A DNA stretch of 64,000 nucleotides from Jeotgalibaca arthritidis (GTDB lineage Bacteria > Bacillota > Bacilli > Lactobacillales > Aerococcaceae), in the NCBI RefSeq assembly GCF_011100465.1, contig NZ_CP049740.1:1976001-2040000 (forward strand). Reading direction: 5' to 3'. The notes under the pieces are model-generated. The model saw only the letters and a list, made by a program, of their open reading frames with translations. It was not told the origin of the DNA and ran no database searches. Of this stretch, positions 1 to 64,000 are shown piece by piece. Each line of letters begins with the position of its first letter. Within the stretch, counting starts at the first letter, position 1. The position numbers and the translations under genes were made by a program.

Positions 1-339
1 CAAATCGATGTTTACCAAGCTGCATGGGGAACTGGTAGTGATCCAAACCCAACAGGTCTATATGGCGAAACAGCATCATTTAACTTCACACGTTATGTGA
101 GCGATGAGCATACTGCTATCCTAGACAAGATTAACTCTGAAGCTTCATTCGATCCAGAGTACAAGTTTGAAGCATTCCGCGAATGGCAACAATTCATGTT
201 TGATAACGTACCCGTTATTCCAACATTGTGGCGTTCAGAAGTATTCGCAGTTAACAACCGCGTTAAGAACTACGATATTACATACGGAACAACTGATGGT
301 TGGGAAGTTGTAGAATTAACAAGCGAAACTGCATACTAA
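1..339 (+). CDS. Oligopeptide ABC transporter substrate-binding protein, C-terminal part
   Basis: The reading frame is open from the first base of the window, so the gene is truncated at its 5' end by the window edge. The visible 112 residues resemble the C-terminal lobe of OppA-type (SBP family 5) peptide-binding lipoproteins, with the pattern of a Pro-Thr-Gly-Leu-Tyr loop, a helix containing EWQQFMFDNVP and a VIPTLWRSEVFAVNNRVKNY strand region near the end. Such proteins capture extracellular peptides for an Opp/App permease. The signal peptide and lipobox lie outside the window, so the substrate cannot be judged. A terminator follows closely, so this is the last gene of its transcript. Confidence 0.8.
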   Translation, partial: QIDVYQAAWGTGSDPNPTGLYGETASFNFTRYVSDEHTAILDKINSEASFDPEYKFEAFREWQQFMFDNVPVIPTLWRSEVFAVNNRVKNYDITYGTTDGWEVVELTSETAY

Positions 340-354
340 TTCGAATTGAATGAT

Positions 355-391
355 AAGAAAGGGCTGATTTATTCAGCTCTTTCTTTTTTTA
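355..391 (+). terminator. Intrinsic terminator after peptide-binding protein gene
   Basis: A GAAAGGGCTGA / TCAGCTCTTTC stem with a TTTAT loop is followed directly by a run of T. It separates the peptide-binding protein gene from rnc. Confidence 0.85.
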
Positions 392-480
392 TAGCGTGCT
401 CTTTCTTTAGGATAAGGGTGCAAGAATGCTTATTTTGACGTATAATATGGGAGTATGTAAATGATGAAAGGAGGAGAATA

Positions 481-1173
481 ATGGAAGACTTAAAAAATAT
501 GATTCAAACGCAATTTAATGTCAGCTTCCGTAATGACTCATTACTAGAGGAGGCATTTACTCATTCATCCTATGTGAATGAGCATCGTCAATTACAATTG
601 AAGCATAACGAAAGAGTCGAATACTTAGGAGATGCAGTCTTAGAAGTTGTTGTATCGGAGTTTTTATTCCACCATTATCCAGAATGGAATGAAGGGAAAT
701 TAACTCGCCTACGCGCTCAAATTGTCTGCGAACCAAGTCTAGCTGCCTTTGCTAAGGAATGTAGCTTTGATCAGTTTATTCGTCTTGGAAAAGGCGAAGA
801 GCGGATGAATGGTCGAAAGAGACCAGCGCTGCTTTGTGATTTATTCGAAGCATTTATTGGCGCTTTATTTCTTGATCAAGGCATGCCAGCAGCTAAAGAC
901 TTTATTTACCGTGTTGTGCTTTCGAAAATTAAAGAGGATGCTTTTTCCCATGCGATGGATTATAAAACACTTTTGCAGGAAGAATTACAAAAAGATGGCG
1001 ATATTCAAATTAAATATCAAACGGTGCTAGAAGAAGGGCCGTCACATGCTAAACATTTTGAAGTCGCTGTTTTTGTGAATGGTGATGTACTTGGACGCGG
1101 TAGTGGTACAAGTAAAAAGAGTGCGGAGCAAAATGCGGCTCAAATGGCATTAAACAAGTCCCTAAAAAAATAA
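481..1173 (+). CDS. rnc: Ribonuclease III
   Basis: Double-strand-specific endoribonuclease that processes rRNA precursors and structured mRNAs. The 230-residue protein has the family signature as NERVEYLGDAVLE (residues 43-55). The expected acidic catalytic residues are visible as E44, D51, D120 and E123, the last two within CDLFEAFIGALF. A double-stranded-RNA-binding domain occupies about residues 156-228, ending with the typical GSGTSKKSAEQNAA helix. A strong AAGGAGG ribosome-binding site precedes the ATG. A TATAAT box at 441-446 may belong to its promoter, but no good -35 box accompanies it. It heads the conserved rnc-smc-HAD-ftsY arrangement of Firmicutes. Confidence 0.96.
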   Translation: MEDLKNMIQTQFNVSFRNDSLLEEAFTHSSYVNEHRQLQLKHNERVEYLGDAVLEVVVSEFLFHHYPEWNEGKLTRLRAQIVCEPSLAAFAKECSFDQFIRLGKGEERMNGRKRPALLCDLFEAFIGALFLDQGMPAAKDFIYRVVLSKIKEDAFSHAMDYKTLLQEELQKDGDIQIKYQTVLEEGPSHAKHFEVAVFVNGDVLGRGSGTSKKSAEQNAAQMALNKSLKK

Positions 1174-1195
1174 ATGTTATGAAAGGATGTTTTAT

Positions 1196-4100
1196 TTGCA
1201 GCTCGTAAGAATTGAGATGACAGGGTTTAAATCCTTTGCTGATAAAACAATCATTGAATTCGACAAAGGCGTAACGGCTATTGTTGGACCAAATGGGAGT
1301 GGGAAAAGCAATTTATCTGAAGCTGTCAGATGGGTATTGGGAGAGCAATCAGCCCGTAACCTGCGCGGTAAAAAAATGAATGATATTGTTTTTTCGGGCT
1401 CTCAATCGAGAAAACCCATCAATATCGCTGAAGTAACCTTAGTCCTAAACAATGAAGACCGGACATTACCGATTGATTTTACAGAAGTCAGCTTAACGCG
1501 ACGCATCAATCGCAATGGCGACAGCGATTGTTTTATTAATAAGAAGCCATGCCGTTTAAAAGATATTACGGATCTCTTGATGGATTCAGGGATTGGGAAG
1601 GATTCCTTCTCCATGATTTCTCAAGGAAAGGTTGAACAAATCTTTCAAAATAAACCAGAAGAGCGCCGGTCAATATTTGAAGATGCTGCTGGAATTGCTA
1701 AATATAAAAATCGTAAGGTCAATGCTGAAAGAAAGCTCTCTGATACTCAGGAACATTTGAACCGCGTAGAAGATATTTTACATGAAATTACTAATCAATT
1801 AGAACCACTTGAAAAACAACGTAATACCGCTCTTTTATACAAAGAAAAGAGAGCAGCTCTGAGTGAAATAGAGATTGCCCTTATCGCAGTAGAGATTGAA
1901 ACGCTAAATGAGCAGTGGCAACTTGGTAAAAAAGAAATTGAACATTATCAAGAGCAACTAACTAATTTAGAGAGCCGACAAAAACAATTGAAGGCATCAT
2001 TAGCTGATAGCCATCAGCATGCTAAGGTTGAAGATGAGGCCTTAGATAAACTACAAGATGAGTATGTGGCTATTGTTAGAAAAATAGAGCAGTTAGAAGG
2101 GCAGAAAAATATTCTTGATCAAAAGGCAGGCTTTTCTGCTAAAAACAAAGAAGACCAAGAACGCCTATTAGCTGAGAAAAAACAGTTGATTGAAAAACAA
2201 ACGGTCAAATTAGCTAAACTGAGAGAAGAAATTGCCCTCAAACAAACAGATCGAAAAGAGCTTGAAGCCAAAGTTGAAGAATTACTCGAAAAGGTCTCGC
2301 AATTGTCTGCAGATAAAAATGAGCATATTCAGCAGCTAAGAGATACTTATATCGACACACTTCAAGATCAATCATCAAATAAAAATACGATTCTTCAACT
2401 TGAAAAAGATGTCCAACAAGCTGAGGATAAATACCAAAACTTACAAGCTAAAATTGCTGAGAACAGCCAAGGCGAGTCTCAGAAAGCAGATTTAGTTAGG
2501 AATTTAGATGCCCAGTATCAAGAGTTGGAAAATCAACTGACTAACTACCAAGACGAAGAGAAAATACAAGCGAAAGCATTAGCTGATCATGAAGCGGTAA
2601 TAAAGACCTATAATGAAGAGCTATTAACGCTGTCCAGAAACCTTCAGCAAGCTGAAGCTCGAAAAGAAAGTCAGCAAGAATTGGAAGATAGCTATGCTAG
2701 CTACTACCAAGGTGTTAAGGAAATACTAAAAAGAAGAGATAAGATAAACGGTGTTCGTGGTCCAGTCGGCGAGTTATTCCATGTTCCCGACACCTATACC
2801 TTGGCTATTGATACAGCTTTAGGAACAGCTATTCAACACATTGTCGTTGATGACACTGAAGCAGCTTCAACCTGTATCAATATTTTAAAACGCAATCGCT
2901 TAGGACGGGCGACCTTCTTACCTTTAACCGTTATTAAGTCACGCCAAATGCCGTCTTACCTTATTCATGAATTACAGTCGATAGCAGGATTTATTGGTAT
3001 AGCGTCAGATTTAATTACTTTTGACACGAGTTATCAAGCTATTGCTGAAAATTTACTTGGCACAACGATTATTGCTGAGAATCTCCAGGCGGGTGTAGCG
3101 ATTTCCAAACGTATTGAAAACCGCTATCGAATCGTTTCACTCGAGGGAGATGTGATTCATGCAGGTGGATCGATGACAGGTGGAGCGAGTAAGAAACAAC
3201 AAAGTGCATCTGTCTTTAGTCGTAAGAATAGCATTCAGAAACTAACCGACTATATTGATGAGCACACGCTGATTTATAAAACGATTGAAGAAAAGTACCG
3301 CAACATTCAAGAAGAGGTCACTAAGGGTAGAAATCGTTATGCTTTCTTACAGCAAGAAAAAAGTAAGCTGGGCTATGAATTAGACAACCTAGCAAGCAGT
3401 AAAAAGCGAGAAGAAGATAGCCTAAAACAGCTACAAGAAGAGCTATTAACTTATCGCTACGAAGCGAAGTTGGTTCAGACTCAGTTGGAACAAATGACAA
3501 CTGACTTAGATACTGCTCGTCAACAAAGCGACAAGCTAACGACTGAGATTGGGCGCTTGAAACAAACAATGGCAGATTCTACTTTGAATGAAGAAGAACG
3601 CCAAAAGCTTCTTCAAAGCTTGCAACAAACGCTTCAACAAGACCAACAAAGTCTAGCTGTCGTTAAAGAGCAAGAAAAACAACTACGACGTGATATTGCA
3701 AACACCAAAGAATTAGTTGATAACGAAGTCGCTACCGTGACAGCAATTGAAGCTAGCTTGGAAGAGAGCTCTAAAGTAGAGCATACAGAATTCCAATCTA
3801 TTGATGACATTGTTGAGCAGTTGACCTTAAGTAAAAAGGATAAACAACACTATACGCTTCTCTTGAAAGAAAAACGTGACAGTAAAAAGCAACGTGATCA
3901 AGAGGTTGAGGAAAAAAATAATCAGTTACAAGAAACAAACGAGGCTATTAAATCAGCCTTGGAGCAACTAGCTAAATTAGAAAGTTCTTCTGGACGATTT
4001 GAGGTGGCCATTGACCATCATTTGAACCGTTTGAGTGAAGAATATGAGTTAACTTATGAAGCTGCACGTCAAGATTACCCATTGCAACTTTCAATTGAAG

Positions 4101-4753
4101 AATCCTCTCAAAAAGTGAAACAACTTAAGAATGAGATTAATCATTTAGGACCAATTAACCTGACTTCAATTGAAGAGTATGATCGTATTTTTGAACGTTA
4201 TGAATTCTTAAGCAAACAGCAAGAAGATCTTTTAGAAGCGAAAGCCACGCTCTTACAGGCCATGGAAGAGATTGACGAAGAAGTCTCACAACGCTTTGAA
4301 ACAACTTTTATGGCAATAAAAAATCAATTTGAACAAACCTTCCCGCGCTTGTTTGGTGGTGGTAAGGCAACCATTGAATTAACCGATCCCTCTAACCTAT
4401 TGGAGACGGGTATCGAGATTGTTGCGCAGCCTCCTGGAAAAAAACGACAGCACTTAAGTTTATTGTCTGGCGGTGAAAAAGCTTTTACAGCCATTGCACT
4501 GTTATTTTCTATTATTGAAGTATCGCCAGTGCCGTTTTGTATTTTAGATGAAGTAGAAGCAGCTTTGGATGAAGCAAATGTCGTTCGATTTGGTAAGTAT
4601 TTAACCTCGTTCGAGAGTAACACACAGTTTATTGTGATTACTCATCGAAAAGGGACGATGGAAGAAGCCGATGTTTTGTATGGCGTTACTATGCAAGATT
4701 CTGGTGTTTCTCGTTTAGCTTCAGTAAAATTTAATGATGAGGACGATGAATAG
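1196..4753 (+). CDS. smc: Chromosome segregation protein SMC
   Basis: ATPase of the bacterial condensin complex (with ScpA and ScpB), which organises and segregates the chromosome. The N-terminal Walker A is GPNGSGKSN (about residues 31-39). Two long coiled-coil arms flank a hinge at about residues 515-665 containing VRGPVGELF and GGSMTGGASKK. The C-terminal head has the LSGGEKA signature and the ILDEVEAALDEANV Walker B. An in-frame ATG lies at 1187, but it overlaps the AAAGG ribosome-binding site. The TTG used here is 7 nt downstream of that site and gives the family-like start MQLVRIEMTGFKSFADK (1185 residues). Only 22 nt separate it from rnc. Confidence 0.96.
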   Translation: MQLVRIEMTGFKSFADKTIIEFDKGVTAIVGPNGSGKSNLSEAVRWVLGEQSARNLRGKKMNDIVFSGSQSRKPINIAEVTLVLNNEDRTLPIDFTEVSLTRRINRNGDSDCFINKKPCRLKDITDLLMDSGIGKDSFSMISQGKVEQIFQNKPEERRSIFEDAAGIAKYKNRKVNAERKLSDTQEHLNRVEDILHEITNQLEPLEKQRNTALLYKEKRAALSEIEIALIAVEIETLNEQWQLGKKEIEHYQEQLTNLESRQKQLKASLADSHQHAKVEDEALDKLQDEYVAIVRKIEQLEGQKNILDQKAGFSAKNKEDQERLLAEKKQLIEKQTVKLAKLREEIALKQTDRKELEAKVEELLEKVSQLSADKNEHIQQLRDTYIDTLQDQSSNKNTILQLEKDVQQAEDKYQNLQAKIAENSQGESQKADLVRNLDAQYQELENQLTNYQDEEKIQAKALADHEAVIKTYNEELLTLSRNLQQAEARKESQQELEDSYASYYQGVKEILKRRDKINGVRGPVGELFHVPDTYTLAIDTALGTAIQHIVVDDTEAASTCINILKRNRLGRATFLPLTVIKSRQMPSYLIHELQSIAGFIGIASDLITFDTSYQAIAENLLGTTIIAENLQAGVAISKRIENRYRIVSLEGDVIHAGGSMTGGASKKQQSASVFSRKNSIQKLTDYIDEHTLIYKTIEEKYRNIQEEVTKGRNRYAFLQQEKSKLGYELDNLASSKKREEDSLKQLQEELLTYRYEAKLVQTQLEQMTTDLDTARQQSDKLTTEIGRLKQTMADSTLNEEERQKLLQSLQQTLQQDQQSLAVVKEQEKQLRRDIANTKELVDNEVATVTAIEASLEESSKVEHTEFQSIDDIVEQLTLSKKDKQHYTLLLKEKRDSKKQRDQEVEEKNNQLQETNEAIKSALEQLAKLESSSGRFEVAIDHHLNRLSEEYELTYEAARQDYPLQLSIEESSQKVKQLKNEINHLGPINLTSIEEYDRIFERYEFLSKQQEDLLEAKATLLQAMEEIDEEVSQRFETTFMAIKNQFEQTFPRLFGGGKATIELTDPSNLLETGIEIVAQPPGKKRQHLSLLSGGEKAFTAIALLFSIIEVSPVPFCILDEVEAALDEANVVRFGKYLTSFESNTQFIVITHRKGTMEEADVLYGVTMQDSGVSRLASVKFNDEDDE

Positions 4754-4766
4754 GAGAGAATGTTGC

Positions 4767-5576
4767 ATGATAAAATTAATTGCACTAGATTTAGATGGCA
4801 CCTTACTAGATTCAGAAAAACACATCAGTGAAGAAAATAAAAAGGCGATTAGCTTAGCTAAGGCAAAGGGCGTTAAAATTGTCCTTTGCTCAGGAAGACC
4901 CTTAAAAGGGATTCAACGTTATTTAGAAGAACTCGATCTGATGGATGAGGGTGATTATTCAATTACCTATAACGGCGGACTCGTTCAAAAGAATAATACA
5001 TCTGAGATTGTTTCAGAGAAAACCTTAAGCTATGATCAAATAAAAGACCTATACAAGCTAGCGAATGACTTAAACATTCCAATGAATATGCTAGACTTAG
5101 AGTACGTCTATGAGCCAGATTATCCAGCAGGAAGAGACTCATTATACCCAAGTTTGATGAGTGCGAGTTTGCCATTTATTAAAAAATCAATTGATGATTT
5201 CACAGAGGACCACCGCTTTAACAAGGTGGTTTACTGTATCTCACCCGATATTTTAGATGATGCTATTGCTAAGATTCCAGCTGATTACACTGAAAATTAT
5301 TCGATGATGAAATCGCGTCCTTTACTGTATGAAGTAATGAATCCACAAGTCAACAAAGGTACTGGTATTGATGCACTCTGTCAAATTTTAGGAATCACTA
5401 AAGAAGAAGTCATGGCTTGTGGTGATGAAGAAAATGATTTTGCTATGTTTGAATATGCTGGGACAGCAGTTGTCATGGAAAATGCACGTGATGAAGTGAA
5501 GGCCTATGCAGACTTTATTACAAAAACCAATGACGAAGACGGCATTGCCCATGCTATTTATGAATTAGTCTTATAA
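4767..5576 (+). CDS. Cof-type HAD-IIB family phosphatase
   Basis: Member of the Cof/YcsE-like haloacid dehalogenase phosphatases, which dephosphorylate sugar phosphates, flavin or other small phosphorylated metabolites. Motif I is DLDGTLLD near the N-terminus, motif II is LCSGRP, a conserved Lys lies at VNKGTG, and motif IV is GDEENDFAMFEYAG. The inserted cap domain (about residues 85-185) is of the C2B type. The start was moved from an upstream ATG inside smc to the ATG 9 nt behind an AGGAGA site that overlaps the smc stop codon. This gives 269 residues, the usual length. The substrate is not predictable from sequence. It is probably translated from the smc transcript. Confidence 0.9.
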   Translation: MIKLIALDLDGTLLDSEKHISEENKKAISLAKAKGVKIVLCSGRPLKGIQRYLEELDLMDEGDYSITYNGGLVQKNNTSEIVSEKTLSYDQIKDLYKLANDLNIPMNMLDLEYVYEPDYPAGRDSLYPSLMSASLPFIKKSIDDFTEDHRFNKVVYCISPDILDDAIAKIPADYTENYSMMKSRPLLYEVMNPQVNKGTGIDALCQILGITKEEVMACGDEENDFAMFEYAGTAVVMENARDEVKAYADFITKTNDEDGIAHAIYELVL

Positions 5577-5596
5577 AAACGTTAGGATGTGACAAA

Positions 5597-6613
5597 ATGG
5601 GATTATTTGACCGTATTAAACGTGCCTTTACCGGTGAAGATGTTACGACACAGCCGGTAAATGAGGAGAAACGTATTGTCATTGAAAAATATGATAAAGG
5701 GATGGAAAAGACCCGTAAAAGCTTTTCAGATAAAATTAATGAATTATTCGCAGGTTTTAGAGAAGTTGATGAAGACTTTTTTGATGACTTAGAAGAAATT
5801 TTAATTTCTGCCGATGTTGGTTTTGATATGACATTAGCGATTTCAGATGTACTAAGAGAAGAAGTTAAACTGAAGAACGTTCGTACTGGCGAGCAAGTTA
5901 AAAATGTTATCGTTGAAAAAATGGTAGAGATCTACGAAAAAGGTGAAGTCGGTCTACCAACTATTAATGAGAACAAAGATGGTCTAACCGTTATTCTGTT
6001 TGTTGGGGTAAACGGTGTTGGTAAAACAACGACGATTGGTAAGTATGCCCACAAGCTGAAGAGCGAAGGTAAGAAAGTTTTACTTGCAGCGGGAGATACA
6101 TTCCGTGCAGGAGCGATTGAGCAACTTGAAGTATGGGGAGAACGAGTTGGTGTTGATGTTGTAACTAGTAACGCTCAATCTGATCCAGCTGCAGTTGTCT
6201 TTGACGCTTTGAAAAAAGGTCAGCAAGATAACTATGACTACTTACTGATTGATACAGCAGGCCGATTACAAAATAAAGTTAACTTGATGAAAGAATTAGA
6301 AAAAATCAACCGCATTATCACACGAGAGGTTCCTGGTGGCGCATCAGAAACGCTATTGGTGTTAGATGCCACAACGGGACAAAATGCCTTGATTCAAGCA
6401 AAACAGTTTAAGGAAACAACCGATGTGACTGGTTTGATTTTAACAAAATTAGATGGAACAGCTAAGGGTGGGGTTATTTTAGCCATCCGCCAAGAAATGG
6501 CTATTCCAGTTAAATTTGTTGGTCTTGGTGAGAGCATGGATGATCTCCAAGTCTTCGATCCTGAACAATACATTTACGGACTTGTAAAAGATCTCGTTGA
6601 AGTGAAAAAATAA
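5597..6613 (+). CDS. ftsY: Signal recognition particle receptor FtsY
   Basis: SRP-family GTPase that docks SRP-ribosome complexes at the membrane and delivers them to SecYEG. The short N-terminal region (MGLFDRIKRAF) looks like the amphipathic lipid-binding helix and lacks the long acidic A domain seen in E. coli. The NG domain carries P-loop GVNGVGKTTT (about residues 136-145), DTAGR, TKLDGTAKGG and the closing GLGESMDDLQVF motif. At 338 residues it is typical of Firmicutes. It lies 20 nt after the HAD gene behind an AGGATGTG site. A strong terminator follows, so ylxM-ffh is transcribed separately. Confidence 0.96.
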   Translation: MGLFDRIKRAFTGEDVTTQPVNEEKRIVIEKYDKGMEKTRKSFSDKINELFAGFREVDEDFFDDLEEILISADVGFDMTLAISDVLREEVKLKNVRTGEQVKNVIVEKMVEIYEKGEVGLPTINENKDGLTVILFVGVNGVGKTTTIGKYAHKLKSEGKKVLLAAGDTFRAGAIEQLEVWGERVGVDVVTSNAQSDPAAVVFDALKKGQQDNYDYLLIDTAGRLQNKVNLMKELEKINRIITREVPGGASETLLVLDATTGQNALIQAKQFKETTDVTGLILTKLDGTAKGGVILAIRQEMAIPVKFVGLGESMDDLQVFDPEQYIYGLVKDLVEVKK

Positions 6614-6621
6614 GTGTAAGG

Positions 6622-6655
6622 ATAGGCTGGGATAATTATCTCAGCTTATTTTTTG
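6622..6655 (+). terminator. Intrinsic terminator after ftsY
   Basis: Twelve-pair stem (AGGCTGGGATAA with TTATCTCAGCTT, two G-T pairs) followed by ATTTTTT. It closes the rnc-smc-HAD-ftsY transcript. Confidence 0.85.
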
Positions 6656-6734
6656 CTTTCATGTAAGATACAGCGAACTTTTCCAGCTTGTATCGCACAT
6701 TCCAAAGTAACAGGTTGTTGGCTCTGTTTTTATC

Positions 6735-6763
6735 TTGACTAATAGGCTATTTATCGGTATTCT
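6735..6763 (+). promoter_or_regulatory. Sigma-A promoter for ylxM-ffh
   Basis: TTGACT and TATTCT are separated by 17 nt, a good vegetative promoter. The predicted start is about 45 nt upstream of the ylxM ATG. The 80 nt between the ftsY terminator and this promoter show nothing else I can recognise. Confidence 0.7.
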
Positions 6764-6816
6764 TATGAGTGATGTAAAGGTTTCAACTTGACACTTAAAG
6801 AAGAGGAGGAACAGAT

Positions 6817-7155
6817 ATGGAATTGGAAAAAACCAATTATATGAACACATTATTTGAGTTTTATAATGTTCTGCTAACCGATAAGCAGAGAGGCTATCTT
6901 TCTCTTTATTATGGTGATGATTATTCTTTAGGTGAAATAGCTAATGAATTTGAAGTGAGCCGACAAGCCGTTTATGATAATATCAAGCGCACGGAAAAAA
7001 TATTAGTTAGTTATGAAAAAAAACTTCATTTAGTTGAGAACTTTTTACTAAGACAAGAAAGTTTAGAGCAATTAAAAACATATTCGGCAACAACCTATCC
7101 AGGGGACCACGATTTACAAAAAATGATTTCACAAATTGAAACATTAGATGAATAA
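6817..7155 (+). CDS. ylxM: YlxM/p13-like DNA-binding protein, SRP-associated
   Basis: UPF0122-family protein (112 residues) with a sigma-70 region 4-like helix-turn-helix. The readable core is [39 protein letters not shown] at about residues 20-59. In streptococci YlxM modulates SRP assembly or GTPase function, and a regulatory role has also been proposed. It sits immediately before ffh with a 22-nt gap, the standard location. The start has a strong AGAGGAGGA ribosome-binding site. It has its own promoter instead of being read through from ftsY. Confidence 0.9.
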
Positions 7156-7177
7156 GAAAAATAGGATGTGACTATAA

Positions 7178-8593
7178 ATGGCATTTGAAGGTTTATCAGA
7201 ACGTCTCCAAGGCGCAATGACTAAAATTGGTAAAAAAGGCAGAATTACAGAAGCTGACCTTAAAGAAATGATGCGTGAAGTTCGTCTAGCATTGCTAGAA
7301 GCGGACGTTAACTTTAAAGTCGTTAAAGACTTTGTTAGAAAAGTAAATGAACGAGCATTAGGTTCAGATATACTAGAATCACTATCGCCTGCACAACAAG
7401 TCGTTAAAATTGTTAATGAAGAATTAACTGAATTAATGGGTGGCGAACAAGAACCCTTTATTTTTGCTAAAAAACCACCAACAGTTGTTATGATGGTTGG
7501 TTTGCAAGGGGCTGGTAAGACAACAACAGCTGGTAAATTAGCAAACTACATGAAGAAGCGTGAAAATAAACGCCCATTATTAGCTGCAGCTGACGTTTAT
7601 CGTCCAGCAGCGATTGATCAATTACAAACGATTGGTAAGCAATTAGATTTTCCTGTTTATGCAAAGGGAACTGATGCTAATCCTGTAGCAATCGCAACTG
7701 AAGCAGTTGAAGAAGCAAAAATGCAAGGTCGCGACTTTGTTATTATTGATACGGCAGGTCGTTTGCACGTTGACGAAAACCTGATGACCGAATTGAAAAA
7801 TATTAAGGCAGCAGTTGAACCAGATGAAATTCTGTTTACTGTGGATGCGATGACAGGGCAAGATGCTGTTAACGTAGCGAAAGCCTTTAATGAACAGTTA
7901 GGTATAACAGGGGTTATCTTAACTAAGCTTGATGGTGACACGCGTGGTGGGTCTGCCTTGTCTATTCGTTCGGTTACAGGTAAACCAATTAAGTTTACCG
8001 GTCAAGGAGAAAAGCTTGACGACATCGAACCATTCTACCCAGATCGTATGGCATCTCGTATCCTAGGTATGGGAGATATGTTAACGCTGATTGAGCGTGC
8101 ACAACAAGATTACGATGAAGATAAAGCTAAAGAAATGGCTGAAAAGATTCGTGAGAATACATTTGACTTTAATGATTTCATCGATCAAATGGACCAAGTT
8201 TCTAATATGGGACCAATTGAAGATCTATTAAAAATGATTCCAGGAATGAGTAATTTACCAGGAATTGACCAAGTTAAAGTTGATCCAAAAGATATGGCTC
8301 ATATGAAGGCTATTGTCATGTCTATGACACCAGAAGAACGTGAGAATCCTGATTTACTTTCACAAAGCAGACGTCGTCGTATTTCTAAAGGATCAGCGCG
8401 CTCATTACAAGAAGTAAACCGTATGATCAAACAATTTAATGAGTCACGTAAAATGATGAACCAAATGTCTAAGGGTAATTTTGCTGGTATGGAAGGTCTC
8501 TTAGGTAACGGTCCAAAAGGCAAGTTAGGTCAACTAGCTATGAAACAAATGTCTCGAAAACTGGGCAAAAAGAAGAAAAAGAAAAAAAGATAA
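7178..8593 (+). CDS. ffh: Signal recognition particle protein Ffh (SRP54)
   Basis: GTPase and signal-sequence-binding subunit of SRP. Domain order is an N helical bundle, then the G domain with GLQGAGKTTT (about residues 108-117), DTAGR and TKLDGDTRGG. The methionine-rich M domain follows from about residue 300, with SRRRRISKGSARSLQEVNRMIKQF being the RNA-binding region. The protein ends in a strongly basic Lys-Arg tail encoded by an A-rich stretch. At 471 residues it is the usual length or slightly longer. It follows ylxM closely and pairs with ftsY upstream for co-translational membrane targeting. Confidence 0.97.
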   Translation: MAFEGLSERLQGAMTKIGKKGRITEADLKEMMREVRLALLEADVNFKVVKDFVRKVNERALGSDILESLSPAQQVVKIVNEELTELMGGEQEPFIFAKKPPTVVMMVGLQGAGKTTTAGKLANYMKKRENKRPLLAAADVYRPAAIDQLQTIGKQLDFPVYAKGTDANPVAIATEAVEEAKMQGRDFVIIDTAGRLHVDENLMTELKNIKAAVEPDEILFTVDAMTGQDAVNVAKAFNEQLGITGVILTKLDGDTRGGSALSIRSVTGKPIKFTGQGEKLDDIEPFYPDRMASRILGMGDMLTLIERAQQDYDEDKAKEMAEKIRENTFDFNDFIDQMDQVSNMGPIEDLLKMIPGMSNLPGIDQVKVDPKDMAHMKAIVMSMTPEERENPDLLSQSRRRRISKGSARSLQEVNRMIKQFNESRKMMNQMSKGNFAGMEGLLGNGPKGKLGQLAMKQMSRKLGKKKKKKKR

Positions 8594-8598
8594 GACTG

Positions 8599-8641
8599 TA
8601 AAGAAAAAATACTTTACAAGCTCATATTAAACTGGTATGAT
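8599..8641 (+). promoter_or_regulatory. Promoter for the rpsP operon
   Basis: TTTACA at 8613-8618 and TATGAT at 8636-8641 have 17-nt spacing. The 20 nt ending with the -35 box (taaagaaaaaatactttaca) recur exactly in front of the rplS promoter. The A-rich part looks like an UP element. This suggests coordinated ribosomal-protein promoters. Confidence 0.75.
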
Positions 8642-8682
8642 AGCTCTTGTGAGATTGAGATAGATGGAGGTGTATTTAAAAA

Positions 8683-8955
8683 ATGGCAGTGAAAATTCGT
8701 CTAAAACGTATGGGTTCTAAAAGAAATCCATTCTACAGAATTGTTGTAGCTGATTCCCGCGCACCACGTGATGGTCGCTTCATCGAGAAAGTTGGTACTT
8801 ACAACCCAGTTGTTGAACCAGCAGAAATCAAATTTGATGAGGAATTAGTTTTAAAATGGTTAGCAAATGGTGCACAACCATCTGATACTGTAAGAAACTT
8901 ACTTTCCCAAGAAGGTATCATGAAGAAATTCCACGACTCTAAATTAGCTAAATAA
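8683..8955 (+). CDS. rpsP: 30S ribosomal protein S16
   Basis: Ninety-residue protein with the S16 signature at its N-terminus ([24 protein letters not shown]). The conserved region [19 protein letters not shown] follows near the C-terminus. It is needed for 30S assembly. It is the first gene of the rpsP-khpA-rimM-trmD set that couples ribosomal protein supply to RNA binding, 30S maturation and tRNA modification. The ribosome-binding site is GGAGGTG. High use of preferred codons fits strong expression. Confidence 0.97.
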
Positions 8956-9012
8956 GCTTTTTAGATCATTGTATTCAGAAGCATTCAATTCAACCAAAAG
9001 GATGGTGGTTTT

Positions 9013-9258
9013 ATGCCTGATATTCAAGAATTGATTCTTACAATGGTGGCGCCCCTAGTTGAGCATCAAGATGACATCACGATTGATATTAAGGAAACCA
9101 AAGAGTTTTATGAATATCACCTTGCTGTTCATCCAGATGATGTGGGACGCGTCATTGGCAAACAAGGTCGAGTTGCTCGCGCAATTCGTACGATTGTGTA
9201 TAGTGTTCGGACTAAAAAATCGAAGCGTGTTCGTCTAGTTATAGAGGGAGCAGAGTAG
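9013..9258 (+). CDS. khpA: KH-domain RNA-binding protein KhpA
   Basis: Small (81 residues) single-KH-domain protein with the GxxG loop as VIGKQGRVARAIRTIV. In Firmicutes KhpA pairs with KhpB/Jag, binds many RNAs and influences cell division and elongation. The position between rpsP and rimM is the classic location (ylqC in Bacillus). The ribosome-binding site is AAGGATGGTGG. A terminator-like hairpin follows before rimM, so rimM-trmD may be expressed at a lower level than rpsP-khpA. Confidence 0.93.
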   Translation: MPDIQELILTMVAPLVEHQDDITIDIKETKEFYEYHLAVHPDDVGRVIGKQGRVARAIRTIVYSVRTKKSKRVRLVIEGAE

Positions 9259-9298
9259 GTTTTTAAGACACTATTAGAACAGATACATACAAACAAAA

Positions 9299-9339
9299 GC
9301 GGACATTCATTTGAAAAGGTGAACTTGTCCCTTTTTTTG
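9299..9339 (+). terminator. Terminator-like hairpin between khpA and rimM
   Basis: GGACA and TGTCC arms enclose a long loop and are followed by CTTTTTTT. The stem is short (5 bp) and imperfect further in, so this may be an attenuator more than a full stop. No separate promoter was seen between it and rimM. Confidence 0.45.
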
Positions 9340-9369
9340 TATTAAAGGAAAAAATAAAGAGGTGATCAG

Positions 9370-9885
9370 ATGGAGAATTATTTAGCAGTTGGTAAGATCG
9401 TTAATACTCAAGGGTTAAAGGGCGAAGTTCGCGTAATCTCAGTGACAGACTTCGCTAATGAACGCTATAAAAAAGGTTCGTTATTGACTATTTTTCAAGA
9501 TGGTAAGGAAACTGGTAAAGTAACCGTTAAGAGCCACCGCAAGCACAAAAACTTTGATTTACTAACATTTGAAAACCATCCGCGCATCGAAGATGTTGAA
9601 ATCTATAAAGGATCTGAACTAAAAGTTTCTAAAGAACACATCCAAGAGCTTGAAGGGGAAGACTATTACTACCATCAAATTATTGGCCTATCGGTTGTGA
9701 CTGATGAAGGCGAAGAGCTAGGCGAAATTAAAGAAATTCTGTCACCTGGAGCCAATGATGTTTGGGTTGTCAAAGGTAAGGCGAAAAAAGACATTCTACT
9801 CCCTTACATTGATGATGTTGTTAAAGAAGTTAACTTAGAAGAAGGACGCGTAGTGGTTAGCATTATGGAAGGACTGTTAGATTAA
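9370..9885 (+). CDS. rimM: Ribosome maturation factor RimM
   Basis: Binds S19 and assists maturation of the 30S head. The 171-residue protein has the N-terminal beta-barrel ([22 protein letters not shown]) and a C-terminal PRC-barrel-like domain with [28 protein letters not shown] and [10 protein letters not shown]. The ribosome-binding site is AGAGGTGATC. It overlaps trmD by one nucleotide (TAATG), so the two are translationally coupled. Confidence 0.96.
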
Positions 9886-10628
9886 TGAGAATTGATATTT
9901 TAACCCTCTTTCCTACTATGTTTGAAGGACCACTAAGCGAATCGATTATTGGAAAAGCCATTGAAAAGGACTTGCTTTCGATTGAAACGACAAACTTTCG
10001 TGATTTTTCTGATAATAAACACAATATGGTGGATGACTATCCCTTTGGTGGCGGAGCAGGTATGCTGCTTAAAGCACAACCGATTGTAGATAGTATTGAT
10101 GCTATTAAAGAGGCTTACCCTGAGACGAAAAAAAGAATTATTCTGATGGATCCAGCTGGGCAAACCTACAACCAAGCTTTAGCAGAGGAACTGGCGCAAG
10201 AAGAGCACTTAGTATTTATTTGTGGCCATTATGAAGGTTTTGACGAACGGATTAAAGCACATGTGACTGATGAAATTTCAATCGGTGACTTTATTCTAAC
10301 GGGTGGCGAACTTGGTGCGATGGTCATTGTTGATAGTGTGGTTCGCTTATTGCCAGAAGCATTGGGTAATACGCTATCCAATCAAACCGATTCATTCTCA
10401 ACAGGTTTATTGGAACACCCACAATACACGCGTCCTCGCGATTTTAGAGGCGATGAAGTACCCGAAGTGTTATTCAGTGGGAACCATGCTAAGATTGCTG
10501 AATGGCAAGAAAAAGCATCCTTACGCAAGACATTAGAGAGACGCCCTGACTTGTTGGAAGAGATTATACTAACGAAACAACAGGAAAAATGGCTACAAGA
10601 AATTAAAGCAGAAATGGATCAGCTATAA
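9885..10628 (+). CDS. trmD: tRNA (guanine-N1)-methyltransferase
   Basis: SPOUT-class enzyme that makes m1G37 in tRNAs and so protects against +1 frameshifting. The 247-residue sequence shows [21 protein letters not shown] at the start and the knot motifs [31 protein letters not shown] and EHPQYTRP. It starts on the ATG overlapping the rimM stop codon. Its own stop is followed within a few nucleotides by the rplS promoter region. Confidence 0.97.
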
Positions 10629-10668
10629 AGAAAAAATACTTTACAGCTATTCGAAACTATGTTAAACT
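10626..10668 (+). promoter_or_regulatory. Promoter for rplS
   Basis: TTTACA at 10640-10645 and TAAACT at 10663-10668 are spaced by 17 nt. They are preceded by the same 20-nt block found at the rpsP promoter. The block begins inside the trmD stop region, so promoter and upstream gene overlap. Confidence 0.65.
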
Positions 10669-10745
10669 CTTACGAGTGAGTAGGAAACTACTCGAGATAA
10701 CGATATTCCGCTGATAGAAGAAATCTATGCATGAATGTTTGTTGG
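10669..10745 (+). promoter_or_regulatory. Candidate L19 (rplS) leader RNA
   Basis: The untranslated leader between promoter and rplS contains two compact hairpins. One is GAGTAG-gaaa-CTACTC, the other ATAGA-agaaa-TCTAT, with the block ATTCCGCTG between them. A known family of rplS leaders in low-GC Gram-positives is thought to mediate L19 autoregulation, and position and general form agree. I could not test this against a covariance model. Confidence 0.5.
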
Positions 10746-10759
10746 AAGGAGAAAAAGAA

Positions 10760-11104
10760 ATGAACTTAATCGAATCAATTACACAAGAACAATTACGTAA
10801 TGATATTCCTGATTTCCGTCCTGGAGACACTGTTCGTGTTCACGCACGCGTTGTTGAAGGAACTAGAGAACGTATTCAGTTGTTCGAAGGCGTTGTTATC
10901 AAACGTCGTGGACAAGGAATCAGCGAAACTTACACTGTTCGTAAAATGTCTAACGGTGTTGGGGTTGAACGTACATTCCCAATCCACACTCCACGTGTAG
11001 CACAAATCGAAGTTGTTCGTCACGGTAAAGTACGTCGTGCGAAACTATACTACTTGCGTGCATTACACGGAAAAGCTGCTCGTATCGCAGAACGTCGTCG
11101 TTAA
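10760..11104 (+). CDS. rplS: 50S ribosomal protein L19
   Basis: Located at the 30S-50S interface. The 114-residue protein contains the L19 features [50 protein letters not shown] and [11 protein letters not shown]. An ATG 33 nt upstream is in frame but gives an atypical N-terminal extension. The start used here follows a clear GGAAGGAG site and gives the expected [19 protein letters not shown]. It is transcribed from its own promoter after trmD and ends at a strong terminator. Confidence 0.97.
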
Positions 11105-11126
11105 GATTAACTCTTTCGATAAACGT

Positions 11127-11157
11127 GAACCCAGTCATTATGGCTGGGTTCTTTTTG
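11127..11157 (+). terminator. Intrinsic terminator after rplS
   Basis: GAACCCAG / CTGGGTTC stem around a TCATTATGG loop, followed by TTTTTGTT. Confidence 0.88.
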
Positions 11158-11172
11158 TTATTTGGCAAATGT

Positions 11173-11200
11173 TTAGACTTCCTATAGAATAGATTATAAT
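11173..11200 (+). promoter_or_regulatory. Promoter for the HxlR-family regulator
   Basis: TTAGAC and TATAAT are separated by 16 nt, with the ribosome-binding site about 20 nt downstream. Confidence 0.6.
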
Positions 11201-11230
11201 GAAGGCTTACAAATAAAGTGAGGGATTAGC

Positions 11231-11557
11231 ATGTTAACGAAAGAAGAGCTACCAAGCTGTCCAGTTGCTAAAACAGTGGAATTGATTGGTAATAAATGGA
11301 AGCTGCTTATTTTAAGAGAGTTATTAAAAGAAACGAAACGATTTGGTGAACTCCATAAAGCAGTGGAAGGTATCAGCCAAAAGGTCCTAACAGACAATTT
11401 GAAAAAGATGGAAGCTGACGGTATTGTAGAACGAATTGTCTATCCGGAAGTTCCGCCTCGTGTTGAATATAAGTTAACGACATTAGGTGAGTCTTTAAGA
11501 ATGATTATTGATGAAATGAATCGCTGGGGTGAAACCTACTTAAAAGAAATAAAATAA
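11231..11557 (+). CDS. HxlR-family winged-helix transcriptional regulator
   Basis: DUF24/HxlR regulators of the YodB, HypR and CatR type sense electrophiles, quinones or disulfide stress through a conserved N-terminal Cys. Here that Cys is C10 in the SCPVAKTVELIGNKWKLLILREL segment. The winged helix continues through FGELHKAVEGISQKVLTDNLKKMEADGIV and YPEVPPRVEYKLT. At 108 residues the length is normal. It lies upstream of an oxidoreductase gene. A perfect palindrome between the two genes is a plausible operator, so it probably represses its neighbour until oxidised. The inducing compound is unknown. Confidence 0.88.
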   Translation: MLTKEELPSCPVAKTVELIGNKWKLLILRELLKETKRFGELHKAVEGISQKVLTDNLKKMEADGIVERIVYPEVPPRVEYKLTTLGESLRMIIDEMNRWGETYLKEIK

Positions 11558-11580
11558 ACGTTCTCCTTGAGGTGACCCAT

Positions 11581-11600
11581 TACTTACTTGTAAGTAAGTA
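11581..11600 (+). promoter_or_regulatory. Perfect palindromic operator candidate for the HxlR regulator
   Basis: tacttacttgtaagtaagta is a 9-bp perfect inverted repeat with a 2-nt centre. TACT...AGTA half-sites are characteristic of YodB/HxlR-family operators. Confidence 0.6.
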
Positions 11601-11617
11601 GCTAATCATAAAGTTCG

Positions 11618-11636
11618 TACTTCCTTTTAGTAAGTA
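11618..11636 (+). promoter_or_regulatory. Second, imperfect TACTT/AAGTA operator-like site
   Basis: TACTT and AAGTA half-sites lie at nearly the same spacing as in the perfect palindrome 18 nt upstream. Two tandem sites suggest cooperative dimer binding in front of the oxidoreductase gene. No clear -35/-10 pair was found between them and the gene. Confidence 0.45.
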
Positions 11637-11707
11637 GATAGATTAAAGTATATCTATAGACAACAGCTGAACGAAAGCTGAATACAGATAAAAGAGGAGA
11701 ATGGATA

Positions 11708-12283
11708 ATGACAGCTATTACAATTTTTGGAAAAGGTAACATGGGAACAGTTATTGGACAAAACTTTGAGGACGCAGGTAACCAAGTTAATTTTATTAAT
11801 TCAAATTCAGAAGTCGACCAAATCGGAGACATTGTTGTTTTTGCAGTACCTTATGGAGCAGTTGAGGGCATTATTTCTAAAAACAAAGACAAATTTGCTG
11901 GCAAAATTATTATTGATATTACTAACCCGGTTGATTTTGAAACATTCGATGGTTTAGTTGTTGATGCAGATAGTTCAGCTGCGCAAGTTATTGCAACAGC
12001 ACTACCAGAAGCAGCAGTTGTAAAAGGATTTAATACAAACTTTGGTGGAACGCTAGCGGCTAAAAAAGTCGCTGACAGCCATCAAACAACAGTTTTACTT
12101 GCTTCAGATGATGCTGAAGCAAAAGAAACAGTCACAAAAGCACTAGAAGGAAGCTGCCTAGCTGTTATTGATGCAGGAGCATTAAAACGTGCGCGTGAAT
12201 TAGAAGCGATTGGTTTCCTACAAATCTCTCTAGCTGCAGCAGAAAAAATCAGCTGGACTGGCGGATTTGGTGTCTTTAAATAA
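11708..12283 (+). CDS. NAD(P)-binding oxidoreductase, F420-dependent NADP reductase-like fold
   Basis: A 191-residue protein related to the NADPH-dependent F420 reductase family. The Rossmann start reads ITIFGKGNMGTVIGQNFEDAG, followed by VVFAVPYGAV, IIDITNPVDFE and VVKGFNTNFGGTLA. The C-terminal part contains DAGALKRARELEAIGFLQISLA. Lactobacillales do not make F420, so these proteins probably use NADPH to reduce another acceptor such as flavin, quinone or Fe(III); that is inference. It is preceded by HxlR-type operators, which suggests induction by reactive electrophiles. The ribosome-binding site is AGAGGAGA. Confidence 0.8.
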   Translation: MTAITIFGKGNMGTVIGQNFEDAGNQVNFINSNSEVDQIGDIVVFAVPYGAVEGIISKNKDKFAGKIIIDITNPVDFETFDGLVVDADSSAAQVIATALPEAAVVKGFNTNFGGTLAAKKVADSHQTTVLLASDDAEAKETVTKALEGSCLAVIDAGALKRARELEAIGFLQISLAAAEKISWTGGFGVFK

Positions 12284-12295
12284 TAAATTTTGAAG

Positions 12296-12325
12296 AGTTA
12301 GATTGTAAAATCTAGCTTTTTTTTA
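12296..12325 (+). terminator. Intrinsic terminator after the NAD(P)-binding oxidoreductase gene
   Basis: AGTTAGATT / AATCTAGCT stem with a short loop, followed by eight T residues. Confidence 0.8.
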
Positions 12326-12392
12326 TTTTCAACTAGGCACCGTTTTCATTTATGTTATACTGAAGGGAGTAAGTTTGAGAGGGGAAACTGTT

Positions 12393-12821
12393 GTGCAGAT
12401 TTTAGATGAACTAGATAAATTATTCGCAGAGAAAAAATTACCATTAAAGAAACAAGAAATTGTTAATAACCAAACTTTATATCAAGGATCATTTATGGCA
12501 GGTCCGGGTAAAAAAGTACCATTTGGTATTGTTGTCATTAATGGCGAAGATGTTGTTGATTTCCAGATTACCTTTAAACAAATCGCTTATTTAACAAACT
12601 ACAGCGACAAAACGCAACTATTAGAGGTTCTAAACGAGTTAAACTTAACGAAAGCTTTCTACTATAAAGTATGCTTAGCTAATGACGGCGAAGTTTTAAT
12701 GAAGACAATGGCGAAAACAACTGAAGATGTTCGTCCGCTTTATGAAATGCTCGTTGTAGGATCAAATGTCGTGAAGCACGTTTTAGAAGAAGTTGAAAAA
12801 ATTACAGGCCCAGCCGAATAA
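12393..12821 (+). CDS. Unrecognised conserved-looking cytosolic protein
   Basis: I do not recognise this 142-residue protein. It has no signal peptide or membrane segment. It starts with an amphipathic helix (MQILDELDKLFAEKKLP), then strands such as FGIVVINGEDVVDFQITFKQIAYL, and ends with helices. That alpha/beta layout distantly recalls YbjN or type III chaperone-like folds, but this is only an impression. A TTG 18 nt upstream overlaps the GAGAGGGG site, so the GTG used here, 8 nt behind that site, is the better start. An extended -10 box (TGTTATACT) lies just upstream. Only 15 nt separate it from the OsmC gene, so they form an operon. Confidence 0.7.
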   Translation: MQILDELDKLFAEKKLPLKKQEIVNNQTLYQGSFMAGPGKKVPFGIVVINGEDVVDFQITFKQIAYLTNYSDKTQLLEVLNELNLTKAFYYKVCLANDGEVLMKTMAKTTEDVRPLYEMLVVGSNVVKHVLEEVEKITGPAE

Positions 12822-12836
12822 GAGGAGCTGAATCAG

Positions 12837-13226
12837 GTGGATGATAAACTAACACTCTACTATGAGTCAGATAGAATGACATTAACTGGCAGCCAAGAAG
12901 ATTGGACGCTTAAAAGAGACAAAGGTTACTCACCTGTTCAAAGCCTCGTTGCTGCAGCAGCAGCTTGCGGTGCTTATGTATACCAAGAAGTTCTCGAGAA
13001 TTCTAAGGTAGCATTTGAATTTGAAAAAGTGATCGCTTCTTATACAAGAGATACAGAAGACCGAGTAGGCCCAATTGATAGTATTAGCCTCACGTTTTAT
13101 TTGAAGGTTACTGAAGACCAACAAGATAAAGCTATTCGCTGTCTGAAGCTTGTATCAAGAAATTGTCCGGTGATTCAATCGTTGGATCCAAAAATAAAAG
13201 TTATAGAAACAGCCGAATTTATATAA
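12837..13226 (+). CDS. OsmC/Ohr-family protein
   Basis: OsmC-fold proteins are thiol peroxidases that reduce organic hydroperoxides with a pair of conserved cysteines. In this 129-residue protein the two expected positions are C45 in SLVAAAAACGAYVYQEVLE and a second Cys in SRNCPVIQSL. A conserved region KGYSPVQSLVAA comes before the first Cys. It starts with GTG 10 nt behind a GAGGAG site. Co-transcription with the preceding unrecognised gene and proximity to the HxlR-controlled oxidoreductase fit an oxidative or electrophile stress role. The specific substrate is not known. Confidence 0.85.
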   Translation: MDDKLTLYYESDRMTLTGSQEDWTLKRDKGYSPVQSLVAAAAACGAYVYQEVLENSKVAFEFEKVIASYTRDTEDRVGPIDSISLTFYLKVTEDQQDKAIRCLKLVSRNCPVIQSLDPKIKVIETAEFI

Positions 13227-13228
13227 TG

Positions 13229-13267
13229 AACAGCTTGTAGGAAATTCATCCTACAAGCTGTTTTTTA
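13229..13267 (+). terminator. Intrinsic terminator after osmC
   Basis: Perfect 14-bp stem (AACAGCTTGTAGGA with its complement) around AATTCA, followed by TTTTTTATTTT. Confidence 0.92.
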
Positions 13268-13287
13268 TTTTGTATAGTGACTCAAAA

Positions 13288-13425
13288 AACAACTTCAGCT
13301 CCAAATTTTGCCCTGAAGTTGTTCAAAAAGCGATTTTAACCGACTTCAGGAAGAAAAAATCAGCTGAAGTTGTTTAAAAAGCAGTTTTAACCGACTTCAG
13401 CTAAAAAATAGCAACTGAAGTTGTT
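13288..13425. repeat. Tandem hairpin repeat, 51-nt period
   Basis: Three hairpins built from ACTTCAG and CTGAAGT arms follow one another. A 37-nt block at 13313-13349 recurs at 13364-13400 with only three differences. The arm CTGAAGTTGTT recurs a third time at 13415, so the period is exactly 51 nt. Linkers between hairpins share AAAAAGC...TTTTAACCG. The array starts with AAAAAACAACTTCAG and ends with CTGAAGTTGTTTTTTT, making it nearly palindromic end to end. No coding potential was seen. It lies between two convergent genes, already beyond the osmC terminator. Confidence 0.85.
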
Positions 13426-13442
13426 TTTTTAAGACTAACTAC

Positions 13443-13476
13443 AAAAAATCCCCTACTCAGAAACCTGAATAGGGGA
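13443..13476 (-). terminator. Terminator of the minus-strand HAD phosphatase gene
   Basis: On the minus strand CCCCTA-TTCAG pairs with CTGAG-TAGGGG around a short loop (one mismatch), and ATTTTTTG follows. Confidence 0.8.
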
Positions 13477-13483
13477 GACATTC

Positions 13484-14296
13484 TTATAAACTAAAGTAAT
13501 TTTCTAGATAAAGGGCTAGGCCGTCCTCGTCATTGGTAAAAGCAGTGACATCATTGGCAACAGAGCGAAGACGATCAATACCGTTCTTCATCATAACGCC
13601 ATGACCGGCATAATCAAGCATTTCAAAGTCGTTATCTTCGTCACCAAAAGCAAGAATATCTTGGCGATTAATGTTATAGTAGCTCGCCACTCGGTCAACG
13701 CCGATTGCTTTTTGGATGCCAGGAGCAACGATTTCCAAGCAGGGTAGTGAACCACCCCAAGTGCGCACCGATAAGGTTTCGCTACCATATTCATCTAACA
13801 AACGTTGACGGATAGCTTCTTGTCTTGCTTCGTCAATATAAAGATTTAATGATGTTGGATTGCCATCCAATTTGGTTTGGCTTGTGACAAGGGTAGATAG
13901 GGTATTTTCTGGGAAAAATTCACTCGGCGGAATTTTAACAGTTGAAGAATAAAGTGTTTCTTGACCTTCAATTGTTAGCCAGTTATAGCCTAAATCATCT
14001 TGCTTTGCCAAAATATCCATAACTAAGTTAGAATCAATTGTTTTGTGGTAATAGCTCGACCAATTTTTACTGCCTGGCATATGGCAAAGCGCGCCGTTAA
14101 AATTGACCATAGGGGATTTCAACCCTAATTCTGAATAGAGATGCTTACTATTACGATATGGACGACCAGTTGCAATTAAAATGTGATGACCATCTTCTTG
14201 CAGAAGCTGGAGTGTTTGAACCGTTTTTTGAGATAACAATGATTGATTGTTGAGGGTTGTCCCATCTAAATCAATCGCAATAAGTTTTTTATTCAT
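13484..14296 (-). CDS. Cof-type HAD-IIB family phosphatase
   Basis: Second HAD-IIB phosphatase in the window, not a close copy of the one at 4.8 kb. Motif I is IDLDGTTLNN, motif II ATGRPYRNS, and motif IV AFGDEDNDFEMLDYAGHGVMM. The C2B cap fills the middle. I start at the Met of MNKKLIAIDLDG (270 residues). A further upstream ATG adds a non-conserved 13-residue extension, although spacing from the GAAAGGA site to my start is rather long (13 nt). The gene stands alone on the minus strand with its own terminator. Substrate unknown. Confidence 0.88.
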   Translation of the reverse strand: MNKKLIAIDLDGTTLNNQSLLSQKTVQTLQLLQEDGHHILIATGRPYRNSKHLYSELGLKSPMVNFNGALCHMPGSKNWSSYYHKTIDSNLVMDILAKQDDLGYNWLTIEGQETLYSSTVKIPPSEFFPENTLSTLVTSQTKLDGNPTSLNLYIDEARQEAIRQRLLDEYGSETLSVRTWGGSLPCLEIVAPGIQKAIGVDRVASYYNINRQDILAFGDEDNDFEMLDYAGHGVMMKNGIDRLRSVANDVTAFTNDEDGLALYLENYFSL

Positions 14297-14341
14297 TTTG
14301 TTAAAAGTTTCCTTTCGTGTACTGGAATTTGTCATCTTATG

Positions 14342-14371
14342 TTACACTAAATACTAAGAAATAGCTATAGA
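14342..14371 (+). promoter_or_regulatory. Possible promoter for the alpha/beta hydrolase gene
   Basis: TTACAC and TATAGA with 18-nt spacing lie upstream of an AGGAGG site. The match to consensus is only moderate. Confidence 0.4.
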
Positions 14372-14395
14372 ATTCGCTTATATCAGGAGGAAGCC

Positions 14396-15151
14396 ATGAT
14401 TTCAATAGAAAGAAAAGTCATTAACCAATTACCCATAATAGAAATGGTCGACTATAAACTGAAAGAAGAAAAATGCCCGCTGGTCGTTTTTTTTCACGGT
14501 ATTACTGGACAAAAAGAAAAAAGTTTAGAAGCCGGCTATGAACTTGCACAAAAAGGTTTCCGTGTCATCTTGCCGGATGCTTTTTTACATGGCGAGCGAA
14601 AAAATGAATACTACGATGGTCCAAAAGAAATGGAGTTTTGGTCGATTATTCATCATAATGTAGAAGAATTGCCGGTTCTGGTTGATTACTATCAAGCTCG
14701 TGATCTCATTTATAAGGGTAAAATTTCAGTAGCAGGACTCTCAATGGGCGGCATTACAACCTGCATAGCTCTTGCTAAGTATCCTTGGATTTACTCAGCT
14801 GCATCATTGATGGGAAATCCAGATCCGATTGGCTTTACAAAATGGTTAGTAACCTCATCTTGGGTTGAAGGAATGCCTGATATAAAAACCGTTGATATTG
14901 AATCGGCAATGGCAGCATTCAAACCATTCAGCTTACAAGAACATCCTGAAAAAATAGCAGGACGTCCGTTTTACATTTGGCACGGTAAGGAAGATAATAG
15001 TGTGCCGTTTAGTCAAACAGAAGCCTTCGTTTCTATGGTTAAAGGTAAATCATTTGCCATTCAAATGGAATACGATTACTACGAAGGACATGGTCATAAA
15101 GTACCGAATGATGTCTTTGTGAAAACAGCGCAATTTTTAGCCTTGCAATAG
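14396..15151 (+). CDS. Alpha/beta hydrolase, dienelactone-hydrolase/YitV-like
   Basis: A 251-residue serine hydrolase of the alpha/beta fold. It has an oxyanion-hole FHGITG near residue 34, nucleophile elbow GLSMGG (about residues 114-119), a likely acid in WHGKEDNSVPF and the catalytic His in YEGHGHKVP. There is no signal peptide, so it is cytosolic. Related Firmicute proteins (YitV type) are esterases of unknown physiological substrate. The start has a strong CAGGAGGAAG ribosome-binding site. No operon partner is evident; the next gene has its own promoter. Confidence 0.85.
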   Translation: MISIERKVINQLPIIEMVDYKLKEEKCPLVVFFHGITGQKEKSLEAGYELAQKGFRVILPDAFLHGERKNEYYDGPKEMEFWSIIHHNVEELPVLVDYYQARDLIYKGKISVAGLSMGGITTCIALAKYPWIYSAASLMGNPDPIGFTKWLVTSSWVEGMPDIKTVDIESAMAAFKPFSLQEHPEKIAGRPFYIWHGKEDNSVPFSQTEAFVSMVKGKSFAIQMEYDYYEGHGHKVPNDVFVKTAQFLALQ

Positions 15152-15155
15152 AGGA

Positions 15156-15184
15156 TTGAAAAACACTTGCAAACTTGCTATGAT
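15156..15184 (+). promoter_or_regulatory. Promoter for the MIP18/PaaD-like gene
   Basis: TTGAAA and TATGAT are separated by 17 nt, starting just after the upstream stop codon. Confidence 0.7.
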
Positions 15185-15217
15185 AAATCAAACCCTTCGT
15201 AAAGGAGTGAACAAACT

Positions 15218-15550
15218 ATGTCAGAAAATTATACGCTAGAAGAAATAGAAGAAATAAAAGAACGTGTCTTAATGGCCTTAGAACAAGTTATCGATCCTGA
15301 ACTAGGGATTGACATTGTGAATTTAGGTTTAATATATGAAGTTTTGATAGAAGAAAATGGTTTTTGCCAAGTGAATATGACTCTAACAACGATGGGCTGT
15401 CCACTAGCAGATGTCATTACAGATGAAATCCATCGTGCTTTAAAATCAGTCCCAGAAGTAACGGATATTAAAGTAAAGCTAGTTTGGTATCCAGCATGGA
15501 CAACTGAACGCATGAGTCGCTATGCAAGGATTGCATTGGGGATACGCTAA
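15218..15550 (+). CDS. MIP18/PaaD (DUF59) family metal-sulfur cluster assembly factor
   Basis: A 110-residue DUF59 protein. The family includes SufT and PaaD, which help mature iron-sulfur proteins. Hallmarks are VIDPELGIDIVNLGLIYEV, then TLTTMGCPLADVITDEI with the conserved Cys, and a C-terminal VWYPAWTTERMSRYARIALG. It stands alone between its own promoter and a terminator and is not beside suf genes here. A function in Fe-S assembly is inferred from the family. Confidence 0.88.
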   Translation: MSENYTLEEIEEIKERVLMALEQVIDPELGIDIVNLGLIYEVLIEENGFCQVNMTLTTMGCPLADVITDEIHRALKSVPEVTDIKVKLVWYPAWTTERMSRYARIALGIR

Positions 15551-15559
15551 TAAAATAGA

Positions 15560-15598
15560 GAAAGCTGTTAAGAAATTATTTTCTTAACAGCTTTTTTA
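15560..15598 (+). terminator. Intrinsic terminator after the DUF59 gene
   Basis: AAAGCTGTTAAGAAA / TTTCTTAACAGCTTT perfect stem with a 4-nt loop and T run. Confidence 0.92.
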
Positions 15599-15694
15599 TT
15601 GCAATCCCCTTCAAATTCATTAAATATTTATACAAAAAAGTCGGATTATCCTATTTTATCCTAAGTTTTGATGTGATAAGCTATCTCTATGTTT

Positions 15695-15708
15695 GGAAAG
15701 CGCATACA
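15695..15708 (+). promoter_or_regulatory. cre-like site upstream of the broken oxidoreductase gene
   Basis: GGAAAGCGCATACA matches the catabolite-responsive element consensus TGWAARCGYTWNCW at 12 of 14 positions. It lies 41 nt before the start codon, a location typical for CcpA roadblock repression of sugar genes. A convincing -35/-10 pair was not seen. Confidence 0.45.
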
Positions 15709-15748
15709 AAAAAGTAGCACGATAATGAACTAGGAAAGTAGGCTAATC

Positions 15749-17029
15749 ATGAAGAAACGTTATGTACAAGTTGGAACAGGGGGGCGGGCTCGCTTTTTCT
15801 ATGAAGCGATTGCTGGTACCTATCATGAAACAAGTGAAGTAGTTGGGTTTTGTGATGTTTCACAAACGAGAATGGATTTTGCGAATACATTACTAGAGCG
15901 GCATGGTCATCCAAAGGTGCCGACTTATCACTATACAAAGTTTGACCAAATGTTGGATGAATTGAAGCCTGATTTTGTTATTGTTACAACGGTTGATCGC
16001 ACTCATCATGATTATATTATTCGGGCTATGGAAAAGGGCTATGATGTTATTTCAGAAAAACCGATGACGATTGATGAAGAAAAGGCGCAAGCCATCATTG
16101 ATGCTGAAAAATGAACAGGCCGTTCGCTTCGGGTAACCTTTAATTATCGCTATGCGCCACACAATACGAAGATTCGTGAGTTGATTCGAGATGGTGTGAT
16201 TGGTGATGTGTTCTCCATTCACTTTGAGTGGTTATTAAATACAGAACATGGGGCTGATTATTTTAGAAGGTGGCACCGTAATAAAGTGAATAGTGGTGGT
16301 TTATTGGTTCATAAATCAACTCATCACTTTGACCTCGTTAACTTTTGGTTAAATAGCTACCCTAAGACAGTATTTGCCTTTGGTGATCTGAATTTCTATG
16401 GCATGAAAAATGCAGAAAAACGTGGCGTAACGGATTTTTATTATCGTAGCACCGGTTCTCCAGCGGCCAAAGATGATCCGTTTGCCATCGATTTAAATAG
16501 TAATGAAGAGTTGCGTGAACTTTATTTAAAAGCGGAAGCAGATAGTGGCTATATCCGAGATCGAAGTGTATTTTCAGATGATATATCGATTGAAGATACG
16601 CTCGGTGTAACGGTTAAATACCAAAGTGGTACCATTTTAACTTATTCGTTGAATGCTTATATGCCTTGGGAAGGTTTTAATATTTCATTTAATGGGAGCA
16701 AAGGCCGTATTGAAATGAAGGTCGTTGAAAAATCTTATATCAATGCGGGTGGTGACAAGGAGAATGAGGGCGCGCTTGAAGTGAAATCGATTATGGTTTA
16801 TCCGATGTTTGATGCGCCTTATGAGGTTGCTATTGAAGATGGCGAAGGCGGGCATGGTGGTGGTGATCCCATTCTATTGAATGAATTGTTTGGAGTTGCT
16901 GACCATGATCCGTTTAATCGAGCAGCGAGTCATATTGATGGGGCAATGTCTATTTTAACAGGTGTAGCAGCTAATCGATCCATTGCATCTGGTTTAGCTG
17001 TTCAGATTAAAGATTTGATTGATTTATAG
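15749..17029 (+). pseudogene. Gfo/Idh/MocA-family oxidoreductase interrupted by an in-frame TGA
   Basis: The gene reads in one frame from an ATG (AGGAAAG site upstream) to a normal stop, 427 codons in all, but codon 122 is TGA (16112-16114). The first part has the Rossmann region (YVQVGTGGRARFFYEAIAGTY) and the SEKPMTIDEEKAQ motif with the catalytic EKP. The part after the stop resumes exactly in frame with [20 protein letters not shown] and contains the C-terminal domain with [18 protein letters not shown]. Intact relatives oxidise sugars or sugar-like substrates with NAD(P). As read, only a 121-residue fragment, or a second fragment from an internal start, would be made. A sequencing error or recoding cannot be excluded. 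Confidence 0.85.
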
Positions 17030-17034
17030 GAATG

Positions 17035-17070
17035 AGGGCATGATGGTCAAACATCATGCTCTATTTTTTT
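17035..17070 (+). terminator. Intrinsic terminator after the oxidoreductase pseudogene
   Basis: AGGGCATGATG / CATCATGCTCT stem around GTCAAA, followed by ATTTTTTT. Its T run abuts the CtsR operator of clpB. Confidence 0.85.
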
Positions 17071-17084
17071 GACCTTAGTTGACC
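17068..17084 (-). promoter_or_regulatory. CtsR operator upstream of clpB
   Basis: Read on the minus strand it is GGTCAAC-TAA-GGTCAAA, a direct heptad repeat with 3-nt spacing, matching the CtsR consensus RGTCAAANANRGTCAAA at all but one heptad base. It overlaps the clpB -35 box. CtsR is the class III heat-shock repressor of clp genes in Firmicutes. Confidence 0.82.
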
Positions 17085-17097
17085 ATAGGCGTATAAT
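17069..17097 (+). promoter_or_regulatory. Promoter of clpB
   Basis: TTGACC and a perfect TATAAT are separated by 17 nt. The -35 box lies inside the CtsR operator. Confidence 0.85.
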
Positions 17098-17127
17098 AAT
17101 CTTAGAATCATAAGAGAGGTGGTCACT

Positions 17128-19728
17128 ATGCAAGGAGATAAAATGACTCATGCCGTTCAAGAAGCGCTGGCAGAAGCACAGCAAGTGGCAATGACACGAA
17201 AGCACCAATTCATCGAAATTCCTCATCTATGGAAAGTACTGATTCAACCTAATGAGCTTGCGACTAATATTTATAGTGATTTAGGGTTAGCTATTGATCA
17301 GTTTGAAACGACAATCGATAAGGAATTGGATAAGATTTCTCAAGTATCAGGAGCAACTGTTCAATATGGGCAACAGTTTGGTCAAGGTTTATATCAATTG
17401 TTGACTGAGGCTAATCGTATCATGACAGATTTTCAGGATGAGTATTTATCAACGGATGTCTTGTTATTAGCACTGATGACTTTTTCAAATCACCCGTTAG
17501 TGGTGCATTTGAATCAGTATAATATTAATCAAGAGCGTCTAAAAGAAAAAATAGCGGAAATAAGGGGAGGCGATCGTGTGACATCACAAGACCAAGAAAA
17601 TAACTATCAAGCTTTGGAAAAATATGGGATTGACCTCGTTCAAGCAATGAAGAGTGGGAAGCATGATCCTGTTATTGGCCGAGATGAAGAGATTAGGGAT
17701 GTTATTCGGATCCTATCACGTAAAACCAAGAACAACCCAGTTTTGATTGGTGAACCAGGTGTTGGTAAAACAGCTATTGTGGAAGGGTTAGCGCAACGTA
17801 TCGTTCGAAAAGATGTACCGGATAACTTACGGGACAAAACGATTTTTTCACTCGATATGGGTGCGCTGATTGCGGGCGCAAAATATCGGGGCGAGTTTGA
17901 AGAACGCTTGAAAAGTGTGTTAAAAGAGGTCAAGAAGAGTGATGGTCGTATTATCTTATTTATTGATGAAATTCATACGATTATTGGTGCAGGTAAAACA
18001 GAAGGTAGCATGGATGCTGGAAATTTACTAAAACCAATGCTAGCTCGTGGCGAGCTACATTGTATTGGTGCGACAACCTTAGATGAATACCAACAAAACT
18101 TTGAAAAAGATAAGGCACTTGAGCGGAGATTCCAAAGAGTTATCGTCAATGAACCAACTGTTGAGGATACCATCACTATTTTAAGAGGATTGAAGGAACG
18201 GTTTGAAATCCACCACAGTGTAACCATTCACGACAATGCCTTAGTAGCCGCAGCAACTTTATCAAATCGCTATATCACAGAGCGCTTTTTGCCTGACAAG
18301 GCAATTGACTTGGTCGATGAGGCTTGTGCAACCATTAAAGTAGAAATGAACTCTATGCCAACCGAATTAGACCAAGTAACCAGACGCTTGATGCAGCTAG
18401 AAATTGAAGAGGCGGCTTTAAAACAAGAATCTGATGACCTGAGTTTGCAGCGTTTAGAGGTCATTCGAAATGACTTGGCCGATTACAGAGAAGAAGCGAA
18501 CCGTCTCAAGATGCAATGGGAGATTGAAAAGGAAGAGGCTGAAACCGTTCGCTCAAAACGTGAGGAACTGGAAACAGCTAGACGACAACTAGAGGATGCG
18601 GAAGCTGAGTATGATCTTGAAAAAGCAGCCGTATTAAGACACGGCACTATACCGCAACTTGAAAAAGAAGTAGCCAGTCTAGAAAAAAGCCATCAAGATG
18701 CTGCTAAAAAAGAGAGCAAGCTGGTACAAGAATCCGTTACCGAAAATGAAATCGCAGCTGTAGTCGAACGGTTAACAGCTATACCAGTGAAACGATTGGT
18801 TGAAGGAGAGAAAGAAAAGTTACTCTCTCTAGCTGATACCCTACATAAACGTGTGATTGGTCAAGATGAGGCTGTGGAGAGCGTCACTAATGCCGTTTTA
18901 CGTTCACGAGCTGGCTTACAATCGTCACAGAGACCGATTGGATCATTCTTATTCCTTGGACCAACAGGTGTTGGTAAAACAGAATTAGCCAAAGCATTAG
19001 CGGAAAATCTATTTGATTCAGAAGCCCATTTAGTGAGAATTGATATGAGTGAATATATGGAAAAATTCGCTGTTAGTCGTTTAGTTGGAGCACCTCCTGG
19101 CTATGTGGGTTATGAAGAAGGTGGCCAGCTAACAGAAGCAGTTCGAAGAAGTCCTTATACAATCGTTTTACTAGATGAAATTGAAAAAGCCCATCCTGAT
19201 GTCTTTAACATTCTTCTGCAAGTGATGGATGATGGTCGATTGACCGATTCGAAAGGGCGGACAGTTGATTTTAAAAATACTATTTTGATTATGACAAGTA
19301 ATTTAGGCTCGCCACTATTGTTAGATAATTTGGCAATGGATGGTAGTATTACGGATGAAGGACGAAAACAAGTATTTGATTTGTTAAAAGCGAGCTTTAA
19401 ACCAGAATTCCTAAACCGTATTGACGATACCATTTTGTTCTCGCCACTCACTCCAAATGATATTCATCTGATCGTGAATAAGATAATGGGCGACTTGCAA
19501 AATCGTCTGGCTGATAAACAAATCACCCTTCATGCGACAGAAGAACTCAGTCAATGGATTGCAGAAAATGCTTATGACCCTCATTATGGAGCACGTCCTT
19601 TAAGACGATTTATTACCAACCATATCGAAAATGAACTTGCTAAGGAGATTATAAAAGGGAACGTTAGTGAACATCAAACTGTTTCTTTAACCGTTGAAAA
19701 TGGGCAAGTCATTATTTCAAGTCAATAA
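17128..19728 (+). CDS. clpB: ATP-dependent chaperone ClpB
   Basis: Hexameric disaggregase that works with DnaK to rescue aggregated proteins after heat stress. The protein has a Clp N domain (about residues 1-145), first AAA+ module with [15 protein letters not shown], a long coiled-coil M domain (about 400-530) that distinguishes ClpB from ClpC and ClpA, and a second AAA+ module with [15 protein letters not shown] and [13 protein letters not shown]. An in-frame GTG 9 nt upstream overlaps the ribosome-binding site, so I start at the ATG giving [14 protein letters not shown] (866 residues). Control by CtsR is indicated by the operator over its -35 box. Confidence 0.96.
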
Positions 19729-19741
19729 AATAAATAAATTG

Positions 19742-19790
19742 AAGCGACAACAAAGTTATGAAATTTACTAGGTTGTCGCTTTATTTATTT
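19742..19790 (+). terminator. Intrinsic terminator after clpB
   Basis: AAGCGACAAC / GTTGTCGCTT arms with a 20-nt loop, followed by TTATTTATTTT. Confidence 0.75.
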
Positions 19791-19850
19791 TAAAATTTAA
19801 GATAAAATATAAAGTAGAACGAACGACAGAACATACAGGAGGTGAAAGAA

Positions 19851-20447
19851 ATGCTTTTTCTGGCTATTGGCTTCATTTGTTTAGTCATCATGCTCTTTAC
19901 CAACAAGTTTTATGTTTTTGGTGGTTTATCAATTATTAGTTTTTTTATTTACTTTATTTTGGTAGGAACCGGAACATGGGTAACCTTTTTACTCTTCTTA
20001 GCAGGTATATTCTTATTAATTTTAGAAATTTTTATTCCAGATTTTGGATTGATAGGGATTACTGGTGGGGTCTTGGTGGGCTTAGGTTATCTCTCCAATC
20101 AAAACGATTTATGGGGAAGTTTACTGGATTTAGGGTTAGCAATTGTGATAGCAGTTGTAACGGCTTATATTTTATTGAAGAAGGGTTATACCTTCTTGCC
20201 AGGCAAGAGTAGCTTAATATTAGGAACAGCTCTTGAAAAAAATAGAGGCTATTCAACCGCTAAAGATTATTCGCTATTTCTTGGTAAAACGGGAACAGCA
20301 TCAACCACGCTTCGTCCATCAGGAAAAGCTGACATTGATGGTCAAACGCTAGATGTGGTTAGCGATGGTGCGATTATTCGAGAAGGGTCGCGTGTTCAAG
20401 TCATTCATGTAGAAGGAATAAAAATTATTGTTAAGGAGCTGGTTTAA
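19851..20447 (+). CDS. NfeD-family membrane protein (short form)
   Basis: Short NfeD protein of 198 residues without the N-terminal ClpP-like protease domain. Three to four membrane segments cover about residues 1-120 ([60 protein letters not shown]). A C-terminal OB-like soluble domain follows with [29 protein letters not shown]. NfeD proteins are genomic and functional partners of flotillins and affect membrane-domain organisation. An in-frame GTG upstream is part of the AGGAGGTG ribosome-binding site, so the ATG was chosen. It lies 2 nt before floA. Confidence 0.92.
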
Positions 20448-20449
20448 TT

Positions 20450-21442
20450 ATGCAAGAAGGTATTCAAGGCAGTATCATCGGTGTCGTTATTATAGCTGTC
20501 ATCGTCATATTGATATTATCGTTATTTTTCCGTTTTGTACCGGTTGGATTATGGATTACGGCTTATTTTTCAGGAGTAAAGCTGAAAATCTCAGATTTAA
20601 TTGGAATGCGTTTGAGACGTGTAGCTCCTAGTATAGTTGTTCAACCTTTGATTAAAGCAACTAAAGCAGGGTTGATTATTGATACAAGCGAGCTTGAGGC
20701 TCATTACTTGGCAGGTGGAGATATCAACTTAGTTATTGATGCCTTAATCGCTGCGCAACGTGCGAACATTGATTTGGAGTTTGAGCAAGCTGCAGCTATT
20801 GATTTAGCAGGGCGTAATGTGTTTGAAGCCGTACAAGTATCGGTAAACCCTAAAGTTATTGAAACACCTATTATTGCTGGTGTAGCGATGAATGGTATTG
20901 AAGTAAAGGCAAAAGCTAAAGTAACTGTACGTGCAAATATCGAGCGACTTGTTGGTGGTGCGGGTGAAGAAACGATTATTGCCCGTGTTGGTGAAGGGAT
21001 TGTTACAACTGTAGGGTCTGCTAAAGCGCACTCACAAGTTTTAGAAAATCCTGATTCAATTTCACAAACGATTTTACGTAAAGGGTTGGACTCCGGAACA
21101 GCTTTCGAAATCCTATCGATTGATATTGCGGATGTTGATGTCGGTCGTAACGTTGGTGCGAAATTACAAGCAGAACAAGCTGAAGCTGATAAGCGTGTGG
21201 CACAAGCTAAGGCGGAAGAAAAACGATCATTGGCAGTTGCTGAAGAGCAAGAAATGATTGCAGAAGTTCAAAGACAGCGTGCTAAAGTTGTTGAAGCAGA
21301 GGCGCAAGTACCGTTAGCGATGGCTGAAGCACTTCGTTCAGGTAATCTAGGTGTGATGGATTATTATAAAATGAAAAATATTACAGCAGATACCGATATG
21401 AGAAATTCACTGTCAGGAAATAAAGATAGAAGTGATTCGTAA
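20450..21442 (+). CDS. floA: Flotillin-like protein FloA
   Basis: Scaffold protein of functional membrane microdomains in Firmicutes (YqfA in Bacillus). One N-terminal hydrophobic segment ([20 protein letters not shown]) is followed by the membrane-associated PHB/SPFH region. The C-terminal part is rich in A, E and K ([29 protein letters not shown]), the oligomerising repeat region. At 330 residues it is full length. It is embedded in a tight nfeD-floA-unknown-isomerase operon, and the last base of its stop codon is the first base of the next ATG. Confidence 0.96.
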
Positions 21443-22230
21443 TGTTCCTATTATGGCAACTATTTAACTTAGCGATTATTATCGTCATGGTCGGTTTATG
21501 GGGGTTTTTCATCAAAAACCTACTTAATGAAGTTCGCAAAGGGAAAAAACGAGCAGAAGACAATCAATGGCGGCAAGCTTCTGTTAAAAAACAGACACAA
21601 CAGCCATCTAATAGACAAATGAGAAATCAACAATTGCAAAGGGCGAGAAACGTTCAGTCAACAAGAAATAGAAATGAGCAACAACAATCGTCAAGAAGAA
21701 ATACAACGCCTATTCGTTTGAAAGAATTGCTAAAATATAAACCTGCTGATCTTTACCGCTTATTAAAAGATCACTTGCCAGACCAATATAAGCAAGAAAT
21801 TCAAGCTATCTTTAATTCACCAAATTCAGAGGTTGAATTGATTAAGTTTATTAGAAGACCTGATGTTTGGCCAATGGTTCAAAAAACCTTATCAGAAATA
21901 GCTAGTGGTCGTCATGAAAAGTCATCTATGATGGCAGATTACAAGACAACAAATGAAGCGCCTATTCTTTCAGAAACAGAGGAAGATGAATTAGATTGGC
22001 AATCGTTGGATCAAGAGAGTGATGTGTTCCAAGAAGAGTACAATCAATACGCCAAAGAATTTGACATTATAGTGGATAAAATGTTACAAACTAGCGAAGG
22101 ACTAGCAGTGGAACCATCACTCAATAGGAAGACACATTCAAGTCATTCTAAAAAAGACCGACAACGTCAAAAAGAATGGCTAAGGGAAGCAGTCATCGCG
22201 CAAACGATTTTAGAACGACCAGATTTTTAA
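21442..22230 (+). CDS. Unrecognised single-pass membrane protein coupled to floA
   Basis: I do not recognise this 262-residue protein. It begins with one hydrophobic helix (LLWQLFNLAIIIVMVGLWGFFI) followed by basic residues, which predicts a cytoplasmic C-terminal part. Residues about 45-85 are rich in Q, N and R and probably disordered. A compact segment (about 88-150) reads RLKELLKYKPADLYRLLKDHLPDQYKQEIQ in pieces and ends with RRPDVWPMVQKTL. An acidic stretch (about 170-200) and a short basic C-terminus follow. The ATG overlaps the floA stop, implying translational coupling. In Bacillus this position holds the small YqfB, which this does not resemble. A role with flotillin membrane domains is inferred only from context. 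Confidence 0.75.
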   Translation: MFLLWQLFNLAIIIVMVGLWGFFIKNLLNEVRKGKKRAEDNQWRQASVKKQTQQPSNRQMRNQQLQRARNVQSTRNRNEQQQSSRRNTTPIRLKELLKYKPADLYRLLKDHLPDQYKQEIQAIFNSPNSEVELIKFIRRPDVWPMVQKTLSEIASGRHEKSSMMADYKTTNEAPILSETEEDELDWQSLDQESDVFQEEYNQYAKEFDIIVDKMLQTSEGLAVEPSLNRKTHSSHSKKDRQRQKEWLREAVIAQTILERPDF

Positions 22231-22247
22231 TGGGAAAGAGGAATAAC

Positions 22248-23003
22248 ATGTCACGTCTTTTAGGTGTCAATACGCTTGTTTTTAATGAAGAGTTAAGTGA
22301 AGGAACGGTTCAACAATTAACGTATATTAAGACGATTAAGGAGCTAGGCTTTTCTTTTGTTGAAATTCGACGAGAGTTTCTTCGGAATCTTACAGAAGAA
22401 TTGTTAGAGACAAAGACAGAAGCAGAACGTTTCCAGATGCCTTTGTATTATTCAGTCCCTTCCGTTTTATTTGAATCAAGAGAAATTAATCCTGCTTTAA
22501 CGACTTATTTTGAAGAAGCAAGAATGATGGGTGCTATCCAAGTGAAAGTCACACTGGGTGATTACCACGACTTACAAGAAAATCATGTAGAGAGCCTCGC
22601 ACATTTGTTCAAGCAGTATCCTGATATTCAATTAAGTATTGAAAATGATCAGTCTATTGAGGGTGGTTCGGCAAAAGCTTTGTCTGATTTTATCTTTGTA
22701 GCTCATTCCCATCAATTACCGATTTAATTGACCTTTGACACAGGAAATGTTCTATACATTCAAGAATTAGCCGAAGAAGCAGCTGTAGTTCTAAAGGACT
22801 ATGTCAACTATATTCATATTAAAAATGTGAAGCAGACACCAGACCATCAGTTTGAACTTGTTTTAATTGGGACAGGAGACATTGACATACAAGATGTATT
22901 GGCTGTTTTTCCAGAAAATATTCCAGCAGCAATTGAGTACCCATGTGGTAATAAAGAAACAGCAATTGATGTTTTAAAAGCTGAAAAAGTACAACTAATC
23001 TAG
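22248..23003 (+). pseudogene. Sugar phosphate isomerase/epimerase (AP endonuclease 2-like) interrupted by an in-frame TAA
   Basis: The frame begins with MSRLLGVNTLVFNEEL behind an AAAGAGG site and would give 251 residues, but codon 160 is TAA (22725-22727). The same frame continues with LTFDTGNVLYIQ, INYIHIKN-like and GTGDIDIQ segments to a proper stop. The TIM-barrel features (EIRREF, SIENDQS, TFDTGN, YIHIKN) are those of the xylose isomerase-like/IolE-type family. Catalytic metal-binding residues are therefore split between two pieces. It is the last gene of the floA operon. The sugar substrate is unknown. A sequencing error would restore a full gene. Confidence 0.82.
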
Positions 23004-23008
23004 TAAAA

Positions 23009-23060
23009 ACGAGAGTAAGTGAATCGTCTCTCAGACGGTGAGCTTACTCTCATTTTTATT
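23009..23060 (+). terminator. Intrinsic terminator after the isomerase pseudogene
   Basis: GAGAGTAAG / CTTACTCTC outer stem with an inner CGTCT-CTC-AGACG hairpin, then ATTTTTATTT. Confidence 0.8.
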
Positions 23061-23087
23061 TCAAGACGAAAGTAACTGTGATATACT
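23059..23087 (+). promoter_or_regulatory. Promoter for tgt
   Basis: TTTCAA and TATACT with 17-nt spacing, with TGA directly before the -10 box (extended -10). Confidence 0.55.
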
Positions 23088-23100
23088 GTGTAATGATTAG

Positions 23101-24267
<1,167 letters not shown>

Positions 24268-24336
24268 AATAACTGGTAAGTAAGCTCTTACTTTGGTAAA
24301 GTTTGATGTATAGATTAAATTAATGGAGGAATTAAC

Positions 24337-24675
24337 ATGCCACAAGGACTAACAATGATTTTATTTTACGGACTAATATTTGGAGCAATGTACTTCATTC
24401 TAATCCGTCCTCAAAAGAAACAACAAAAGAAAACACAAGACATGCTAAATGAAATTAAAGCTGGTGACAGTGTGATTACAATTGGCGGATTACATGGTGT
24501 TGTTGATGAAGTCGATACAACGAAACAAACTGTTACACTAGACTGTGAAGGTATTTTCTTAACATTTGAGAAACGAGCTATTTCACGCGTTGTCAAAGCA
24601 TCTACTGTTTCAACAGATGCAGGTACCATTGAGGCAGACGAAATCGTTCAAGAAACAGAAGAAACGAACGAATAG
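24337..24675 (+). CDS. yajC: Preprotein translocase subunit YajC
   Basis: Accessory subunit of the SecDF-YajC complex. The 112-residue protein has one N-terminal membrane helix (GLTMILFYGLIFGAMYFILI). The conserved RPQKKQQKKTQDMLNEIKAGDSVITIGGLHG follows, and the C-terminal part is acidic. Tgt and YajC are neighbours in many bacteria. The ribosome-binding site is TGGAGGA. Confidence 0.95.
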   Translation: MPQGLTMILFYGLIFGAMYFILIRPQKKQQKKTQDMLNEIKAGDSVITIGGLHGVVDEVDTTKQTVTLDCEGIFLTFEKRAISRVVKASTVSTDAGTIEADEIVQETEETNE

Positions 24676-24703
24676 TTCTTATTCAAAATGGAGTGAAGAG
24701 CGA

Positions 24704-24985
24704 ATGGCTGAAGAAAATACTGATTTCTATGAAGAATTGCGTCCATGGTTTGAATTAAAGGTATCGGAATTTTCTAAAGAAGGTTATTCGAACATTGAAA
24801 CAGATGATCTAATCTTATGTTTTAAGAGCTTTGTCTGGAAACATTCCATACCGTCCTATTATTATCAGCAAGTAGCCGATATTCTTAATGCATCTGTCAA
24901 TCAATACTTTGATTACAAATCGTTAGAAGCACAAGTTTATAATGTATCGTCACTTGAGGAAATAAATTTTGAAGAATTTTTTTAA
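24704..24985 (+). CDS. ComN-like post-transcriptional regulator
   Basis: A 93-residue acidic protein resembling the ComN/YrzD family, described in Bacillus as a post-transcriptional regulator of comE mRNA. Conserved-looking features are the N-terminal LRPWFELKVSEFSKEGYSNIETDDLI segment and SYYYQQVADILNASVNQYFDYKSLEAQ. The ATG used here follows a TGGAGTG site; an upstream in-frame ATG lies inside yajC and adds an unlikely Lys/Gln-rich extension. It is 28 nt after yajC and probably co-transcribed. The family assignment is moderately sure, the function only inferred. Confidence 0.7.
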   Translation: MAEENTDFYEELRPWFELKVSEFSKEGYSNIETDDLILCFKSFVWKHSIPSYYYQQVADILNASVNQYFDYKSLEAQVYNVSSLEEINFEEFF

Positions 24986-24992
24986 AAAGCTG

Positions 24993-25029
24993 AAAAGAGT
25001 CGCAAATTTCAAATTGCGACTCTTTTTTT
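24993..25029 (+). terminator. Intrinsic terminator after the tgt-yajC operon
   Basis: AAAAGAGTCGCAA / TTGCGACTCTTTT stem around ATTTCAAA, then T run. Confidence 0.9.
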
Positions 25030-25051
25030 ATCTGTATTGTTCATTTAATCA

Positions 25052-25065
25052 CAAAAGCGCTTTCA
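25052..25065 (-). promoter_or_regulatory. cre-like site upstream of adhE
   Basis: On the minus strand TGAAAGCGCTTTTG matches the CcpA-binding consensus at 12 of 14 positions and has the palindromic AAGCGCTT core. It lies about 80 nt before the -35 box of adhE, a distance compatible with activation or repression. Confidence 0.5.
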
Positions 25066-25120
25066 TTGCTATTAAATAGACAATGAAACAGTTTCGCTGT
25101 TATATAGGCGTTTGTTATAC

Positions 25121-25138
25121 TTGTGAATTATTTTACAA
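25121..25138 (+). promoter_or_regulatory. Rex operator upstream of adhE
   Basis: TTGTGAATTATTTTACAA fits the Rex consensus TTGTGAAWWWWTTCACAA at 17 of 18 positions. Rex represses NADH-oxidising fermentation genes when NADH/NAD+ is low, and adhE is a classic target. It ends 7 nt upstream of the -35 box. Confidence 0.82.
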
Positions 25139-25145
25139 AAGGGTA

Positions 25146-25174
25146 TTTACTTTTGAAAACACCTGTAATATAAT
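25146..25174 (+). promoter_or_regulatory. Promoter of adhE
   Basis: TTTACT and TATAAT are separated by 17 nt. A second, weaker Rex-like half-palindrome (TTGTGAA...AACAA, 25178-25195) covers the likely transcription start. Confidence 0.7.
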
Positions 25175-25214
25175 AACTTGTGAAAAGAAGAACAAAAAAA
25201 GGGGATGACTTTTT

Positions 25215-27809
25215 ATGGCAGAAGTAAAAGTAAAAGACGTTCAGAAAACATCACAAGATATTATTAATGGTCTAACAACTAAAGGGTTAAAAGCTCTTGA
25301 AAAAATGGAACAATTAGACCAAGAAAAAATAGATAACATTGTTAGACATATGGCGTTATCAGCGCTTAATCAACATATGGCATTAGCTAAAATGGCCGTA
25401 GAAGAAACAGGGCGTGGTGTTTATGAAGATAAATGTTTGAAAAATATTTATGCTTCAGAAAATATTTGGCATAACATTAAAAAAAATAAAACAGTCGGCA
25501 TTATTGAAGATAATGAAGTTGATCAAATTATTAAAGTTGCAGCACCACTTGGTGTACTTGCAGGGATTATACCAACAACAAATCCAACATCAACAACAAT
25601 CTTCAAATCACTTATTTCGATGAAAACACGCAATCCAATTATTTTCTCTTTCCACCCAAGTGCAGAAAAGTGTTCGATTGCAACAGCTAAAGTGCTGTAC
25701 CAAGCAGCGCTTGAAGCTGGTGCACCTGAAGATTGTATTCAATGGATTGATGGTGTTTCAATGGAGAAAACAAATTTATTAATCCACCATCCAGATGTAG
25801 CAGCTGTCCTTGCAACAGGTGGATCAGCAATGGTAAAGGCAGCTTATTCAACTGGAAAACCAGCTCTTGGTGTAGGACCGGGTAACGTGCCTGCATATGT
25901 TGAAAAAACAGCTAATGTTAAAAAAGCGGTCAACGATTTGATTGTTTCAAAAACATTTGATAATGGCATGATTTGTGCTTCTGAACAAGCAGCGATTGTC
26001 GATAAAGAAATTTACGACGAGGTTAAACAAGAATTCATTAAGAGACGTGCTTATTTCGTGAAAGAAAAAGAAATCGCTAAGTTAGAAGCTGCGATTATGC
26101 GTGAAGACAAACAAGCAATTAATCCGCAAATTGTTGGGATGCCAGCTGTTAAGATTGCTGAATTAGCAGGTATTAAAGTGCCAGAAGATACAAAATTGAT
26201 TATTGTTGAATTAGAAGGTGCAGGAGCTGACTACCCATTATCAAGAGAAAAATTATCACCTGTGTTAGCAATGATGAAATCAAACTCAACTGACCATGCC
26301 TTTGACTTATGTAAGGCGATGCTTGATTTGGATGGTCTTGGTCACTCAGCGTGTATTCACACAACCGATGATCAGTTGGTTGAAGAATTTGGGAAACAAA
26401 TGAAGGCGTGTCGTATTTTAGTGAACTCACCAACTGCTCAAGGTGGTATCGGTGGACTATACAACAATAATATTCCATCATTAACACTTGGCTGTGGTTC
26501 TTACGGAAGAAACTCTGTATCTGGTAACGTTTCTGCCTTTGATTTACTAAATATTAAAACCATCGCTAAAAGGAGAAATAATATGCAGTGGATTAAAGTT
26601 CCTGACAGAATTTATTTTGAAGAAAACTCAGTTCGCTACTTACGTGATATGAGAGACATTGAACGTGTATTCATCGTTTGTGATGATGGCATGATGAAAC
26701 TAGGTTATGTTGACATTGTACTTGAGCAACTAAAACGTCGTAAAAATAAAGTAGTTTATACAATTTTCTCTGATGTTGAACCAAACCCTTCAACGAATAC
26801 AGTTAATCGTGGAACTGAAAAAATGCGAGATTTCAAGCCAGATACGATTATTGCAATCGGTGGTGGTTCACCAATGGATGCTGCTAAGGCAATGTGGTTA
26901 TTCTATGAACATCCAGAAAGTAACTTCTTCGGAGCGAAACAAAAATACCTTGATATTCGTAAACGGACTTACAAGATTGAACCGATGGAAAAAGCGCAAT
27001 TGGTATGTATTCCAACAACATCAGGGACTGGTTCTGAAGTAACACCATTTACAGTTATTACAGACAGTGAAACACATATTAAATACCCATTAGCAGACTA
27101 CGCACTAACACCAGATGTGGCAATCGTCGATCCACAATTCGTTTACAGTGTTCCAAAAGTAGTAACAGCAGATACAGGTATGGACGTTCTAACCCATGCT
27201 ATTGAATCTTATGTTTCTGTTCTTGCAAATGACTATACAAGAGGATTGAGCTTACAAGCTATTAAATTAATCTTTGACCACTTAAGAGATTCTTATAATA
27301 AAGGTGATGCATATTCTCGTGAAAAAGTACATAACGCATCAACGATTGCGGGTATGGCTTTTGCAAATGCCTTCCTAGGTATTTCTCACTCACTAGCACA
27401 TAAAATTGGTGGGCTATGGAACCTTGTTCATGGTAGAACTAATGCAGTCTTGTTACCACACATTATTCGTTATAATGCTTCAGAACCTTCAAAATTAAGT
27501 ATGTGGGCAAAATATGAATCATTCCGCGCTGATGAAGATTATGCAACGATTGCTCGCTATATTGGTTTGAAAGGCAATACAACAGAAGAATTAGTTGAAG
27601 CTTTAGCAGATGCTGTTTACCAATTAGGTAAAGATGTGGGTATTAAAATGAGCTTCCAAGAAGAAGGCGTATCAGAAGACTGGTTGAAACGCGATGGCGA
27701 TAAGCTTGCCGAATTAGCATTCGAAGACCAATGTACAACAGCTAATCCAAAACAACCGTTAATCAGTGAGCTAAAACAAGTTCTAACAGCAGCATACTAT
27801 GGCAAATAA
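25215..27809 (+). CDS. adhE: Bifunctional acetaldehyde-CoA/alcohol dehydrogenase AdhE
   Basis: Converts acetyl-CoA to ethanol in two NADH-dependent steps during fermentation and assembles into spirosomes. The N-terminal aldehyde dehydrogenase domain (residues 1 to about 440) has the catalytic Cys in NGMICASEQAAIV and the GVGPGNVPAYVE region. The C-terminal iron-dependent alcohol dehydrogenase domain starts at about residue 457 and contains AIGGGSPMDAAKAMW, TSGTGSEVTPF, the metal-binding DVLTHAIESYVS and GISHSLAHKIGG with further His ligands. At 864 residues it is full length. Rex and cre-like sites lie upstream. The domain junction carries an internal ribosome-binding site. Confidence 0.97.
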   Translation: MAEVKVKDVQKTSQDIINGLTTKGLKALEKMEQLDQEKIDNIVRHMALSALNQHMALAKMAVEETGRGVYEDKCLKNIYASENIWHNIKKNKTVGIIEDNEVDQIIKVAAPLGVLAGIIPTTNPTSTTIFKSLISMKTRNPIIFSFHPSAEKCSIATAKVLYQAALEAGAPEDCIQWIDGVSMEKTNLLIHHPDVAAVLATGGSAMVKAAYSTGKPALGVGPGNVPAYVEKTANVKKAVNDLIVSKTFDNGMICASEQAAIVDKEIYDEVKQEFIKRRAYFVKEKEIAKLEAAIMREDKQAINPQIVGMPAVKIAELAGIKVPEDTKLIIVELEGAGADYPLSREKLSPVLAMMKSNSTDHAFDLCKAMLDLDGLGHSACIHTTDDQLVEEFGKQMKACRILVNSPTAQGGIGGLYNNNIPSLTLGCGSYGRNSVSGNVSAFDLLNIKTIAKRRNNMQWIKVPDRIYFEENSVRYLRDMRDIERVFIVCDDGMMKLGYVDIVLEQLKRRKNKVVYTIFSDVEPNPSTNTVNRGTEKMRDFKPDTIIAIGGGSPMDAAKAMWLFYEHPESNFFGAKQKYLDIRKRTYKIEPMEKAQLVCIPTTSGTGSEVTPFTVITDSETHIKYPLADYALTPDVAIVDPQFVYSVPKVVTADTGMDVLTHAIESYVSVLANDYTRGLSLQAIKLIFDHLRDSYNKGDAYSREKVHNASTIAGMAFANAFLGISHSLAHKIGGLWNLVHGRTNAVLLPHIIRYNASEPSKLSMWAKYESFRADEDYATIARYIGLKGNTTEELVEALADAVYQLGKDVGIKMSFQEEGVSEDWLKRDGDKLAELAFEDQCTTANPKQPLISELKQVLTAAYYGK
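26568..26585 (+). promoter_or_regulatory. Internal ribosome-binding site and ATG at the AdhE domain junction
   Basis: AAAGGAGA is followed after 7 nt by an in-frame ATG (codon 457), exactly where the alcohol dehydrogenase domain begins. The Arg pair in the linker is encoded AGG-AGA, codons otherwise rare in adhE. Initiation here would yield a free 408-residue alcohol dehydrogenase. Whether it is used is unknown. Confidence 0.4.
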
Positions 27810-27837
27810 TTACGGTAAATAATAATTGAATTTATCT

Positions 27838-27872
27838 AACAAAGGGACTCGGTCAAACCGAGTCCCTTTGTT
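27838..27872 (+). terminator. Terminator after adhE
   Basis: Perfect AAAGGGACTCGGT / ACCGAGTCCCTTT stem with a CAA loop. The T tract is short (TTTGTTG). Confidence 0.75.
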
Positions 27873-27899
27873 GCTCTCTAGGCTAAAAGAGATTATAAT
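27871..27899 (+). promoter_or_regulatory. Promoter for dinB
   Basis: TTGCTC and TATAAT with 17-nt spacing, directly after the adhE terminator. No LexA/DinR box was recognised. Confidence 0.6.
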
Positions 27900-27974
27900 A
27901 GAAGTGAATTTAGGGATACTTAAAAAAATAACTGTTGTAGCTTAAAATAAACTAGAAGAAGCGAGGTGAGCAGG

Positions 27975-29120
27975 TTGCGTTACGGTCTATTGACCTTTAA
28001 AGAACCAGAAAATAACCAAAATCGAAAAATTATCCATATTGATATGGATGCTTTTTATGCTTCTGTTGAAGAACGAGATAATCCTAGCCTGAAAGGCAAA
28101 GCCGTTATCATTGCACGAGATCCTAGACAGACTGGTGGACGTGGGGTTGTAACAACAGCTAACTACGAAGCACGAAAATTTGGTGTTCACTCTGCTATGA
28201 GCGCTCAACTTGCTTATGAACAGTGTCCTCATGCTGTTTTTGTTCCACCTCGGATGGATTATTATCGAACCGTATCAGCTCAAATTAGAGGCATTTTTCA
28301 ACGCTATACGGATATAATTGAACCATTATCTTTGGACGAAGCATACTTAGACGTGACAAATAATAAAGTGAATCAGCCTAGCGCAACTTTGATTGCTAGG
28401 CAAATCCAAAGAGAAGTTTGGCAGGAACTCCATTTAACCTGTTCTGCAGGTGTGTCTTATAATAAATTTCTAGCTAAAGTCGCATCAGATGTGAAGAAGC
28501 CGAGCGGTATAACGGTCATTGAACCAGAAAAAGCACAAGCCTTCCTGTTTGATCTACCAATTGAGAAATTTTACGGTGTTGGTAAACGAACCGCTGAAAA
28601 GTTAAAAGAGGTGGATATTTCAACGGGAGCAGACCTTTACCAACTATCAGCTAAAGTGTTGATTGATGATTTCGGAAAGATGGGCTACGTTTTGTACCGT
28701 AAGGTCAGAGGGATTGATAATAGTCCTGTCACTCCTAATCGAGAACGTAAGTCAATCGGTAAGGAGAACACTTATCGGAATTTTTTAGTGAGAGACGATC
28801 AGGTGGAAGAAGAGTTAAAGCATTTAGCTGAATCAGTTGCTAATAGTCTTCGTAAACACAAGAAACACGGACAAGTTGTTGTTCTGAAAATTCGTTATGG
28901 TGATTTTACAACCTTAACGCGTCAGAAAAAACTGGCGGAGTTTATTAATAGTAGCGAAGACTTGTACTGGGAAGCAATGGAACTTTGGCAGGAACACGGC
29001 GATATTGACAAAGAAATTCGCCTTTTAGGCATTACAGTTAGTCAACTGGCACCACAGTATTATCAAAATGTGCAATTACCCTTATGGGATAAAAATCATT
29101 TCACGCAGGGAGAGAAGTAA
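27975..29120 (+). CDS. dinB: DNA polymerase IV
   Basis: Y-family translesion polymerase. The palm carries [19 protein letters not shown] with catalytic Asp residues, the YxAR-like [12 protein letters not shown], and the [10 protein letters not shown] motif with the second catalytic Asp-Glu. Thumb helix-hairpin-helix ([17 protein letters not shown]) and little-finger domains follow. The gene could start at a GTG overlapping the GAGGTG ribosome-binding site; the TTG 9 nt downstream has better spacing and yields [14 protein letters not shown] (381 residues). It is followed 1 nt later by the ZIP transporter gene, an operon link with no obvious functional logic. Confidence 0.94.
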
Positions 29121-29121
29121 T

Positions 29122-29943
29122 ATGTTAGAAAGTTTTAGTCAACTCAGTCCAGTCATACAAGCATTAATTGCCGGATTATTTACTTGGGGATGTACCGTAA
29201 TTGGCTCTGCATTTGTATTCTTTTTTAAAAAAGTTAATCGAAAAATATTAGATGTGATGAGTGGGTTTGCTGCGGGAGTGATGATAGCAGCATCGTTTTG
29301 GTCGCTCTTAGCACCATCAATCTCATACGCAGAAGAAAATGGTTATGCAGCCTTTTCGTGGGTTCCAGCAGCGATAGGCTTCTTACTAGGGGGTGCTTTT
29401 TTAAGGTTAACAGATGCGATTATTCCCCATTTACACTTAGGAGAACCTATTGAAAACCGAGAAGGACCAGATACGGGAGCTTCACGTAATTTGCTCTTAT
29501 TCTTAGCTATCACTATTCACAATATTCCAGAAGGATTAGCAGTAGGTGTTGCATTTGGAGCAGCAGCTCATGGGATAGCAACTGATAACGCACTGATGAG
29601 CGCCATTGGTTTGGCTTTAGGGATTGGGTTACAAAATATTCCAGAGGGTTCTGCGCTATCTATGCCGATTCGAGCAGAAGGACATAGCCGATGGAAGGCG
29701 TTTAATTTAGGGCAGCTATCTGCTATCGTTGAGCCTGTTGCTGCGGTTATTGGAGCAGCCGCGGTCTTATCCATGCAAGCCATTTTGCCTTACGCATTAG
29801 CTTTCGCAGCAGGAGCAATGATTTTTGTGGTGGTTGAAGAATTGATCCCAGAATCTTAAACCAATGGGAATAGCGACATTGCTACTATCGGATTGATGGT
29901 TGGTTTTACCGTTATGATGATACTAGATGTAGCTCTAGGTTAG
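29122..29943 (+). pseudogene. ZIP-family metal transporter with premature in-frame TAA
   Basis: ZIP transporters import Zn2+ and related divalent metals. The ATG behind GGGAGAG gives [22 protein letters not shown] and several membrane helices with the metal-binding motifs [13 protein letters not shown] and [13 protein letters not shown]. The frame stops at 29857-29859 (after VVEELIPES). The next 27 codons in the same frame encode NSDIATIGLMVGFTVMMILDVALG, the expected last membrane helix, before a real stop. The truncated 245-residue product lacks that helix. Relatives typically have PESQ here, so CAA to TAA is the likely change. The product may be dead or partly functional. Confidence 0.85.
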
Positions 29944-29951
29944 TAAGTTTA

Positions 29952-29987
29952 AAAAGCATGAAGTGTTGGTCGCTTCATGCTTTTTTT
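29952..29987 (+). terminator. Intrinsic terminator after the ZIP gene
   Basis: AAAGCATGAAG / CTTCATGCTTT stem with a 9-nt loop, then T run. The T run is also the first part of the intergenic repeat. Confidence 0.88.
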
Positions 29988-30195
29988 GTAGACTAGGGGA
30001 TTATAAGTTCAGCCATCAATGTCTAGCTCCCAAGTCCTGACCTAGTGAAAAAAAGATAAATTTGCCCCATTGCGCGCTTCGCTGCTCGCTAACGCATATC
30101 ATTCGACTAACCCGCTGAAGCGTGAAGTCTCCTGACAATTCAGGGTCAAATTTCCTATTTTTTCATAGGCCAAGTCGGACTTGTCCGCTTTTCTT
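29981..30195 (+). repeat. Modular intergenic repeat, long copy
   Basis: Its first 54 nt (29981-30034) are identical to 37999-38052, and its last 20 nt (30176-30195, containing GGAC-TT-GTCC and TTTTCTT) are identical to 38054-38073. Between these two parts this copy has about 141 nt where the other copy has one. The copy fills most of the 328-nt gene-free stretch between the ZIP gene and ytkL and ends 2 nt before a promoter -35 box. Confidence 0.9.
30030..30176. mobile_element. MITE-like inverted-repeat insert inside the long repeat copy
   Basis: CCAAGTC occurs at both edges (30030-30036 and 30170-30176) like a target duplication. Inside, arm 30041-30068 (CCTAGTGAAAAAAAGATAAA...) is nearly complementary to arm 30143-30169, about 24 of 28 positions. 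The centre is GC-richer and contains a CCTGA-CAAT-TCAGG hairpin. It is too short to code for a transposase. Alternatively the short copy is a deletion derivative. Confidence 0.6.
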
Positions 30196-30197
30196 GG

Positions 30198-30226
30198 TTG
30201 GAGAATCATCTGTTTCATGGTAGGAT
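30198..30226 (+). promoter_or_regulatory. Promoter for ytkL
   Basis: TTGGAG and TAGGAT with 17-nt spacing, just downstream of the intergenic repeat. Moderate match to consensus. Confidence 0.5.
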
Positions 30227-30271
30227 AGTAACAGAGTAGTACAGCTAGTAGGAGTAGGGAGGACGGTTAAA

Positions 30272-30955
30272 ATGAAATTATCTTGGCATGGACAATCGTG
30301 TGTTATGATTGAAACAGCAAATAAAAAGAAAATTCTTATTGACCCATTTATAACAGGGAATCCTTTGTCTGACTTAAATGCTAATACAGTTGCTTGTGAT
30401 GTCATTATCATTACGCATGGTCATAACGACCACATTGGTGATACTGAAGCTATTGCGAAGCGGACAAATGCTCTAATTGTTTCTACAGTAGAAATAGCAG
30501 ACTATTTTAGCAAGAAAGGGCTAGAAACCCATGGCATGCAGCCGGGTGGTGGTCATCAATTTGATTTTGCTTATATCAAATTAACACCAGCCATTCATGG
30601 CTCTAGCTATGAAGAGGCTGATGGCACAGTCGTTCCTCTAGGTCTTGCAATTGGTGTATTAATTCAAAACCAAGGCAAGACGATTTATCATGCTGGTGAT
30701 ACAGCCTTGTTTTCAGATATGACTTTAATTGGAGAAAGCATGGCAATTGACTTGGCTTTATTACCAATCGGTGATAACTATACTATGGGGCCTGTGGATG
30801 CTGCACGAGCAGTTCAATTTTTACAAGCAAAAAGAGCGGTTCCGATTCATTACAATACCTTCCCGCTCATTAAACAAGATCCTTTCGCTTTCACAGCCTT
30901 ATTAGATGAAGGGGTTGGGCTTGTTTTACAAGTAGGCGAAGGCCTAGAGATTTAA
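30272..30955 (+). CDS. ytkL: UPF0173 metallo-beta-lactamase-fold hydrolase
   Basis: A 227-residue metal-dependent hydrolase. The metal-binding motif is ITHGHNDHIGD (about residues 47-57). Further ligands are visible in AIHGSSYEE, IYHAGDTALF and the C-terminal VPIHYNTFPL. The family (YtkL) has no confirmed substrate. The ribosome-binding site is AGGGAGGA. It precedes ytoI and nrnA, the same neighbours as in Bacillus, so a link to nucleotide turnover is conceivable but unproven. Confidence 0.92.
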   Translation: MKLSWHGQSCVMIETANKKKILIDPFITGNPLSDLNANTVACDVIIITHGHNDHIGDTEAIAKRTNALIVSTVEIADYFSKKGLETHGMQPGGGHQFDFAYIKLTPAIHGSSYEEADGTVVPLGLAIGVLIQNQGKTIYHAGDTALFSDMTLIGESMAIDLALLPIGDNYTMGPVDAARAVQFLQAKRAVPIHYNTFPLIKQDPFAFTALLDEGVGLVLQVGEGLEI

Positions 30956-30989
30956 AAACATTGAGATATTAAGGGTGAGAGAATAGAAA

Positions 30990-32315
30990 ATGGCAACTAA
31001 ACACGAACAGATTATTCAATATATCGAAACACTGCCAGTTGGTGAAAAACTTTCTGTGCGATCTATTGCAAAAAATATGAACATGTCTGAAGGAACCGCT
31101 TATCGAGCGATTAAGGATGCTGAAAATACAGGGTTAGTTTCAACTATTGAACGGGTTGGAACCATCCGAATTGAACGAAAATCAAAAGATAACATTGAGA
31201 CCCTGTCTTTTGGGCAAATTTCTAATATTATCGAAGGAGATGTTCTAGGCGGAAGAAATGGTTTAGATAAAACCTTGAGTAAATTTATTATTGGTGCCAT
31301 GCAACAAGATGCTATGGATCGCTATGTTAGTCCAGGTTCGTTGATGATTGTTGGTAACAGAAATAATATTCAGAAATATGCCTTAGAAAAAGGCGCTGCT
31401 GTATTGATCACGGGTGGTTTTGATACAGATGAAGATATTTTAAAATTGGCCGATGAGGTAAAAATGCCGATTTTACGAACAACCTATGACACTTTTACAG
31501 TAGCAACTATGATTAATAGGGCAATGACTGACCAATTAATTAAAAAAGAAATTATGTTAGTAAATGATATTTTTACAAGACTTGAGGACACAAAGTTTTT
31601 ATATATGGATCAAACAATATTGGATTACCGCCAGTTGAATGAATCCAGTAAACATTCACGCTTCCCAATTGTGAATCACAATATGCGTTTAGTAGGAATG
31701 ATTACGGCTAAGGATACACTCGGTAAACTGGATAGTTTATCAATGGAACGGGTTATGACAAAGGATCCCGTCATTGCAAAAACCCATATGAGTGTCGCTA
31801 GTGTGGCCCATCGTATGATATGGGATGGCTTGGAAGTGTTGCCTGTTGTAAAGGATAACCTGCAGCTTTTAGGTATCATTTCAAGACAAGACGTGATGAA
31901 AGCCATGCAATTAGCGCAACGTCAGCCTCAAGTCGGTAATACTATTGAAGATCAAATTTTGAGTGGCCTTGAAGTTGTGGAACGTGAAACACCAGGAGAT
32001 GAATTGCCAGTTTATCGCTTCCAAGTAACGCCGCAAATGACGAATAATATTGGGACGGTTTCCTTCGGAGTTTTGTGTGAAGTGATATCTAATGTTACTA
32101 AAAAAATACTCCATCAATTCCAAAAACGCAATGCAGTGATTGAGCAGATGGATGTTCATCATTTCAAAATGATCCAGATTGATAGTATTATAGATATCCG
32201 TACGAATATTTTTGAATTAGGAAGACGATCATCAAAACTAGACGTAGAAGTTTATTTAGAAAATTCGATTGTTGCGAAAGCAATTGTCGTTTGTCAAATT
32301 ATGGAACGAACATAA
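30990..32315 (+). CDS. ytoI: CBS/DRTGG-domain protein YtoI
   Basis: A 441-residue putative ligand-sensing regulator. Domains in order are an N-terminal helix-turn-helix (about 1-60, KLSVRSIAKNMNMSEGTAYRAIKDAE), a DRTGG domain (about 70-190), two CBS motifs (about 195-310) that usually bind adenine nucleotides, and a C-terminal hotdog/thioesterase-like domain (about 320-441). The family is widespread in Firmicutes and its function is not established. It lies 34 nt after ytkL and 15 nt before nrnA, so the three are probably one operon. Confidence 0.9.
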   Translation: MATKHEQIIQYIETLPVGEKLSVRSIAKNMNMSEGTAYRAIKDAENTGLVSTIERVGTIRIERKSKDNIETLSFGQISNIIEGDVLGGRNGLDKTLSKFIIGAMQQDAMDRYVSPGSLMIVGNRNNIQKYALEKGAAVLITGGFDTDEDILKLADEVKMPILRTTYDTFTVATMINRAMTDQLIKKEIMLVNDIFTRLEDTKFLYMDQTILDYRQLNESSKHSRFPIVNHNMRLVGMITAKDTLGKLDSLSMERVMTKDPVIAKTHMSVASVAHRMIWDGLEVLPVVKDNLQLLGIISRQDVMKAMQLAQRQPQVGNTIEDQILSGLEVVERETPGDELPVYRFQVTPQMTNNIGTVSFGVLCEVISNVTKKILHQFQKRNAVIEQMDVHHFKMIQIDSIIDIRTNIFELGRRSSKLDVEVYLENSIVAKAIVVCQIMERT

Positions 32316-32330
32316 AGGAGCTCACTTATT

Positions 32331-33290
32331 TTGTTAAATGAATTATATGAATCGATTTACCAAGCGATTAAAGAAAACCAAACAATTATTATCCATCGTC
32401 ATGTTAGACCAGACCCTGATGCATTAGGGTCTCAACTAGGGCTAGCTCACTTAATTCGCCAACAATTTCCAGAAAAGACTGTTTACGCAGTGGGTGAAGA
32501 AGAGGATAGTTTAATGTTCATCGGAAAAATGGACCAAGTTGAAACAGACCAATATACGGATGCATTAGTGATTGTAACAGATACAGCTAACCGTCCGCGT
32601 ATTGATGATAAACGATTTTCTACAGGCAGGGCACTTATTAAAATTGATCATCATCCTGATGAAGACCATTATGGCGATATTAGTTTGGTGAACACGCAAG
32701 CCAGTTCATGTAGTGAAATCATTGCAGATTTGTCACTTTATTTAGCAGAAAGATTGCCGTTGAATACAGAAGCTGCACGAGCACTTTATGCAGGTATCGT
32801 AGGAGATACTGGACGCTTTTTATATGCAGCGACTAGTCCACGGACCATGCAAATTGCTGCAGAATTAATGACATTTGATTTCTCAGCATCTGAAATTGGT
32901 CAATTAATGAATACAAACAGCAAGAAAGTGGCTAACTTATCGGGATTTGTTTTACAGAATGTGGAGATTAGTGATTTAGGAGTAGGTTATATTATCTTAA
33001 GCCGTGATATCCTAGAGAAATTCGATGCAACTGACAGTGATACAGCGCCAGTTGTATCGTTGCCTGGAACCATTGAAGGTGTTATGTGCTGGGCGATTTT
33101 TGTTGAACAAGAATACGGTGGTTACCGTTGCCGTTTACGTTCGAAAGGCCCAATCATTAATGAAGTAGCAAAACGTCATGATGGTGGTGGACATCCCTTA
33201 GCTAGTGGCGCAAACGCTAAAGATTTAGCCGAGATTAATCAAATTATTGATGAATTTGAAGAGTTGATGGTTGAATGGAGTAAACAATAA
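32331..33290 (+). CDS. nrnA: DHH-family oligoribonuclease/pAp phosphatase NrnA
   Basis: Degrades nanoRNAs and dephosphorylates 3'-phosphoadenosine 5'-phosphate (YtqI in Bacillus). The 319-residue protein has the N-terminal DHH domain motifs HRHVRPDPDALGSQLGL, VTDTANRPR and KIDHHPDEDHYGD, and GIVGDTGRFLY. The C-terminal DHHA1 domain ends with RHDGGGHPLASGA. Translation starts with TTG behind AAAGGAG. It closes the ytkL-ytoI-nrnA operon. Confidence 0.94.
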   Translation: MLNELYESIYQAIKENQTIIIHRHVRPDPDALGSQLGLAHLIRQQFPEKTVYAVGEEEDSLMFIGKMDQVETDQYTDALVIVTDTANRPRIDDKRFSTGRALIKIDHHPDEDHYGDISLVNTQASSCSEIIADLSLYLAERLPLNTEAARALYAGIVGDTGRFLYAATSPRTMQIAAELMTFDFSASEIGQLMNTNSKKVANLSGFVLQNVEISDLGVGYIILSRDILEKFDATDSDTAPVVSLPGTIEGVMCWAIFVEQEYGGYRCRLRSKGPIINEVAKRHDGGGHPLASGANAKDLAEINQIIDEFEELMVEWSKQ

Positions 33291-33294
33291 AACA

Positions 33295-33325
33295 AAAACA
33301 GCCGTCACGACGGCTGTTTTTTTGC
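33295..33325. terminator. Bidirectional terminator between nrnA and zwf
   Basis: ACAGCCGTC / GACGGCTGT stem with a 2-nt loop, A run on one side and T run on the other, so it serves both convergent genes. Confidence 0.92.
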
Positions 33326-34818
33326 TAGATTTCTTCTTTTTTTGGCTTCCAATTAAACTCAGTCCAACGATAGCCATCACGTTCTAATAACTCGTAGCTT
33401 TCTTTTGGTCCCATAGAGCCACTTTCATAAAGTCGGATTGGATCAGGTTGCTCATCCCAAACCTTGCGGATTTGGTCAATGAAGCGCCATGATTGTTCAA
33501 CTTCATGCCAGTGGGTGAAGTTAGTTGGATCGCCATTCAAACAGTCTAATAACAAGCGTTCATAGGCTTCAGGACTGTTTGCTTGCGTTTCCTTATCTAA
33601 AATTTGGTGCATACGAATGTTTTTCATTTCGGTACCTTGCCCAACACGTTTTGTATTGAGGCGCAGTGAGAATCCTTCTAGTGGAGAAATATGGATGGTC
33701 AGAATATTTGGTTCTGCCACTTCCTCTACATCTTCTGAAGGGAAAAGATTCATGGATACATGTTTGAATTGAACATGTATATAAGTTTCTTTTTGTGCCA
33801 TGCGTTTACCAGTTCGAATATAGAAGGGAACGCCTGCCCAACGGAAATTATCAACTTGGATTTTTCCAGCAACAAAGGTTTCTGTATCAGATTCTGGATT
33901 AACATTTGGTTCTTGTAAATAAGCTTCATGGGCTGCACTGTGTGTGTATTGACCGCGAATGAAGTTATCCCAAACTTCTTTCTTCGTTTTATAAACACGC
34001 AATGAACGTAGAGCTTTGATTTTTTCTGTTCTGACATCTGTACCTGAAAGGGACATTGGGGGTTCCATAACTAACAGGGCGATAATTTGAAGGACGTGGT
34101 TTTGAACCATATCTCTCAAGGCACCTGTTCGGTCATAATAACCGCCACGGTCCTCAACTCCAACGGTCTCTGACAGTGTAATCTGAATATTCTCAATGTA
34201 TTTATTATTCCATAATGATTCAAAAATCATGTTAGAGAAGCGGACGGCAGAAATATTTTGAACCATTTCTTTTCCAAGATAGTGGTCAATTCGATAAATC
34301 TGATCTTCGCGGAATGAACGTGCAAGCTGTTCGTTCAATTCAGTTGCTGAAGCTAGGTCGCTCCCAAACGGTTTTTCAATAATTAAACGGCTAAAGCCAT
34401 CTTGAGTAATCAAACCATTTTGTTTCAGCATATCACCAATTGTTCCGAAGAATTCTGGCGCCATTGCCAAATAAAAGATACGGTTATGATTCAATGAGTA
34501 TTTGTCATCAAGTTGTTCAGATAGTTTTTTTAATTCAACATAATTTGCTGCATCATTAACGTTGTGAGAAATATAATAAAAATGAGATTTAAAACGATCG
34601 AGTTCTTCTTGATCGTCTACCAAGTCTTTTACAGAGTCGGCAATCACATCTCGGAAATAATCATCGGACCATTCACGACGAGCAGTTCCAATCACTGCAA
34701 AGTTTTCGTTAATAAATCCTTTTTTGAAAAGTCGGAACAGGGATGGGTAAAGCTTACGATGCGCTAAGTCACCAGTTGCTCCAAAAATAGTGAATAATGC
34801 GCTAATATCGGTATTCAT
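33325..34818 (-). CDS. zwf: Glucose-6-phosphate 1-dehydrogenase
   Basis: First enzyme of the oxidative pentose phosphate pathway, making 6-phosphogluconolactone and NADPH. The 497-residue protein has the NADP-binding FGATGDLAHRKLYPSLF near the N-terminus, EKPFGSDLASA, and the substrate and catalytic motif RIDHYLGKEMVQN. The start has a GGAGGAGG site and a good promoter. gnd lies in the same window at 47.5 kb and glucokinase at 45.6 kb, although not in one operon. Confidence 0.97.
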   Translation of the reverse strand: MNTDISALFTIFGATGDLAHRKLYPSLFRLFKKGFINENFAVIGTARREWSDDYFRDVIADSVKDLVDDQEELDRFKSHFYYISHNVNDAANYVELKKLSEQLDDKYSLNHNRIFYLAMAPEFFGTIGDMLKQNGLITQDGFSRLIIEKPFGSDLASATELNEQLARSFREDQIYRIDHYLGKEMVQNISAVRFSNMIFESLWNNKYIENIQITLSETVGVEDRGGYYDRTGALRDMVQNHVLQIIALLVMEPPMSLSGTDVRTEKIKALRSLRVYKTKKEVWDNFIRGQYTHSAAHEAYLQEPNVNPESDTETFVAGKIQVDNFRWAGVPFYIRTGKRMAQKETYIHVQFKHVSMNLFPSEDVEEVAEPNILTIHISPLEGFSLRLNTKRVGQGTEMKNIRMHQILDKETQANSPEAYERLLLDCLNGDPTNFTHWHEVEQSWRFIDQIRKVWDEQPDPIRLYESGSMGPKESYELLERDGYRWTEFNWKPKKEEI

Positions 34819-34858
34819 GGAAAACCTCCTCCGTATATTGGAAAATATTCATTGTTTC

Positions 34859-34887
34859 ATTATACTATTTTCATTTTTCATGTGCAA
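34859..34887 (-). promoter_or_regulatory. Promoter of zwf
   Basis: On the minus strand TTGCAC and TATAAT are separated by 17 nt, about 40 nt from the start codon. Confidence 0.8.
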
Positions 34888-34965
34888 GCTTGTATTTAAG
34901 AGAATGAAAATTAGCTTTGACAGTTTATGAGAAATTTGAAATAAAAAGAAGGTCCGTGTCAAATG

Positions 34966-34974
34966 TGCTATAAT
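34966..34974 (+). promoter_or_regulatory. Extended -10 promoter for cshB
   Basis: TGC-TATAAT extended -10 box without a clear -35 box, about 30 nt upstream of the start codon. Confidence 0.5.
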
Positions 34975-35004
34975 AACAAAAAATAGATTTACAAGAGGTG
35001 GAGT

Positions 35005-36330
35005 ATGAATTTTAAACAATATAACTTTCAGCCTTTTATTGGAGAAGCACTTGAAGAATTAGGGTTTAAAGAACCAACTGATATTCAACAACGTATCATT
35101 CCTATTATTCAAGCCAATAAAAGTGTTGTCGGTCGATCGCAAACGGGATCGGGAAAAAGCCATAGTTTCTTATTGCCGATTATAAACAAAGTAGATGCTA
35201 CAAAAGATGACGTTCAAACAGTTATCACTGCGCCTAGCCGTGAGCTAGCTGAACAACTCTATCAGGTAGCATTACAATTAGCCGCTCATGCTGAACAAGA
35301 AATCAGAGTTGTTAATTATGTGGGCGGAACAGATAAAAAACGTCAATTAGAAAAATTAGAAAACAGCCAACCACATATTGTTATTGGAACACCAGGCCGT
35401 ATTTTAGATTTGATTAATGAACAAGGATTAAAAGTCCATACAGCGTCAACCTTTGTTGTCGATGAAGCAGATATGACACTAGATTTAGGATTTTTACATG
35501 ACGTTGATCAAATTGCTGGTCGATTACCGAAAGATTTACAAATGTTAGTTTTCTCGGCAACGATTCCTCAAAAACTACAACCATTCCTAATGAAGTATAT
35601 GGAAAAACCACAAGTGATTAATCTAGAGCCTAAAAATATTATTGCACCATCTATTACAAACTATTTGTTACCAGCAAAAGGGAAATCTAAGATGGCTGTA
35701 TTAGAAGATGTTTTAGGAATTGGACAACAGTACTTTACCTTAATATTTGCTAATACCAAACAAAATGTTAACGAAATTGCTGATAGCTTGAAGGAAAAAG
35801 GCTACGATTGTGCTGTTTTGCATGGAGATGTACCAGCTCGTGAACGTAAACGAATTATGAGACGTGTTCATAATTTAGAATACCAATTAATGGTTGCAAC
35901 GGACTTAGCAGCTCGTGGGATTGATATTGAAGGTGTGTCACATGTTATCAATTATGAGATTCCAAAAGATAGTGACTTTTTCGTTCACCGTATTGGCCGT
36001 ACTGGACGTAATAATTTACCGGGAACTGCGATTACCCTTTATTCGCCAGATGAAGAAAAAGCAGTGAATGAATTAGAAGGAATAGGTATTCATTTCCAGA
36101 CTGTTCGGATTAAAGATGGTGGCTTTGAAGAAGTTGATGACCGTCGTAACCGTGATCGTGACCGCAAGTTGCTTAAGAGCCAAACTGAAGCAGATCCACG
36201 TATTAGAGGTATGGTTAAGAAGGCTAAGAAAAAAGTAAAACCAAACTATAAGCGTAAATTAAACGATCAAATCAAGAAGCAATTGAAAAAGAATAAAGGT
36301 ACCGATTTTAATCGTAAGAAAAAGAAATAA
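35005..36330 (+). CDS. cshB: DEAD-box RNA helicase CshB-like
   Basis: ATP-dependent RNA helicase likely acting in cold adaptation, mRNA turnover or ribosome assembly. The 441-residue protein has the Q-motif (FKEPTDIQQRIIPII), motif I QTGSGKS, VDEADM (motif II, DEAD), SAT in VFSATIP and motif VI HRIGRTGR. The tail beyond residue 370 is very basic, with many K and R residues, suited to RNA binding. The match to CshB over CshA rests on size and the basic tail. Confidence 0.93.
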   Translation: MNFKQYNFQPFIGEALEELGFKEPTDIQQRIIPIIQANKSVVGRSQTGSGKSHSFLLPIINKVDATKDDVQTVITAPSRELAEQLYQVALQLAAHAEQEIRVVNYVGGTDKKRQLEKLENSQPHIVIGTPGRILDLINEQGLKVHTASTFVVDEADMTLDLGFLHDVDQIAGRLPKDLQMLVFSATIPQKLQPFLMKYMEKPQVINLEPKNIIAPSITNYLLPAKGKSKMAVLEDVLGIGQQYFTLIFANTKQNVNEIADSLKEKGYDCAVLHGDVPARERKRIMRRVHNLEYQLMVATDLAARGIDIEGVSHVINYEIPKDSDFFVHRIGRTGRNNLPGTAITLYSPDEEKAVNELEGIGIHFQTVRIKDGGFEEVDDRRNRDRDRKLLKSQTEADPRIRGMVKKAKKKVKPNYKRKLNDQIKKQLKKNKGTDFNRKKKK

Positions 36331-36346
36331 GTATGTTATCGTTCAT

Positions 36347-36381
36347 ACAAAAGGAGCTGGATTTTTTCCAGCTCCTTTCCT
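36347..36381. terminator. Terminator between cshB and the DUF1189 gene
   Basis: AAAGGAGCTGG / CCAGCTCCTTT stem with a loop of six T. The T tract after the stem is weak on the plus strand and is TTTTG on the minus strand. Confidence 0.65.
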
Positions 36382-36418
36382 ATAATTATTGTACAAACGC
36401 CTTTTTTTATTCTATTTT

Positions 36419-37204
36419 TTAGGTGATATTTTTCAGATAACTTTTAATTCCTTTATTATACATATAGATGACAATAATCAACAAAATCAGGGTTTGAGCA
36501 CCTGGTTGAATACCAAAACTATTCATAATGGCTAATAGTGCCATAGGTACGACTGCTGCTGTCATAATCATCTTCCAATTTACAGCAAAGGGAAGGCGTA
36601 TTCTCATAAAGGATGTCCATAGATTAGCAAAGATAGTTAAATAAAGCAGATAAAAACTAGCTTCGATGAGGCCAGCTAGAAAACTAAATAGAATGAGCAA
36701 AGGAATAAACAACCACCCGATTTGACTAAACTGTAACAAAAAACTTCTGATAAACTGATCAGTTGTACCGTTCAAATCTTTGTAATTAAAAGCAATCGGA
36801 CGATTAGATGTATAGACGGTAATCGCATCTTTTCCAAAAACAATCCCTATGGGAGCTGCTTCAATTGCTCTTGTTTTCAAGTTGTCATCATATTTTTGGT
36901 TAGGATCAATAATCAGAGTGACAAAGTCAGTTTTACTAACAATCGCTTTCTCTAGGGTAGGTTCAAAGACAATCTGATCATTTTCAATAGTGAAAGTAGG
37001 TAAATAGGCTTCTGTACTTGCCATATTACTAGCTAAAACATCGTATTGAAATAGTCCCGATGAAAAATAAGGGATGGTGGTAAAAAAGCAAATCATTAGG
37101 TATAAAGCAATGGATTTTCGTTTACTTAAATCCATCGCCCGCCATAATTCACCTGGATTGAAGAAGCTCGTTTTGATTAAAGTTAAAAGGGCTATGGGGA
37201 TCAC
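36419..37204 (-). CDS. DUF1189 family membrane protein
   Basis: A 261-residue membrane protein. An N-terminal segment is followed by a membrane helix (SIALYLMICFFTTIPYFS), then an extracellular-like domain (about residues 60-165). At least three more helices follow (IGWLFIPLLILFSFLAGLIEA, MIMTAAVVPMALLAIM, TLILLIIVIYMYN). This matches the DUF1189 family, which has no established function. It starts with GTG and lacks a strong ribosome-binding site; an ATG 4 nt upstream is out of frame. The start is therefore uncertain. Confidence 0.75.
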   Translation of the reverse strand: MIPIALLTLIKTSFFNPGELWRAMDLSKRKSIALYLMICFFTTIPYFSSGLFQYDVLASNMASTEAYLPTFTIENDQIVFEPTLEKAIVSKTDFVTLIIDPNQKYDDNLKTRAIEAAPIGIVFGKDAITVYTSNRPIAFNYKDLNGTTDQFIRSFLLQFSQIGWLFIPLLILFSFLAGLIEASFYLLYLTIFANLWTSFMRIRLPFAVNWKMIMTAAVVPMALLAIMNSFGIQPGAQTLILLIIVIYMYNKGIKSYLKNIT

Positions 37205-37294
37205 TCATTTCTTTTTAAATACGTTCTTACACTAAGCTTATCGAAAAATAAATGAAAAGGCAATTCAGAAAAATAAAGGAATATGCTTTTTACT

Positions 37295-37323
37295 TTGAAA
37301 TATATAGTGCATCGTGGTAATCT
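37295..37323 (+). promoter_or_regulatory. Promoter for sodA
   Basis: TTGAAA and TAATCT are separated by 17 nt, about 40 nt before the ATG. No PerR or Fur box was recognised. Confidence 0.6.
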
Positions 37324-37364
37324 TATATTAGATTCAAATTTCAATTTTTAGGAGGAATTTAGAA

Positions 37365-37973
37365 ATGGCATACACTTTACCAGATCTACCATACGATTAC
37401 GATGCATTGGAGCCACATATTGATACTGAAACCATGCATTTGCACCATGACAAACATCATGCAACTTACGTGAGCAATGCGAACGCAGCATTGGAAAAAC
37501 ATCCGGAATTAGCTGAGAAATCAGTTGAAGAATTGCTAGCTGCAATTGATTCAGTACCTGAAGATGTTCAAACAGCGTTAAGAAATAATGCTGGTGGTCA
37601 CGCAAACCACAGTTTATTCTGGGAAGTTCTTTCTCCAAATGGCGGCGGAGAGCCAACAGGCGCAATCAAAGCTGCAATTGATGAAGCTTTCGGAAGCTTC
37701 GATGCATTCAAAGAAAAATTTGCTGCAGCAGCAACAACTCGCTTTGGTTCAGGTTGGGCTTGGTTAGTTGTGACTGACGGTAAATTAGAAGTAACATCTA
37801 CACCAAACCAAGACAGCCCATTAATGGAAGGTAAAACACCTGTATTAGGCTTAGATGTTTGGGAACATGCTTACTACTTAAACTTCAAAAACGTTCGTCC
37901 GAACTACATTAGCGCATTCTGGAATATCGTTAACTGGGATGAAGTTAACAAACGTTACGAAGCAGCTAAATAA
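37365..37973 (+). CDS. sodA: Superoxide dismutase (Mn/Fe)
   Basis: Cytosolic dismutase of 202 residues. Metal ligands are visible as H27 in MHLHHDKHH, His in [10 protein letters not shown] and the Asp and His of [13 protein letters not shown]. The GSGWAWLV segment and the Gln pattern around TPNQDSP are those of Mn/Fe-SODs; Mn is more usual in lactic acid bacteria, but the metal cannot be proved from sequence. The ribosome-binding site is AGGAGGA. Codon use is strongly biased, suggesting high expression. Confidence 0.96.
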
Positions 37974-37978
37974 CAAAC

Positions 37979-38005
37979 AAAAAACCACTCTGTGAGTGGT
38001 TTTTT
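37979..38005 (+). terminator. Intrinsic terminator after sodA
   Basis: AAAACCACTC-TGT-GAGTGGTTTT stem and T run. The T run is the first part of the short intergenic repeat copy. Confidence 0.9.
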
Positions 38006-38073
38006 TGTAGACTAGGGGATTATAAGTTCAGCCATCAATGTCTAGCTCCCAAGGCGGACTTGTCCGCTTTTCT
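37999..38073 (+). repeat. Modular intergenic repeat, short copy
   Basis: The 54 nt from the terminator T run (GTAGACTAGGGGATTATAAG...) and the last 20 nt (CGGACTTGTCCGCTTTTCTT) match the copy at 30 kb exactly, without the long insert. It lies between convergent sodA and yfhO and ends 6 nt from the yfhO stop codon. Confidence 0.92.
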
Positions 38074-38078
38074 TATGC

Positions 38079-40712
38079 TTACTTTTTACGACGTTTGACT
38101 AGAATGATTATTAGAACAGTCACAGAGCCCGCTATTGAAATGGCAATACCTTCTTTTAAGTAAGGCGTCATATAGGAAAGGGTAATGGTATGCTCTCCTG
38201 GCGCAATATCTGCGCCAATTAATCCATTCAAGACAGGGTATGTTTCTGTTTTTTGGCCATCGATATGTAACTCCCAACCTTCAGAATAGGGAATGGTCAT
38301 CATAAAGACGGTATGGTCTGGCGATGTTGTTAGCGTTCCTTCGATATGGGTCTGGCTAAAGGTAGAAATATTAAGGCCATTATCTTGAATTTGGTCAGCT
38401 AACTCTTCAAATAAATCACTTCTAAAGCGAAACACGCGTAAGTCTCGAATGGTTAGACTATCTTCTAATAAATCAAAGCCAAAGCGAATGGTTTCACCTT
38501 TTTGCCCACTAGCGACATTGATAATCTGATCGTTACGATAGGTTTTATAGTAGGCCAGTCGTTCGCCATCTAAAGTGAGTGTGGTATCTTCATCATCAAT
38601 TCTAGAATCAAGTGTCAGATAATAGGACTCATTTGTTTGTGGCGTAAATTGAAATTCAATGCTCGCATCTTTGGTGGAATCATTCTTTGTATAGGTCTGA
38701 TTAACGGATTCCGATGCTAGACTAGATACATTTGATGTTACAGTTGATTCGATGCCGATTTCTTGATAGTAGGACGAAGGTAGGGCATCGATAGTCATTG
38801 CCTGTAATAGGCGTTCTTGATTGCCAATCGGATCATTATCTTTTAAATCAACGTCTTTAATAGCATCTGGTATAGCGAAGGCTAGTGAAAAGGCGTGAGG
38901 ATTTTGATAAATACTCGTTCGGTAATTTTCGTTTACTTTTTGGTAATAATTAAAATCACGTCTTGTAGAATTAGGGAAAATCTTATAAATAGCTGCGTTG
39001 TTTTCTAAATTAGAAGGCAAGTCATTATTCTGAGCTAAATACTTAATCGCAAAAAAAGCATCTGTAAAAAGAGTTCCTGATGAATAAGAAACGAAGCCAT
39101 TGCCATCTGGAAAACCAAGATAGCCATATAGTTCAGGCACCTCTTTTTCAAAAGTTGAACTGAAATGTGAAGCAGACGGATAATTGGCCTGGAAGCTGTC
39201 ATTTTTTGACCGTTGAAAGACCTTTTCGATTCGGTAAAACTCATCATCTTGCGGTCGAATTCCTTGTAATAAGTCATCTAGAACGAGTTGGTAATCGTTA
39301 AAAGGTGACATTTTAACATAACTCAATCGACTCAAATTAATAGCCGCATTGGTCGTCATTTCAATGCTTACCAGTAACAATAAGACAATTGGCATCCATT
39401 TATAATTGACTTCCTTTAACAAGAGTAAAATAATCATTGCGATAAGGAAGAGAGCAGTGACCAGAACTTGAATAGGGATTACAAAGTCAAAGTTGAAATC
39501 TAATACATATAAAGCGCTAGCTGTTTGAGCAAGCAGTAGTAGACAGGCGAATGTTAATGGGAAAGAGTCTAATTTTTTAATACTCCGATAGCCATTTAAA
39601 ATAAAGAAAAAACATACTAAAAACGAAAAACGATAAGGATACCAAATTGGATTTTGGAAACCATGCCAAATTTTATTTAAGTATTGACTGTTCATCGATA
39701 AAAAGAAGATGATGACTAGTATGACAGAGGTTAATTTTTCTCTTAATGGAAAATTCTTGTTAAAGAAATAAAATAAAAAGCCAATTAAAGCGAGGCTTCC
39801 GACAAATAAATTAGGATAGCCACTAGGCATCTGATCGAAATTAAAAGAGCCGACATAAAATTTAGACAACAATTCAATAAAAGGATAGTCAAATCCCCAA
39901 TTAATAGTGTCTGAAGCGTAGCTTGCCTTTCCTCCTAGTAATGAAATGAAATTAGGGAGGAGCGAAAAGGCAGCAAGTGTTGCTGCTAAAATGGAATAAA
40001 AGGCAAAGCGAACAGTTTGCTTAAGAAGACCTTTAAAATGATGGCTAGTTTCTTGTTTGGATAAGGCGAATATAAAATAAAAACATAAAAACAAGCAAAT
40101 CATATAGCCAATATAATAATGTAAAAATAACATAAGAGCGAGACTTAGACTATAAGTTAGGCCACTTTCACCATCAATGAGCTTTTCTAAACCCAGAATA
40201 ATAAGGGGTAATAGAACTAAGCCATCTAACCACATAACATTTAACTGGTTGGCAATAGTATAACCCATTAAGGCATAAGATAAGGCAAAGGCAGGCACTA
40301 AATAGTCATTGCCATCGAATCGTTTTATTAAGAGGTAGGCAAATGATAAACCGGAACATGATATTTTAAGTAAAATTAACAGTGTTACACCAACAGCCAA
40401 TAATCGCTGAGGGAAGAGTAAGAGTAAGAGGTTGAACGGGCTGTTTAAATAATAACCCCATAAACCGACCATGTCACCGCCGATACCTTTTACAAACGAA
40501 TAAAAAAACGCTTGAGGTTCATGCAGGATGGTGTGACGATAATAGCTGTAAAAGTCAACGTATTGTTGACCCAAGTCAATAGTAAGCAAGGTGCTATTAC
40601 CAAAAGGAAAGACACCCATAAAGATGTAAATCAATCCTAAAATAGTAAATGGCATGAAAAATGATAGGAGTAATAATTTCTTTTTCTTATCGATGCCGTC
40701 AAACGTCAACAT
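38079..40712 (-). CDS. YfhO-family membrane glycosyltransferase-like protein
   Basis: Large membrane protein (877 residues) of the YfhO family, GT-C-fold proteins required for glycosylation of lipoteichoic acid in Bacillus and Listeria. A dozen or more hydrophobic helices cover about residues 15-440. The early loop LTIDLGQQYVDFYSYYRHT contains the acidic motif expected near a GT-C active site. A large extracellular domain follows, then a last membrane helix and a basic end (VKRRKK). An in-frame ATG 48 nt upstream lacks a ribosome-binding site; the start used here lies 9 nt behind AAAGGAGA. No csbB- or gtcA-like partner gene is nearby. Confidence 0.88.
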   Translation of the reverse strand: MLTFDGIDKKKKLLLLSFFMPFTILGLIYIFMGVFPFGNSTLLTIDLGQQYVDFYSYYRHTILHEPQAFFYSFVKGIGGDMVGLWGYYLNSPFNLLLLLFPQRLLAVGVTLLILLKISCSGLSFAYLLIKRFDGNDYLVPAFALSYALMGYTIANQLNVMWLDGLVLLPLIILGLEKLIDGESGLTYSLSLALMLFLHYYIGYMICLFLCFYFIFALSKQETSHHFKGLLKQTVRFAFYSILAATLAAFSLLPNFISLLGGKASYASDTINWGFDYPFIELLSKFYVGSFNFDQMPSGYPNLFVGSLALIGFLFYFFNKNFPLREKLTSVILVIIFFLSMNSQYLNKIWHGFQNPIWYPYRFSFLVCFFFILNGYRSIKKLDSFPLTFACLLLLAQTASALYVLDFNFDFVIPIQVLVTALFLIAMIILLLLKEVNYKWMPIVLLLLVSIEMTTNAAINLSRLSYVKMSPFNDYQLVLDDLLQGIRPQDDEFYRIEKVFQRSKNDSFQANYPSASHFSSTFEKEVPELYGYLGFPDGNGFVSYSSGTLFTDAFFAIKYLAQNNDLPSNLENNAAIYKIFPNSTRRDFNYYQKVNENYRTSIYQNPHAFSLAFAIPDAIKDVDLKDNDPIGNQERLLQAMTIDALPSSYYQEIGIESTVTSNVSSLASESVNQTYTKNDSTKDASIEFQFTPQTNESYYLTLDSRIDDEDTTLTLDGERLAYYKTYRNDQIINVASGQKGETIRFGFDLLEDSLTIRDLRVFRFRSDLFEELADQIQDNGLNISTFSQTHIEGTLTTSPDHTVFMMTIPYSEGWELHIDGQKTETYPVLNGLIGADIAPGEHTITLSYMTPYLKEGIAISIAGSVTVLIIILVKRRKK

Positions 40713-40745
40713 AAAACAGTGTCTCCTTTCGAAATAATCATCTGA

Positions 40746-40774
40746 ATTATAAAATAACACAGTTGGCTTTTTAA
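40746..40774 (-). promoter_or_regulatory. Possible promoter of the yfhO-type gene
   Basis: On the minus strand TTAAAA and TATAAT with 17-nt spacing; the -35 box is weak. Confidence 0.45.
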
Positions 40775-40822
40775 TGCACTGTTTCCTCTGGATAATCTTA
40801 TAGTAACCTTATATTTTAAACA

Positions 40823-40850
40823 TTGTCTAGCTAATCTTTTTTGTTATAAT
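40823..40850 (+). promoter_or_regulatory. Promoter of the PBP2b gene
   Basis: TTGTCT and TATAAT with 16-nt spacing and a TGT extended -10 element. Confidence 0.7.
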
Positions 40851-40888
40851 AGGGTATTGAAAAAGAAAATTATATAGGAGTGTGGACA

Positions 40889-42922
40889 TTGGGAAAGTCT
40901 AACCAAAATCAAAAGAAAAAGAAGTCTCACATACCTTTTCGTTTGAATTTACTATTTTTTATTGTATTTGCGCTGTTTTCTACGATTATTGTGCGTTTAG
41001 GATACTTGCAAATTATTAGAGGCGAAGAATTTGAAGCCATCGTTAGAAGAACTGAAACAACCAATGTGACGCAAAGTGTACCAAGAGGATTAATTTATGA
41101 TCGCAACGGTGAAGTGCTAGTTGGGAATGAGGCACAACATGCGATCATTTTTACCCGAGGAACAGATGATACGGCTGCTAATATGGCAGAAACAGCCCGT
41201 AAATTGGCTGACATTATTACCGTCGATGTAGAAGGATTAACGGAACGTGATTTGAAAGATTACTGGGCTGCAAGCAATCGTGAGGCACTCTTGGATCGAT
41301 TAAGTGATGATGAAAAGGCGCTGTCTGGTGATGAGATTTACGAAGTTGAACTTTCTAAGATTACAGCGGAAGATATTGCCTTTTCTGATGTTGAGAAACA
41401 AGCCACTGCTATTTTCAAAAGTATGAATAGTGCAACTGCATTGACTACTGTAAATATTAAAAATACAGCTGTAACCGACAAAGAGTTGGCAATTGTTAGT
41501 GAGAATATTAGCCAATTACCTGGGATTGACGTTTCAAAGGATTGGACGCGTGTTTATCCGCATGGCGATTTGTTAAAAACCATATTTGGTGGTGTAACCT
41601 CAGAAAAAGCGGGTATTCCAACCAACTTAGTTGAAAGTTATTTGGCAAAAGGTTATGCAAGAAACGACCGTGTAGGAAATGCCTATTTAGAACAACAATA
41701 CGAAACCGTATTAAGAGGAACAAAGGCACAATATGAGACAGTCACCGACCAAGATGGCGAAACAGTAAAGACGACACAAACTTATATTGGTAAACAAGGT
41801 GATAACTTGCTGTTAACCATCGACATTGAATTCCAGAAGCAACTAGAAGACATTGCAACAAATTATTTAGCTAGCCAATCAGACGCTTGGGGAGACCGAA
41901 TTTATATTGTGGCGATGAATCCTCAAAATGGTGACATTTTAGGGATGACAGGGAAAACAATTGATAAATCGACGGGTGAAATATCTGATAGTGTTCATGG
42001 TGTCTTAAATGAAAGTTTTATTGTGGGGTCCTCTATGAAGGGGGCAACTGTTTTATCAGGTTATATGGATGGTGTTATTTCAGAAACAGATAATACGATG
42101 ATTGATGAACCCATGAAATTTGAAGCAACAAATAAAATTGCATCACTCTTTAATCAGTCATACAACAACCGTGTATCGCTTAGTGATATTTTAGCACTTG
42201 AAAAATCTTCTAACACCTATATGGCAAAAATAGCCATGATGATGGGTGGGAAGTATACCTATGAATATGAAGAAAAGATTGATATGAATGCCGAACTAGC
42301 TCTATCTAAACTACGCTCTTATTACGCTCAGTTTGGGCTAGGTGTTCGAACAGGCATTGACTTACCAGCTGAATCAACGGGATTTGTTGGTCAATTAGAA
42401 AATCCAGGGCAAGCCCTTTTCGAATCGTTCGGTCAGTTTGATAACTACACTCCAATGCAGTTGGCGCAATATATTTTGACTATTGCCAACGGCGGAACGC
42501 GTTATGCACCACGATTAGTTAAGGAGATTCGTGGAACAGACAGCGATGGTAGTTTGGGACAAGTAGAATTGGTTGTTCAACCCAAAGTTATGAATGAATT
42601 GAATGTTAGTGATGAAGCAATTGCTCGTGTTCATCAAGGAATGTGGCAAGTGATGCATAGTCCGACTGCTGCCTCAACACGTATTTTTGGTGCTAACTAT
42701 AAAAATAGAGCAGCCGGTAAAACAGGGACAGGGGAGTCATTCTATCAAGGAAATGTGAAGTCTTTGACCGGGGAACAGACAACGAACTCAACATTTGTTG
42801 CCTTTGCACCCTTTGAAAATCCAGAAATTTCAATTGCAGTGGTTATTCCCTATTTATTAAATGATACGTCACCATCTACGGGCATAGCCAAGGAAGTCTT
42901 GGATGCATATTTCGGAGATTAA
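40889..42922 (+). CDS. Class B penicillin-binding protein, PBP2b-like transpeptidase
   Basis: Monofunctional transpeptidase that cross-links peptidoglycan, most likely in the elongation machinery. It has a short basic cytoplasmic start, one membrane helix (LNLLFFIVFALFSTIIVRLGYL), a dimerisation domain (about residues 55-300) with VPRGLIYDRNGEVL, and the transpeptidase domain. Active-site motifs are SSMK (SxxK), SSN (SxN) in LEKSSNTYM, and KTGT in AAGKTGTGES. The length (677 residues) equals streptococcal PBP2b. An in-frame GTG 9 nt upstream is part of the AGGAGTG site, so the TTG was chosen. It is monocistronic. Confidence 0.92.
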   Translation: MGKSNQNQKKKKSHIPFRLNLLFFIVFALFSTIIVRLGYLQIIRGEEFEAIVRRTETTNVTQSVPRGLIYDRNGEVLVGNEAQHAIIFTRGTDDTAANMAETARKLADIITVDVEGLTERDLKDYWAASNREALLDRLSDDEKALSGDEIYEVELSKITAEDIAFSDVEKQATAIFKSMNSATALTTVNIKNTAVTDKELAIVSENISQLPGIDVSKDWTRVYPHGDLLKTIFGGVTSEKAGIPTNLVESYLAKGYARNDRVGNAYLEQQYETVLRGTKAQYETVTDQDGETVKTTQTYIGKQGDNLLLTIDIEFQKQLEDIATNYLASQSDAWGDRIYIVAMNPQNGDILGMTGKTIDKSTGEISDSVHGVLNESFIVGSSMKGATVLSGYMDGVISETDNTMIDEPMKFEATNKIASLFNQSYNNRVSLSDILALEKSSNTYMAKIAMMMGGKYTYEYEEKIDMNAELALSKLRSYYAQFGLGVRTGIDLPAESTGFVGQLENPGQALFESFGQFDNYTPMQLAQYILTIANGGTRYAPRLVKEIRGTDSDGSLGQVELVVQPKVMNELNVSDEAIARVHQGMWQVMHSPTAASTRIFGANYKNRAAGKTGTGESFYQGNVKSLTGEQTTNSTFVAFAPFENPEISIAVVIPYLLNDTSPSTGIAKEVLDAYFGD

Positions 42923-42927
42923 ACAAC

Positions 42928-42977
42928 AAAAAAGTAAGTAGAATCTTTTTTTTGGAAGATTCTACTTACTTTTTTTA
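42928..42977. terminator. Bidirectional terminator after the PBP2b gene
   Basis: AAAAAGTAAGTAGAATCTT pairs with AAGATTCTACTTACTTTTT around a T-rich loop. A and T runs on both sides serve the convergent genes. Confidence 0.92.
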
Positions 42978-42979
42978 CA

Positions 42980-43516
42980 TTATTCCATAGTGATGGCATC
43001 CAAAATAATATAATACCCCATATCTTGTGAGAGTTCGTAGTTACCATATTGTAATTTTGAAGTTAAATTATTCTCTTCTAAATAGTTTTGAGCCGACTCA
43101 ATATCGTCTATTAATCCGGCGTTAAGAAGATTTTGAAGAACAACTGATGAGGGTTGCCCTTCATCGATTGTGAAAATGACAACGTCATTATTGACAGTCT
43201 GTTCTTCTTCAACATTATCACTATTACTACTATCTTCAATAGTTGTACTATCAGTTGCTTGGTCAGACTCGGCTTCGTCGCTTGTTTCGCTAGAATGATT
43301 TGTTTCTTCATCGACATGTGTTGCCTGTAGTTTCTCATACTCACTAAGCAGTGACTCATATTGCTCTTTATAGTTAATGTCATCGTTAGCTGATTCAGCA
43401 TGCTGACCGTTATTAACTTCTGCTTTAGATGAGGGCATTAATACTTCATAAGCAGATAAAAACAAAGCTGATATAAAAAAACCTAGTGCTAAAAATCGTA
43501 ATCTATCTTTAATCAT
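42980..43516 (-). CDS. Membrane-anchored protein with a YceG/MltG-like small domain
   Basis: A 178-residue protein with an N-terminal membrane helix (LALGFFISALFLSAYEVLM), a coiled-coil stretch, and a long linker rich in S, E, D and T (about residues 60-110). The C-terminal domain of about 65 residues reads VVIFTIDEGQPSSVVLQNLL, then AGLIDDIESAQNYLEENNL and LQYGNYELSQDM. That pattern resembles the LysM-like module at the start of endolytic transglycosylases MltG/YceG, but the catalytic domain is absent. It may be a cell-wall-binding accessory protein. It is followed on the same strand by nothing but the shared terminator. Function inferred weakly. Confidence 0.7.
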   Translation of the reverse strand: MIKDRLRFLALGFFISALFLSAYEVLMPSSKAEVNNGQHAESANDDINYKEQYESLLSEYEKLQATHVDEETNHSSETSDEAESDQATDSTTIEDSSNSDNVEEEQTVNNDVVIFTIDEGQPSSVVLQNLLNAGLIDDIESAQNYLEENNLTSKLQYGNYELSQDMGYYIILDAITME

Positions 43517-43543
43517 GGTCTATCCTTTCTAAACGAAAGCTGA

Positions 43544-43906
43544 CTAGTTCGTGCTTTCTTGATGGTTATCAAGAATAAGTTGAACAGTGGTTTCAGGAAG
43601 AACCAGTTGTTCAGCGATCTCATCAATCGTTTTTCCTTTTTGGTGAAGCGTAATGGCATGCTGTTTGGTAATAGCATTTAGTTTTTTTATAGGGAGCTCT
43701 TCTGGTTCATTGTTCTCTTCCTCAGAAAGTGATTTCTCTATTGCAACAATACGGTTTTTAAGGCCATGCATGTCTTCTGTCATTTGAAGGGTAAACGTTC
43801 CAATCTCAGTTAGTAAGGCATGATCATCTTCCTTAGCGAAGAATGAGATTATTAACAGCACTACGGCAATAACTAGTAATATAATAACAAGTATCCATAA
43901 ATTCAT
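43544..43906 (-). CDS. Small membrane protein with C-terminal helix-turn-helix-like segment
   Basis: A 120-residue protein. One N-terminal membrane helix (LVIILLVIAVVLLIISFF) is followed by a probable coiled coil (about residues 25-65). The C-terminal segment HAITLHQKGKTIDEIAEQLVLPETTVQLIL looks like a helix-turn-helix. The layout recalls SwrB/YlxL-type (DUF6115) proteins, but I cannot confirm the family. It is 27 nt upstream of the YceG-like gene on the same strand, so the two are probably co-expressed. Confidence 0.65.
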   Translation of the reverse strand: MNLWILVIILLVIAVVLLIISFFAKEDDHALLTEIGTFTLQMTEDMHGLKNRIVAIEKSLSEEENNEPEELPIKKLNAITKQHAITLHQKGKTIDEIAEQLVLPETTVQLILDNHQESTN

Positions 43907-44032
43907 CTTTTCACCTCTATTCTAAACAAGTGGTCACTTATAACATTTTAATGAAATGAGAAACTTTCTGCAACTAGAAGTTAGCTCTTTTTTTTCTTTG
44001 GATTTTGTGTATAATAAATAGTGTTGTCATAA

Positions 44033-44066
44033 AAGACTGGATTATCAGTCTTGAAAATGATACAAT
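44033..44066 (+). promoter_or_regulatory. Promoter region of rpmG with adjacent hairpin
   Basis: TGA-TACAAT is an extended -10 box at 44058-44066. An AAGACTG / CAGTCTT inverted repeat (44034-44052) occupies the region where a -35 box would lie and could be an operator. No known regulator site matched. Confidence 0.4.
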
Positions 44067-44123
44067 GCAACAAGTAAGAAGATGAAAGACTCTTCAATTT
44101 TTTTATGTTTGGAGGTTTGACTA

Positions 44124-44273
44124 ATGAGATTAAACATTAATTTAGAATGTACTGAATGTAAAGAGCGTAATTATCTTTCTAAGAAAAACAAACGTAACAA
44201 TCCAGATCGTTTGGAATTGAAAAAATATTGCCCACGTGAAAGAAAAGTAACGCTTCACCGTGAAGTAAAATAA
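44124..44273 (+). CDS. rpmG: 50S ribosomal protein L33
   Basis: A 49-residue ribosomal protein. It reads [17 protein letters not shown], then [19 protein letters not shown] and [12 protein letters not shown]. The first CxxC pair is present (CTEC), while the second is reduced to a single Cys (YCPRE), as in other lactic acid bacterial L33 paralogs. It may therefore bind zinc poorly. A GGAGG site precedes the ATG. The gene is monocistronic, between an extended -10 promoter and a terminator. Confidence 0.95.
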
Positions 44274-44298
44274 CAACAGGGCTTCCTGTTGTTTTTTT
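44272..44298 (+). terminator. Intrinsic terminator after rpmG
   Basis: AACAACAGG-GCTT-CCTGTTGTT stem plus T run, starting in the rpmG stop codon. Confidence 0.88.
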
Positions 44299-44325
44299 AT
44301 TGCACGAAAGAAAGGGGTTTCTTAG

Positions 44326-44874
44326 GTGGGTAAACAGAAAATCAGGAAAGACACGTTAAACCAATTAAAAAGTTTAGAAGAAGAAAGACGTCTTCAATAC
44401 AATGAAGATTTGCTTCACCAACTCATGCAAACAACAGAGTGGCATGAGGCTGAGTGTATTGCCATTACACTATCCCGACCACCAGAATTAGATACCCAAT
44501 TGGTCATTGAGGCTGCTTGGCAAGTTGGAAAACAGGTTGTTATTCCATATAGTGGTAAAAACCGCTTACTTTCGTTTTTTATTTATGAGCCTACTACTGA
44601 GTTAGAACTGAGCTCATATGGCCTGTTAGAGCCTAAAAACCGCTTAAATCCGATTAATAAAAGTGATATTGATCTTATCATTGTACCGGGTCTTGCCTAT
44701 GCAAGTGAGGGCTACCGTGTGGGATTTGGTGGCGGCTTTTATGATCGTTATTTAGCTGATTATGGTGGGCGTACAATCTCTTTACTCTATCCATTTCAAT
44801 TAAATCGAATAGTAGAAGATGTCGTTGAACCGTTTGATATTGCCGTAGAAAAATTGTTGATTGCTGCCGAATAA
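44326..44874 (+). CDS. 5-formyltetrahydrofolate cyclo-ligase
   Basis: Converts 5-formyl-THF to 5,10-methenyl-THF using ATP, returning stored folate to one-carbon metabolism (YqgN/FAU1 family). The 182-residue protein shows KQKIRKDTLNQLKSL at the N-terminus, ITLSRPPELDTQ, and the signature VPGLAYASEGYRVGFGGGFYDRYL. It starts with GTG. The gene is followed by the rhomboid gene and glucokinase, an arrangement also seen in Bacillus (yqgN-yqgP-yqgQ-glcK), although a yqgQ gene is missing here. Confidence 0.94.
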   Translation: MGKQKIRKDTLNQLKSLEEERRLQYNEDLLHQLMQTTEWHEAECIAITLSRPPELDTQLVIEAAWQVGKQVVIPYSGKNRLLSFFIYEPTTELELSSYGLLEPKNRLNPINKSDIDLIIVPGLAYASEGYRVGFGGGFYDRYLADYGGRTISLLYPFQLNRIVEDVVEPFDIAVEKLLIAAE

Positions 44875-44911
44875 TTTATAATGGAAACATGACTAATCAG
44901 GAGGCAGTATA

Positions 44912-45604
44912 ATGGAAAATTTTAATATTAGAAAAAAATTCCGTAGAAAAAGAGCCGTAATGACCTATCTTTTCTTAGCTATTCAAGTGCTTGCGTTTGT
45001 TTTAATGACCATTTATGGCGGTAGTGAGAACGCTTTTGTTTTATATTTATTTGGTGCTAAAGTAAATGAGGCCATCGCCTTTGGAGAAGTTTGGCGCCTT
45101 ATTACGCCGATTTTCTTACATATTGGTTTTATGCATTTATTAATTAATAGTATTACGCTTTATTTTTTAGGGATTGAATTGGAATTGTTGTATGGTAATC
45201 TGCGGTTTGCGCTGATATATTTGTTAGGCGGCTTGATGGGAAATGCCATGAGTTTTGCCTTTACACCAAATATATCAGCTGGTGCAAGTACATCCTTGTT
45301 TGGCTTGTTTGCGGCAGCGGTTGTATTGGGACGATTGTATCCTTACAATCCGGCTATTCGCAATCTTGCTCAAGGGTTCATGGCGCTGATTATCATTAAT
45401 TTTATTTCTGGCTTAACGAGTTCGTCCATTGATAATTGGGGTCATTTAGGTGGTGCCATTGGTGGAGGTTTAGCGGCTTGTTTTATAATGGCTCCGCGCT
45501 TAGAAGCTGTTGAGCGCTCATTTAGAATAAAAATGTTTGTGGGTTATATCCTTGTAGTTTCAGTATTAATAGCCATCGGATTCTTCCGATATGGCGTGAT
45601 ATAA
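44912..45604 (+). CDS. gluP: Rhomboid-family intramembrane serine protease
   Basis: A 230-residue polytopic membrane protease of the GluP/YqgP type, but without the long N-terminal cytosolic domain and the TPR repeats of the Bacillus protein. The catalytic Ser is in GASTSLFGLF and the catalytic His in NWGHLGGAIGGGLAA. HIGFMHLLINS provides the conserved upstream His and Asn. Six or so membrane helices are visible. Bacillus GluP helps degrade a magnesium transporter with FtsH. The symbol is given by synteny with the folate ligase and glucokinase genes. Confidence 0.9.
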   Translation: MENFNIRKKFRRKRAVMTYLFLAIQVLAFVLMTIYGGSENAFVLYLFGAKVNEAIAFGEVWRLITPIFLHIGFMHLLINSITLYFLGIELELLYGNLRFALIYLLGGLMGNAMSFAFTPNISAGASTSLFGLFAAAVVLGRLYPYNPAIRNLAQGFMALIIINFISGLTSSSIDNWGHLGGAIGGGLAACFIMAPRLEAVERSFRIKMFVGYILVVSVLIAIGFFRYGVI

Positions 45605-45637
45605 TAGATTGAAAAAGACGTTTAGGAGGCGTTGGGT

Positions 45638-46603
45638 TTGTCATTAAAAATTTTGGGAATTGATTTGGGTGGAACATCAGTAAAACTTGCTATTTTAACA
45701 AGTGAAGGGGACATTCAACAGAAGTGGAGTATTGCAACCGATATATTAGATGGAGGCAAGCAAATTGTTCCAGATATTATTGCATCCATTAACCATCATT
45801 TAGACCTTTATCAACTAACGAAAGATGATTTTAGTGGTATTGGTATGGGTTCTCCAGGCGCAGTTGACGGTGATAAAAAAACAGTCACAGGTGCGTTCAA
45901 CTTAAACTGGAAAGAGACGCAAGAAGTTGGGAAACAAATTGAAGAAGCACTCGGCTTACCGTTTTATATTGATAACGATGCCAACGTTGCGGCTTTAGGT
46001 GAAAAGTGGAAAGGCGCAGGGGCAGATGATCCAGATGTTGTTTTTGTCACACTTGGAACAGGAGTTGGTGGTGGAATTGTTCTGAATGATCAATTGATTC
46101 ATGGGACAGCCGGGTCAGCAGGTGAAATTGGTCATATGACCATTGAACCGCATGGCTTTGATTGTACGTGTGGGAAAAAAGGTTGTTTAGAAACAGTGGC
46201 ATCAGCTTCCGGCGTTATCAATTTAACACGCCAGTTCTCTGAAAATTATGCAGGAGAGTCTCAATTAAAAGTTTTAATTGATGATGGTGAAGACATTACT
46301 TCGAAAATGGTCTTTGACTTTGCAAAAGAAAACGATGCATTAGCAGTCATGGTTGTTGACAAATTTGCCTTTTATTTAGGTCTAGCATGTAGCCACTTAG
46401 GAAACAGCTTGAACCCTAAATATATTATTATTGGTGGCGGTGTTTCAAATGCGGGCGACTTCTTAATTGATAAGGTGAAGAAAAACTTTGAAGAATTTAC
46501 TTTCCCGAATGTTCGCCAAACAACTAAGATTAAGTTAGCTGAACTTGGAAATGATGCAGGTGTTATTGGAGCAGGCTACCTTGTAAAAGCAGATCAAAAC
46601 TAA
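45638..46603 (+). CDS. glcK: ROK-family glucokinase
   Basis: Phosphorylates glucose for glycolysis and the pentose phosphate route. The 321-residue protein starts with the ATP-binding ILGIDLGGTSVKLA and has the GEIGHMTIEP substrate motif. The zinc-binding ROK signature is CTCGKKGCLE. A TTG 6 nt upstream sits only 2 nt from the AGGAGG site, so the second TTG (8 nt away) is preferred, giving MSLKILGIDLGG. An extended -10 box (TGATATAAT) overlaps the end of gluP and may provide extra transcription. Confidence 0.94.
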   Translation: MSLKILGIDLGGTSVKLAILTSEGDIQQKWSIATDILDGGKQIVPDIIASINHHLDLYQLTKDDFSGIGMGSPGAVDGDKKTVTGAFNLNWKETQEVGKQIEEALGLPFYIDNDANVAALGEKWKGAGADDPDVVFVTLGTGVGGGIVLNDQLIHGTAGSAGEIGHMTIEPHGFDCTCGKKGCLETVASASGVINLTRQFSENYAGESQLKVLIDDGEDITSKMVFDFAKENDALAVMVVDKFAFYLGLACSHLGNSLNPKYIIIGGGVSNAGDFLIDKVKKNFEEFTFPNVRQTTKIKLAELGNDAGVIGAGYLVKADQN

Positions 46604-46735
46604 GATAAAAAATGGCTAGGATTATTGTCCTAGCTATTTTTAATTGTTAGCGCATATGAAAAGGTATAGAAAAAAAGCCTTTTATTGTGTAAAATGAGAA
46701 GGTATATTGATAGACAGAAAGGACTAGAACAGATT

Positions 46736-47137
46736 ATGACGGGTTTAGATATTTTTTCAATCATTGTATGGGGTGGTTTAGTAGTTTATGCCATCTATTG
46801 GTTATACCGTTTTATCGAAAGAAAAAACGCAGCAACAGTTTTAACACCGGAAGAATTCCGCAAAGATATGCGTAAAGTTCAGATCGTTGACGTAAGAGAA
46901 CGACCAGAATTTGAAGCAGGCCATATTTTAGGTGCAAGAAGTATTGCATTTACGCAATTCAAAGAGCGTTACTTAGAAATTCGTAAGGACCAACCAGTAT
47001 ACCTATATGATCAACGTACTGCCTTAAGCGGACGTGCTGCTGCTCTTCTTAAGAAAAATGGTTACGATAAAGACCGTATTTTTATTCTTAAAGGCGGCTA
47101 TGATAACTGGGACGGAAAAATTAAAAAAGGTAATTAA
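46736..47137 (+). CDS. Membrane-anchored rhodanese-like protein, Cys replaced by Asp
   Basis: A 133-residue protein with one N-terminal membrane helix (IFSIIVWGGLVVYAIYWLY) and a rhodanese domain. EFRKDMRKVQIVDVRERPEFEAGHI, then ARSIAFTQF and FILKGGYDNW are typical. In active sulfurtransferases of the YqhL type the loop begins with a catalytic Cys (YCQ); here it reads YDQRTALSGRAA, so thiosulfate sulfurtransferase activity is unlikely. The ATG chosen is the first Met ahead of the membrane helix; ribosome-binding-site spacing is long (12 nt). It follows glcK as in Bacillus. Confidence 0.88.
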   Translation: MTGLDIFSIIVWGGLVVYAIYWLYRFIERKNAATVLTPEEFRKDMRKVQIVDVRERPEFEAGHILGARSIAFTQFKERYLEIRKDQPVYLYDQRTALSGRAAALLKKNGYDKDRIFILKGGYDNWDGKIKKGN

Positions 47138-47166
47138 AAAAAGGTTAGCTGAAGAGCTAACCTTTT
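47138..47166. terminator. Bidirectional terminator after the rhodanese-like gene
   Basis: AAAGGTTAGCT-GAAG-AGCTAACCTTT stem, flanked by A run and T run. It also serves the small minus-strand gene. Confidence 0.9.
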
Positions 47167-47179
47167 TGTGCGATTTTTA

Positions 47180-47308
47180 TTATAAATTGACGAATAGGGA
47201 ATATAGAACTGAAAGAAGTGCACTTCCGACCATTGCAAATAGCATAACCCAAATAACAATTTTTGCCATTCTACTTTGTTTAGAAGCTGTTTTTATTTTT
47301 TTACTCAC
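47180..47308 (-). CDS. DUF4044-type micro-protein
   Basis: A 42-residue minus-strand gene. It starts with GTG 6 nt behind a clear AAAGGTGGG site. The product has a basic N-terminus (MSKKIKTASKQSRMAK) and one membrane helix (IVIWVMLFAMVGSALLSVLY), ending SLFVNL. Size and pattern fit the DUF4044 family of small membrane proteins common in Lactobacillales, whose function is unknown. It ends just before a bidirectional terminator, which supports its being a real gene. Confidence 0.75.
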   Translation of the reverse strand: MSKKIKTASKQSRMAKIVIWVMLFAMVGSALLSVLYSLFVNL

Positions 47309-47492
47309 AATTTACCCACCTTTTTGCTAGAATTCCTCTGTAGTTTACAATAATATTGCGTAAATGTAAATGTTTTCCAGTCAGATCTCATGATTATTCA
47401 ATTTTATATGAAAGTATCCTTTCCATTTTCTTTATTTTTTGATAGGATTATCCTTATAGTATTATGTGTTTAATATGAAGGGAGCATTAAAT

Positions 47493-48923
47493 ATGTCTAA
47501 ACAACAAATCGGGGTTGTAGGGATGGCCGTAATGGGCAAGAACTTAGCTCTTAATATCGAAAGCAGAGGTTATTCTGTTTCTATCTTTAACCGTACGGCA
47601 TCAAAAACAGAGGCTGTCATTGCTGAACATTCTGACAAACAATTAGTTCCAACTTATACAATAGAAGAATTCGTAGATTCATTAGAAAAACCAAGACGTA
47701 TCCTATTAATGGTACAGGCTGGGGCAGCAACTGACAAAACGATTCAATCCTTACTACCTCACCTGGATAAGGGTGATGTGTTAATTGATGGTGGAAATAC
47801 CTTCTATCAAGAAACGATTCGTCGTAATAAAGAGTTAGAAAACTCAGGCGTTAACTTTATTGGAACAGGTGTATCTGGTGGAGAAGAGGGAGCGTTAAAA
47901 GGTCCTTCAATTATGCCTGGTGGACAAAAAGAAGCATATGAATTAGTTGCTCCAATCTTAGAACAAATCTCTGCAAAAGCAGAAGATGGCACACCATGTG
48001 TTGCTTATATTGGTAGTGATGGTGCAGGGCACTACGTGAAGATGGTTCATAATGGTATCGAATACGGTGATATGCAGTTAATCGCAGAATCATATGATTT
48101 GATGCGTCATTACCTGAACATGTCTGTAGAAGAAATTGCTGCAGTCTTTAAAGAGTGGAACGAAGGCGAGCTTGACAGCTACTTGATTGATATTACCGCT
48201 GATATTCTAACAAAATATGACCCAGAAACTGGCAAACCAATGATTGATATTATTGTCGATCGTGCGGGTAATAAAGGAACTGGAAAATGGACATCGCAAA
48301 GTGCGCTTGACTTAGGTGTTCCACTACCACTTATTACAGAATCTGTTTTTGCTCGTTTCATCTCTGCTCTAAAAACAGAGCGTGTTGAAGCAAGCAAAAT
48401 TTTACCTGAAGTAACTGTTGCAACAGGAGATATTGATAAAGCAGCATTCTTAGAAGATATTCGCAAAGCTCTTTACTTCAGTAAAATTATGAGCTATGCG
48501 CAAGGATTCTCTCAAATGCGTATAGCAAGTGAAGAAAATAATTGGGACCTTAATTATGGTGAAATTGCTAAAATTTGGAGAGCTGGCTGTATCATCCGTG
48601 CTCGTTTCCTACAAAATATTACTGATGCGTATGAAAAAAATGCTGGCTTGAAAAACTTGCTTCTTGATGAGTATTTCACAGCGATTACGAAAGACTATCA
48701 AGCATCTGTTCGTAAAGTTGTTTCGACAGCAATCCTTTCTGGACTACCAGTTCCATCGTTAGCATCTGCCGTTGCTTACTTTGATTCTTATCGTGCAGAA
48801 ACATTGCCTGCTAATATTATTCAAGCTCAACGTGATTACTTTGGTGCGCATACTTATGAACGTACCGACAAAGAAGGCTCATATCACTTCGAATGGGATA
48901 GTGAAGTCGAAGTTCCTCAATAG
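47493..48923 (+). CDS. gnd: 6-phosphogluconate dehydrogenase, NADP-dependent, decarboxylating
   Basis: Third enzyme of the oxidative pentose phosphate pathway, giving ribulose 5-phosphate, CO2 and NADPH. The 476-residue protein has the N-terminal Rossmann motif [22 protein letters not shown] with NRT for [25 protein letters not shown] and the catalytic [18 protein letters not shown] follow, then [18 protein letters not shown]. An in-frame ATG 27 nt upstream was rejected because GAAGGGAG lies between it and the chosen ATG. It stands alone. Confidence 0.96.
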
Positions 48924-48933
48924 AAACAATCAA

Positions 48934-48965
48934 TCAGGCAGCAGATAGCTTGGCTATCTGCTGTC
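48934..48965 (+). terminator. Hairpin after gnd, probable terminator
   Basis: GGCAGCAGATAGC-TTG-GCTATCTGCTGTC strong stem, but only a short T-rich tail (CATTTATG). Confidence 0.6.
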
Positions 48966-49052
48966 ATTTATGTGTAAAAGTTAAAAAAATAAACATTTTT
49001 ACGTATTCAAAGCAAAAAACTAGCGATTTGGATGCGCTTTTTGTGATTGATA

Positions 49053-49061
49053 TGTTAGAAT
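49053..49061 (+). promoter_or_regulatory. Extended -10 promoter for the two-component system
   Basis: TGT-TAGAAT extended -10 element without a recognisable -35 box. Further AT-rich TATAAT-like sequences lie closer to the gene. Confidence 0.4.
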
Positions 49062-49122
49062 GAAACTAGAATTTTATTATAAAAATATAATGTTTCATAT
49101 AATGGAATAAAGGGTGAATACA

Positions 49123-49833
49123 ATGGAAATAAATGAAAAGCAACGTATTTTAATCATTGAAGATGAAAAGAATCTTGCTCGTTTTATTGAATTAGAGTTA
49201 AAGCATGAAGGTTATGAGACAGAAATTTGTTATAACGGTCGTACTGGTTTAGAGGCTGCGCTAAATTCAGATTGGGATTTAATCCTGCTAGATTTAATGT
49301 TGCCTGAGCTAAACGGTATTGAAGTTTGCCGTCGCTTGAGACCAACTAAAAATGTACCGATTATTATTATGACTGCTCGTGATTCTGTAATTGACCGCGT
49401 ATCTGGTTTAGATCATGGGGCTGATGACTATATTGTAAAACCATTTGCAATCGAAGAGTTATTGGCACGTATCCGGGCTTTACTACGTCGTATTGACATT
49501 GAAGAAGAACAAAGAAAAGTAAAACAAACCACTGTTACTTACCGCGATTTAGTTATTGAAAAAGAAAATCGTATTGTTCGTCGTGATGATGAGCCAATCG
49601 AACTAACAAAACGTGAATATGAATTGTTATTGATCTTGATGGAAAATGTCAATGTCGTTTTATCCCGTGATGTTTTATTAAACAAAGTCTGGGGTTATAA
49701 GTCTGAAGTTGAGACAAATGTTGTTGATGTTTATATTCGTTATCTGAGAAATAAAATTGATGTTCCAGGTAAAGATAGCTATATTCAAACGGTTCGTGGT
49801 ACAGGCTACGTGATGCGTTCATTAAATTCATGA
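49123..49833 (+). CDS. OmpR-family response regulator (ArlR/CsrR/LisR group)
   Basis: DNA-binding response regulator of 236 residues. The receiver domain has the acidic pair in IIEDEKN, the phospho-accepting Asp in LILLDLMLPELNG, the Thr/Ser switch in MTARDS and the Lys in IVKPFA. A winged-helix DNA-binding domain follows with IELTKREYELLLILMEN and VVDVYIRYLRNKID, and ends in TVRGTGYVMR. The in-frame GTG 9 nt upstream overlaps the AAGGGTG site, so the ATG was used. It is followed by its histidine kinase. Family members control stress tolerance, surface factors or virulence. Confidence 0.92.
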   Translation: MEINEKQRILIIEDEKNLARFIELELKHEGYETEICYNGRTGLEAALNSDWDLILLDLMLPELNGIEVCRRLRPTKNVPIIIMTARDSVIDRVSGLDHGADDYIVKPFAIEELLARIRALLRRIDIEEEQRKVKQTTVTYRDLVIEKENRIVRRDDEPIELTKREYELLLILMENVNVVLSRDVLLNKVWGYKSEVETNVVDVYIRYLRNKIDVPGKDSYIQTVRGTGYVMRSLNS

Positions 49834-49846
49834 TAGGATGACGACT

Positions 49847-51343
49847 ATGCCGTATAGAAAGAAAGTGACAACAACGTCCGTTCGCTGGAAATGGGGCTTA
49901 CGGTTGACGATTGCTTTCATTACATTGTTTTTGTTTACATCTTTATTTGTTTTAAATAAGATTCACGAAGAATTGTTTGAAAGAGAACGTCAGTATGCTG
50001 GAGAATTAGTCACGTCAGTTTCTGAAACTCTTAGTCAGTTTGAGACCACCTTGACGGAGAACAATGTCACTAGTTTAATGGAAAAGGTTTCGGCCTCTAC
50101 GACAACTAAGGGTGTTTTGAAGATTGACAATGTTCCTTTTCTCGACGAATTAGAAAATCGAGGTATTACCATTCGCGTCTTTAGTCCAGAGGGTAGTTTA
50201 CTCTATGAATCAAGACGAACCAATACGAACTATCAACGGGTATCTGGTTTTTATCTTAACCAAACCAAGCTCAATAATCGCGACGCCTTTATTGGTGGCG
50301 ATACAATCGTTACCAAACAAGACTCAAAATTGTTAGGCTATGTCCAAATTATGTTCCGTCTGACGCAATATCATAATCTGGTTGCCAAAAATAATAAGGA
50401 TGTCTTCTTATTTATGGTAGTCGGTATGTTGATTTGTATGTTGTTGGGATATGGTTTTGCTCAGTATTTCTTCCGTCCAATCAAACATATGGTTGATACG
50501 ATGAATGATATTACTGAAGATACGCTGTCACAATCTCGAATTGTTGTCAAATCAACGAATGCTGAAGATGAGTTAACTGATTTGTCTGAGAAAATTAATG
50601 ACTTGTTGGACAAAATGGCCTTATATGTTCGTCAGCAAAAGCAATTCGTAGAAGATGTCTCTCACGAACTAAGGACACCAACTGCCATAGTAGAAGGACA
50701 TTTAAAATTATTGAACCGTTGGGGTAAAGATGATCCCCAAGTTCTTGATGAATCACTATCGGCATCGCTAAATGAGATCACGAGGATGAAAACTCTCGTT
50801 CAAGAAATGCTGGATCTTTCAAGAGCCGAGCAAGTTCAAATGCATTACAAAAATGAAATTACGCCAATCAGAGAAGTGGTTGAGCAAGTTTTCCATAACT
50901 TTGATATGTTATACGAAAATTTTTCGTTTTTCTTTGATGACGATTTAGATGAAGAGCGATATATCAATATTTATCGCAATCATTTAGAACAGATTCTGGT
51001 TATTTTATTAGATAATGCCGTTAAATACTCAACTAACCGTAAGGAAATTCATATTTCTGTATCCGAGACATTGTCGCGTGTCCAAATTGCCATTCAAGAT
51101 TTTGGTGAAGGAATGTCACAAGAAGATCAACAACGCATCTTTAATCGTTTTTACCGCGTTGATAAGGCTCGATCTCGTGAAAAGGGCGGCCATGGATTAG
51201 GACTTTCGATTGCTAAGGAGCTTTTAGAAGGTTATAAGGGTGACATTTCAGTAGAGAGTGTGTTAGGACATGGAACGGTCTTTAGAATCCAACTCCCATT
51301 TATCGTTGATTATAAAGTTGAAGATGAAGTCGATGATGACTAA
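49847..51343 (+). CDS. Sensor histidine kinase (ArlS/CsrS/LisK group)
   Basis: Membrane histidine kinase, 498 residues. The first membrane helix (LTIAFITLFLFTSLFVL) and second (VFLFMVVGMLICMLLGYGFA, about residue 190) enclose an extracellular sensor of about 150 residues. A HAMP domain, a HisKA domain with the phospho-His in FVEDVSHELRTP and an HATPase domain (ILLDNAVKYS, DFGEGMS, GGHGLGLSIAKEL) follow. An ATG 9 nt upstream is part of the AGGATGA site. The gene starts 13 nt after the response regulator. Its signal is unknown. Confidence 0.92.
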   Translation: MPYRKKVTTTSVRWKWGLRLTIAFITLFLFTSLFVLNKIHEELFERERQYAGELVTSVSETLSQFETTLTENNVTSLMEKVSASTTTKGVLKIDNVPFLDELENRGITIRVFSPEGSLLYESRRTNTNYQRVSGFYLNQTKLNNRDAFIGGDTIVTKQDSKLLGYVQIMFRLTQYHNLVAKNNKDVFLFMVVGMLICMLLGYGFAQYFFRPIKHMVDTMNDITEDTLSQSRIVVKSTNAEDELTDLSEKINDLLDKMALYVRQQKQFVEDVSHELRTPTAIVEGHLKLLNRWGKDDPQVLDESLSASLNEITRMKTLVQEMLDLSRAEQVQMHYKNEITPIREVVEQVFHNFDMLYENFSFFFDDDLDEERYINIYRNHLEQILVILLDNAVKYSTNRKEIHISVSETLSRVQIAIQDFGEGMSQEDQQRIFNRFYRVDKARSREKGGHGLGLSIAKELLEGYKGDISVESVLGHGTVFRIQLPFIVDYKVEDEVDDD

Positions 51344-51390
51344 ACGTAAAAAGCTGCTGAATCTATGATTCAGCAGCTTTTTACGTTTAG
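51340..51390. terminator. Bidirectional terminator shared by the kinase gene and yidC
   Basis: A perfect 24-bp stem (CTAAACGTAAAAAGCTGCTGAATC with its complement) around TAT. The stop codons of both convergent genes lie inside the stem. Confidence 0.93.
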
Positions 51391-52325
51391 TCACGTTTAT
51401 TTTGTTGTTTACCAGCATTTCTACCAGATGATTTTTTCGAAAGTTGTTGAGCAGCTGTTAATGTCTTAACTGGTTTTTTATCAGCTGGCGACACAACTTT
51501 TGCTTGTTTGATTGGTTTTTTAATTGGATTTCTCTTAATTTCTTCCTCAACCTCTGCTTTAACGCGAGGTTTAATCAAACTATTTTGGATAAGCGTTTGA
51601 GCAACTGCGAAGATACCGCCTGCAAGCCAATAAAGAGCTAAACCTGCTGGTGATGACCATGAGAAGAACAGAATCATCAATGGGTTCATCAGCATCATTG
51701 ACTTCATTTGACCACGTGTTTCCTCTGGCATTCCAAGCATAGATACATAACCTTGTCCAAAATAAGCAACACCAGCTAGAATAGCGAGCAAAATACTTGG
51801 TGATCCTAGGTTAATACCGAAGAACGTACTCTCAGAAATTTGAGGGGTTAAGTTAACGGCTTGATACATAGCAGTAAAGATTGGCATCTGAATTAAAATC
51901 GGTAAACAGCCAACTCCACCAGTCATACTGATGTTATTCTCTTTATATAGAGCCATCATCTCTTGTGAAACAGCATTTTTTTCTTCCGGTGTGGCAGCTT
52001 CCTTTTGACGACGTTGGATGTCTTCAAGTTCAGGTTTAATGTAACGCATTTTTTCTTGTTGAACCATGGACTTTTTAATTTGGTTAAAGTTCAATGGCAT
52101 AATGATAACGCGTACGATAATGGTGATTAAAATAATAGCCAAGCCATAATTACCACTAAACAATTCAGCTAACCAGACAATTAATTGTCCTGTTGGAACA
52201 ACCATATACTCATAGATAAAACCAGTTGGGTTTCTATTATCATCATACTGCATGCATCCTGATAAGAAAGTCAGAACTGCCAGCATTTCTGCTGAGAATA
52301 GAAGTGTTTTCTTGTTTAATTTCAT
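51387..52325 (-). CDS. yidC: Membrane protein insertase YidC/OxaA (lipoprotein type)
   Basis: Inserts and folds membrane proteins, alone or with SecYEG. The 312-residue protein has a lipoprotein signal with lipobox FLSGC (Cys24), five membrane helices including GLAIILITIIVRVIIMPLNF with the functional Arg in the groove, and GVGCLPILIQMPIFTAMYQAV. The C-terminal tail is very basic (PIKKPIKQAKV, SGRNAGKQQNKR), suited to ribosome contact. It is downstream of the acylphosphatase gene but has its own promoter. Confidence 0.95.
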   Translation of the reverse strand: MKLNKKTLLFSAEMLAVLTFLSGCMQYDDNRNPTGFIYEYMVVPTGQLIVWLAELFSGNYGLAIILITIIVRVIIMPLNFNQIKKSMVQQEKMRYIKPELEDIQRRQKEAATPEEKNAVSQEMMALYKENNISMTGGVGCLPILIQMPIFTAMYQAVNLTPQISESTFFGINLGSPSILLAILAGVAYFGQGYVSMLGMPEETRGQMKSMMLMNPLMILFFSWSSPAGLALYWLAGGIFAVAQTLIQNSLIKPRVKAEVEEEIKRNPIKKPIKQAKVVSPADKKPVKTLTAAQQLSKKSSGRNAGKQQNKRD

Positions 52326-52361
52326 GTCAACATTCCTTTGTTAAAAATTCATATGTTACTA

Positions 52362-52390
52362 ACTATACAGGAGTAAAGGGGTTATTTCAA
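52362..52390 (-). promoter_or_regulatory. Promoter of yidC
   Basis: On the minus strand TTGAAA and TATAGT are separated by 17 nt. The -35 box overlaps the acylphosphatase stop codon. Confidence 0.75.
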
Positions 52391-52662
52391 TTGGTTATTT
52401 TGAAGCTTATGAAATTATCAAGCTTTTCAGAGTCAGTGATGTCAATTGTTTCGACTTTAGAGAAAGGGGTAGGGTTGTTTTTTAACTTAGTAATAAAGCG
52501 TTCCATTTGCTCATCAGATCCTTGAGCTTCAATGTAAACAGAGCCATCGTCTTGATTAGCAACTGTTCCCTTAATTTCAAGCTCATCTGCGAGCTGCTTG
52601 GTGACATAACGGAAGCCGACACCTTGCACGCGTCCTTTAACAACTATAATCTTTTTTTTCAT
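52387..52662 (-). CDS. acyP: Acylphosphatase
   Basis: Hydrolyses acyl phosphates such as acetyl- or carbamoyl-phosphate. The 91-residue protein shows the signature VKGRVQGVGFRYVTKQLADEL with the phosphate-binding Arg, and the catalytic Asn in GTVANQDDGSVYIEAQG. In many lactic acid bacteria it is adjacent to yidC, as here. The ribosome-binding site is AGAGGTG, and a good promoter lies upstream. Confidence 0.95.
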   Translation of the reverse strand: MKKKIIVVKGRVQGVGFRYVTKQLADELEIKGTVANQDDGSVYIEAQGSDEQMERFITKLKNNPTPFSKVETIDITDSEKLDNFISFKITN

Positions 52663-52721
52663 TTCAAAACACCTCTCGAATCGTAATGTTTCACTAATAC
52701 TGTTCTTTTTGTTATATTTTT

Positions 52722-52750
52722 AGTGTACAGATTGGATACCGTCCAGTCAA
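52722..52750 (-). promoter_or_regulatory. Promoter of acyP
   Basis: On the minus strand TTGACT and TACACT with 17-nt spacing, about 60 nt from the start codon. Confidence 0.7.
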
Positions 52751-52782
52751 TTTTAAAGTGAAGCGAAAAGAGAGGGACAGTC

Positions 52783-53073
52783 ATGTATCAGATTTTTTTT
52801 ACAGAAGGCGAATATGAACCGTGGTGGTTTTTTGAAGATTGGCAGTCTTTAATCATAAAGAAAATTGATTATCCTGATTTAAATGATGCTAAGATTGCTT
52901 ATAGAGAGTTTACACAGGAGTTAGCAAATCGGTATCCCTATCAAAAGGAGAAAGAGCCCTATTTAGCTGCCTACTGGTGCGAAGAAGAAATGGTTTATTG
53001 TGAGTCTTGCGAAGATGACATCCAATTGTTCCACGGTGTTATGTTGCTGAGAGATGAAAAAGTTTTAGAATAA
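52783..53073 (+). CDS. DUF1033 family protein
   Basis: A 96-residue acidic protein rich in W, Y and E. It starts with MYQIFFTEGEYEPWWFFEDW and contains EFTQELANRYPYQ, then EPYLAAYWCEEEMVYCESCEDDIQLFHGVMLL. These features match the DUF1033 family, whose function is unknown. Three Cys residues (C66, C74 and C77) lie close together. It is monocistronic with a good AGAGAGGG site and its own terminator. Confidence 0.85.
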   Translation: MYQIFFTEGEYEPWWFFEDWQSLIIKKIDYPDLNDAKIAYREFTQELANRYPYQKEKEPYLAAYWCEEEMVYCESCEDDIQLFHGVMLLRDEKVLE

Positions 53074-53089
53074 GTGCTATCATCTAATG

Positions 53090-53124
53090 AATAGGTCGAG
53101 ACAATGGTCTGGACCTATTTTTAT
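53090..53124 (+). terminator. Intrinsic terminator after the DUF1033 gene
   Basis: AATAGGTC-G-AGAC-AATG-GTCT-G-GACCTATT stem with one mismatch, then TTTTATT. Confidence 0.88.
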
Positions 53125-53202
53125 TGCTGAAAAAGCGACTTAATCATGTATAATAACATACAGATAGAAAATAGTAGGTTTATATAGAAAAGAGTGAATA
53201 CA

Positions 53203-55656
53203 TTGGCAAGAACACCAACCAATCGAAATAAAACGAAACGAAAACCAAAAAAGACAAATAAGGTTTCTTATGAATTAATAGGCATTCTCTTTGTTTTTTC
53301 AGCAATATTAGGGATCAGCAAGCTAGGCTTTGCTGGTATTTTAATGGCAAACTTTTTCCGTTTCTTTTTTGGTGAACTATTTATCCTGCCTCTAGCAATG
53401 TTTGGCGTGTATGGATTATATTTACTAATTATGGGACGAGAACCACGATTAAGAAAACAATATGTCCTTGCTATTTCGCTACTTTTATTAGCAGGAATGT
53501 TATTTTTACATGCTCAAACGTTCCAGCATGTCATGGCATCAGAGGGATCATTGTTTCAAATTACCCTCATGCGTTTTTTATCCGATGTTAGAACGAGTGT
53601 AATTTCGGGTATTATGGGCGGCGGTATGATAGGAGCGATTCTTTATCAAAGCAGTCATTTTCTTGTGTCACAATGGGGAACCTATATCTTAGTTGCCTTT
53701 ATGGTGTTTTTCGCTGTATGCACCTTGTTTGGCATGGATACCCATGATGTGATGACTATAATCAGAAAAATAGCGATGACGATTTATGGTGGTTTATACC
53801 GCATTTTTAATCCGCTTTTTATCAATTTGAAATCTGCGATTAGTGATAAGGCAAGTCAAATGAAACAAGTTAACCAAAAACCATCTGTTGTAACCGATAA
53901 TGGTCGTTTTGACTCTGTTGAAGATACAGAAGACGAATCAACTGATGAGTCTGAAGGTTGGTTTAGTCGCACTAAAAATAAAATCAAAAAAGAAGCAACG
54001 GCCGTTATCGCAGAAGACGATATCAGTTTGGATAGTGAGCCTAAGCAAACACGTCTAACCATTGATAGCTATCAAAAAGAGACTGATACTAAAACCGTCC
54101 TTCCAACACCCAAAGCAACAGCTGCGCCATCCGAAGACCAACAAGCCCCAGAGGCTGAAGAAGATGAGGATAATGGTGAAGTTCTGGATTTTGAGATTAC
54201 TGAAGAAACAGAAAATAGAGATTATCAACTGCCACCTGTTAGCTTGTTGAAGGATATCCCACCAACAGATCAATCTAGCGAGTACGCTATTATTGAGAAT
54301 AACGTGAAAGTGTTAGAAGAAACCTTCGAAAGTTTTGGTGTGGACGCGACTGTTCGTAAGGCTAACTTGGGACCAGCAGTGACAAAATACGAAATTCAAC
54401 CTGCTGTCGGTGTAAAAGTTAGCAAGATTGTCAACTTAGCCGACGATTTGGCATTAGCGCTCGCAGCCAAAGACATTCGTATTGAAGCGCCAATACCAGG
54501 AAAATCGTTTATTGGTATCGAAGTACCTAACAGCGAAGTCAGTACGGTTTCTTTCCGAAGTATCTTAGATGTTAATCATGAAAATGATAAGTTATTAGAG
54601 GTACCATTAGGAAGAGACATCTCTGGTGTTGTTCAATATGCAGACTTAACTAAAATGCCTCACTTACTGATTGCAGGTGCGACAGGTAGTGGTAAATCAG
54701 TAGCCATTAACGGCATTATTACGAGTATCTTAATGAAGGCGAAGCCTAACGAAGTTAAAATGATGATGATTGACCCTAAAAAGGTTGAGTTAAATGTCTA
54801 TAACGGTGTGCCACACCTGTTAACACCAGTTGTTACAAACCCACGTAAGGCAGCTCAAGCTTTGCATAAGGTTGTTGCTGAAATGGAAAGACGTTATGAG
54901 TTGTTTGCAGGCACGGGTGTGCGTAATATCGATGGCTATAACGAATTGATTATGTCTTATAATGTAGAAAAAGGGGAGAATAATCCTACGCTTCCTTATA
55001 TTGTAGTCATTGTTGATGAGTTAGCAGATTTAATGATGGTAGCAAGCAATGAAGTGGAAGATGCTATAACACGTCTAGCTCAAATGGCGCGTGCGGCAGG
55101 AATTCATATGATTCTTGCCACTCAACGACCAAGTGTAGATGTTATTACCGGTATCATTAAAGCAAATGTGCCTTCTCGAATTGCCTTTGCTGTTTCAAGT
55201 TCGATTGACTCACGTACGATCATTGATGGTAGTGGTGCAGAAAAATTATTAGGACGAGGCGATATGTTATTCCGACCAATGGGTGAGAATAAACCTAGAC
55301 GTGTGCAAGGGGCCTTTATTTCTGATTGGGAAGTAGAGAATGTCGTCACTTTTGTTAAGGAACAACAAGAGCCTAATTATGTTGAAGAGATGATGCAACT
55401 CGAACCAACTGCTTCTACAAGTGAAGAACCGGAAGATGAGTACTTCGAACAAGCACTCGAATTTATCATTGAAGAAGAAGCTGCGAGTATTTCGAAACTA
55501 CAACGTAAATTCCGTATAGGTTATAACCGTGCTGCTCGGATTATTGATGATATGGAGGCAAGAGGCTATGTTGGACCAGCTGACGGTAGTAAACCTAGGA
55601 AAGTGAACGTCACTTTCGAAATGTTAAATGAAAGTTCGGATTCTGACCCAAAATAA
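53203..55656 (+). CDS. ftsK: DNA translocase FtsK/SpoIIIE
   Basis: ATP-driven DNA pump that clears chromosomal DNA from the division septum. The 817-residue protein has a basic start, four to five N-terminal membrane helices (to about residue 170), a long acidic low-complexity linker (about 230-345), and the motor domain. Walker A is [14 protein letters not shown] (about 491), Walker [17 protein letters not shown]-terminal winged-helix gamma domain (about 755-817, [23 protein letters not shown]) reads DNA polarity sequences. The TTG start is 9 nt downstream of an in-frame GTG that forms part of the AGAGTG site. Confidence 0.95.
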
Positions 55657-55749
55657 CAGAATTCAACACTTTTATATCGCGGTGAAACGATTTCAAAATG
55701 AAAAATAAATGAAAAAAGTTATAACCATATTTCCTATTCGAAAGAACTA

Positions 55750-55758
55750 TGCTATTCT
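55750..55758 (+). promoter_or_regulatory. Extended -10 promoter for the BMP lipoprotein gene
   Basis: TGC-TATTCT extended -10 box, -35 weak (TTTCCT at 17 nt). A GAGTAG-TTT-CTACTC hairpin lies in the leader just before the AATGGAGGG site and may affect translation. Confidence 0.45.
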
Positions 55759-55824
55759 TTCATTAAGCGAGGCACGTACTTGCAAAAAAAACGAGTAGTT
55801 TCTACTCAAAATGGAGGGTTTATA

Positions 55825-56919
55825 GTGAGAAAGCAAAAATTTCTTAGCTTACTGACATTAGGTTTAAGTACAGGAGTACTTCTAGCAGCATGTGGCAATG
55901 ATGGTGGATCAGACACAAGCAGCGAAGTAGAACAAAGTAGTGAAGTAGGTAGCGAAGCAAGCGCTAATGATTTTACTACAGTAATGGTTACAGATATTGG
56001 CGGTGTTGACGATAAATCGTTCAACCAAAGCGCATGGGAAGGCCTACAAGCATGGGGCGAAGAAAATGGTAAATCAGAAGGTATCGATGGTTACAACCAC
56101 ATCGTATCTAACAGCGATGCTGAATTTATCACGAACCTAACAACTGCAGTTAACAGCAACTTTGACTTAGTCTTTGGTGTTGGCTACAAATTGAAAGAAG
56201 CAATGCAAGAAGTTTCTCAAACTTACCCAGACACAAAATTTGCTATTATCGATGATACAATCGAAGGCGAAAACACAACATCTGTATTGTTTGCAGATAA
56301 CGAAGCAGCATTCTTAGCTGGTGTTGCTGCTGCAATGACAACAAAAACAAATAAAGTAGGTTTCGTAGGTGGTATTGAAGGTGTCGTTATCGACCGTTTC
56401 GAAGCTGGATTTGTTGAAGGTGTTAAATATGTTGACGAAGCAATCGAAGTAAACGTTCAATACGTTGACTCATTTGATGATGCAGCTCGTGCAAAATCAA
56501 TTGCAAGCGCAATGTACTCAGATGGCGCAGACATTATCTATCAAGCAGCTGGTAACGCTGGTAACGGTGTATTCTCAGAAGCTCGTGATATTGTAGAAGC
56601 TGATCCAACTCGTGAAATCTATGTAGTCGGTGTTGACCGTGACCAACAAGAAGAAGGAAAAATCACAATTAACGGTGAAGTTCGTGATTTAACATTGACA
56701 TCTACTGTTAAAGGTGTAGGTGTTGCTGCTCATGATATCGCTAACCGTACAATGAACGGTGATTTCCCATCAAACGAAGTTATTACTCTAGGACTTGTTG
56801 ATGGCGGTGTTAGCTTGACTGACGGCGTATTAACTGAAGACGTTCTAACTGCAGTACGTGAAGCAGAACAAAAAGTTATCAGTGGTGAAATTACAGTAAG
56901 TGAAACACCTGCAAGATAA
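55825..56919 (+). CDS. BMP-family nucleoside-binding lipoprotein
   Basis: Substrate-binding lipoprotein of a nucleoside ABC importer (BmpA, PnrA, TmpC family). Translation starts with GTG after a GGAGG site; the upstream in-frame ATG would place the signal peptide internally. The signal peptide ends in the lipobox LLAAC (Cys23), followed by a Ser/Glu-rich linker. The mature part has TDIGGVDDKSFNQSAWEGL, FAIIDDT, ADNEAAFLAGVAAAM, GFVGGIEGVVIDRFEAGFVEG and QAAGNAGNGVF, the purine-nucleoside pocket region. At 364 residues it is normal. It heads the importer operon. Confidence 0.94.
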   Translation: MRKQKFLSLLTLGLSTGVLLAACGNDGGSDTSSEVEQSSEVGSEASANDFTTVMVTDIGGVDDKSFNQSAWEGLQAWGEENGKSEGIDGYNHIVSNSDAEFITNLTTAVNSNFDLVFGVGYKLKEAMQEVSQTYPDTKFAIIDDTIEGENTTSVLFADNEAAFLAGVAAAMTTKTNKVGFVGGIEGVVIDRFEAGFVEGVKYVDEAIEVNVQYVDSFDDAARAKSIASAMYSDGADIIYQAAGNAGNGVFSEARDIVEADPTREIYVVGVDRDQQEEGKITINGEVRDLTLTSTVKGVGVAAHDIANRTMNGDFPSNEVITLGLVDGGVSLTDGVLTEDVLTAVREAEQKVISGEITVSETPAR

Positions 56920-56944
56920 TCAAATCATATAACTAGATAATCCC

Positions 56945-56979
56945 AAGGGGGCTGAGACGTTTGTCCCAGCCCTCTTTTT
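56945..56979 (+). terminator. Terminator/attenuator between the binding protein and ABC genes
   Basis: AGGGGGCTGAGAC and TGTCCCAGCCCTCT arms with a short loop and T run. It probably limits read-through, so the lipoprotein is made in excess of the membrane components. Confidence 0.85.
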
Positions 56980-57098
56980 ATACGTTACTATTCAGATTAC
57001 TGCAATTATTAGATTTTTATTATTATTAAACGTCATAGACATAACGTATAATGGGAGTAGTACATTTGATATTAGGGTAGAGAAAAGGAGGAAGAGCC

Positions 57099-58673
57099 AT
57101 GACGGAAGAAAACTATGTCATAGAAATGCTTGGTGTAACCAAGGCTTTTGGAACGTTTAAAGCTAATGATGACATTCATTTGAAAGTCAAAAAAGGCGAA
57201 ATACATGCCTTGCTAGGTGAAAACGGAGCAGGGAAATCTACTTTGATGAACATTCTTTCTGGATTATTACAACCAACAAGCGGTTCAATTAAAGTAAATG
57301 GCAAAGAGGTAGAGATTAGTTCTCCTACAGTGGCAGGGAAATTGGGAATTGGTATGGTTCACCAACATTTCATGCTTGTAAAGGACTTTACAGTTACGGA
57401 AAATATTATTTTAGGTAATGAAGAAAGTCGTATTGGGATTTTAGATCGCAAAAAAGCTCAAAAGACCATTAAAGGCTTGTCAGAAAAATATCACCTGCAT
57501 GTTGATCCAACTGCTAAAATCGAAGATATTTCAGTGGGGATGGAGCAACGTGTTGAAATTCTTAAAACATTATATCGTGGCGCAGACATTTTGATTTTTG
57601 ATGAGCCAACAGCTGTATTAACACCTCAAGAGATTGACGAATTAATGCTGATTATGAAGGGCTTAGTTAAAGAGGGCAAGTCAATCATCCTGATTACTCA
57701 TAAACTAGATGAAATTAAGGCTGTTGCCGACCGAGTAACTGTTATTCGTCGTGGTAAGAGTATTGATACAGTAGACGTGGCCGCAACATCAAAACAAGAA
57801 ATGGCAGATATGATGGTAGGTCGTTCAGTTCTATTTAAAACAAATAAAGCTGAATCAAATCCTACAGAAACTGTCTTAGAAGTTGACAATATCGTTGTTA
57901 AAGAAAGTCGCGGACTTGAAGCCGTTAAAAACTTAAGTTTGACATTGCGTGCTGGTGAAACAGTTGGTATTGCAGGTATTGATGGCAACGGACAATCTGA
58001 GCTCATTCAAGCTATTACAGGTTTGAAGAAAGTAGAGAGCGGAACTATTAAATTGAATGGAAAAGATATTACCAATTTACCGCCACGTAAAATTACCGAG
58101 TCAGGTGTTGGTCATATTCCAGAAGACCGTCAACGTCATGGCTTGATTTTACCAATGACTTTATCTGAGAATATCTCCCTACAAAGTTACTATAAAGAAC
58201 CTTTCAGTCACAACTTCTTCCTTAATGAAAAAGAAATGGACAACTATGCGGTTCGTTTAATTCAAGAATTTGATGTGCGTACGCAAAGTGAAAAATCAAC
58301 GGCAGGCTCTCTATCTGGTGGTAACCAACAAAAGGCTATTATTGCGCGTGAGGTTGATCGCGATCCATCATTATTAATTGCAGCTCAACCAACTCGAGGG
58401 TTGGATGTCGGGGCGATTGAATTTATTCATAAACGCTTGATTGAACATAGAGATCAAGGGAATGCAGTTTTATTAATGAGTTTTGAGCTAGATGAAATTC
58501 TAAATGTTTCCGATCGCATTGTCGTTATCTATGAAGGGCAAATCGTTGCTGAAGTGAAGCAATCAGAGACTTCAGAACAAGAGTTAGGTTTATTAATGAC
58601 AGGTACTCCTTTGGAACAAGCAAGAAAAGAACTACAAGCAGCAAAGAGCAAAGGAGGTAACAGTCATGAATAA
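57099..58673 (+). CDS. Nucleoside ABC transporter, duplicated ATP-binding protein
   Basis: A 524-residue protein with two fused ATPase domains, as in sugar/nucleoside CUT2-like importers (NupA, YufO). The first has Walker A GENGAGKST and Walker B ILIFDEPTAVL. The second has a degenerate Walker A (GIDGNGQSE), signature LSGGNQQKAI and LLIAAQPTRGLDVGA. Asymmetric degeneration of this kind is normal for the family. It overlaps the first permease gene by 8 nt. A TATAAT box at 57047-57052 could provide extra transcription after the terminator. Confidence 0.94.
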   Translation: MTEENYVIEMLGVTKAFGTFKANDDIHLKVKKGEIHALLGENGAGKSTLMNILSGLLQPTSGSIKVNGKEVEISSPTVAGKLGIGMVHQHFMLVKDFTVTENIILGNEESRIGILDRKKAQKTIKGLSEKYHLHVDPTAKIEDISVGMEQRVEILKTLYRGADILIFDEPTAVLTPQEIDELMLIMKGLVKEGKSIILITHKLDEIKAVADRVTVIRRGKSIDTVDVAATSKQEMADMMVGRSVLFKTNKAESNPTETVLEVDNIVVKESRGLEAVKNLSLTLRAGETVGIAGIDGNGQSELIQAITGLKKVESGTIKLNGKDITNLPPRKITESGVGHIPEDRQRHGLILPMTLSENISLQSYYKEPFSHNFFLNEKEMDNYAVRLIQEFDVRTQSEKSTAGSLSGGNQQKAIIAREVDRDPSLLIAAQPTRGLDVGAIEFIHKRLIEHRDQGNAVLLMSFELDEILNVSDRIVVIYEGQIVAEVKQSETSEQELGLLMTGTPLEQARKELQAAKSKGGNSHE

Positions 58674-59739
58674 AAAATTACAAATGGATCGTTTGCAACA
58701 ATACGCTGTTCCTTTGTTATCGATTGTATTAGGGATTTTAATTGGTGCGATTATCATGTTGGTTTACGGTTATGATCCAGTAGCTGGCTATACAGCTATG
58801 GTAAGAGGCGCATTATTTACTCCCTTTTATGTGGGACAAACACTTCGTCAAATGGCACCTTTAATTGTTATTGCACTTGGTTTTTCAGTAGCTAATATTG
58901 CTGGTTTCTTTAATATCGGGGTTGCAGGTCAAGTGTTAGTGGGTTGGTTATCTTCTATTTGGGTAGCAACCTTGTTCCCAGATTTACCAAGCTTTATATT
59001 AATGCCGTTATCTGTTTTAGCAGGAATGGTGGGAGGCGCAATTTGGGCAGGTATTGCCGGCGTGCTTCGTGCATTCTTTGATACAAGTGAAGTTATTGTC
59101 ACGATTATGTTAAACCACATTGCGTTACATGTCGTTAATCATGTGATTCGTAATGTCTTAACAGAAAACAGCGATTCGACTGCTCGTATTTCTGAAGCAG
59201 CAAGCCTACGTATTCCATTTTTAACAAGCTTAACAGATAATTCTACGATTCATGGTGGGATTTTTATCTCATTTATCATGGTATTTGTCGTATGGGTATT
59301 AATTAACAAGACAACAGTTGGGTTTGAATTACGCTCTGTTGGGTTAAATACTGATGCTGCTGACTATGCAGGTATGAACGCTAAGAAAAATATTATTCTA
59401 GCGATGCTTCTTAGTGGTGCATTAGCAGGTTTAGGTGGCGCTATGGAAGGGCTAGGTAACTTCCAAAATATCTTTACACAAGGTGCGATGCCATCTCTAG
59501 GTTTTGATGGTATGGGTGTAGCCTTGTTGGGAGCAAGTAATCCAATTGGTATTTTATTCTCAGCATTCTTGTTTAGTGTATTGAAAACAGGTGGTTCAAG
59601 TATGCCACTTATTGCTGGTGTACCAAATGAAATCGTTGATATTGTTATTGCTTTAATCATCTTCTTTGTTGGTGCAAATTATATTATTCGTCTATTGATT
59701 ACAAAAACCAAACAGACTAAAAAGAAAGAGGTGGCGTAG
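58666..59739 (+). CDS. Nucleoside ABC transporter permease 1
   Basis: A 357-residue permease of the BPD_transp_2 family (YufP/NupB type) with about eight to ten membrane helices. It contains YDPVAGYTAMVRGALF and NIAGFFNIGVAGQVLVG; the region GFELRSVGLNTDAADYAGMNAKKNI is the cytoplasmic coupling loop. The 8-nt overlap with the ATPase gene and the immediate start of the next permease indicate one transcript. Confidence 0.94.
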   Translation: MNKKLQMDRLQQYAVPLLSIVLGILIGAIIMLVYGYDPVAGYTAMVRGALFTPFYVGQTLRQMAPLIVIALGFSVANIAGFFNIGVAGQVLVGWLSSIWVATLFPDLPSFILMPLSVLAGMVGGAIWAGIAGVLRAFFDTSEVIVTIMLNHIALHVVNHVIRNVLTENSDSTARISEAASLRIPFLTSLTDNSTIHGGIFISFIMVFVVWVLINKTTVGFELRSVGLNTDAADYAGMNAKKNIILAMLLSGALAGLGGAMEGLGNFQNIFTQGAMPSLGFDGMGVALLGASNPIGILFSAFLFSVLKTGGSSMPLIAGVPNEIVDIVIALIIFFVGANYIIRLLITKTKQTKKKEVA

Positions 59740-60699
59740 ATGGATATCATTACACTTCTGACTATTGTAGTATCGAATACCTTGATGTATTCTGCACCTC
59801 TTATCTTTACAGCATTAGGTGGAACATTCTCTGAACGAAGCGGTATTGTTAACGTTGGGCTTGAGGGAATCATGGTTATGGGAGCTTTCTCTTCCATTGT
59901 CTTTAACCTAAGTTTCGGCGAAAGCTTTGGCTCAGCAACACCGTGGTTTGGCCTCATAGTAGGTGGATTAATCGGTGTCGTTTTCTCTCTTATCCATGCT
60001 TTAGCGACTGTTAATTTAAGAGCAGACCATATCGTTTCAGGAACGGCTTTAAATATGTTGGCACCTTCTTTAGCTGTTTTCTTAACGAAAGTACTCTATG
60101 ATGGAAAAGGACAAACTGATTTTGTTGTTTATAATTTTGGTAAACGTAGTATTCCGTTTCTAAAAGATATTCCTGTTATCGGAAGAATTTTCTTTACTGA
60201 TATTACAATTGCGGCTTATGTTGGTATTTTAGCTGCAGTTCTTGCTTACTTCATTATTTTTAAAACAACATTTGGTTTGCGTTTACGTTCAGTTGGGGAG
60301 CATCCTCAAGCAGCTGATACGTTGGGAATCAATGTTTATCTGATGCGTTATGCAGGGGTAATGATTTCTGGTTTGCTTGGTGGTATTGGTGGAGCGGTTG
60401 TTGCTCAATCAATTACTTTAAACTTCTCAGTAACGACTATTGCTGGGCAAGGGTTTATTGCTATGGCAGCAATGATTTTCGGTAAGTGGAATCCTATTTC
60501 AGTAATGGGAGCAGCCTTATTCTTTGGATTTGCTCAAAGCTTGAGTGTCATTGGAAATTATATTCCGATTATTCAAGACATTCCTGGTATCTACTTAAGT
60601 ATCCTACCATATGTTTTAACAGTCATTGTATTAGTTGGATTCATAGGTAAATCAAAAGGTCCTGCTGCTAATGGGACAACATATATTAAAACAAAATAA
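59740..60699 (+). CDS. Nucleoside ABC transporter permease 2
   Basis: A 319-residue second permease (YufQ/NupC type). It has ALGGTFSERSGIVNVGLEGIMVMGAF near the start, a conserved coupling loop GLRLRSVGEHPQAADTLGINVYLMRYAG, and about nine membrane helices. It begins directly after the first permease stop codon. Together with the lipoprotein, the ATPase and permease 1 it makes a complete purine nucleoside importer. A terminator ends the operon. Confidence 0.94.
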   Translation: MDIITLLTIVVSNTLMYSAPLIFTALGGTFSERSGIVNVGLEGIMVMGAFSSIVFNLSFGESFGSATPWFGLIVGGLIGVVFSLIHALATVNLRADHIVSGTALNMLAPSLAVFLTKVLYDGKGQTDFVVYNFGKRSIPFLKDIPVIGRIFFTDITIAAYVGILAAVLAYFIIFKTTFGLRLRSVGEHPQAADTLGINVYLMRYAGVMISGLLGGIGGAVVAQSITLNFSVTTIAGQGFIAMAAMIFGKWNPISVMGAALFFGFAQSLSVIGNYIPIIQDIPGIYLSILPYVLTVIVLVGFIGKSKGPAANGTTYIKTK

Positions 60700-60707
60700 A
60701 GACTTAC

Positions 60708-60736
60708 GGGGCTTGAGTTTTCTCAAGCCTTTTTTG
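60708..60736 (+). terminator. Intrinsic terminator after the nucleoside importer operon
   Basis: GGCTTGAG-TTTT-CTCAAGCC stem and T run. Confidence 0.9.
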
Positions 60737-60838
60737 TTTTTTTGAGTTTGTAAAAGTAGGGCAAGTAGAGTATAGTTTTTATATGTGTATAAACACTTTA
60801 GGCTATTTTGAAAACTAATAAGTATTGGAAGTGAATAC

Positions 60839-62107
60839 GTGGAATTAGCATTGGCAAAGGGCGTAAACGCCCATATTCAACAAACAAAAAAATTTAAAAC
60901 GATAATCATTGAATACAAATTTAGAACAGCTTACCAAGCTGACCAGGCAACTGCTCGAACACTCTTAAAAAATATGATGGTAACGAATACTAAAACATAT
61001 ACGAGCCAAAAATTGATGGATCAACATATGTCTTGGTTGTATGGTGCTAGTCTAAGCTCAAGTTCCCAACGCTATGGCAGTCAACATGTTGTGACACTAC
61101 GTTTGAAATTAGTAAATGATAAGTTTATCGGCGGTGATAACAGCTTATTGGAAGCTGCATTTGACTTTATGAGAGAGATTATTTTTAATCCTAACGTACA
61201 GAATCAAACCTTTCACGCAGAAACCTTCAACCGTGAGCGTTTAAATCTAAAGAACTATTTTGAATCTCTTGAAGAGAATAAATCTGCTTACGCTCGATAC
61301 CGTTTGAATCAGTTGTTATTTGAAGGGACAGATCAGATTCATCTAGGAATTGGAAAACCTGATAGTTTAGAACTGATAACTGAAGAGACTTTGTATCAGA
61401 CATACTTAAATATGATTCAGCAAGATACAACAGATATTTTTGTATCTGGTGATGTTGATTACGACCGCATTAGCGCGATTTTACAGACTAACCCCTTTGA
61501 AGATCGTCAGGTCTCTGATTCCTCTATTTTCATTAGAAATAATGGAAAGAATGATGTTAATAAACAAGAAGAGGCATCCGATGTCAATCAAGGGAAGTTG
61601 TTATTTGGTTTCTCTTCAAATATTTATTTTGGACAAGCCAATCATTATGCTGCAATGGTATTTAATGGTTTATTTGGTGGCTTTCCACACTCGAAATTGT
61701 TCCAAAATGTGCGTGAAAAAGAAAGTTTAGCCTATTCGGCATCCAGTTCATTAGATAACCTTCGTGGTAAGTTAGTCGTTAGTACTGGGATTGATTTTGC
61801 TAAGCGTGAGATGGTTGAAACCATTGTTCTAGAACAATTAGCAGATATGCAAAATGGTGATTTCAGTGACAGCTTAATCAATCAAACCAAAGAAATGCTA
61901 ATTAACCATTATAAACAAAATGATGATAATCAAGGTCAAGCTCTAGCTAAAATTTATACGAGTGAGCTTCTGTTAAATCGCCAAATAGCTGAAGAAGAAT
62001 GGATTGAAGCTTTAATGGCTGTAACGAAAGACGATATTATTTCTGTTGCCAAAAATATGAAACTGGAAGCAGTATTCTTTTTGAAAGGAGAGGAAGCAGA
62101 TGCATAA
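60839..62107 (+). CDS. ymfF: M16-family peptidase-like protein YmfF (inactive subunit)
   Basis: A 422-residue M16 (pitrilysin)-fold protein of the YmfF type. The zinc motif HxxEH expected in the first domain is absent, as is usual for this subunit. C-terminal features SKLFQNVREKESLAYSASSSLDN are the conserved R/Y region that completes the partner's active site. It starts with GTG behind GGAAGTG. It overlaps ymfH by 8 nt. The ymfF-ymfH-ymfI set is linked to 5-aminopentanol modification of elongation factor P in Bacillus. Confidence 0.88.
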   Translation: MELALAKGVNAHIQQTKKFKTIIIEYKFRTAYQADQATARTLLKNMMVTNTKTYTSQKLMDQHMSWLYGASLSSSSQRYGSQHVVTLRLKLVNDKFIGGDNSLLEAAFDFMREIIFNPNVQNQTFHAETFNRERLNLKNYFESLEENKSAYARYRLNQLLFEGTDQIHLGIGKPDSLELITEETLYQTYLNMIQQDTTDIFVSGDVDYDRISAILQTNPFEDRQVSDSSIFIRNNGKNDVNKQEEASDVNQGKLLFGFSSNIYFGQANHYAAMVFNGLFGGFPHSKLFQNVREKESLAYSASSSLDNLRGKLVVSTGIDFAKREMVETIVLEQLADMQNGDFSDSLINQTKEMLINHYKQNDDNQGQALAKIYTSELLLNRQIAEEEWIEALMAVTKDDIISVAKNMKLEAVFFLKGEEADA

Positions 62108-63395
62108 AGTAGACTATCCTCTTTTAGATGAAACAGTTTATTATGAAACGTTAGATAATGGCTTACAAGTCATTTTGATTCCTAAGCCTCAATTCGCTAA
62201 AGTGTATGGGATTATGACAACTAATTTTGGTTCGATTGATAATCACTTTGTGCCGATTGGTTCAGATAAAGCAGTCGTTGTTCCAGATGGTGTTGCTCAT
62301 TTCTTGGAGCATAAATTATTCGAAGGTGAAGAACGCGATGCATTTGAAGATTTTGCAGAATTAGGATCATCTGCTAATGCATTTACCTCGTTTACCCGTA
62401 CTAGCTACTTATTTTCAGCGACAAGTAAAGCGGAAGAAAATATTGAAACATTACTGGATTTTGTTCAAAGTCCGCGTTTTACATATGAGGGTGTTGAGAA
62501 AGAGAAAGGGATTATCGAGCAAGAAATTAAAATGTATGATGACTTGCCCGATTGGCGGTTATTTTATGGTTTGCTGAAGAATCTGTATCCAAATCACCCA
62601 CTATCTATTGATATTGCTGGGACGGTGGATAGTATTCAAAAAATTACACCTGAAATTTTGCAACAGTGCTATGAGACCTTTTATCACCCATCAAATATGA
62701 ATATTGTTGTAATCGGTAATTTTGATCCTGAATCAGTGATTCAATTGATTCAAGATAACCAAAGTAAAAAAGAGTTTCCAAAAGAAGATCATATTATGCG
62801 CTTTTTACCAGCTGAAAAAATAAAAAGTATCCAATCACATACTGCCATCGAAATGGATGTGAAGCGATCAAAAGTAGCGATGGGCGTTAAAGGTATTCGT
62901 GCTGTTCCAGAGGGAAGCGAAGCCGATACCTATTATCTATTAGGCAACTTATTCATGGAATTATTGTTCGGCCGCGGTTCTCAAAACTACAATACGCTTT
63001 ATGACGAAGGATTAATTGACGATAGTTTTGGCTACTCATTTAATACAGACCGTAGTTTTAATTTCATGTCAATTGAAACGGATACGGATCAACCTGAACT
63101 CATCATTGAGCGCTTAAAGGCGATTTTATTGAACTGGGAGAATGATGCTGACTTTAACGAAGATAGCTTTAATCTCTTGAAGCGCGCATTTATTGGTGAG
63201 CAGTTGCAAGCTTTTAATTCGTTGGAATATATTTCTAACCAATACGGTTCCTTGTACTTCTCTGGGATTGAAATGTTCGAGCGTATGGACCGAATTGAAG
63301 AAATTAAATTCAATGATATCAAGCAATTTGCACAAAAGTATATTAAAGAGCAACTTATTTCATCTTTTGTGATTCACCCTAAAAAGGAGCAGTAA
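62100..63395 (+). CDS. ymfH: M16-family zinc peptidase YmfH
   Basis: A 431-residue M16 peptidase with the inverted zinc motif HFLEH in GVAHFLEHKLFEGEERDAFEDF. The downstream Glu ligand region lies in EKEKGIIEQEIKMYDD. SANAFTSFTRTSYLFSAT is typical of the family. It probably forms a heterodimer with YmfF. The 8-nt overlap with ymfF and short distance to ymfI indicate one operon. Its physiological peptide substrate is not known. Confidence 0.9.
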   Translation: MHKVDYPLLDETVYYETLDNGLQVILIPKPQFAKVYGIMTTNFGSIDNHFVPIGSDKAVVVPDGVAHFLEHKLFEGEERDAFEDFAELGSSANAFTSFTRTSYLFSATSKAEENIETLLDFVQSPRFTYEGVEKEKGIIEQEIKMYDDLPDWRLFYGLLKNLYPNHPLSIDIAGTVDSIQKITPEILQQCYETFYHPSNMNIVVIGNFDPESVIQLIQDNQSKKEFPKEDHIMRFLPAEKIKSIQSHTAIEMDVKRSKVAMGVKGIRAVPEGSEADTYYLLGNLFMELLFGRGSQNYNTLYDEGLIDDSFGYSFNTDRSFNFMSIETDTDQPELIIERLKAILLNWENDADFNEDSFNLLKRAFIGEQLQAFNSLEYISNQYGSLYFSGIEMFERMDRIEEIKFNDIKQFAQKYIKEQLISSFVIHPKKEQ

Positions 63396-63396
63396 T

Positions 63397-64000
63397 ATGA
63401 AATCAGCTTTAATAACAGGTGCGTCTGGCGATATTGGGAGTAGTATTGCCGAGAAGCTGGCAGCAGATGGGTGGTCTTTGTATCTTCACTACCACTCAAA
63501 CCGAGATAAAGTCGCTCAGTTAGTCGAGCGTTTTACTGCCTTGTATCCGAAACAAGATTTTTTTCTTGTGCAAGCTAATCTAGAGTCACTGGATGCTGTG
63601 TCAGCACTAAAAAAACAACTATTTTCTTTGAATGCTATTGTATTTGCACACGGTATAACGGAGTATGGTTTGCTTGATGAATTGACTGCAGATAAAATGG
63701 ATCAATTATGGACCATGCATGTCAAATTACCAATCTTGATTACGCAAGCTTTCCAAAATAAAATTCATCAATCGAGTGAAGGGCGAATTGTATTTATTAG
63801 TTCTGTCTATGGTGAAATGGGGAGTAGTAATGAAGTTTTTTACAGCACTGTAAAAGGCGCTCAAAATGCATTTGTGAAAGCATACAGCAAAGAAGTGGCT
63901 TCATGGGGAATTACGGTTAATGCGGTTAGTCCAGGAGCAGTTGATACTCATATGAATCAGCACTACAGTGATGAGGAATTAACAGAGTTAATTGATGTCG
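63397..64000 (+). CDS. ymfI: SDR-family EF-P 5-aminopentanone reductase YmfI, 3'-truncated by window end
   Basis: Short-chain dehydrogenase open to the window edge, 201 codons visible of an expected 240 or so. MKSALITGASGDIGSSIAEKLAADGW carries the TGxxxGxG cofactor motif, and ISSVYGEMG, then YSTVKGAQNAFVKAY give the catalytic Ser and YxxxK. VNAVSPGAVDT is the conserved SPG region. The AAAAAGGAG site lies directly after ymfH. In Bacillus YmfI reduces the 5-aminopentanone group on EF-P; the neighbours ymfF and ymfH make this a safer call than a fatty-acid reductase. Confidence 0.88.
   Translation, partial: MKSALITGASGDIGSSIAEKLAADGWSLYLHYHSNRDKVAQLVERFTALYPKQDFFLVQANLESLDAVSALKKQLFSLNAIVFAHGITEYGLLDELTADKMDQLWTMHVKLPILITQAFQNKIHQSSEGRIVFISSVYGEMGSSNEVFYSTVKGAQNAFVKAYSKEVASWGITVNAVSPGAVDTHMNQHYSDEELTELIDV

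Follow-up and report, generated by a model that had tools for sequence, protein, structure and literature searches.

To our knowledge, what bacterial flotillins bind, and how they bind it, is still largely open. The question arises in a concrete form in Jeotgalibaca arthritidis, where the flotillin gene floA is directly followed by an ORF for an unrecognised membrane protein: is this protein a peculiarity of its lineage, or a regular companion of FloA? We analysed the locus within a stretch of 64,000 nucleotides (contig NZ_CP049740.1, positions 1,976,001 to 2,040,000), hereafter the window, to whose first letter all coordinates refer. On the + strand, nfeD (19851..20447) codes for a membrane domain and a C-terminal partner-binding domain (Pfam PF24961 and PF01957, both over cut-off); its start is read as the ATG at 19851, preceded by an AGGAGG-type ribosome site, while the mechanical ORF begins with a GTG at 19842. 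Next comes floA (20450..21442, +), coding for a flotillin-like protein of 330 aa (PF12127, E 1.7e-159; NF010186, E 2.8e-163), and then the ORF of interest (21442..22230, +), whose 262 aa product we call here the FloA-linked tether protein, on the grounds of its reading frame, its orthologues, and the position and tail of its counterparts in other genomes. The two genes meet in the sequence TAATG, where the TAA of floA (21440-21442) and the ATG of the tether gene (21442-21444) have one base in common; the overlap of start and stop codons described in an earlier note on this DNA is, thus, borne out. A scan for promoters and terminators at 19600-23200 gave no more than shuffled sequences did. The next gene (22176-23003), presumably a TIM-barrel sugar isomerase from its look, contains an in-frame stop at 22725-22727, just before ...LTFDTGN..., where its orthologues in three loci (L011-L013) read through; this interrupted gene is either a pseudogene or the result of a sequencing error.

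The predicted tether protein begins with an N-terminal membrane helix (about residues 7-24; 21460..21513, +), indicated by hydropathy, by the structure model and by the charge bias of its family, and followed by basic residues. Downstream on the same strand lie a poorly conserved linker rich in Q, N and R (about residues 36-90; 21547..21711), a helical middle domain delimited by orthologues, model and invariant columns (residues 93-154; 21718..21903), an acidic stretch seen in the sequence (about residues 170-215; 21949..22086), and a C-terminal motif region, a divergent copy supported by alignments, a profile and a helix in the model (residues 239-262; 22156..22227). In the model (mean pLDDT 63.9, pTM 0.29), the strongly hydrophobic N-terminus lies in a helix spanning residues 2-51, with pLDDT about 90 over residues 1-30; the linker stays at about 40-55 for most of its length and has low identity among orthologues; the middle domain reaches about 83-87 over residues 101-150; and further helices are predicted at 186-219 and, with pLDDT about 70, in the tail at 236-258. 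Sequence and model together, thus, agree with the order of helix, Q/N/R-rich segment, compact middle and acidic stretch given in the earlier note, from which the C-terminal helix was absent.

A search of 60 relatives with the whole protein matched only 8 genomes, namely that of the window, five congeners and two of a second genus, whereas floA is present in 43 of the same 60; by that search alone, the description of the protein as lineage-specific looked right. The predicted ORF is more than a chance one, since orthologues lie directly behind floA in the five congeneric genomes, and weak ones in the two genomes of the other genus. Identity of the window protein to six orthologues ranges from 54/65 down to 15/65 in the middle domain, from 15/24 down to 10/24 in the tail, and from 16/55 (closest orthologue) down to 3/55 in the linker. 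In Trichococcus ilyis (L094), whose FloA is 85% identical to that of the window, the next ORF resembles the two second-genus orthologues, being 217 aa long as well, with a nearly identical end and the same invariant middle-domain columns. Among the genomes searched, the predicted middle domain is found only in the window genus, Trichococcus and the two genomes of one further genus. In another genome of the window genus (G003, L015), the floA-linked gene is frameshifted in the linker, among runs of A, so that its halves lie in different frames.

Comparison with known families and folds returned little for the window protein: no Pfam or NCBIfam family over cut-off, no significant sequence match of the orthologue profile to solved structures (best E 0.1), and no significant Foldseek match of the whole model against the PDB (best E 2.4), the middle domain being without a fold match; some rows pointing to a PABC/MLLE fold were weak and were set aside. 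FloA itself had no match at E<=0.01 among the sequences of solved structures. DUF4834 (PF16118) does match residues 7-83 (E 0.0039), with 18.5 bits for a curated cut-off of 27.8; we rejected membership in this family, as the match spans only the anchor and the low-complexity linker and misses the cut-off. Indeed, 11 of 14 control genomes contain DUF4834 matches at E<=1 (over cut-off in 1), so that weak matches of this kind mean little; as a possible Bacteroidales counterpart, DUF4834 had no match in two plasmid-labelled records.

The ORFs lying 3' of floA in the loci that we fetched usually share one plan: an N-terminal hydrophobic helix, a low-order middle rich in K, R and Q, and a C-terminal motif whose consensus is roughly L-x-x-[GA]-[IV]-[IV]-x-[SAK]-E-[IV]-L-x-x-P-[RK]-[AS]-x-R, as in LRRAIIMKEILDKPVSLK, VVQGFIWSEILGPPRSKKPH and LKKAFIYSEIFGKPKGLQ. 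Across 191 floA loci, a set that contains the training set of the profile, the best ORF scored at least 10 bits in 172 and lower in 15, the remaining 4 having no candidate. In these 172 members (fewer at the ends of the motif), L, I or V stands at column 6, G or A at 9, mostly I or V at 10 and 11, a large hydrophobic residue at 12, S, A or K at 13, E (92%) at 14, I or V (96%) at 15, L (85%) at 16, P (98%) at 19, R or K at 20, A or S at 21 and R or K at 23. Outside the tail, full-length alignment is poor: 17 members of Bacillaceae type are 17-31% identical to the first one, except for one at 71%, while their tails align. As to position, 35 of the 172 overlap floA, 128 begin 1-60 bases after it and 9 are farther off; lengths run from 52 to 351 residues, with a median of 167. 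A clear N-terminal helix (hydropathy >=1.4) was found in 157 of the 172 and is, thus, usual without being universal. In short forms of 52 (L267), 53 (L164, Thermoactinomyces) and 59 residues (L150, Laceyella), the tail is retained, but an anchor is barely present or absent; what persists in the family is, thus, the tail motif, and the predicted anchor can be lost. A model of the member from Bacillus sinesaloumensis (AlphaFold; mean pLDDT 66.4, pTM 0.21) has an anchor helix at residues 4-34 with a break at 15, then little structure, and a tail helix at 131-144 with pLDDT about 80. Eight further members searched against each of Pfam and NCBIfam (seven of the eight common to both) matched no family over cut-off; NF047418 (AuxB), with the lowest E there (3.4e-5, on the L029 member), reached 23 bits for a cut-off of 300.

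How tightly is this motif tied to floA? A test profile of 25 columns was built from 73 ORFs of genomes separate from those of 80 named floA loci (a few may share species), and was run against all 2961 ORFs of at least 40 aa on both strands of these 80 loci, which cover Bacillus, Paenibacillus, Staphylococcus, Macrococcus, Clostridia, Tissierellia, Halanaerobium, Aerococcus and Trichococcus. In 78 of the 80, the match was an ORF whose start lies at -31 to +99 bases relative to the floA stop; the lowest of these 78 scores was 7.6 bits (L169), and the best of any other ORF was 6.8 bits. Two loci were missed: L157 stops about 250 bases past the FloA match, and in L095 (Aerococcus) the tail has degenerated too far (0.6 bits).

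Genome-wide counts point the same way. Of 299 genomes drawn from the phylum, 205 have floA, and in these sets, which were compiled by hand, the tail profile A3 matched at E<=0.01 in 165 of the 205 floA-positive genomes vs. 1 of the 94 floA-negative ones (174 vs. 12 at E<=0.1); A3 includes rows from 29 of the 299 genomes, all within the 165, and 136 of 176 remain when they are left out, while the named rows of A3 may be near kin of further genomes. The sole floA-negative match at E<=0.01 (G273, L214) looks like chance, the neighbouring ORFs showing neither floA nor a tail protein. By hand count, the 60 relatives gave 31 of 43 floA-positive and 0 of 17 floA-negative genomes at E<=0.01, a count that is no independent test, as many A3 rows were drawn from these relatives. 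The association with floA proposed in the earlier note is, thus, strongly supported, and well beyond Lactobacillales. As for the exceptions, 40 of the 205 floA-positive genomes, that of the window included, have no motif match at E<=0.01, and 31, again with the window genome, have none at E<=0.1. We fetched the loci of 15 of these 31 (L252-L266); in one (L265), the contig stops inside the next ORF, and in all 14 complete ones, a degraded tail can be made out by eye (e.g., LYAGFVWSEIWQEPLAHRK and LLLAHVLPRPDF), a reading that the profile does not bear out in all of them, several scoring near zero and three having another ORF that scores better. In one genome with two floA genes (G145; L201, L224), a motif protein lies behind each of them. 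A weak look-alike, KEILDKPxxLRD, recurs in the profile search inside long ORFs (L219, L220, L229 and others) that contain FMLKEIFEQPRALRDT and that we take to be GlmS from their look, and one other second match lies in what is presumably an ABC-transporter-like ATPase; the second matches that we inspected were, thus, taken as chance rather than as the motif occurring elsewhere in these genomes.

The motif also occurs outside the phylum. One floA-linked motif locus (L139) comes from a record titled candidate division KSB1 (genome G356). Among 79 genomes from the phylum of G356, floA was found over cut-off in 6; sequence behind floA was available in 5 of the 6, and all 5 have a tail protein there, four with an EILG[PK]C[KR]A variant and two starting about 500-590 bases after floA. 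In two Bacteroidales records, one from Parabacteroides and one from Bacteroides (L240, L241), nfeD and floA are present with no tail protein near, and a nucleoside phosphorylase follows floA; FloA can, therefore, do without a neighbouring partner. The order of the unit in these two Bacteroidales records is TPR protein, nfeD, floA. A stretch from Staphylococcus simulans, searched by blastn against plasmids, gave no match.

Where does the window protein stand in this family? Its tail, AVIAQTILERPDF, keeps the P and has the usual E replaced, and alone it reaches only 11.8 bits with the tail profile (E 0.74 in its own genome). One could hence argue that the resemblance of the tail is due to chance and that this membrane protein is lineage-specific and unrelated to the others, all the more since the E is replaced in five of the six genomes of the window genus (by T, V, M, I and T); the remaining one, G003, retains the E, but it lacks the P and its frame is broken upstream. 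We consider this very improbable: orthologues with the same place and the same middle domain bridge the gap, G004 of the same genus scoring E 4.6e-4 and G009 and G028 of the second genus about 7e-7 (G004 and G028 being themselves rows of the profile), and nothing outside the floA-adjacent ORFs exceeded 6.8 bits among the 2961 ORFs of the 80 loci. Because of its position, its plan and its well-scoring orthologues, the window protein is most plausibly a divergent copy within a tail-motif family, so far unrecognised, that extends across the phylum and includes the ORFs in the place of yqfB. The term lineage-specific, thus, fits the middle domain, in the genomes searched, but not the entire protein, whose plan and motif recur behind floA throughout the phylum.

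As to what the protein may do, we regard it as rather probable that it is a membrane tether belonging to the nfeD-floA unit as its third member, and that its C-terminal peptide docks on FloA; we infer FloA as the docking partner. This reading is founded on the tie to floA, on the second copy accompanying a second floA, and on the persistence of the tail where the anchor is missing. The N-terminal helix would sit in the membrane and the rest of the chain in the cytoplasm: in the members with a clear anchor, the mean charge of the 20 residues after it is +3.45, and it exceeds the charge before the anchor in 144 of 157, and the tail is, therefore, probably cytoplasmic. The bulk of FloA is cytoplasmic as well. 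The C-terminal helix would dock on the cytoplasmic portion of FloA oligomers, and the tether would thereby connect FloA assemblies with the membrane or with further membrane proteins. The variable middle would act as a spacer; in some lineages, that of the window included, it would have gained an additional domain, perhaps for binding a client.

The partner could also be another one. The motif might dock on NfeD, or on another protein that always accompanies floA, such as a membrane protease, FloA being a mere neighbour in the complex; nfeD does lie ahead of floA in the window and in four annotated loci, and the computed results do not separate NfeD from FloA as the partner. Co-variation between motif and FloA in 172 pairs named no contact, because FloA hardly varies (the effective number of sequences was only 6.6). 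However, NfeD varies greatly in length, from 99 aa in Listeria innocua to 470 aa in Paenibacillus cellulosilyticus, with the motif present in both loci, while FloA is highly conserved; this argues, weakly, against NfeD, and we hold such a dock to be unlikely. Less likely again, and rather improbable in our eyes, is that the C-terminal helix, whose end is basic and rich in proline, binds no protein and serves as an in-plane membrane anchor or localisation tag. The column frequencies, which show a short helix with hydrophobic positions and basic residues after it, would suit such an anchor, but an E conserved at 92%, a P at 98% and the tie to floA exceed, in our judgement, what a lipid-binding helix needs.

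Taken further, the docking of a tethered peptide on FloA would give this flotillin a widespread dedicated ligand, present in most floA-positive Bacillota and in some genomes beyond; the unit would be NfeD-FloA-tether, and each lineage would exchange the cargo that sits between anchor and peptide so as to connect its own clients to FloA assemblies. We put this broader view forward tentatively, as falling slightly short of probable. A motif of 20 residues travelling with floA across a phylum would offer a small, mutable handle on flotillin binding. It also unites into one family, missed by whole-protein search, many separate "hypothetical proteins", an annotation borne, for example, by the motif-containing WP_003765296 of Listeria innocua and WP_110046433 of Paenibacillus cellulosilyticus, the latter encoded before yqfC and yqfD.

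The nearest comparison is YqfB of B. subtilis, the product of the third gene of yqeZ-yqfA(floA)-yqfB, which has the same place behind floA as the window protein. The available sections of the literature describe yqeZ-yqfA-yqfB of B. subtilis as a single sigma-W operon that ends in a terminator behind yqfB (PMC3498285), link induction of the operon to sublancin resistance (PMC8144471), and list YqfB as a conserved protein of unknown function (PMC12563154); those of PMC4409396 report that a floA deletion is more sensitive to sublancin and make no mention of YqfB, and the main text on S. aureus FloA-NfeD, in the part available (PMC11222466), names neither YqfB nor a third gene. In the texts available on YqfB, on FloA and flotillins, on the NfeD neighbourhood and on the operon, with subscription papers mostly outside the scope, we found no description of the motif or of the family. 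The earlier note took YqfB for a different small protein, and this was not supported: the ORFs in that place in Bacillaceae and Paenibacillaceae (B. subtilis YqfB itself not being among them) have the same plan of N-terminal helix, low-order linker and C-terminal motif, and in two loci (L077 and L243), the motif ORF lies directly before yqfC. Compared with these ORFs, the window protein is longer and has a helical domain in addition, and its motif is degenerate. A second comparison comes from FtsZ, in which a variable disordered linker ends in a short conserved docking peptide. The combination of a variable spacer and a conserved C-terminal peptide would be alike in the way it works, and no homology is claimed; here, unlike in FtsZ, the spacer would start from a membrane anchor, with a flotillin as the proposed dock.
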